Positions 1 through 32,376 of a stretch of DNA of 32,376 nt are shown here, piece by piece (the stretch's first letter is position 1; each line of letters begins with the position of its first letter). Origin of the DNA: Anaerolineae bacterium (GTDB lineage: Bacteria; Chloroflexota; Anaerolineae; J102); the NCBI GenBank assembly GCA_015485435.1, contig WFTO01000446.1, positions 1-32,376 of the forward strand, given 5' to 3'. The position numbers were made by a program, and so were the translations under genes. The notes under the pieces are model-generated. The model was not told the origin of the DNA and did no database searches. It saw nothing but the letters and a program-made list of their open reading frames with translations.

Positions 1-426
1 TCATGATCTACCCAAAGTACATTAGCTACAGTGGTAACGGGGGTCAGATTAGACCAGGAGTCTATAACCTATCCGTTCCACCGGTTGATGTGCCTACAGA
101 AACCAGCACCCAAAACGCTTTCCGACTGTCTGCGCCTGGAGGTTGGTCGGTCCTGATCAAAGCCCAGACAATCCCTGGCTATGAAGGGCCCAGTCCACTC
201 TCACGCGGGGCTACTTTAAGTACCGGCAGTGACTGATGAACTTCGACGAAATAATCTGGCGATAAGGCCACAAGTGCATGCAGGAAGCGCACTCGCCAGG
301 TGAATTTGGTCTCTGCGGGCGTTTTGCGCCCATGGTCGTCCTTCAACGGTCTGATAGACGCGAGCGAGACGGTTGCGCCGTCCTGCCTGCGTGGCCAAAG
401 TGTGCATAAGTCGACATGCTCGCTTG

Positions 427-1947
427 TTACCTCGCGTGTTGCGAAGTTTTGCGCTCGTCCGGCGGGATGTACGCCCGTCCATAAAGCGATGCCATCTCCG
501 CCAGACCGCGCTGGATGCCCTCGGTGAGTTGGTGGGGAAGATAACGCCAGGCCCAATTGCCCGCTGCCACGGCTGGGGTGTTCATCCGCGCGTCGCTGCC
601 TAAATTCATGGCGTCTTGCATGGGGATGACAGCCAGATTCGCGGTAGACATCATGGCCAGTCGAATGAAGTCCCAGGCGATATCGCTGCCGTCGACCCGC
701 AGATATCGACGTACGTAATCCCGTTCTTGCTCCGAAGCTTTCTCATACCAGCCGCGAGTGGTGTCGTTGTCGTGGGTGCCGGTGTAGACCACAAAATTTT
801 TGTCGTAATTATGGGGCAAGAACGGATCCCGGGCGTCGCTCGCCCAGGCGAATTGCAATACTTTCATTCCCGGAAACCCATAATGATCTCTGAGAGCGTA
901 GACACCGGGCTCGGGCTCTCCCAGGTCCTCGGCAATGAGGGGCAATTCTCCGAATGCCTCTATCATGGCATCGAAAAAGTGTTCACGAGGGCCATCGCGC
1001 CATTCGCCATGTTGAGCGGTTTTCGCGTCTCCGGGCACGACCCAATAATTGTAAAACCCGCGAAAATGATCGATCCGAATGATGTCATATAATCGCAAAT
1101 TCGCTTGAAAACGCTGCACCCACCAATGGTATCCATCCTCGGCCATCTTTTCCCAATCATAGATTGGATTGCCCCACAGTTGTCCGGTTGGCGAGAAATA
1201 ATCTGGGGGAACGCCTGCAACGACTTGTGGACGTCCCTGATCATCGAAGAGGAAGAGGTCGCGATGCGCCCATGCATCCGCACTATCCATGGCCACATAA
1301 ATGGGAATATCGCCGATCACGCGAATGCGACGGTTGTTGGCAAAGGTCTTCAACCGATACCATTGCTCGAAGAAGAGCCATTGAACAAACCCATGAAAGC
1401 GTATTTCGTCTGCTAAACGCGTACGCATCTCGGCCAACGCAGCGGGGTCGCGATCACGCAATGCTGGCTCCCACTCATTCCATGGACGACCACCATGCAC
1501 ATCTTTCAAGGCCATGAAAAGCGTATAATCGTCAAGCCAGGCGTGTTCCTCAACACAGAAACGCTCAAACTCAGCAGAATTCCCAAGCTCTTTAAATCGT
1601 TCATATGCCTTACGCAGCCGAGCATTTTTCCATTGGATAACGGGGCCATAATCCACACGTTCTTGCGGAAAAGGAGGCACGCCCAGATCGAACGTATCCA
1701 GATAACCACGCGCGCTCAGATCTTCGAGATCGATGAGCAATGGGTTGCCGGCAAACGCGGAAAAGCATTGATAAGGCGAATCGCCAAAGCCTGTAGGTCC
1801 CAAGGGGAGTACCTGCCAGAGTTGTTGTTTGGCTGCGGTCAACCATTCGAGAAAGGTGTATGCCTGCTTCCCCAGATCGCCAATGCCAAAGGGAGAAGGA
1901 AAGGATGTGGGATGAAGCAAAATGCCGGAAAGTCGGTCTTCGAACAT
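427..1947 (-). CDS. malQ: 4-alpha-glucanotransferase (GH77)
   Basis: 506 aa; GH77 motifs readable: SPYQCFSAFAGNPLLIDLE, RIDHFRGF, IAEDLG, GTHDNDTTRGWY. Confidence 0.96.
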   Translation of the reverse strand: MFEDRLSGILLHPTSFPSPFGIGDLGKQAYTFLEWLTAAKQQLWQVLPLGPTGFGDSPYQCFSAFAGNPLLIDLEDLSARGYLDTFDLGVPPFPQERVDYGPVIQWKNARLRKAYERFKELGNSAEFERFCVEEHAWLDDYTLFMALKDVHGGRPWNEWEPALRDRDPAALAEMRTRLADEIRFHGFVQWLFFEQWYRLKTFANNRRIRVIGDIPIYVAMDSADAWAHRDLFLFDDQGRPQVVAGVPPDYFSPTGQLWGNPIYDWEKMAEDGYHWWVQRFQANLRLYDIIRIDHFRGFYNYWVVPGDAKTAQHGEWRDGPREHFFDAMIEAFGELPLIAEDLGEPEPGVYALRDHYGFPGMKVLQFAWASDARDPFLPHNYDKNFVVYTGTHDNDTTRGWYEKASEQERDYVRRYLRVDGSDIAWDFIRLAMMSTANLAVIPMQDAMNLGSDARMNTPAVAAGNWAWRYLPHQLTEGIQRGLAEMASLYGRAYIPPDERKTSQHAR

Positions 1948-2001
1948 CAGTGAATCCTATAAAACAAAACACAAAAAGGGGTAGACGGCTTAATGGACCA
2001 A

Positions 2002-3060
2002 CTACAAAAGGTCGTGGATGCGTTGAATGCGATGAATCAAGCTGTCGATAGCTTCATGAGTATGAGCTGGTGGCCCGAAGGGATCGTCGACGCCTGCTTC
2101 TTCATCCATCAGCACCAGGATCGTGTTCATCAAGCCGTAGCTTAACACGTCCAGATTGTACCCCCCTTCCAGTGCGATGACCAATTTCCCCTGGCAACAA
2201 GCTTCGGCAAGGTCACGCACGCGCACGGTGAGTTCGGCAAACCCTTGTAAGCTTAAATGTTCAGATGCCAGGGGGTCGAGCCAATGGGCATCATACCCGG
2301 CAGAAACCAGAATCATGTCCGGCTGAAATCGATGAGCAAAGGGAATCAGTAATTCATCAAAGATGCGAAGATAACCGCCATCGCCCACACCCGGTGGCAA
2401 AGGCACATTCATGGTAGTTCCGCGGCCAGGCCCCTCTCCTATATCTTCGGCTGCGCCTGTGCCAGGGTAATAGGGATATTGATGCGTCGAGAAGAAAGCG
2501 ACCGTAGGATCGTCGTAAAAAATGGATTCGGTACCATTGCCATGATGGACATCCCAATCAACAATTAGCACCCGATCCAAACCGAAAACTCGCTGTGCGA
2601 CACGGGCAGCAATGGACACATTGGCAAAAATACAAAACCCCATGCCGCGATCAGCCAATGCATGATGCCCAGGAGGACGCATCAAGGAAATCCCGTTACG
2701 GGCCTGCCCCGTGGCCACTGCTTCGACCACACCCGCCAATGCACCTGCCGAAGCCAACGCAGCCCGATAGGTGCCTGGAACCACATACGTGTCTGGATCT
2801 AGAAAACCCCCTCCCGACGTATCCAGGCTCTGTACTCGGGCAACATAGTGCTGAGGATGCACCCAATGCAATTGCGTCAGAGGGATCGGCGTGACCGTTA
2901 CCGACTGCATCTGCTCAAGGATCCCCCGTTTTTGCAGGAGAGCCATGGTGTGATGTAATCGTTTATGGTTTTCTGGATGGCCGGGCAAGGTATGGAGCTG
3001 TTCGATGGGATCGTAAGCGTAGCAGGTTGGCTTGGCAGAGTCCGAGTGTGCAGCAGACAT
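2002..3060 (-). CDS. Histone deacetylase-family protein (HDAC / acetylpolyamine amidohydrolase / AcuC-like)
   Basis: 352 aa; RPPGHHA, DWDVHHGNGT, VSAGYDAHWLDPL and ALEGGYN motifs of arginase/deacetylase fold Zn enzymes. Confidence 0.94.
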   Translation of the reverse strand: MSAAHSDSAKPTCYAYDPIEQLHTLPGHPENHKRLHHTMALLQKRGILEQMQSVTVTPIPLTQLHWVHPQHYVARVQSLDTSGGGFLDPDTYVVPGTYRAALASAGALAGVVEAVATGQARNGISLMRPPGHHALADRGMGFCIFANVSIAARVAQRVFGLDRVLIVDWDVHHGNGTESIFYDDPTVAFFSTHQYPYYPGTGAAEDIGEGPGRGTTMNVPLPPGVGDGGYLRIFDELLIPFAHRFQPDMILVSAGYDAHWLDPLASEHLSLQGFAELTVRVRDLAEACCQGKLVIALEGGYNLDVLSYGLMNTILVLMDEEAGVDDPFGPPAHTHEAIDSLIHRIQRIHDLL

Positions 3061-3095
3061 GATCGTGTCACTCCTTTAGGGAGCTATGGCGGGAG

Positions 3096-4571
3096 TCATT
3101 CCTTCCGCACCATGGTAGAAAAATCGCGTGTAAATTTGGCTCCTGCAAAGAAAACGACCAGAAATTCCAATCGGCCCAGAGCCATCGCGGTCGTGAATAC
3201 AGCCAGAATGGCGGGGGAGGAGGCGGGGCCAACAGCCCCCACAGAAAGCCCCACCGTCGAAAGAGCCGACATCAGATCGAATGAAGCATCGCGTAAGGAA
3301 ATGCCACTTCCGACCAACATCAACAAACCCAATGCGAAAAAAAGCGCTTGAAATGTCACCGAGGTGAACATTTCCCGAACTTCAGCATCGCCCACCTCTC
3401 GACGCCGTCCCGCGCGCCAGACCATCAGCGGATAACTAGCAGTGCGAGGAAGCTGATATTTGCGTATCTGCCATTTGAGCGTTTTCAACAAAAGGTAGGC
3501 CCGCCATAGTTTGATGCCGCCCGCTGTCGAAAAAGCGCCTCCCCCAATAAACATCAAAAGGATGAGAATCATGAGGCCAAAATCATCCATTTGGGCCAGG
3601 TTCACCGTCGAAAAGCCTGTAGTGGTCAGAGCTGAAACCGCTTGGAACAAGCCATCGTGCCAATGATACATTCCTAGAGGCAAGCTTCGCCAGGTGAGTA
3701 ATCCTGTTCCTATCAATAACAGTAATGCAAATATACGTATTTCTCCATCACGCAAGGCATGACGCCATCGCCGCCGCCATAATGCGTAGTGAACAGGAAA
3801 GCTGATGGCTCCTAAAACCATCAAGAGGATGGACACCAAATCCACCCACACACTTTGAAACGCAGCAATGTTTTGCATGCGCGTCGAAAGGCCACCGGTT
3901 GAAAGAGCGACAAAGGTATGATTGATGGCATCGAACCACGAAAGCCCCGCCAGTCGATACAGGATCCCTCCAATGATAGTGTACATCGTATAAATGACCA
4001 TGATCAAGCGTGTAGAGTAGGCAAGGTTCGCCATCAATTGCTCTGAACGCGCCTCGGCCTGATACAATCCCATGCTATTGGCGCCGACCAATGCTGCGCT
4101 GACTAACATCACCAACCCTAACCCCCCTAGCCACGACATCCAGCTTCGCCATAACAGAAGGATGTGAACGGTATGCTCAGGATCGATGACAGAAAGCCCG
4201 GTTGTGGTCCAACTACTCACCGTCTCAAACAAAGCCTGAGAAAAAGTAGCCGGAGTGAGCCAAAGAAAGGGTATCGTGGAGATGGCAGGAGCCAACATCC
4301 ACATAAACAAGACAATCACCCCTCCTTCGCTCACAGAAAGGGGATTGATTTCGCCCTTTGGTCGTTGCAAGACGAGTGCGAGCCCTGCAGACAATGTCCC
4401 CAGCATGGGAACCAAAAACGCCCATATGTGTTCTGGCCGATAATCTACCTGCAAAGGCGCAGCCGCCAAGGGGAAGGCCATGGCCAGCGTCAGGGCAATC
4501 AATCCCCATCCCACATAACTAAAAATCAGACGATAACGGGTACGGAGGCGATGAGAATAGCGACGATTCAT
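3096..4571 (-). CDS. trkH: TrkH-family potassium uptake transmembrane protein
   Basis: 491 aa polytopic; repeated selectivity-filter-like segments (SSWTTTGLSV, VALSTGGLSTR, SALTTTGFSTV, SALSTVGLSVG); adjacent to trkA genes. Confidence 0.94.
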   Translation of the reverse strand: MNRRYSHRLRTRYRLIFSYVGWGLIALTLAMAFPLAAAPLQVDYRPEHIWAFLVPMLGTLSAGLALVLQRPKGEINPLSVSEGGVIVLFMWMLAPAISTIPFLWLTPATFSQALFETVSSWTTTGLSVIDPEHTVHILLLWRSWMSWLGGLGLVMLVSAALVGANSMGLYQAEARSEQLMANLAYSTRLIMVIYTMYTIIGGILYRLAGLSWFDAINHTFVALSTGGLSTRMQNIAAFQSVWVDLVSILLMVLGAISFPVHYALWRRRWRHALRDGEIRIFALLLLIGTGLLTWRSLPLGMYHWHDGLFQAVSALTTTGFSTVNLAQMDDFGLMILILLMFIGGGAFSTAGGIKLWRAYLLLKTLKWQIRKYQLPRTASYPLMVWRAGRRREVGDAEVREMFTSVTFQALFFALGLLMLVGSGISLRDASFDLMSALSTVGLSVGAVGPASSPAILAVFTTAMALGRLEFLVVFFAGAKFTRDFSTMVRKE

Positions 4572-4591
4572 GATTGGCGTCGTACCCTCCT

Positions 4592-5275
4592 CTATTGGGG
4601 CAGATGCCTGGCGGCATCCTCTCCTAACAAGTGGCGAATGGCCAGACTTTCTTCCTCGACCTTGGTTACCAGCAGTACCCGATCGCCTCCTTGCAGGCGG
4701 ATGTCGCCTCGAGGGATAATGGGGTCGCCATCTCGGGTGATGGTGGCGATAAGGGCGTTCCTGGGCAAGCCGAGTTCGCTCAGCGTTTTGCCCGCAGCGG
4801 GCGCACTGGCGGGGAGGGCGAGTTCAGTCACCATGATTTTGCCCTCGACCAAAGGCGTTAACGATATCATATCCTCCAACGTGGCTTGCTGCTCTACCAA
4901 GGTCGTCAGGATGGTGGCCACACTGACCACAGCATCAATCCCTAGACGCCGAAAGAGGTCCACGTGATTGGGATTGGCGACCAGCGCCACGGTACGGGGG
5001 GCGCCAAAATGCCGTTTGCTGAGCTGGCAAATGACGAGGTTGTCTGCATCGTTCAAGGTCACAGCCAGCACCAGATCGGCCTCGCTGGCGCCAGCCGCCT
5101 GCAGCACCCGCGGCAGGGTGGGATCATCGCAAATGACAGGCATTTCCAGGCGACGCGCCAAATCCTGACATTGCTCGGCATCTTTGACGATGAGTTGAAG
5201 TTGATGATGTTTGCGGCGTAGGTCTCGCGCTAGATGATAGACCAATGCACCGCTACCGGCGATGATGATGAACAT
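4592..5275 (-). CDS. trkA: TrkA-type K+ regulatory protein (RCK_N + RCK_C)
   Basis: Likely start MFIIIAGSGALVYHLARDL (Rossmann GxGxxG-like) inside ORF 4592..5356; C-terminal TrkA_C-like segment (ELALPASAPAAGKTLSELGLPRNALIATITRDGDPIIPRGDIRLQGGDRVLLV). Confidence 0.9.
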   Translation of the reverse strand: MFIIIAGSGALVYHLARDLRRKHHQLQLIVKDAEQCQDLARRLEMPVICDDPTLPRVLQAAGASEADLVLAVTLNDADNLVICQLSKRHFGAPRTVALVANPNHVDLFRRLGIDAVVSVATILTTLVEQQATLEDMISLTPLVEGKIMVTELALPASAPAAGKTLSELGLPRNALIATITRDGDPIIPRGDIRLQGGDRVLLVTKVEEESLAIRHLLGEDAARHLPQ

Positions 5276-5304
5276 AGGCTTGTGAGAAGAGAGGGTGACG
5301 GGAT

Positions 5305-5703
5305 CTAACGTGCAAGTCGTTCGATAAATGCTGCGCCGCCGAGCATTGTGGGGCAAATCGCCTCAATGCCTAACGAATCGTAAACAGACGCCCGGGCTGG
5401 ATCAAACACCCTGGCCATGACTTTGGGCGTTTGAAACAATTCACGCGCCATTTGGGCGATGAAAATGTTCGTATTGTCGTTTTCGGTGACGGCTAGCAGC
5501 GCATCGCAACGTGCAATGCCCGCCTCATCCAACACCGCGGGTTCGGTGGCATCGCCCGTGATACCGAACCCGGTGAAATGATCGGGCAACTTGTTGAAGG
5601 TGTTTTCATGGCGGTCGACGATCACGACTTCGTGCCCCTGTTCGGAAAACGCGGTGGCCAGATAAGAGCCTAGCCGTCCGCATCCGATGATGATGACGAA
5701 CAT
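5305..5703 (-). CDS. TrkA-N (RCK_N) domain protein, short, no C-lobe
   Basis: Start MFVIIIGCGRLGSYLATAFSEQGHEVVIVDRHE; 132 aa NAD-binding domain only; 29 nt upstream of the second trkA gene. Confidence 0.88.
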   Translation of the reverse strand: MFVIIIGCGRLGSYLATAFSEQGHEVVIVDRHENTFNKLPDHFTGFGITGDATEPAVLDEAGIARCDALLAVTENDNTNIFIAQMARELFQTPKVMARVFDPARASVYDSLGIEAICPTMLGGAAFIERLAR

Positions 5704-8300
5704 GGCAGATATCCCTCTTGCTGTAAAATGCGTTTTGCAAGTGCGATCTCTTCTTCGCGGGTGTGGAGATGGCCATCCAAACGAGCGGCGCGTATCTGTT
5801 GAAAAACCTGACGGTAGATAGGGCCTGGTTTGATGCCCCACTGGCGCAGGTCGTCGCCTTTGAGATGGATCTCTTGTGGGCGCAACTGCTCTTGATAATA
5901 GCGAATCCGTTTCTCGAACGTGGCGTCGTCGGAGGCGACACGAGCCACCAGCAGGATGGCATCGCTGAATCTATGCAATAGGCGATCCAATTCCGAAGGC
6001 TGAATCTCTGGCTTGGTGATCTCCAGAGTGAGCGCCCGTAAGGCTTCTGCCTCATTGATTAACTTCGTTGTCGCGCTTTGAGGGCGCAATCGCTTGATGA
6101 TGCGTTTGTGCGCGGCTGGGGTTAGATCATAGAGCCACAGGGTGAAGTAAAGTCGTTCAATGGCTGTTGGGGGCTCATCCCTCCCGGCGAGCTCTTCTCG
6201 TAAACGGTGAAATCGTCTATCCAATACTTGATTCCACGTTAATTCAGGATCGATTTCCTTCAAAACGCCTATTTCGTGCAAGCGGCGCAGCGCTTTTTCC
6301 GGCTCTTTTTCCTGAAAAATCAACTCCAACTCGTGACGAATTCGTGGTCCACTGACCCGTCTGAGGAGATCAACGGCCTCTTTCATCAGTTCGCACGTGC
6401 GTGGCTCGATGGTGAAGCCAAAGCGCTGTTCGAAACGAATGGCCCTCAGAATGCGGGTGGGGTCTTCTACAAAGCTCAGCGAGTGCAGGACGCGAATGAC
6501 GCCTTTTTCCAGATCTCGTCGTCCCCCATAAAAGTCAAGAAGCTCTCCCCAATGGTTGCCATCCAGGCGGACGGCTAGCGTGTTGATGGTGAAATCGCGT
6601 CGATGCAAATCCAGCTTGATGCTGGAGCGTTCAACAATGGGGAGCGCCGTGGGCTCTGCGTAGAATTCGGTTCGGGCTGTGGCGAAATCGATGCTGGAAG
6701 GGGTGTCATCGGGTAATCGTTGCCCTGCGGCAAAGGCCCGGTCGTCCCGGATCCACTTGGCAGTGCCAAAGCGGCGATGGGGGCGCACGCGCCCTCCAAA
6801 TTGCTTCGCCAGATAGTGTGCGAGCTCCACAGCGTCTCCCTCAACCACGAAATCCACATCAAAATTGGGCCGATTTAATAGCAGATCGCGCACAAATCCG
6901 CCCACGATGTATACCGGGTAGTTCAATGCCGCGCCAGCCTCACCCACTTTGCGCAATAGCTCCAAAAGCGCCGCGGGCAAGGAATCTTCGAGAAGTTTGG
7001 CGACGGTACGCAGCGCTTGGGGTTCTTCCTCGCTCCACAGCTTCAAGAGATCGGTCCGGGTGACGATACCAACCATGTTGCCTTCTGCATCAACCACCGG
7101 GATCTGTCCCCAGCCACTTTCGATCATGCGTTTTTGCACAAGCTGAACCGGATCGTCGAATCGTACGGTCACCGCGCCCGCCCGCATGACCTTCCGTACA
7201 GGTTGGTGTTGCATCCCGTGGCGCATAGCGAGGTCGATGATGCGTCGGGTTACCAGGCCTATCAGCTGCCCATGTTCATCCACGACGGGGAATCCTTCAT
7301 GCCCGCGCCGGACCATTCGATCTGCGACTTCGGCCACGGTGGCGTCAGCGCTTACGGTGGTGATTCCCCAGGACATGATCTCTTGCACGATGACCTGGGG
7401 CTGAATCATCTCTTCCAGCAGTGATAGCAGTTGTTTTTTGATATCCTGAATGGTGCGATCGCGGACCAGGGCGGCTGCAGCCCGAGCATGGCCTCCGCCC
7501 CCCAGTTGTTCGGCAATGCGCCCCACATGAATGTTGTTCGTGGTCGATCGGGCGACTACTTGGACATGTTCTTTGAGATCAACCAGTAAAAAGAGGGCGT
7601 CAGGATCGTAGAAATCGCGCAATTTGTGGGCCAGGGTGCTGATCTCCTCCACTGGCTCTTCGATGCTGGCGCAGGTGATGATGATGGTGAATCCTTGGAT
7701 CTCATACGCCTCCGCCGAGTCATGAAGTCGGTCTAAAAGGCGTTGTTGTGCCGGCGAGAGGGGATGATGCAGGAATTCGCGCACGGTATCGAGACGAGCT
7801 CCCTCTTCTAGCAGCCAGGCGGCGCAACGCATGTCGCGAGAGGTTGTGCTCACGTAAGAGAGGCTGCCTGTATCTTCATAAATACCCAACATCAGCAGGG
7901 TGGCTTCTACCGGAGAAAGCTGTATGCCCCGTCCAATGATCTGCTCTACCAAAATTGTCGTGGTCGCCCCTACGGGTTCATACCAGCAGTGATAGTGGGG
8001 AGGCAAGTTTTCGCGGCATGCGTGGTGGTCGATGATACGCACCGGCGTCTTTTGCGTCATGCCTCGCACGAGCTGGGCGGATTGGGTATCGACAAAGATG
8101 GCTGCTGAAATTTTGCGACGCGGCAGCTCTTGCACCGTGCGAAAAGGCAAGGCGTTGCGATAGAGCGTCAGAAAGTTCTGCAAATTTCGGTTTAACTTTC
8201 GGGGCAGAACGGGGACGGCTTCGGGATGAAGTTTGCTGGCAGCCAGCAAGCTGGCCAAGGCGTCAAAGTCCGCGTGCTCGTGAGTTAAAATGACTTCCAT
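5670..8300 (-). CDS. Multidomain DHH phosphoesterase - CBS pair - tRNA nucleotidyltransferase / poly(A) polymerase (CCA- or A-adding type)
   Basis: Likely start MEVILTHEHADFDALASLLAA (DHH family); IDHHACREN and GGGGHARAAAA (DHHA1); two CBS repeats; IVGGFVRDLLLNRPNFDVDFVVEGDA class II nucleotidyltransferase motif; 876 aa. Confidence 0.93.
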   Translation of the reverse strand: MEVILTHEHADFDALASLLAASKLHPEAVPVLPRKLNRNLQNFLTLYRNALPFRTVQELPRRKISAAIFVDTQSAQLVRGMTQKTPVRIIDHHACRENLPPHYHCWYEPVGATTTILVEQIIGRGIQLSPVEATLLMLGIYEDTGSLSYVSTTSRDMRCAAWLLEEGARLDTVREFLHHPLSPAQQRLLDRLHDSAEAYEIQGFTIIITCASIEEPVEEISTLAHKLRDFYDPDALFLLVDLKEHVQVVARSTTNNIHVGRIAEQLGGGGHARAAAALVRDRTIQDIKKQLLSLLEEMIQPQVIVQEIMSWGITTVSADATVAEVADRMVRRGHEGFPVVDEHGQLIGLVTRRIIDLAMRHGMQHQPVRKVMRAGAVTVRFDDPVQLVQKRMIESGWGQIPVVDAEGNMVGIVTRTDLLKLWSEEEPQALRTVAKLLEDSLPAALLELLRKVGEAGAALNYPVYIVGGFVRDLLLNRPNFDVDFVVEGDAVELAHYLAKQFGGRVRPHRRFGTAKWIRDDRAFAAGQRLPDDTPSSIDFATARTEFYAEPTALPIVERSSIKLDLHRRDFTINTLAVRLDGNHWGELLDFYGGRRDLEKGVIRVLHSLSFVEDPTRILRAIRFEQRFGFTIEPRTCELMKEAVDLLRRVSGPRIRHELELIFQEKEPEKALRRLHEIGVLKEIDPELTWNQVLDRRFHRLREELAGRDEPPTAIERLYFTLWLYDLTPAAHKRIIKRLRPQSATTKLINEAEALRALTLEITKPEIQPSELDRLLHRFSDAILLVARVASDDATFEKRIRYYQEQLRPQEIHLKGDDLRQWGIKPGPIYRQVFQQIRAARLDGHLHTREEEIALAKRILQQEGYLPCSSSSSDADG

Positions 8301-8307
8301 TATCGTT

Positions 8308-9171
8308 TCATGGGGTGAAGTCGGTGTGTGGAAGCGTGGGAATCGGATAATTGGTGATGATGAGCTCCTGTACTTTGCCTCGTTTTGATGCATTGCTGTT
8401 AATGGCCCGTCGCGCCGCCACTTCATGGAGTATGAAGGGGGGATGGCTATACAGGTCACGAATCAAGAGGGTGTCTGAGTTGGAGATCATCACCCACACT
8501 CCTCGTTCTGAAAGCGCGAGGCATACATCGCGTAGCCGGGATTGGTCTTTGTGCGAAAAGCCATCAGGCTGATAGGCTGTAAAATGCGCGGTTTGAGACA
8601 GCGGCGCATAGGGTGGATCAAAATACACCCAATCTCCTTCAACGGCGTCCTCCACCGCTTGATCGAATGCGCAAGAACGGATTTCAGCCAGTTGCAGGGC
8701 TTTGGAGACCTCCTGTAGATTGTCGGGGTCGAGATAGCGCGGGGCTTTGTAGCGTCCAAATGGCACGTTAAATTTTCCCTGTCGATTGACGCGATAAAGT
8801 CCATTGTAGCCCGTCTTGTTGAGATAAATCATTCGCGCAGCGCGTTCGGGCAGAGAGAGCTTCCAGGGGTCTTTCGCCCTTAGTTCGTAATAGAAGGCCT
8901 CCTCATGTGGATATTCTGAAAGAAGTTCGATGATCTCGTCGACATGATCGCGGACGGCGATGTAGGCGTCGATAAGTTCCCGATTGCTGTCGGAAAGAAA
9001 GACTTTGGTCAGCGCATGAGCGCGATACAGCCCGAAGAAGAGAGCGCCTCCCCCCAAAAAGGGTTCGTGGTAAGCGGCGTATGTTGGAGGCTTACGATGC
9101 ATTAACGCGTCAAGCAGTTGCGTTTTTCCTCCCGCCCATTTTAAAAAGGGGCGCGGTAATTGACGATTCAT
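8308..9171 (-). CDS. DNA adenine methylase (Dam / D12 class N6-adenine MTase)
   Basis: Likely start [20 protein letters not shown] (FLKWAGGK motif) and [13 protein letters not shown] (DPPY motif); stop lies 7 nt upstream of the next gene's ATG. Confidence 0.93.
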
Positions 9172-9254
9172 AGTTACAATTGTATCAGCTTCATCCTCAT
9201 CCAGTCCAAACACCGATTGCGGGAAGAGGAATCCGTTGTTGTTCTATCTTCGCC

Positions 9255-10925
9255 CTATCTTTCAAAGAGTTTGATATGAGGTTCGATCTCATAAACCACA
9301 AAACGGATGTCCCCCGTCCGAGGATCGGTGACGCGTAGCCGTTCCTCCAAATGTAGCCCTAATGGCGTCAGTGCATCCTCTAATGCAGGTAAGTCGTGCA
9401 ATTGCCATCCGGGGAAGACGACAAAACGAGCGTAGCCGTAGGGGTCTCGCGCCACATCCTGCACCAACATCTTTTCATCGGCCCAATAGACGCGTTCATC
9501 TCTATCCCAGAGATACCAATTCCATTGCCAACCTAACCAGCGCTGGTAAATGACGCCATGGTAAGAGGGTACATTTTCATCTAGATAACGGGCCACGCTT
9601 AACAGGCCTGCATAGGCGCCATGATCACCGCCCACAGGAATCTTCGCGGCGGCGGCTCGCATCGCGCCTAAGCTCAATACGACCCCGACTCCAAGGATCA
9701 GCCCCCGACGCCAAATGGCCTTCCAAGCGTGAAGTTTGTCTATGGAGATCACTGCACCTTGGGCTGTAAGCATCGCGGATAGGGGCGCAAGGGGCAACAA
9801 ATAACGATCCCATGGCTGAAAACGGACGACTACGTGCAAAAGGAGATAGGCAAGGGTATAGCCAGCAAAAAGAAGCGTCCATGCATGACTATTGACGCCA
9901 TTCAAGGTGGCGCTTCGTTCGGTTGATGGCTTGAACGTTTCTGGCCAACGGTTGAAACGCAGCGAAAGTTGAAGTTGCCGCCATGCAGTAAACGTCGCGA
10001 TGAGACTTAGGACTATCATAATCAAGGTTCCAGCCACGCTCCCTCCCCACCAACGCCATACTTCCCACCATGCCAGTAGTCGAGTTGGCCATGCCCACGG
10101 AGAAACTATTCCTAGACCGCCATAGCTATGCCAGGCCTGAGTCCAAAAGTCGGGGATATGCGCTGGTAAAATGCGCCAGCCATCCCATTGCCAGACCTTA
10201 TACCAGATATAAGCAAATCCCAACGACGCTGAAAGCAAAGGAATTATCCAGGTCAGCACACGCTGATGAAGTGGAATGGCGGCGTGGGGAATCCTTATTT
10301 CCGACGAAATGCGTTTCAGCCATTTTTCAAAGATGCGTGGCCACTGACCCAGAAGCAAGGCCAACCACACCAAAGGAATCCATAACAAGGCATTCTGTTT
10401 GGTAGCAAAGCCCATGCCCAAAGCCAACCCAGCCAAAAGCCCCAATCGATAACTCGCCGCCCATAACGCCAAAACAATCCACATCGTGAGCATGGGATCC
10501 ATGTACATAGTCGGGGCAAAACTAATGGCAAAAGGAGAAAGGGCAAAGAACGCCAACGCCCACAGGCCGACACGTGCACCATAAAGACGCTGCGCCAACC
10601 GCCACACAAAGATCATTGTGACGAAAGAAATCAGCACGTTGAAACTTCGTCCGGCTGCATCGCTGGGGCCAAACCACTGAAACCAACGGGCCAATGAATA
10701 GAGAAAGAATGGTGGCTTATCCACAGCCACCCATTCCAGCATCACGTCCTTTCCAGAAGCGATTAAACGCGCCCAGTATCCGTATAGGGCCTCATCTTCA
10801 CGCAGTGGATACCAACCAAATTGCCAAACACGCAACAGAAGCCCCAGCAACAGACAAAACACTCCCCACGCCCTTTGACGCCATCCATTTGCGATGGTTT
10901 TTGCCACGGGACTAGTAGTCCCCAT
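9255..10925 (-). CDS. GT39/PMT-like glycosyltransferase, polytopic (ArnT-like fold)
   Basis: Approx. 556 aa multi-TM; REDEALYGYWARLI plus VDKPPFFLYSLARWFQW motifs typical of the PMT_2 family; start chosen at MGTTSPVAK (could be 10943). Confidence 0.85.
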   Translation of the reverse strand: MGTTSPVAKTIANGWRQRAWGVFCLLLGLLLRVWQFGWYPLREDEALYGYWARLIASGKDVMLEWVAVDKPPFFLYSLARWFQWFGPSDAAGRSFNVLISFVTMIFVWRLAQRLYGARVGLWALAFFALSPFAISFAPTMYMDPMLTMWIVLALWAASYRLGLLAGLALGMGFATKQNALLWIPLVWLALLLGQWPRIFEKWLKRISSEIRIPHAAIPLHQRVLTWIIPLLSASLGFAYIWYKVWQWDGWRILPAHIPDFWTQAWHSYGGLGIVSPWAWPTRLLAWWEVWRWWGGSVAGTLIMIVLSLIATFTAWRQLQLSLRFNRWPETFKPSTERSATLNGVNSHAWTLLFAGYTLAYLLLHVVVRFQPWDRYLLPLAPLSAMLTAQGAVISIDKLHAWKAIWRRGLILGVGVVLSLGAMRAAAAKIPVGGDHGAYAGLLSVARYLDENVPSYHGVIYQRWLGWQWNWYLWDRDERVYWADEKMLVQDVARDPYGYARFVVFPGWQLHDLPALEDALTPLGLHLEERLRVTDPRTGDIRFVVYEIEPHIKLFER

Positions 10926-11643
10926 CAACTTGGCGCTCATCATCGACGCGGTGACAGATCACTGGCCCTTCAAAACGATATCCCACGCCTCGAACTGTTT
11001 GGATGTAACGAGGATGGGATGGATCGTCTTCGATCTTCTCCCTCAGCCAACGAATATGCACATCGACAGTGCGTGTGTTGCCCACATAATCGTAACCCCA
11101 CACGCGCGTCAATAACAGATCGCGGCTAAGCACGGCCCGTTCATTTCGCATCAACTCAGCCAATAGGCTGAATTCTTTGGGGCTCATCTCCAAACGCTTT
11201 CCCTGTAGCGTCACACGCCTCGTGATCAAATCCAGCGTTAGGTCGCCAGAATGGAAGCGGTTGAGGGCCGCGGGCGCCGACACGCGAGATCGGCGTAATA
11301 AAGCACGAATGCGAGCGACCAGCTCGCCCAAGCTAAAAGGCTTGGTCAAATAATCATCCGCTCCACTCTCCAGCCCGATGATTTTGTCCATCTCTGAACT
11401 GCGGGCAGTCAGCATCAGCACAGGAATCTGAGACGTCTGACGTAACGCGCGCATCAATGAGAGGCCATCCAAGCCCGGGAGCATCAAATCGAGGATGATG
11501 AGATCGAATTCGTTCCTGCGAGCCTTTTCTAACCCCTTCGGGCCCGTCGAGGCCGTTGATGTCTCATATCCTTGCTCTTTCAGGCTTAGCTTCAACGCCT
11601 TTCTCAGGTCTTCGTCATCTTCAATGATCAGCAACTTGGGCAT
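10912..11643 (-). CDS. OmpR/PhoB-family two-component response regulator
   Basis: Start MPKLLIIEDDEDLRKAL; phospho-Asp in LIILDLMLPGLDGL; KPFSLGELVARIRALLRR; winged-helix ending VDVHIRWLREKIEDDPSHPRYIQTVRGVGYRF. Confidence 0.95.
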   Translation of the reverse strand: MPKLLIIEDDEDLRKALKLSLKEQGYETSTASTGPKGLEKARRNEFDLIILDLMLPGLDGLSLMRALRQTSQIPVLMLTARSSEMDKIIGLESGADDYLTKPFSLGELVARIRALLRRSRVSAPAALNRFHSGDLTLDLITRRVTLQGKRLEMSPKEFSLLAELMRNERAVLSRDLLLTRVWGYDYVGNTRTVDVHIRWLREKIEDDPSHPRYIQTVRGVGYRFEGPVICHRVDDERQVDGDY

Positions 11644-11804
11644 AAAAATATAATAAACTGCCTGACAGAAAATCGTCAATTCATCTTCCCCTGTCGGCCA
11701 TAAGCCAACAGGGCCACTTATCGAACACGACAATTTCACTTTGGAGGGGCAGCGTCTATGGAGAAACACCACAAAGCATCACATTTATCCACGCAAATTA
11801 TGCA

Positions 11805-11918
11805 TCATATTCCATCAATTGCAACATCCAAGCGTCGAATATGATCTGGATCATATCGATTCCAACGAAAATGATCCATACTGGGTTGTGTCACCTCCTC
11901 GAATGTTTTTACATTCAT
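11805..11918 (-). CDS. Candidate small protein, 37 aa: MNVKTFEEVTQPSMDHFRWNRYDPDHIRRLDVAIDGI
   Basis: Not in supplied ORF track; hand translation; strong SD AGAAAGGAGGTGCACCG-ATG; lies between patatin gene and response regulator, same strand. Confidence 0.55.
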   Translation of the reverse strand: MNVKTFEEVTQPSMDHFRWNRYDPDHIRRLDVAIDGI

Positions 11919-11947
11919 CGGTGCACCTCCTTTCTAAGTGTGTGTGG

Positions 11948-11987
11948 AGAGAAATCCCGAGGCCTGGACCTCGGGATTTCTCTTTTT
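11948..11987 (+). terminator. Perfect 15-bp stem hairpin with T5 tract on + strand (rho-independent-like)
   Basis: AGAGAAATCCCGAGG-CCTGGA-CCTCGGGATTTCTCT followed by TTTT. Confidence 0.7.
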
Positions 11988-12008
11988 ACGAGGAATGCTG
12001 GGATGCAA

Positions 12009-12998
12009 TCAATCCGCCCGAATCCGGTGTAAAATCGCTTCTAAACGCTCAGTCCAAGAGTTCGGCATTGGGGCATCATTTTCAGGGTCTGGCCTTTCGG
12101 TTTCTAACCGGTTAGCCATTTGGGTCAAATATTCTTTTGTTAATTCATATCCATGATGGATGAGGTTATGTGTATGGCTTAGGTCCCAAAATGGAATACG
12201 TTGATCGTAATACAATTTCCAACGATGCACTGGCACATCCATCAGCTCAGCCAGCTGCAATTCCAATTCGATATGACGATTCTCCATGGTGGTAAAAACG
12301 CGATCCAGCAGGCTCGTCAATCCTTTGACCGGTTGTTCCGGGGGTAATGGATGAAACAGGTCGAGGGCGATGATCTCGGTGGCGCCATGCCGTAAAGCTG
12401 GTTCTATGGGTAGATCGCTGACCGCTCCACCGTCGACCATCAGGCCGTCCGCCATTTTGATAGGAGGCAACCAGGGGGGGATGGCTGCTGAGGCGAGCAT
12501 GCTGTCCAACACCGGGTCGTCGGGGTTTTCGCCAAAGATCACCCGACGGTGGTGATGAATGTCGGCTGCGATGATGTAAAGTTCAGGGCCTTCCAGGTCT
12601 CGGAAGCGCAATTCGGGCGTGATACCATGCCGAGCATAAAAATCACGAGCCTGTTCCAGATAGCTCTGGCTGTTGATACCGGGCAATAGGGTTCGCAGCA
12701 TGGCGCGGATAAAATCGCCTGGGGCAAAATCGCCGCGAGCAGCGTCATCCCACACTTCGATCATGCGATCGATCGTTTCTGGACTGTAACCGAATCTGGC
12801 AAGGAACGCCCCATTAATTGCCCCGATTGAAGTGCCAACCACCATATCTGGGCGAATGCCTTCTTCCAACAATGCACGTAGCGCACCGACCTGCATGGCG
12901 CCACGTGGGCCACCTCCACTCAATACGAAGGTGATCTTTGGAGGCGGAGGGGTTTCGATTTGTTTGGAATCACGCGATCTCAATGTAAAAAATGACAT
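12009..12998 (-). CDS. Patatin-like phospholipase (RssA-like)
   Basis: Likely start MSFFTLRSRDSK after an AGGAGGTG SD; LSGGGPRGAMQVG, GTSIG (GxSxG) and VDGGAVSDLP (DGG) motifs. Confidence 0.93.
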   Translation of the reverse strand: MSFFTLRSRDSKQIETPPPPKITFVLSGGGPRGAMQVGALRALLEEGIRPDMVVGTSIGAINGAFLARFGYSPETIDRMIEVWDDAARGDFAPGDFIRAMLRTLLPGINSQSYLEQARDFYARHGITPELRFRDLEGPELYIIAADIHHHRRVIFGENPDDPVLDSMLASAAIPPWLPPIKMADGLMVDGGAVSDLPIEPALRHGATEIIALDLFHPLPPEQPVKGLTSLLDRVFTTMENRHIELELQLAELMDVPVHRWKLYYDQRIPFWDLSHTHNLIHHGYELTKEYLTQMANRLETERPDPENDAPMPNSWTERLEAILHRIRAD

Positions 12999-13117
12999 GA
13001 GCACACCTCCATAGGTGATCATTATCCTGTACGGTAGGTTCTTGGGCAAGGTTCCGTTTCGGCATGGGCGTTCTGATGACGCGTTCCCTTGGATTCGGGC
13101 TTTGTGAGGACGTAAAA

Positions 13118-13146
13118 TTGACAAAACCTTCATTCATCCGTATAAT
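13118..13146 (+). promoter_or_regulatory. Consensus sigma70-type promoter of the tRNA gene
   Basis: TTGACA - 17 nt - TATAAT, about 29 nt before the tRNA 5' end. Confidence 0.85.
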
Positions 13147-13174
13147 TTGCCTTGTCCAATTCATTTTTGCCAAT

Positions 13175-13250
13175 GGCCCATTCGTCTAGTGGACTAGGAT
13201 GCAGCCCTCTCAAGGCTGAGACACGGGTTCGAACCCCGTATGGGCCACCA
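13175..13250 (+). tRNA. tRNA-Glu (anticodon CTC), CCA encoded
   Basis: GGCCCAT/ATGGGCC acceptor stem; CAGCC-CTCTCAA-GGCTG anticodon arm (CTC at 13209-13211); CGGG-TTCGAAC-CCCG T arm; 3' CCA. Confidence 0.96.
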
Positions 13251-13252
13251 AG

Positions 13253-13277
13253 ACCGCCCTTTTGGGCGGTTTTTTTG
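13253..13277 (+). terminator. Rho-independent terminator of tRNA-Glu
   Basis: ACCGCCC-TTTT-GGGCGGT followed by a T run. Confidence 0.92.
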
Positions 13278-13436
13278 TCTCAAAATTATGTCGCGCCGCG
13301 CCAACCCTCCTCAATTGAGTTATCATCCCGGCATTTTTGTGCTAGAATAAAATCATTGTAGGACGATTGATTGCCATGATCAATCCCCCGGAATGCAATG
13401 TCGCATCCTCTCTCCTAAAACAAAGAGGTAAATAAA

Positions 13437-14723
13437 ATGGGTAAAGACACGCTTACCATCATTGACAATCGTACGGGCAAGTCTTATGAAGCGCCCATTA
13501 CGGATGGCACGATTCGCGCCATGGATCTGAGGCAGATCAAGGTGAACCCGGACGATTTCGGGATCATGAGTTATGATCCCGGCTTTAAAAATACGGCCTC
13601 AACCCGCAGCAAAATCACGTTTATCGATGGGGAAAAAGGCATTTTAAGGTATCGGGGGTATCCTATAGAAGAGATCGCTGAAAATGCGACTTACTTAGAA
13701 GCTGCCTATCTGGTCATGTATGGGGAATTGCCCACGCGAGAACAATACGAACAGTGGGTCTATGATATCACACATCACACCCTGGTCCATGAAAACCTTC
13801 GTACGTTCCTGGATGGCTTCCGATATGACGCCCATCCCATGGGCATCTTCATCAGCTCTGTGGCCGCCATGTCCACATTCTATCCGGAGGCCAAAAATAT
13901 TTTTGACCAAGAATCGGTGGAACTGCAGACCAAGCGATTGATTGCCAAGGTGCCCACTATTGCCGCATTCGCCTATCGCCATTCTCAGGGATTGCGCTAT
14001 TCGTATCCGGATAATGATCTCAGCTATGTGGGGAATTTCCTGAACATGATGTTCAAAATGACCGAACTAAAATACAAACCCAATCCGGTCATTGAACGAG
14101 CTTTGGAAATTCTCTGGATTCTGCACATTGATCATGAACAAAATTGTTCCACCACCACCATGCGAGCCATCGGCAGCGCTCATGCCGATCCCTATGTGGC
14201 GGTAGCTGGCGCGGCAGCGGCGTTGTCGGGCCCATTGCATGGTGGCGCCAACGAGCGAGTGCTGCGGATGCTCAAACGTATTGGCAGCGTAGAAAATATT
14301 CCCGACTATCTGAAATTGGTAGAAAGCGGCCAGGAACGCTTGATGGGCTTTGGGCACCGAGTCTATAAAAACTATGACCCGCGAGCCCGCATCATCAAGA
14401 ACTTCGCTCACGAAGTCTTTAAGGTCACTGGGAAAAATCCGCTCCTGGATATTGCCATCGAGTTGGAACAGCGGGCCCTCAACGAGGAATACTTCATTAA
14501 GCGCAAACTTTATCCCAATGTTGACTTTTACAGCGGGATCATTTATCAAGCCATTGGTATCCCGACCTCTATGTTTACCGTCATGTTCGCCATTCCGCGA
14601 ACGGTGGGCTGGCTGGCCCAATGGCGCGAGATGTTGCAGGATCCGGAACAAAAGATCGCCCGTCCTCGTCAAATCTACGATGGCTACAGCGAGCGCCATT
14701 TTGTCCCCATGGATCAACGATAA
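13437..14723 (+). CDS. gltA: Citrate synthase
   Basis: 428 aa; YRGYPIEEIAENATYLEAAYLVMYGELP, HIDHEQNCSTTTMR, GPLHGGANE and MGFGHRVYKNYDPRA motifs; AAAGAGGT SD. Confidence 0.97.
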   Translation: MGKDTLTIIDNRTGKSYEAPITDGTIRAMDLRQIKVNPDDFGIMSYDPGFKNTASTRSKITFIDGEKGILRYRGYPIEEIAENATYLEAAYLVMYGELPTREQYEQWVYDITHHTLVHENLRTFLDGFRYDAHPMGIFISSVAAMSTFYPEAKNIFDQESVELQTKRLIAKVPTIAAFAYRHSQGLRYSYPDNDLSYVGNFLNMMFKMTELKYKPNPVIERALEILWILHIDHEQNCSTTTMRAIGSAHADPYVAVAGAAAALSGPLHGGANERVLRMLKRIGSVENIPDYLKLVESGQERLMGFGHRVYKNYDPRARIIKNFAHEVFKVTGKNPLLDIAIELEQRALNEEYFIKRKLYPNVDFYSGIIYQAIGIPTSMFTVMFAIPRTVGWLAQWREMLQDPEQKIARPRQIYDGYSERHFVPMDQR

Positions 14724-14747
14724 CAATTCCTTTTATCCTCGCCCTCG

Positions 14748-14776
14748 CGCCCCCGGCCATCATACCGGGGGCGTTT
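14748..14776 (+). terminator. Rho-independent-like terminator after citrate synthase
   Basis: CGCCCCCGG-CCATCATA-CCGGGGGCG followed by TTTCTATTT. Confidence 0.75.
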
Positions 14777-14789
14777 CTATTTCAAACGA

Positions 14790-16085
14790 ATGAAGCGCAA
14801 AAAACTTCTCACCATTCTCGGCATCATTCTTTTTCTCACCCTGCTTTGCGGCCTGGCAGGCGTTTCGCTATGGAACCACTTTTGGCCAAATACTCCCGTT
14901 CAAAAACAAGTCATGCGCATGGTGCGCCCCTGGCGTTTCGACCTGCTAAGCTATGAAATAGATGCCATTCTCAGTAAAGCCGAAGAAGTCCTGACACAAC
15001 CAGGATCGCGTCTTTCGCACGAGGAGCAGATCACCTTCGTGCGAGATTACATCTCTCTGACCAATGAAATCCATCGCAAAAAAGGCCTGATTGAAAAAGC
15101 CTTTGCAGATCCCGCCATCACCAATCCTGAAGAAGCCACCCGAGACGCCCAGAAGCAACTCGATGCGTTGCTCGCCCAGCAGGCTGAGGCCCGCCCCCTG
15201 GTGGAAACCATTCTGGCGCAACAAGTGAGCCAAACCATTCAATCCCTGGGCATTGAAACATTTGGGATGGTATGGCCCCCTATTGCTTTTCGATTCAGTG
15301 CATTGCCCAACTATTTGATTGTCTCGCCACGCGATCGCATCGAACTTGAAGCGGGCGTGCATTTGCGCCCCAACCTGACAACGCCACAAAAAGAAGCCAT
15401 CGAGGATGAGGTCGCCCAATCCCTGAACCGCTCAACATTAATTGAAGAATTAGGGGGCTTGGGCGTCTGGCCTACTATGGTCTCGGATGAAGCCAGCCTT
15501 TCCTGGATTTTGAGTACCATTGCTCATGAGTGGGTTCATACCTATATGGTCTTCCATCCTTTGGGCTGGCATATGTTCGATAGCCCCGGCATGGACGCTA
15601 TCAATGAAACCGTGGCCACCATCGTTGGCGATGAAATAGGGGCGGAAGTGGGATTTCGCTATTATCACATCCCCAAACCCCAACCGAAAAGCCTGCCCGA
15701 GACGCCCGCTGAGCTACCTCCTCCTGACCCAAACAAATTTGATTTCCAGATAGAAATGCGACGGACCCGCCTGAAAGTAGATGAATTGCTCTCCCAGGGA
15801 AAGATCAACGAAGCGGAAGCTTACATGGAAGCCCGGCGCAGAGAATTCGTCAAGCATGGTTATTACATCCGTAAAATGAATCAGGCATACTTCGCCTTCC
15901 ATGGCACGTATGCTACAACCAGTGCCTCCACCGATCCCACCGGTCCTAAACTTCGCGAACTGCGATCGCTCACCCCCGATCTGGCCACATTTATCCGTGA
16001 AGTCAGAGAAATCAGCAAACCCGATGACCTGGACCGCCTGTTGGACCTATGGCGGCAGAAACAACAACGCCAACAGCCCCAATAA
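14790..16085 (+). CDS. Membrane-anchored putative zinc metallopeptidase (HExxH), function unknown
   Basis: 431 aa; N-terminal TM (KLLTILGIILFLTLLCGLAGVSLW); STIAHEWVHTYMVFHPLG...AINETVATIVGDEIG, i.e. HExxH plus downstream NExxA/VxxxxGxE-type helix. Confidence 0.75.
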   Translation: MKRKKLLTILGIILFLTLLCGLAGVSLWNHFWPNTPVQKQVMRMVRPWRFDLLSYEIDAILSKAEEVLTQPGSRLSHEEQITFVRDYISLTNEIHRKKGLIEKAFADPAITNPEEATRDAQKQLDALLAQQAEARPLVETILAQQVSQTIQSLGIETFGMVWPPIAFRFSALPNYLIVSPRDRIELEAGVHLRPNLTTPQKEAIEDEVAQSLNRSTLIEELGGLGVWPTMVSDEASLSWILSTIAHEWVHTYMVFHPLGWHMFDSPGMDAINETVATIVGDEIGAEVGFRYYHIPKPQPKSLPETPAELPPPDPNKFDFQIEMRRTRLKVDELLSQGKINEAEAYMEARRREFVKHGYYIRKMNQAYFAFHGTYATTSASTDPTGPKLRELRSLTPDLATFIREVREISKPDDLDRLLDLWRQKQQRQQPQ

Positions 16086-16402
16086 AGGTCCCTCAGCGCA
16101 CCTTCTCAATGCTCTGACGCCTGCAACGTGCGCCCCAATGTTTTAGAGATTCTGGTCGTAACAACAAACGTACCCGGTTTCGGGCCCTTGTGGCCAGCAT
16201 ATTATGACGAAATGCGGCGTGAACCTGAGCAGTCACCATTGGTCAAAGACATTTTCAGATCGTTGCCATGGGAGAATCGCTTTCCCGGGGCGACGTTGTC
16301 GAGACCTGGTAGTTTCTCTTCGCTACACCTTATTGGCGCCAATCTTTGCTGCTACAACAGCGGAGATGACCCATATTTCGTTGAAGTCTCGTCAGATATC
16401 GA

Positions 16403-16429
16403 CCTTCGAGGTCTGGTAGTCCTCGAAGG
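16403..16429. repeat. Inverted repeat CCTTCGAGG-N9-CCTCGAAGG
   Basis: Perfect 9-bp arms around TCTGGTAGT, in a 470-bp gap without a convincing gene. Confidence 0.5.
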
Positions 16430-16557
16430 CCTGCGGACAACGGCCAGCGTCCTATGAAATAACTGCTTCAGTGGACTTGTAGGGAAACGCTACGACAACG
16501 CGATTGACAATGCCCCCAGGTGATGCGATAATCTAGCCGCACGATAGGTTCTTAGTT

Positions 16558-17478
16558 ATGAACGAAACAACCACTCCTCGCCCCATTGGCGTTACATTTG
16601 TTGCTTTCCTTTATTTAACCCTCGCCATTAGCGCCCTTATCATCGCTGCGAGATATGTCCTTTTTCCCAGCGGGAATGAGGACATGATCCTACTATTTAC
16701 GCGCCTGAAAATACCGATTACATTTTTAAATTTACTCGCTGTTCCTCCTCTGATTACGGCTGGGATCGCCACCCTGTTATTCAGGGGGCTTTGGCAACAG
16801 CGCGTTTGGGGCTGGTCGGCCACCATTTTCTTTAGCTTTTTAGGCATGTTGGCCTCATTGCTGGCCATCGCCTTCTTTGTGGCGTTCTATTTTAATACAT
16901 CTACGACAATGGGCGCCGCGACGGGCGCGTTCATCCTGTTTGCCTGGATATTTGTTTATTTTTTAAAAGTCCCGCCCCAGCCTCAACCGAGTCCTGCTTC
17001 CGCCGGGCCAGTTGTGCGACCAGCTTCGGGCAGCCAGGCTCCTCCTGCACGCCCAGAGCCCTTATCTGCCCCCTTACCCTCCCAGGGTGTGCATTATGAA
17101 ACCATCCATAATGCGCCAACCGTCGCCTTAGAGACCGAGCAAGGCGAAGAAACGTTGCTTGTAGCCGCCTCACCCATCGCCTGTTTGGTCGCAACGCAAG
17201 GCACGGAAGCGGGAAAAGTATACGAAATTTGTCGCGAAGATGTCCTGATCGGACGGCATCCAACATTGGCTGATGTGCTGCTGACCGACCCAACGGTCAG
17301 CGCCCAACATGCACGACTGCACTACCAGGATGGCGTTTTTTGGTTGATCGATCTCGAGAGCACCAACGGTACATTTATCAACGACCATCGCATCCACAAA
17401 GCGATCGTACAAGATCAAGACAAAATCCGTTTGGGATCCACCACCCTGATCTTTACCCAACGCTGCTCTGACGACTAA
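16558..17478 (+). CDS. Membrane protein with C-terminal FHA domain
   Basis: Four hydrophobic segments then Pro-rich linker then FHA (IGRHPTLADVLLTDPTVSAQHARLHY...DLESTNGTFIND). Confidence 0.88.
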   Translation: MNETTTPRPIGVTFVAFLYLTLAISALIIAARYVLFPSGNEDMILLFTRLKIPITFLNLLAVPPLITAGIATLLFRGLWQQRVWGWSATIFFSFLGMLASLLAIAFFVAFYFNTSTTMGAATGAFILFAWIFVYFLKVPPQPQPSPASAGPVVRPASGSQAPPARPEPLSAPLPSQGVHYETIHNAPTVALETEQGEETLLVAASPIACLVATQGTEAGKVYEICREDVLIGRHPTLADVLLTDPTVSAQHARLHYQDGVFWLIDLESTNGTFINDHRIHKAIVQDQDKIRLGSTTLIFTQRCSDD

Positions 17479-17553
17479 ACCATCTTCTGCGTCCCACTCA
17501 ACGACGCCCGCGCTTGTGGCGCTCCCTTGCTCAATCCCCTTACCGATCAACGG

Positions 17554-17700
17554 ATGTCCCATCGTCATCCTCCTCGCCCCAAGTTTATCACGACGATCCT
17601 GGACAATCTGCAGCAGCATCCAGGTCTCAAACCCAACTTTCCTGATCGGGCCTCTCTTCACCTTGCCTACGCCACAATTACCCCCCCTGACACCTTATGA
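17554..17700 (+). CDS. Possible small ORF, 48 aa, ATGA-overlapping with the next FHA gene
   Basis: MSHRHPPRPKFITTILDNLQQHPGLKPNFPDRASLHLAYATITPPDTL; TGA stop overlaps ATG of next gene; no clear SD. Confidence 0.3.
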   Translation: MSHRHPPRPKFITTILDNLQQHPGLKPNFPDRASLHLAYATITPPDTL

Positions 17701-18095
17701 AAACCCTAGACCCCACTCAAGACCCCTCCCTCATCGATGCCGTTAAACCAACAGGCTCACCATCCACCATCCTTCTTACCGATGAATCTCCAACTTTGAC
17801 TTGGCTGGTTGTCTTAAATGGCCCCCGTCGAGGCAAACTCTATCGCATCAAAAAAAGCGGGCTTACCATAGGCCGAGCCGAAGACAATGACATCATCCTG
17901 GAAGATGAAACCGTGTCGAGACATCACGCCCGTCTGCTGGTGGAATCGGGAATTGGACGAGTACAGGTTTACATCCAGGATCTGGCCAGTGTCAATGGCG
18001 TCTTCGTCAACGACGAACGCGTGGTTCGCAAATTATTGGAAGACGAAGACCGCATCACCATCGGCGCCACCATCTTCGCCTTCAAACACCTTTAA
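17697..18095 (+). CDS. Soluble FHA-domain protein
   Basis: IGRAEDNDIILEDETVSRHHARLLV...DLASVNGVFVNDERV. Confidence 0.88.
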   Translation: MKTLDPTQDPSLIDAVKPTGSPSTILLTDESPTLTWLVVLNGPRRGKLYRIKKSGLTIGRAEDNDIILEDETVSRHHARLLVESGIGRVQVYIQDLASVNGVFVNDERVVRKLLEDEDRITIGATIFAFKHL

Positions 18096-18145
18096 CTGGC
18101 GTCTCAAACCGGCTTGAAGCCAGCCATTTCATCGATCTCCCGATT

Positions 18146-19027
18146 ATGATATTTTCAACCGACCCAATCAGCATTATCAGCGGATGGTATAGCTGGGGGG
18201 TGGCCATTGCGTTTGCAGTCACCTTTGTGACCACGCTATGGATCTTTTTTGATTCCCAGAGCAATGGCTATCTCGCCTCTTTATGGCGCTGGTTGTCGCT
18301 GCTCATGGCCATGATCGTCATTCCCAGCGTCATTTTAAGCTTTTCACCGCATTTAGCACTGGGATTGCCCACGCGGCTTATCAACGTGCTTGCGGTTGCA
18401 GGCATTGTCGCAACGTTGATTTCACTCATCAGCTTGTTGCTTTATGGTTTGGGCGTCGGCGTGATCTACCCAGAGGACGACGAAGAGACGGCGGGGGATC
18501 AGGCCGAAGGGACGCCCTTTGCGGCTACCGTTAACCCGGAACAACCAGCCATCAAGGCGACGGTAACGCCGCCTCATGGGGTACAACCCGCCATAACCAC
18601 CAAAGAACAAACGCCGCAACGCATTACCCCTACAGCCAGCGACACCATACGCATCAAAAATGCCCTCGATAACGAACTTCCGCTGGCATGGATTGTCATC
18701 CTCAATGGTCCTTTTGCGGGCAACGAATTTCGATTGCATCGAATTACCGATATCGGACGCGAGCCAGACCATAATGACGTGGTGGTGGATGACCGCACGA
18801 TATCTCGACAACATGCGCGGATTCGTTATGAAAAGGGCGCCTTTGTAATCTATGATTTGGCCAGCGCCAACGGCGTTTTTGTGAATGGAGAGCGGGTGCA
18901 ACGTCGAGTTTTGACCCATGGCGATCGCATTAAACTTGGCCAGGTCATGTTTGGTGTGGTCATGGTGCAAGAGGATATGGAGCCCAATCCGGGGCAGGCA
19001 GAGTCAGGCGATTCATTTTCTGTTTGA
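18146..19027 (+). CDS. Membrane protein with C-terminal FHA domain
   Basis: Three N-terminal hydrophobic segments; DIGREPDHNDVVVDDRTISRQHARIRY...DLASANGVFVNGERV. Confidence 0.88.
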   Translation: MIFSTDPISIISGWYSWGVAIAFAVTFVTTLWIFFDSQSNGYLASLWRWLSLLMAMIVIPSVILSFSPHLALGLPTRLINVLAVAGIVATLISLISLLLYGLGVGVIYPEDDEETAGDQAEGTPFAATVNPEQPAIKATVTPPHGVQPAITTKEQTPQRITPTASDTIRIKNALDNELPLAWIVILNGPFAGNEFRLHRITDIGREPDHNDVVVDDRTISRQHARIRYEKGAFVIYDLASANGVFVNGERVQRRVLTHGDRIKLGQVMFGVVMVQEDMEPNPGQAESGDSFSV

Positions 19028-19034
19028 AGAGAGG

Positions 19035-19511
19035 ATGATGTCCGGGAAGAAAATCAAACGATACAGAGCAGCCGGCGGCGTGGTTATCGACGATCGGTTA
19101 CGCGTTTTGCTGTTAACACGTAGCGTTCCGCGTGAGAGCACGCCATCGTTGGAGATTCGACTGCCGAAGGGACATATCGAAGATGGTGAAGCAGCAGAGG
19201 AGGCCGCGTTGCGGGAAGTGTGTGAAGAGAGCGGCTATTGTCAGCTGGCCATCCTTGCCGACCTGGGAGAGCTGGTCAATGAATTCGATTTTCGCGAGAA
19301 ACATATTATCCGCAATGAACGTTATTTTTTGATGAAGCTGCTGAAACCCGATCACCAACCGTCTTTCTTTCCACATCCTCATTCCGAGGAGGCGCTTTTC
19401 CGCCCTCTGTGGGCCGCCTCTCCTGAGGAAGCCATATCTTTATTGACCTTTGAATCGGAAAAGGCCTTTGTTCGCCGAGCGATGGCCTGGTTAGAGACGC
19501 ATCAGCTCTGA
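19035..19511 (+). CDS. NUDIX hydrolase
   Basis: Likely start MMSGKKIKRYRAAGGVV; Nudix box GHIEDGEAAEEAALREVCEESGY. Confidence 0.93.
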   Translation: MMSGKKIKRYRAAGGVVIDDRLRVLLLTRSVPRESTPSLEIRLPKGHIEDGEAAEEAALREVCEESGYCQLAILADLGELVNEFDFREKHIIRNERYFLMKLLKPDHQPSFFPHPHSEEALFRPLWAASPEEAISLLTFESEKAFVRRAMAWLETHQL

Positions 19512-19594
19512 GATCAGGCATAGTTCCTCTTCGGCTTTCGTTCAGAACTCAACCACACTCTATCTTGTCAAGCCGCTGACTTTTCAGTTCCCCA

Positions 19595-20827
19595 ATGCCT
19601 GCACGTATTCTCTATATCGATCTGGCGCCCTATCCGGGCGGATCCATCATCAGTCTGGCGCAGTTGGTGGCAGGGTTGGATCGAGCGCAATGGCGGCCTA
19701 TGGTTGTGCTTTCACAACAAAATCCGTTTTCTGGCTTTGCCGAAATGGGTATCGATGTAGTTTATGTCCCTACGCCGCAGTGGGAGCGATTGGCAAAAGT
19801 GCGATCAGGGCCTTCCTCGTCGGTGGCCTCTGGTGGGCATCCAGACCCGGCGTTCAAACGGACCGTTTTATGGCGCATTGGTGGAGAAATGCGTCGCTGG
19901 GGGCGTGATATCCTCCCGGTTGTCCGCGCGTTGCAGCCTATCATCAATGCTTTTCAACCTCACCTGATCCACCTAAACGATGCACTGCCGTTGGTTCGAC
20001 ATGGCATTCTCGCTGCCAAACTTACGCGTACGCCGGTCATCAATCACAGCAGGTCCTTTGTGCTTCCACATCAGCTGGATCGTCGATGGCTGCTTCCTTC
20101 ACTCCGGGGGATGATCTTTATCTCCAACGCCGTGGCTCGGGCCCAACTGCAGGATGTTTCCTCTCCGCCGCCTTCACGCGTCATTCCCAACCCGGTCAAT
20201 CTTGATTTATTCCAGCGGCGGGATGCATCGCATGTCTTCAGACGAGAGATTGGCCTTCCCGACGACGCGCCTGTTATTGCCATGGTCGGAAGGATTGTGC
20301 CCTGGAAGGGCCAACATGTTTTTATCGAGGCGTTTGCGCGTCTCCTTCCCCAGGTTCCCGGCGCCCATGCTGTCATCATCGGCGACACTGATACTATGCT
20401 TGGTCAACAGTACAAGGAGACGTTGATGACTCGCAGTCATGAATTGCATGTGCAACAACATCTTCATTGGCTTGGTCATCGCGCCGATGTCCCTAATATT
20501 CTCAAGGAATGTGACTTGTTGGTCCATTGTTCTGTCGAGCCAGAGCCGTTCGGGCGCGTGATTATCGAGGGAATGGCTGCTGGCACGCCTGTCATCGGCA
20601 GTCGGGCTGGCGGCGTGCCAGAGATCATTCAGCATGAAGTCAATGGCCTGTTGACGCCACCGGGCGATGTGGCTGCTCTCAGCACCGCTATGCTGCGCTT
20701 ACTTACGGATCAGACATTACGAGCACGCGTTATTGCCCATGGTCAGCGCGCCGTGAAGCAACGATATACCGTCGAAAAACATGTCCAGGCTGTCACTGAA
20801 TTTTATCGGGAGTTGGGCATCTCTTAA
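19595..20827 (+). CDS. Glycosyltransferase family 4 (GT-B)
   Basis: MVGRIVPWKGQHVFIEAFARL, VHCSVEPEPFGRVIIEGMAAGTPVIGSRAGGVPEII. Confidence 0.94.
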   Translation: MPARILYIDLAPYPGGSIISLAQLVAGLDRAQWRPMVVLSQQNPFSGFAEMGIDVVYVPTPQWERLAKVRSGPSSSVASGGHPDPAFKRTVLWRIGGEMRRWGRDILPVVRALQPIINAFQPHLIHLNDALPLVRHGILAAKLTRTPVINHSRSFVLPHQLDRRWLLPSLRGMIFISNAVARAQLQDVSSPPPSRVIPNPVNLDLFQRRDASHVFRREIGLPDDAPVIAMVGRIVPWKGQHVFIEAFARLLPQVPGAHAVIIGDTDTMLGQQYKETLMTRSHELHVQQHLHWLGHRADVPNILKECDLLVHCSVEPEPFGRVIIEGMAAGTPVIGSRAGGVPEIIQHEVNGLLTPPGDVAALSTAMLRLLTDQTLRARVIAHGQRAVKQRYTVEKHVQAVTEFYRELGIS

Positions 20828-20830
20828 GAG

Positions 20831-22297
20831 TTACCATCCTATGCCAAAAAGATGCAGAAAGGTGCGAACAGCCAGCGCGGGATCGGGCAACAAAAACCAC
20901 ACCCATCCTAATGTCACGAATTGAAAGGTGATAAACCAAGATAGAAGGGTCCACGCCCACCTTTTTCCTGGGGTTTTGGCCAACGTACGATACCATTTTC
21001 GGGTGCGATCACTCCAAAGTTTATGAACAAATAACCCGAAGCCATGCCATGCCCCCCATATGAAAAAAGCCCAGGTAATTCCATGCCAGAGTCCGATGGC
21101 GACCATGGTTGCCATGAGCCCGATAAAGAGGATGAGGGTTGGGGAAGGACGCGGTTTTCGACGGAGCAAAGACCGTGTTAGGGGAGAAAATAAATAAAAA
21201 CGCACCCAATCGCTTAACGTGATATGCCATCGTTGCCAAAACGAAGTGATGTTGGTGCTTAAATAAGGGCGACGGAAATTTTCCGGTAAACGAATACCCA
21301 GTAGGAGTCCAATGCCGATGGCGATGTCGGTGTAACCAGCAAAATCAAAGTACAGACGAAAGGCGTAGCCATATAAAAGCGCCCATAATGCCACAGGATT
21401 TTGGGTCTGTTCGGCCAGGGTGGGGGTTAGCGCCATGCCCAAAGCCAGGGTGTCGGCGATTACGAACTTCTTAAACATTCCCACCAGAATACGAGCGCCG
21501 CCCTCGCTTAATCGGGCCGCATCCCATCCGAGTATCCCTGGCAGATCCTTCCAATCTTTGTCGAACCGCTCCGCCCGATCAATGGGCCCAGCGATGAATG
21601 CGGGGAAGAAAATCACATACGTTACATATTCGGCCAGACCCAATTCTGGCAGCAACCCGGTTTGCCTGTCGCGCAGGGTATGGATGAGTCGAAAGCTGAC
21701 ATAGGAAAAGCCAAGCCAACGTAAATCTGCCACAGACGCCAACGTTGGGTTTTGCCCCACCAGGCTTCGCCACCAACGCGCCAGCGCCTCGCTCAAAGCG
21801 GGCGTCTTCAACACTACGAAAAGACTGAGGAGAAAAAACAGTACGCTTAGCAACGCAATCTTGCCTTTTCCCCGGCGTAATAGAGCCGCCATTATCATCA
21901 GAACCAATGCCGAGGTGCCCAGCAAAAGCAACCAAAGTGCAGGCCCTGGAGGACGCGAAGGCGTCAAACGCCATTCGATGGCAAGAAACCGATTCATGCC
22001 CATTAGCAGAGCCAGACCCACGATCACACCCAACGCCAGCCAATCATCACCTCGTACAGGTTGCAATCCCTTTTCATCTCGAGTCCGGGTCACCCACCAT
22101 CCCAAAACCGTTAACATTAACGTCAACGACGGTAGGACAAAATCAGCATAGCGTAATGGCAACCAGGGTTGCAGCCAATATACCGCCAGCACACTCCCAC
22201 CTAACAACAACCATTGTCGAAGCTTCCCTCGCGCCAGACCGGCATAAAGCAAGGAAAAAATTACAAAAACAAGGATGGTTTCCAGCCCAAGCCCCAT
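20831..22297 (-). CDS. MBOAT-family O-acyltransferase (AlgI/DltB-like)
   Basis: 488 aa polytopic; FRRPYLSTNITSFWQRWHITLSDWVRFYLFSPL and GLWHGITWAFFIWGAWHGFGL (catalytic-His region). Confidence 0.94.
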   Translation of the reverse strand: MGLGLETILVFVIFSLLYAGLARGKLRQWLLLGGSVLAVYWLQPWLPLRYADFVLPSLTLMLTVLGWWVTRTRDEKGLQPVRGDDWLALGVIVGLALLMGMNRFLAIEWRLTPSRPPGPALWLLLLGTSALVLMIMAALLRRGKGKIALLSVLFFLLSLFVVLKTPALSEALARWWRSLVGQNPTLASVADLRWLGFSYVSFRLIHTLRDRQTGLLPELGLAEYVTYVIFFPAFIAGPIDRAERFDKDWKDLPGILGWDAARLSEGGARILVGMFKKFVIADTLALGMALTPTLAEQTQNPVALWALLYGYAFRLYFDFAGYTDIAIGIGLLLGIRLPENFRRPYLSTNITSFWQRWHITLSDWVRFYLFSPLTRSLLRRKPRPSPTLILFIGLMATMVAIGLWHGITWAFFIWGAWHGFGLFVHKLWSDRTRKWYRTLAKTPGKRWAWTLLSWFITFQFVTLGWVWFLLPDPALAVRTFLHLFGIGW

Positions 22298-22359
22298 AAT
22301 TTACAAACGCCTCAAAAGATAAGCTGCTGCTTTGAAATTCGTCATAGGCACTGCAGCGA

Positions 22360-22476
22360 TCAGAAACCCTGATACATCCATTGTGGGGATGTGTCGGTGG
22401 TAGCAACGATCAGCCCCAAAATCATGAGGGCCAAAAGCAAAGCCAAGACATTTTCATTAGACCACAAACGATGCAT
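22360..22476 (-). CDS. Candidate MBOAT partner microprotein (DltX-like acyl-shuttle peptide), 38 aa: MHRLWSNENVLALLLALMILGLIVATTDTSPQWMYQGF
   Basis: Not in supplied track; GGAGGT SD 6 nt before ATG; one TM helix with basic N-term; C-terminal hexapeptide WMYQGF; 62 nt upstream of the MBOAT gene, same strand. Confidence 0.75.
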   Translation of the reverse strand: MHRLWSNENVLALLLALMILGLIVATTDTSPQWMYQGF

Positions 22477-22506
22477 GAATAGACCTCCAGGGCTGAATAA
22501 CGCCAA

Positions 22507-22884
22507 TTATGGTACAGCGGTTTCGCCGCACCATTTCCACTCGCCATCCTCTTGCACAACACGATACGCAGTCAAAGGGAATTCGGTCTCTTCTGTGCCA
22601 TACAAGGCGACAATCTTCCCCTGGCATTGAACGACATCAGAATCATCCACGCGCGCACATTCCATCCCCTCAATATGTGCACCAGAAACACTAGTAAACG
22701 CATGAATCTCCTGAAAGGCGTTGGCTTCCATCTCCGAACAAAGCAAACTGCGAATTACCTGTTCATCGCCAGCCACTTTTGCCGAGAGATAATCCTCCAC
22801 CACCTTTGCTGGATCACTTTGAGCGCCACAAGCTGCCAAGATCAATGCGAAGGCCAAAACAAAGAGCAATGCGTTTTTCATCAT
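22507..22884 (-). CDS. Small secreted lipoprotein (DUF4878/NTF2-like style)
   Basis: MMKNALLFVLAFALILAACGAQ lipobox; 125 aa. Confidence 0.75.
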   Translation of the reverse strand: MMKNALLFVLAFALILAACGAQSDPAKVVEDYLSAKVAGDEQVIRSLLCSEMEANAFQEIHAFTSVSGAHIEGMECARVDDSDVVQCQGKIVALYGTEETEFPLTAYRVVQEDGEWKWCGETAVP

Positions 22885-22916
22885 ATCAGAAAACCATCGA
22901 GTGGAATGAAAGATCG

Positions 22917-23618
22917 CTATGCAGCCGCTTCGTCTGCATCTAAAGGAAATGCCAACCGGGCGAGCTGGCCATAAAGATGACCACGGACCAACATAACCCA
23001 GAAGGACGTAAAAGCCAAGCCAACAATCAGCATTAACAGGCCCACAAGGTTCGCAATATATTGGATGCCGTAAAGAATAAGCAGGATGATAAACACATCA
23101 GCGAGATGCGCCTTGGTTAAGCGAAAAATAGCGCCAAAATCGAATCCGGAAAGAAACTCGCGACGGATTGTCAAATTGATGGTAATCGCTGGATGTAAGA
23201 ACATATAGAACAACATATACAAAAACATAAAACATCCGAAGCCTATCGTCGATAATCCCGAAGCGATTACCAATGCGTCGGATTCAGGATAAATACCGGA
23301 GAGAATCGAGAAAAACAATATGGGTGTCAGCATGACAAACCAGGGTATCTGCCAGATAAATTGCACGACCAGCAATTTGGTTCCATCTGTCAACAGATCA
23401 CTCCAGTTCTCCCATGCAGGCAATTCCGTTTCAGGGTCCAAGCGCACAGCGCGAATAAGCTGCATCATATACCCTGCCAGCATAGCAAAAGCCACAAAGG
23501 GTCCGATAATCGTCCAAAAGAAAAATAACCCAGCCAAAATAATCAACCCGCCGATCAGAATTGTCTTGATCCAATGATCATCCTGGAATACAAAGGAAAT
23601 CGATTTACCGTAATCCAT
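22917..23618 (-). CDS. DUF4013-like polytopic membrane protein
   Basis: MDYGKSISFVFQDDHWIKTILIGGLIIL start and multiple TM segments; GGAGGC SD. Confidence 0.75.
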   Translation of the reverse strand: MDYGKSISFVFQDDHWIKTILIGGLIILAGLFFFWTIIGPFVAFAMLAGYMMQLIRAVRLDPETELPAWENWSDLLTDGTKLLVVQFIWQIPWFVMLTPILFFSILSGIYPESDALVIASGLSTIGFGCFMFLYMLFYMFLHPAITINLTIRREFLSGFDFGAIFRLTKAHLADVFIILLILYGIQYIANLVGLLMLIVGLAFTSFWVMLVRGHLYGQLARLAFPLDADEAAA

Positions 23619-23727
23619 GATAGCCTCCTTGTAGTGATGACAGGAAAGCGCTTTTCAACGTAACCTCTGACCTTTTATTCTCATCAGAAGTGCGGAATTC
23701 CACAAACCTGACAAGCAACATTTTGGC

Positions 23728-23733
23728 ATTATA
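23728..23733 (-). promoter_or_regulatory. Candidate extended -10 (TGCTATAAT) for the DUF4013-lipoprotein-microprotein-MBOAT gene group
   Basis: Minus strand reads CGTGCTATAATGCC about 110 nt before the first gene; no good -35. Confidence 0.4.
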
Positions 23734-23761
23734 GCACGAATCAAATTGAAGTAAGAGATGT

Positions 23762-24577
23762 TCATCGTTGTAGAAAGAGATCGCCCCACCGCGCTTCCAT
23801 CCACGAGCGGAATATGTTGACTGAAAAAACCAGCAGAAGGGCAAAAGCCAAACCCGGCACAAAGAAAAGCGCAAAATCTTTTGCTCCGTCAGCTTGATTT
23901 TCCACTCCAAAAGCGAGAACAACCAGCAGTATCCCCACCAGGCTGAGCAACAAGATTACGCCAACAGAAGAGAGCAAAGCCAAGGGATAAAACAAAGGAG
24001 GCCAGCGACTATGCACTGCAAAAGCCACCAAAGCAGCGAGTAAGATAATGGCTCCTAAATCTCGCCAGCCTCGCAACACCGGTCTTGGATCTGGCTGACG
24101 CCAGAACACCTGATTGAAGAAAGGCAAAAAGAGCATGCTGACCGCGATTCCCTGGCATAATCCGGTAATCAGTCTCAATAAATTCGTAGGTTGATAGAGA
24201 AAGGGCGTTCCGGTAATCAGATAGATGTAAGAATTCACGCCATCGAAAGCCCATACCGACAAAAAGAGAAGCAAGACCGCGAGAAGCCCGCGAGAGGGGG
24301 GCGATGATGCCCGAATGCGCCCCCAAACCAATGCCATGAAAAACCCAGCCAATACGCCAAGATATTGGCCAGAACAGCGAGCACACAAGGGCATAGCCAG
24401 CTCCCCAAACAGATATGTGCGCACCGTAATTTGATGGCATACGGCATAGCCAACGGAATCTGCAAAGGCCAACAAACCATGACGCAAGCCAAATCCTCCC
24501 CCAACAATCACCACCAAACCGGATCCGATTAACAACCAGCGGGGGAGAAGCGATCGTCCTGAAGATTGTTGGCTCAT
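23762..24577 (-). CDS. DUF2085-like membrane protein
   Basis: Start MSQQSSGRSLLPRW; VCHQITVRTYLFGELAMPLCARCSGQYLGVLAGF is the CHQ...RTxxxxxxxxPLCARCxGxYxG signature. Confidence 0.87.
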   Translation of the reverse strand: MSQQSSGRSLLPRWLLIGSGLVVIVGGGFGLRHGLLAFADSVGYAVCHQITVRTYLFGELAMPLCARCSGQYLGVLAGFFMALVWGRIRASSPPSRGLLAVLLLFLSVWAFDGVNSYIYLITGTPFLYQPTNLLRLITGLCQGIAVSMLFLPFFNQVFWRQPDPRPVLRGWRDLGAIILLAALVAFAVHSRWPPLFYPLALLSSVGVILLLSLVGILLVVLAFGVENQADGAKDFALFFVPGLAFALLLVFSVNIFRSWMEARWGDLFLQR

Positions 24578-24619
24578 AAATGCAAGCATAGCAGAGGTTA
24601 TCCTAAACTCACAAAACTT

Positions 24620-24628
24620 TGTTATAAT
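24620..24628 (+). promoter_or_regulatory. Candidate extended -10 promoter element upstream of def
   Basis: TGTTATAAT in the divergent intergenic region; -35 weak. Confidence 0.4.
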
Positions 24629-24754
24629 TGAAAACTTCATTCTGGCCAAGGGATAAATGGTATCCTTTCCATTTGTTCGTCGCCGTCAGCTCATTGTTTA
24701 ATCATCTCACTCCCAAATTGCTTAAAAAATAACTCCTACTTGAAAGATAAGCCT

Positions 24755-25306
24755 ATGGCACTCCTAGAAATTGTTAAAATTGGTGATGCAAGACTTCGAC
24801 GAAAAAGTCGCCCCATCCGTCGATTCGATCAACGTCTAAAACAATTGGCCGATGACATGGTTGAAACCATGCGCCATGCCGATGGCGTGGGATTGGCCGC
24901 GCCGCAGATTGGCGTTAATGAACGTCTTATTGTGATCGAATTGCCCGAGGAGGGCTTTGAGGACGATCCTTTTGCTGGCCAGCTTTTTGTGGTCGTCAAT
25001 CCCGAAATCATACGCACCAAAGGCCAACCTGAGCCTGGTGACGAAGGGTGTTTATCCATTCCTGGTTATATTGGGGAGGTCATGCGTTACCCCATGGTAA
25101 CCATCAAAGGCCAGGATATTCATGGAAAGGAAATTCGTATCAGAGCCTTTGATTTCCTGGCGCGCGTCTTTCAACATGAAATTGACCATCTGGATGGCAT
25201 TTTATTCATCGATCACATCAAGGACCCCACCAAACTGCGACGCATTGTGCATGATCCCGAAACCGACGAATGGCGAGAAGAGCCAGCCGCCGAGATCTTT
25301 GGATAA
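24755..25306 (+). CDS. def: Peptide deformylase
   Basis: GVGLAAPQIG, EGCLSIPG, FQHEIDHLDGILF motifs. Confidence 0.97.
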   Translation: MALLEIVKIGDARLRRKSRPIRRFDQRLKQLADDMVETMRHADGVGLAAPQIGVNERLIVIELPEEGFEDDPFAGQLFVVVNPEIIRTKGQPEPGDEGCLSIPGYIGEVMRYPMVTIKGQDIHGKEIRIRAFDFLARVFQHEIDHLDGILFIDHIKDPTKLRRIVHDPETDEWREEPAAEIFG

Positions 25307-25323
25307 ACGCATTCAACCATGTT

Positions 25324-26154
25324 ATGTTGCACGCTTCTATGAACATCACCAGACTGCTCACCGCCCTCATATTGCTGATGGGGGCGGTTTTGCTGCTGCC
25401 CTTGTGGCGTTGGTTGCTTTTAGAATGGTGGAGTAACGATTACTATAGCCACGGCTTGCTCGTGCCTTGGATATCGGGCTTTTTTGCCTGGCGCATCATC
25501 CCGCACCTGGAACGCAAACCCGAGGACCGAGGATTGGTGTTGGTGGCTATCGGTGTGACCGTGTATCTTGTTTTCCTTTACTTTCGAGCTTTTCATTTTG
25601 CAGCACTGGGCATGATCTTATTGTTCGCCGGCATGATATGGACTTACTGGGGACTTGCTGGCTTGAAGAAGTTGACATTTCCTCTGGTATTTCTGATATT
25701 TATGATTCCATTTCCATTTGTTGAAGCAAGCAGCTTGCCTCTTTCTTTGTTAACAGGACAGCTGGCGACGAGGCTGATGCAAGGGGTCGGGCTTGATGTC
25801 ACAGTGCAGGGGGCTGCCGTCACTCTGCCTAATGCCAACCTCATCGTTGGCGCCCAATGCTCTGGCGTGCGCTCCATCATCACTTTGTTTACCCTGGCCG
25901 CGGTGTTCACCTATCTCGTTGAAGGCCAATGGTTGCGAAAGCTTCTCCTCTTTCTTGCAGTGATTCCCATTGCTATTCTGGGCAATATCGTCCGGGTTAG
26001 CTCGTTACTTTGGGTTGCCAACCGGTGGGGCGCCGATGCTGGCTTCACCTATTATCATGATTATTCTGGCTTTGTCTTTTTTGCATTTTCCTTTCTTCTC
26101 TTCATCCTTCTAGCGCAGATTCTCGGATGCAACAAGATTCGAAGCGAACGCTGA
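25324..26154 (+). CDS. Exosortase/archaeosortase family transpeptidase
   Basis: Polytopic; catalytic-Cys motif VGAQCSGVRSIITL, Arg in GNIVRVSSLLW, His in YYHDYSGF; start ambiguous (25324 or 25339). Confidence 0.93.
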   Translation: MLHASMNITRLLTALILLMGAVLLLPLWRWLLLEWWSNDYYSHGLLVPWISGFFAWRIIPHLERKPEDRGLVLVAIGVTVYLVFLYFRAFHFAALGMILLFAGMIWTYWGLAGLKKLTFPLVFLIFMIPFPFVEASSLPLSLLTGQLATRLMQGVGLDVTVQGAAVTLPNANLIVGAQCSGVRSIITLFTLAAVFTYLVEGQWLRKLLLFLAVIPIAILGNIVRVSSLLWVANRWGADAGFTYYHDYSGFVFFAFSFLLFILLAQILGCNKIRSER

Positions 26155-26804
26155 TTCTTCTGGTTATCCTCGTCCTCGCCCTGGCCGTCATGGGCGCGTT
26201 CTTTGGTCGTGACCTGTTAGAAAGCCGAGTGCTGGGAAAAGAAAAAGGGTACACCTTTGTGACTGACATCGATCGTTGGCGCAAAACCCGTCGTGAACGC
26301 GTCCTTCGAGCCAGATACGATCTCAGCCTGGGGCCACAGCTTCATGATCTTCCCCTGCAAATCGGCGAATGGACCGGAGAAGATGTTCCCCAGACAAACA
26401 TTGAAGTGAACATTCTCCTTGAGCCTGAGGAATACGTCTACCGACGATATCGCCGAGCAGACGGGAAAATTTTATGGTTAAGCATCATTGGCAGCCGTCA
26501 GTCCAAATCCTTCCATCCTCCCCAGATATGCTATGATGCTGCGGGCTGGGCGACTGAAATCGCTTCTGAGCCAATTACGCTGGAAAAAGGCGACTTTTAC
26601 GCCCTGAAAGTCAAAGCGCAAAAAGATGGTTGGACGCATTTAGTCTTGTATTTTTATCTTTTTCCAGATTATTTGCGCGATCAAAGCAAGGGAATCGTAC
26701 TTTTCAAGGTGACGGCTCCTATGGGCGCATCAACCGAGGAAACTTTAGAGCTGGAAAAATCGTTCCTACGTCAAATATTTTACGAAGCTGCAGATCATTT
26801 GTAA
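26127..26804 (+). CDS. EpsI-family (DUF3485) exosortase-associated protein
   Basis: Overlaps exosortase by 28 nt; YRRADGKILWLSIIGSRQSKSFHPPQICYDAAGW is the EpsI HxPxxCxxxxGW signature. Confidence 0.9.
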   Translation: MQQDSKRTLILLVILVLALAVMGAFFGRDLLESRVLGKEKGYTFVTDIDRWRKTRRERVLRARYDLSLGPQLHDLPLQIGEWTGEDVPQTNIEVNILLEPEEYVYRRYRRADGKILWLSIIGSRQSKSFHPPQICYDAAGWATEIASEPITLEKGDFYALKVKAQKDGWTHLVLYFYLFPDYLRDQSKGIVLFKVTAPMGASTEETLELEKSFLRQIFYEAADHL

Positions 26805-26884
26805 GACGTTTATAGAACAGGCTACAATGAACGTCTTGTGATATCTCACCCCACTCTGGTTCTCGGCCGATTTCTAAACCGAAA

Positions 26885-27661
26885 ATGATGCGTCGTATCG
26901 ATAATACGGTCCCTTCCGCACCAATCGCATATTCACAGCCGGATGAATCCCTGCCTGAAGAACGGCAATTATTGCCAAGCTTCGGCAATGTGAAGCTTGT
27001 TTGGTTTGTCTATGGCGTATTTGGGCTGTTGCTTTTAATTACCTTTGGGTTTGTTACATTCCAGCCCATCAAGGTCCTGCCGCGTGTGCGTCTTGCCCCG
27101 GGATATATCCTCACCGATCAAGATGGGAACACCGTAAACAATGAACAGTTTCGAGGGAAATTAACGCTTTACAATTTCACCTATACGCGTTGTCAGCCAC
27201 CTGATTGTCGTCAACTGGACGCAACCATGAAGGAAATCCAGGATCGCATCCAGGAAGCTGAAACCTATGGGCTTCCCGTTGAATTTGTGACCATTTCCTT
27301 TGATCCTGCCTACGACACGCCCGCGGTTCTGAAAGCTCATGCCGAGGACATCGGCGCTGACACCAGCACATGGCATTTTCTGACCAGCGATGACCCGAAA
27401 CAGGTGAAACGGGTGGTAGGGACAGGTTTTCAGGTTTATTTCAAGGAACGTGGGGATGGTGATTTTGAATTTATCCCCACCATGATTCTGGTCGATGGCT
27501 GGGGCATTGTGCGTGGCATTTATAACGGGCGCGTCTATTTGCCGGAGACAGAACGTATTCTCAGCCATTTCAACGTTGTAGCTGGCGAGGCGGCTTTTAG
27601 CAAAGGCGCCAATCGTGTAGGCTATGAAGCGGCGCACCTCTTCCTGTGTTACGCAGATTGA
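26885..27661 (+). CDS. Divergent Sco1/SenC-like thioredoxin-fold protein
   Basis: TM anchor then LAPGYILTDQDGNTVNNEQFRGKLTLYNFTYTRCQPPDCRQLDATMKEIQ; CxxxxC rather than CxxxC. Confidence 0.85.
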   Translation: MMRRIDNTVPSAPIAYSQPDESLPEERQLLPSFGNVKLVWFVYGVFGLLLLITFGFVTFQPIKVLPRVRLAPGYILTDQDGNTVNNEQFRGKLTLYNFTYTRCQPPDCRQLDATMKEIQDRIQEAETYGLPVEFVTISFDPAYDTPAVLKAHAEDIGADTSTWHFLTSDDPKQVKRVVGTGFQVYFKERGDGDFEFIPTMILVDGWGIVRGIYNGRVYLPETERILSHFNVVAGEAAFSKGANRVGYEAAHLFLCYAD

Positions 27662-27692
27662 CTTCTTTATTTTCGGAGGTTCTTCTTTAATT

Positions 27693-28298
27693 ATGACTGG
27701 AAAAGTGAAATGGATCCTTGGTATCGCCGTGGTGGCTATCCTGCTCTTTTTCATCGCTTATTTCGTGGGCGTGCGACTACGTCCATACTCCTATCACGGC
27801 ATGTTGATGCAATCCACCGAACCCCCTGGCGATTTCACATTGATCGATCACAACGGCAACCGCATGCACCTCTCTGACTACGAGGGGAAATGGGTCATTC
27901 TCTATTATGGCTATACGTTTTGTCCTGATGTGTGCCCTACAACCATGTTGCAGTTGGGTCGCATGATGCCTTTATTGGGCAAGAAGGCGGACGATGTCCA
28001 GGTGTTCATGATCTCGGTCGATCCAGAACGCGATACACCGGAACGGTTGAAAGAGTATGTGACCTATTTCCATCCCAGTTTTATTGGGCTCACCGGCACG
28101 CCCGACGAGATAGCTGATGCCGCCGCTCCCTTTGGCATATATTACAAAAAGCAGGAGGTGGAGGGCGCCAGTGGTTATCTTATGGATCACACCGCCAGCG
28201 TGACCGTCTTGGGCCCCGATGGACGCGTGCGCTTGATATGGCCCTATGGAACCACCTCGGAGGAAATGGCTGAGGATTTATTACACCTGATGCGCTAA
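27693..28298 (+). CDS. Sco1/SenC/PrrC family copper chaperone
   Basis: FTLIDHNGNRMHLSDYEGKWVILYYGYTFCPDVCPTTM, SVDPERDTPERLKEYV, LMDHTASVTVLGPDG (Cu-ligand His present). Confidence 0.94.
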   Translation: MTGKVKWILGIAVVAILLFFIAYFVGVRLRPYSYHGMLMQSTEPPGDFTLIDHNGNRMHLSDYEGKWVILYYGYTFCPDVCPTTMLQLGRMMPLLGKKADDVQVFMISVDPERDTPERLKEYVTYFHPSFIGLTGTPDEIADAAAPFGIYYKKQEVEGASGYLMDHTASVTVLGPDGRVRLIWPYGTTSEEMAEDLLHLMR

Positions 28299-28453
28299 AC
28301 GTCCTAAAACCGATTCCCAGGGGTGAGGATTGTCGGCCTGTTTCGTCATCCTCATCCCTCCAATGCGCCTGGCGTCGAATGTGACGTCAGGCGTCGCCGT
28401 GGTCAAGAGTCTTGATACATTGGCTTGCTATCTCGGTCTTGATGTGACGCTGT

Positions 28454-28693
28454 TCAGGGAGTTGGGGTTGGCGTGGGTAAAGGGCTAACCGGCGTAGGCA
28501 GAGGGCTTTCGGTGGGATTCGCCAGTCCGGCCGGCTCTTCTTCACTACCCTGCAAAGGTAATGATTGTTTAAATTGAGTGGGGGTTGGGGGCGCGACCGT
28601 GGGAACTTCTGTGGGCGTGGCTTTCTTTCCGCATGCAGCCAGAAGCAGGATGATCAGGGAAAGGATTATTAACAACAACAACGCTTTTCTCAT
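28454..28693 (-). CDS. Small Pro/Thr-rich lipoprotein
   Basis: MRKALLLLIILSLIILLLAACGKK lipobox; tail LPTPVSPLPTPTPTP. Confidence 0.65.
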   Translation of the reverse strand: MRKALLLLIILSLIILLLAACGKKATPTEVPTVAPPTPTQFKQSLPLQGSEEEPAGLANPTESPLPTPVSPLPTPTPTP

Positions 28694-28709
28694 AGTGCCT
28701 CCTAAAAAC

Positions 28710-29765
28710 TTATCTTACCACCAAAATGCCTTGCTCATCAACCACGCGACCAATGACCCACAACTGGACTCCTTGGTCTCGCGCTGCTTCTTGAACGCTT
28801 TTCGCATCCTCTGGCGCAAAAGCCATGAGCAATCCACCGGAGGTTTCGGGACCAAAACATAGCATGTGCTCCCATTCTTCAAGGGATGGATCCAAGGTGG
28901 CATGCGGACCATAGAACAACTTATTGTCAAAGGCGCCTCCGGGGAACGTCCATGCTTCTCCCAAACGTTTAGCGCCAGGATACCAGGGCAACGCATCAAA
29001 CTCGATGACAAATCCCACCTCAGATTGCTCTGCGATCTCCCAGCCATGTCCAAGCAGACCGAAGCCGGTGACATCGGTCATGGCATGGACATGATGCGCA
29101 AGCGCCAGCTCACTGGCGCGACGATTCAGCATGAGCATGCCTTCGGTTACCGCCGCGATCTCAGCATGGGTGGCACTATCCCGCATCAAGCCCGTGGTGA
29201 TGACGCCCGCTCCCAACGGTTTGCTCAACAGGAGCACATCGCCCGGTTGGGCGCCGCGCTTTCGAATGAGCTGCTGGGGATGCACCATGCCCACGGCGAC
29301 AAGGCCGTATTTGGGTTCTTCATCCTGGATCGTATGGCCACCGACGATAGGAATGCCGGCTTCGCGAGCTTTACTGGCGCCACCGCGGATAATCTCAGCG
29401 CCGATCTCAATAGGCAGCTTTTTCGGTAGAGCCGCCACATTTAAGGCCAGAATCGGGCGCGCGCCCATGGCGTAGATGTCGCTCAAGCTGTTTGCTGCGG
29501 CAATGGCGCCATAAGCGAAAGGGTCATCTACGATTGGTGTGAAGAAATCCAGTGTAATCACGATGGCCATGTGGTCATCGATCTGGTAGATCGCGGCGTC
29601 ATCCGCAATGTCCAAACCGACCAGAAGGCCATCGAAGCTGTCGTTAGCATAGATTTCTTGAATTGGGCGCAGAACCTGCGCCAGGGCCTCAGCGGCCAGC
29701 TTGCTAGCTCACCCCGCACAGGTTGCGAGGCTCGTCAGCCGAATCTTTTCGATGTCGGTCATCAT
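28710..29765 (-). CDS. selD: Selenide, water dikinase, with in-frame UGA read as Sec at codon 19
   Basis: In-frame extension past track start: MMTDIEKIRLTSLATCAG-U-ASKLAAEALAQVLRPIQEIYANDSFDGLLVGLDIADDAAIYQ; UGA at 29711-29709; downstream SelD motifs FFTPIVDDPFAYGAIAAANSLSDIYAMG, VGGHTIQDEEPKYGL, DVTGFGLLGHGWE. Confidence 0.9.
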
Positions 29766-29860
29766 GTTTTTTCCAAATAAAAGGATGTTGGCAGAATGAT
29801 AGCAGATGCGAAGAGAACGCCCCAAATATCATCCAAGTTATCGTCGGAGAAGACAGTCAC

Positions 29861-30940
29861 TTACGGCGACTTGGTCGTTGCTTCAAACACGACAATGGCC
29901 GCGGGATCGATGGCCAATGCGACCTTTTCGCCAGGACGCGCGCGGCAGCTCATGCCTGCAAGTTCAAACGACAGTAAGGTTTTTCCGTCGGGGGCAAGAA
30001 GCTGAACATGGGTGTGCGCACCGCGGAAGGAACGGTGAATGAGGGTGAAGGTCAACACATTGATTTCCGCATGGGAGGGATGAGCTCTCTGTGCGGCCTC
30101 AGGACGAATCACCATGGTGAGCCGGTCTCCTACGTGCAATCCCTGAGGAAGCTCCGCTACATGAAGCTCTCCGAAAGAGGTCGCGACAATAGGTGGGGTC
30201 AGAAAGATCAGCCTGCCCGTAAGAATGTTGGTCATGCCTAAAAAACGAGCAGCGAAGGGGGTAGCCGGATGCAAATATATGGCCTCCGGCGTGCCTTGTT
30301 GCTCAATCCGCCCCTCTCGCATCAATACCACACGGTCGGCCACAGCGAAGGCCTCTAGCTGATCGTGCGTCACATAAATGGCCGTCTGGCCAAGTTGGGT
30401 GAGGATATCCCTTAGCTCGATCAGAAGCTGGTCTCGCAAAGTGCGGTCCAGAGCGCCAAGGGGTTCATCCAACATAAGCAGGCGTGGTTCCGGCGCCAGG
30501 CTTCGAGCCAGGGCTACACGTTGCTGTTGACCGCCACTCAATTCAAATACCTGTCGATCTTCATATCCCTCCATCTCCACCAGCGTCAATAATTCCTGCA
30601 CGCGAGCGCGTGCATCAGCTTGCGACCATCCACGCATTTTCAATCCGAAAGCGATATTCTCGCCAACCGTCATGTGGGGAAAAAGCACATAGTCCTGAAA
30701 CATCAATCCAAAATCCCGCCGATGGCTTGGGATATGGGTGATTTCCTTTCCTTCCAGAAAAAGTTGACCCTGGTCAGGTTGTTCCAGACCTGCAATGATC
30801 CGCAAAAGCGTGGTTTTTCCGCAACCGCTGGGGCCAAGCAGGCAAAGGACCTCGCCGCGCGCGACGTCGAGGCTGACATCGCGCAATACGAGGACGTCAT
30901 CAAACGCTTTGGAGACATTCGTGATCGTAAGAAAGGTCAT
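29861..30940 (-). CDS. ABC transporter ATP-binding protein with TOBE domain (PotA/FbpC/CysA type)
   Basis: GPSGCGKTT Walker A, LSGGQQQRVALARSL signature, LLMLDEPLGALD Walker B, C-terminal TOBE-like segment. Confidence 0.94.
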   Translation of the reverse strand: MTFLTITNVSKAFDDVLVLRDVSLDVARGEVLCLLGPSGCGKTTLLRIIAGLEQPDQGQLFLEGKEITHIPSHRRDFGLMFQDYVLFPHMTVGENIAFGLKMRGWSQADARARVQELLTLVEMEGYEDRQVFELSGGQQQRVALARSLAPEPRLLMLDEPLGALDRTLRDQLLIELRDILTQLGQTAIYVTHDQLEAFAVADRVVLMREGRIEQQGTPEAIYLHPATPFAARFLGMTNILTGRLIFLTPPIVATSFGELHVAELPQGLHVGDRLTMVIRPEAAQRAHPSHAEINVLTFTLIHRSFRGAHTHVQLLAPDGKTLLSFELAGMSCRARPGEKVALAIDPAAIVVFEATTKSP

Positions 30941-31099
30941 ATGCATCTTGTTGGTGGTCATGCAGGACTATCCAGGGGATTGTAATTCAGAGAATCGATT
31001 CCGGTCAAAGCAGTTGACGCTTCTTTCGCAAAAAAGTCGGGTTCGCCATATAATGACAATAACGAGTTTGATCAATTCCTTTCCTCAGGAGCCGTAATC

Positions 31100-31975
31100 A
31101 TGGCCTACCACGAGACGTTCCTCACCGCATTTGATGAGACCCCCATTTTCCTGAGAGAGTGGACGCCCGATGACCGTCCGCCACGGGCAGTGCTGATGAT
31201 TGTCCATGGTTTGGCCGAACATGCAGGCCGATACCAACATGTCGTTGACGCCTTTTTGGCGCAGGATTATGCGATTTTCGGCCATGATCATCGGGGATTC
31301 GGCAAATCTGGGGGCCTTCGAGGTCATTGGGAACACTTCGATGACGTCCTCCGGGACATGAAACAAGTCGTTGAATATGCAAAATCACGATATCCCGATC
31401 ATCCATTCGGCATGTTCGCCCACAGCATGGGGGGCACTATCGGCATTCACTACCTTTATCGGTATGACGCGTTTGAGGCGGCGGTGATCTCAGCGCCCGG
31501 GCTTGGGCCTGGCCCTGATCAAAACCAGGTTCTCCTGAGGCTCACCCCCCTTCTGGCTCGCATTATCCCCCGAAAGCCCATCGATCGCGGCGAACCAGAG
31601 GAATATCGGCTCAGTCATGATCCTTCGCAAGCCGCAGCCTGGAAGGCCGATTCGCTCGTCCATCCTTATGTCACGCCACGCTGGGCCATCGAATATCTCA
31701 ATGCCGCCAAGGCCGCCAAAGACCTGCTCGCCAAGCTTTCGATTCCCCTATTGGTGGTCATGGGCGAGGAGGACGTGACCGTTGACACTGGTCTGATCCG
31801 TGAGGCCGTTGCAAAGGCCGGTCCGAATGTGACCTTTTTCATCTACCCTGGAGCCTATCATGAGGTTCACAACGAAATTTCCGAGATACGGAACGCCATG
31901 CTTACACAGACGGTCAGCTGGATGAATCAATCGCTGTTTTCGGCTGAGGCCTCCACTGTTTCCTCTGAGGCATAA
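31100..31975 (+). CDS. Alpha/beta hydrolase, monoacylglycerol lipase-like (Hydrolase_4)
   Basis: IVHGLAEHAGRYQHVVDAFLAQDYAIFGHDHRGFGKSGG, FAHSMGGTIG nucleophile elbow, GAYHEVHNE. Confidence 0.93.
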   Translation: MAYHETFLTAFDETPIFLREWTPDDRPPRAVLMIVHGLAEHAGRYQHVVDAFLAQDYAIFGHDHRGFGKSGGLRGHWEHFDDVLRDMKQVVEYAKSRYPDHPFGMFAHSMGGTIGIHYLYRYDAFEAAVISAPGLGPGPDQNQVLLRLTPLLARIIPRKPIDRGEPEEYRLSHDPSQAAAWKADSLVHPYVTPRWAIEYLNAAKAAKDLLAKLSIPLLVVMGEEDVTVDTGLIREAVAKAGPNVTFFIYPGAYHEVHNEISEIRNAMLTQTVSWMNQSLFSAEASTVSSEA

Positions 31976-31992
31976 TCCGCGGGCGAGGGCCA

Positions 31993-32376
31993 TCATGCGA
32001 TGTGCAATAGCAACCCTTTCAGATAGGCTCCTTCCGGAAAACTCAAAAGCACAGGGTGATCGGGCCCCTGAGAAAACCGGGCGATGATGCGAGCGTCTCT
32101 TTTTGCATCTAAAGCTGCGCCAAAGAGAATTTTTTGAAAGAGATCCTCATCAACCAGCCCGGAGCAGGAAAAGGTGGCGAGCAGTCCTCCTGGGCGTAGA
32201 AGGCGCATTGCCAGCCAGTTGATATCTTTATACCCGCGGGTCGCTCGGTGAAGATGACGTCGTGACGTGGCAAATTTGGGGGGATCCAAAATGATGAGAT
32301 CGAACATGCGCCCGGCGTCTCGCCAGCGACGCAACTGTTGAAAGACGTCTGCTTGTATGTTTTCCCACTGGGAGGG
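31993..32376 (-). CDS. RlmI-like class I SAM-dependent rRNA methyltransferase, N-terminus off the window
   Basis: In frame to edge ([73 protein letters not shown]). Confidence 0.88.

Follow-up and report, generated by a model that had tools for sequence, protein, structure and literature searches.

Which function can be assigned to an open reading frame of only 38 amino acids that lies directly upstream of an MBOAT O-acyltransferase gene in an Anaerolineae bacterium? The window, i.e. the whole stretch of DNA analysed here, comprises 32,376 nt (contig WFTO01000446.1). The following features are concerned:

22360 to 22476, minus strand: putative acyl-shuttle microprotein of 38 aa, with a basic N-terminus, one TM helix (from sequence) and the C-terminal hexapeptide WMYQGF containing Tyr35

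22483 to 22488, minus strand: Shine-Dalgarno-like GGAGGT of the microprotein gene, recognized by sequence, with a 6-nt spacer before the ATG

20831 to 22297, minus strand: MBOAT O-acyltransferase of 488 aa, with a DltB-like core and the conserved His405 (GLWHG), lacking both the hexapeptide and the additional C-terminal segments seen in fused MBOATs

22507 to 22884, minus strand: small lipoprotein of 125 aa, of unknown family and without Pfam match, located upstream of the microprotein in many relatives

Elsewhere in the window (25270 to 27661, plus strand), an exosortase (PF09721), a DUF3485 protein and a SCO1/SenC protein are encoded in a row; as called, the exosortase ORF overlaps the end of a peptide deformylase gene.

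Our answer, to which we assign a probability of roughly 84%, is that the reading frame codes for an acyl-shuttle subunit, part of an MBOAT-SGNH system for envelope acylation that depends on a carrier protein and was found here in Anaerolineae-class Chloroflexota. This system would be fed by a FAAL/ACP pair and act via Tyr35. The reading frame begins with ATG, is translated into MHRLWSNENVLALLLALMILGLIVATTDTSPQWMYQGF followed by the stop codon, and is separated from the MBOAT ATG at 22297 by a gap of 62 nt. The window contains 623 open stretches with 30 codons or more, and no other one ends in [FWY]xYxxF. Its single TM segment and its topology are a judgement from the sequence only. The microprotein has no family match in Pfam or NCBIfam and was therefore probably missed by annotation; its profile gave only a chance match in the PDB.

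Orthologues ending in [WF][IM]Y[QT][GA]F immediately before the stop codon were found directly upstream of a motif-less MBOAT on dozens of Anaerolineae (Chloroflexota) contigs, and 57 microproteins with this kind of ending were listed. In an alignment of 27 of these microproteins the residues E8, A12, P31, Y35 and F38 are invariant. The MBOAT orthologues L019 to L043 (42–77% identity) all belong to Chloroflexota, and nearly all of them, as well as the more distant L044, are preceded by a microprotein ending in WIYQGF or a sequence near to it. It is absent from the fetched stretch in three cases (L025, L027 and L030); for L027 and L030 this stretch stops about 0.85 kb upstream of the MBOAT. In a search of 400 Chloroflexota genomes the microprotein profile matched 34, all of them from the class of the window (Anaerolineae), and exactly the same 34 were matched by the MBOAT profile at E <= 1e-90. 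None of the 400 possessed only one of the two genes. Extra copies occur in two genomes (G367 and G372), and in a further one (G384) microprotein and MBOAT are located on different contigs, with both retained. Outside the Chloroflexota, the range was sampled in 300 Bacillota genomes and 20 others only. The microprotein profile had no match in the 300 Bacillota genomes, a search without positive control, and in the 20 genomes with fused MBOATs, from several phyla, there was one marginal match, within a 501-codon frame only.

A reading frame that is short and matches no known family might have arisen by chance or be in decay. This explanation can practically be dismissed, given the protein-level selection (median dN/dS about 0.25 for 167 usable pairs), the intact state of the frame in the relatives that were read and its complete co-occurrence with the MBOAT; synonymous variation is also seen in the hexapeptide codons. 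On the basis of the comparison with relatives, the ORF at 22360 to 22476 on the minus strand is confirmed as a real and conserved gene. The original prediction had placed a 38-aa ORF here, with the same coordinates, ATG and distance to the MBOAT, and had proposed to check the ORF and its terminal Tyr and Phe for conservation in relatives. This check was passed on both counts.

Small single-TM proteins often stabilise membrane enzymes. The microprotein, which immediately precedes the MBOAT in most loci, could thus also be an assembly or stability subunit of the MBOAT or a regulatory leader peptide, and not carry an acyl group at all. Such a role appears quite unlikely to us, since conservation peaks in the C-terminal hexapeptide with its invariant Tyr and terminal Phe, and since the same motif is fused to other MBOATs and is acylated in PatA. 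Furthermore, the microprotein is kept where other genes separate it from the MBOAT or where the two are on different contigs (L026, G384), and this speaks against a leader. An acyl shuttle remains the preferred reading.

The MBOAT satisfies the criteria of its superfamily, with a PF03062 score of 77.2 bits (above the cut-off), the conserved His and an MBOAT fold. His405 is invariant in the alignment. DltB is the nearest structure in the PDB both by profile search and by fold search with the predicted model (pLDDT 91.8). The C-terminus reads ...AVRTFLHLFGIGW and lacks the motif. This absence had been part of the original prediction, and it extends to the orthologues: in none of the 54 MBOATs of the split clade that share a locus with a microprotein was a fused hexapeptide present, so that the criterion for a fused architecture of the PatA/AlgI type fails. 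The fused MBOATs from many phyla (L045 to L098) carry the hexapeptide at their own C-terminus, with the ending F[IVLAY]Y..F. In the alignment, the split MBOATs terminate roughly where true DltB does, whereas fused MBOATs run on with extra hydrophobic segments, absent from the other two, and then the motif. In the phylogenetic tree, one branch each separates the split, the fused and the DltB sequences from all others (SH-aLRT 93, 98 and 100), the DltB branch being long. Because of this long branch and because the root is unknown, it is undecided whether the split clade is closer to DltB or to the fused MBOATs. True DltB sequences were sampled from dlt operons reached via PF12459; in the genomes with fused MBOATs no MBOAT scored above the DltB cut-off.

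Conventional fused MBOATs also occur beside the split system. The genome of the window encodes a second MBOAT (G000:C206, L001:2-2264), to which FIYFQF is fused; it is followed by a protein of 313 aa, SGNH-like by eye and without a family match. In two Anaerolineae genomes, fused MBOATs precede the split system by a few kb (L161:2-3370 with FIYFQF and L163:1482-2927 with FIYVQF).

Conservation of gene order links the pair to further partners. On many independent contigs of relatives the order is microprotein, MBOAT, SGNH protein, ACP, FAAL, and the criterion for an MBOAT-SGNH pathway, an MBOAT, an SGNH protein and a shuttle motif encoded together, is satisfied in these relatives. In the genome of the window, adjacent genes for an SGNH protein (395 aa), an ACP (84 aa) and a FAAL (566 aa) are found on contig C392. 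As this is a different contig from that of the MBOAT, the link in this genome rests on the relatives; the existence of all five parts in it can be read from its sequence. The original prediction had stated that the window holds no dltA- or dltC-like gene and no SGNH/DltD-like transferase, and had suggested a genome-wide search for the SGNH partner. The statement holds for the window but not beyond it, and the partner was found, beside ACP and FAAL, on C392.

A hydrophobic helix is present at the N-terminus of the SGNH protein, whose GDS, N and H residues are invariant or nearly so. Its profile found nothing among the PDB sequences at E up to 1; its predicted model (pLDDT 90) has an SGNH/GDSL-like fold and matches SGNH/GDSL esterases, and DltD weakly. 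In the ACP the serine of the DSF motif is invariant. The ligase has the FAAL structures 3KXW and 3PBK as top matches in the PDB (E about 1e-71 to 1e-69), and its best NCBIfam match is the fatty acyl-AMP ligase model NF006624, with 371 bits, below the model's own cut-off of 600 bits. By sequence class and by its adjacent ACP partner it satisfies the criterion for a FAAL. FAALs pass acyl groups to holo-ACP and reject CoA (PMC8460268). For the enzyme described here, the substrate remains a prediction of class, and the activation of a fatty acid as well as the rejection of CoA are inferred.

The 125-aa lipoprotein encoded upstream of the microprotein is likely associated with the system, perhaps as a sixth component. 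Several relatives encode another family of lipoproteins, GDSL-like, either after the SGNH gene and ahead of the ACP gene or immediately in front of the MBOAT gene (L039:8617-9564, L026:3571-4656 and similar).

These five functions and their split architecture are shared with the Dlt system (DltX, DltB, DltC, DltD and DltA), which D-alanylates teichoic acids in Bacillota. There, too, a separate single-TM microprotein with the ending aromatic-I-Y-x-x-F is combined with a motif-less MBOAT, a small carrier protein, an adenylating ligase and an SGNH-type transferase. The genes might hence be distant versions of the Dlt genes and their cargo D-alanine, as would also suit a MBOAT with DltB as its closest solved relative and an ACP weakly matching DltC. 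We regard such a divergent true Dlt system as very unlikely. The ligase is of the FAAL type, with SWLPLYHDMGL at the position where DltA has the segment APFSFDLSVMD. The MBOAT reaches 244.8 bits with the DltB model TIGR04091, under the cut-off of 375, and in the tree DltB stands as a separate group behind its long branch. The ACP (L030) reaches 21 bits with the dltC model TIGR01688, under the cut-off of 52.35. A Pfam search of the SGNH proteins gave no DltD match, the sole meaningful match being Lipase_GDSL_2, and the comparison with the DltD profile was not significant (E 0.08, probability 0.7%). The microprotein does possess the DltX-type traits, a single TM segment (judged from sequence) and a C-terminal FxYxxF-type hexapeptide with a Tyr that is invariant in the alignments, the first residue being mostly W, not F. 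However, the Pfam DltX model PF12459 did not match any of 27 microproteins at E up to 10, and an HMM-HMM comparison with DltX covered the last 12 residues only, at a probability of 3%, without significant overall similarity. The arrangement is different as well: DltX is located beside dltA in the dlt operon, whereas the shuttle gene here adjoins the MBOAT gene, the ligase comes last and the host belongs to Chloroflexota. Membership in the true Dlt system is rejected on the tests of ligase, MBOAT, ACP, SGNH protein and microprotein. By inference, the microprotein works like DltX without being a member of the DltX family, within an apparently fatty-acyl type of system in which a FAAL takes the place of DltA.

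According to a paper of 2025, neither a carrier protein nor a DltX-like microprotein occurs in non-Dlt MBOAT/SGNH pathways (PMC12148441). The Chloroflexota system, contrary to this statement, has both, and its loading enzyme resembles a fatty-acyl-AMP ligase. It resembles PatA/PatB and the AlgI-type systems in having an MBOAT, an SGNH partner and a C-terminal hexapeptide of the same type (PMC12148441). In those systems the motif follows extra helices at the end of the MBOAT itself and acyl-CoA is given as the donor (PMC12148441), whereas here a separate protein carries the motif and a FAAL/ACP pair is present.

A different combination was seen in Bradyrhizobium. In L059 (4538-11177) and similar loci, FAAL and ACP are encoded beside the MBOAT as in the Anaerolineae, but the motif is fused (FVYFKF), no microprotein was found and a fatty acid desaturase gene lies upstream; a FAAL match was present in many other fetched Bradyrhizobium loci. 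This carrier-protein-dependent cluster with a fused motif also contradicts the published generalisation. Since Bradyrhizobium pairs FAAL and ACP with a fused MBOAT, dependence on an ACP alone does not require a separate shuttle, and the simple rule that an ACP donor goes with a separate microprotein and a CoA donor with a fused motif is ruled out. In a Melainabacteria locus (L078:5803-11858), the genes after a fused MBOAT (FIYFQF) encode a GDSL protein, an ACP, a HUP protein resembling QueC and argininosuccinate synthase, and an asparagine synthase; the acyl donor in this locus may be unusual.

For the Anaerolineae, the following course may be envisaged. The carboxylic acid activated by the FAAL would probably be a fatty acid, and the enzyme would load the acyl group onto the phosphopantetheine of the small ACP as a thioester. 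The MBOAT would then move it across the membrane to Tyr35 of the single-pass microprotein, whose C-terminal hexapeptide W-M-Y-Q-G-F is presumably extracytoplasmic. The SGNH serine would accept it next, and the SGNH protein would finally acylate an outer acceptor, probably at a hydroxyl group of a glycolipid or envelope polymer. For PatA of the PatA/PatB system, an acyl-Tyr within the C-terminal hexapeptide has been shown, and for DltX it has been described (PMC12148441). For the system described here, the formation of acyl-Tyr, the direction of transfer and the formation of a complex are inferred by analogy with DltX/DltB and PatA/PatB, and the identity of the acyl group, the acceptor and the chemistry are inferred in the absence of any biochemistry or translation data. 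What sequence comparison shows is that the gene exists and is conserved, that it occurs in exactly the same genomes as the MBOAT, that the gene order is kept, to which families the proteins belong and that the Tyr, Ser and His residues are invariant. The core of the original prediction, an acylation system that is split, distinct from Dlt and equipped with a DltX-like carrier, is supported by the conserved ORF with its terminal Tyr and Phe and by the lack of a fused motif in the orthologous MBOATs. Not foreseen in it were the dependence on an ACP and the parallel to the whole Dlt set.

No report of such a system was found in the literature, including reports on Chloroflexota, in a search that left out bioRxiv and most subscription papers. 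It is rather likely that we are dealing with a complete Dlt-like machine that has its own DltX-like microprotein and is apparently dedicated to the export of fatty, not D-alanyl, acyl groups from FAAL/ACP to the cell surface. If this is true, split and fused acyl-shuttle motifs would be exchangeable designs, and fatty acylation of the envelope would be possible without CoA. The system would constitute a second example of a split shuttle, without clear sequence kinship to DltX, and a natural comparison for asking why some systems have a separate shuttle motif and others a fused one. For the Anaerolineae themselves, it provides a concrete lead on their surface chemistry.
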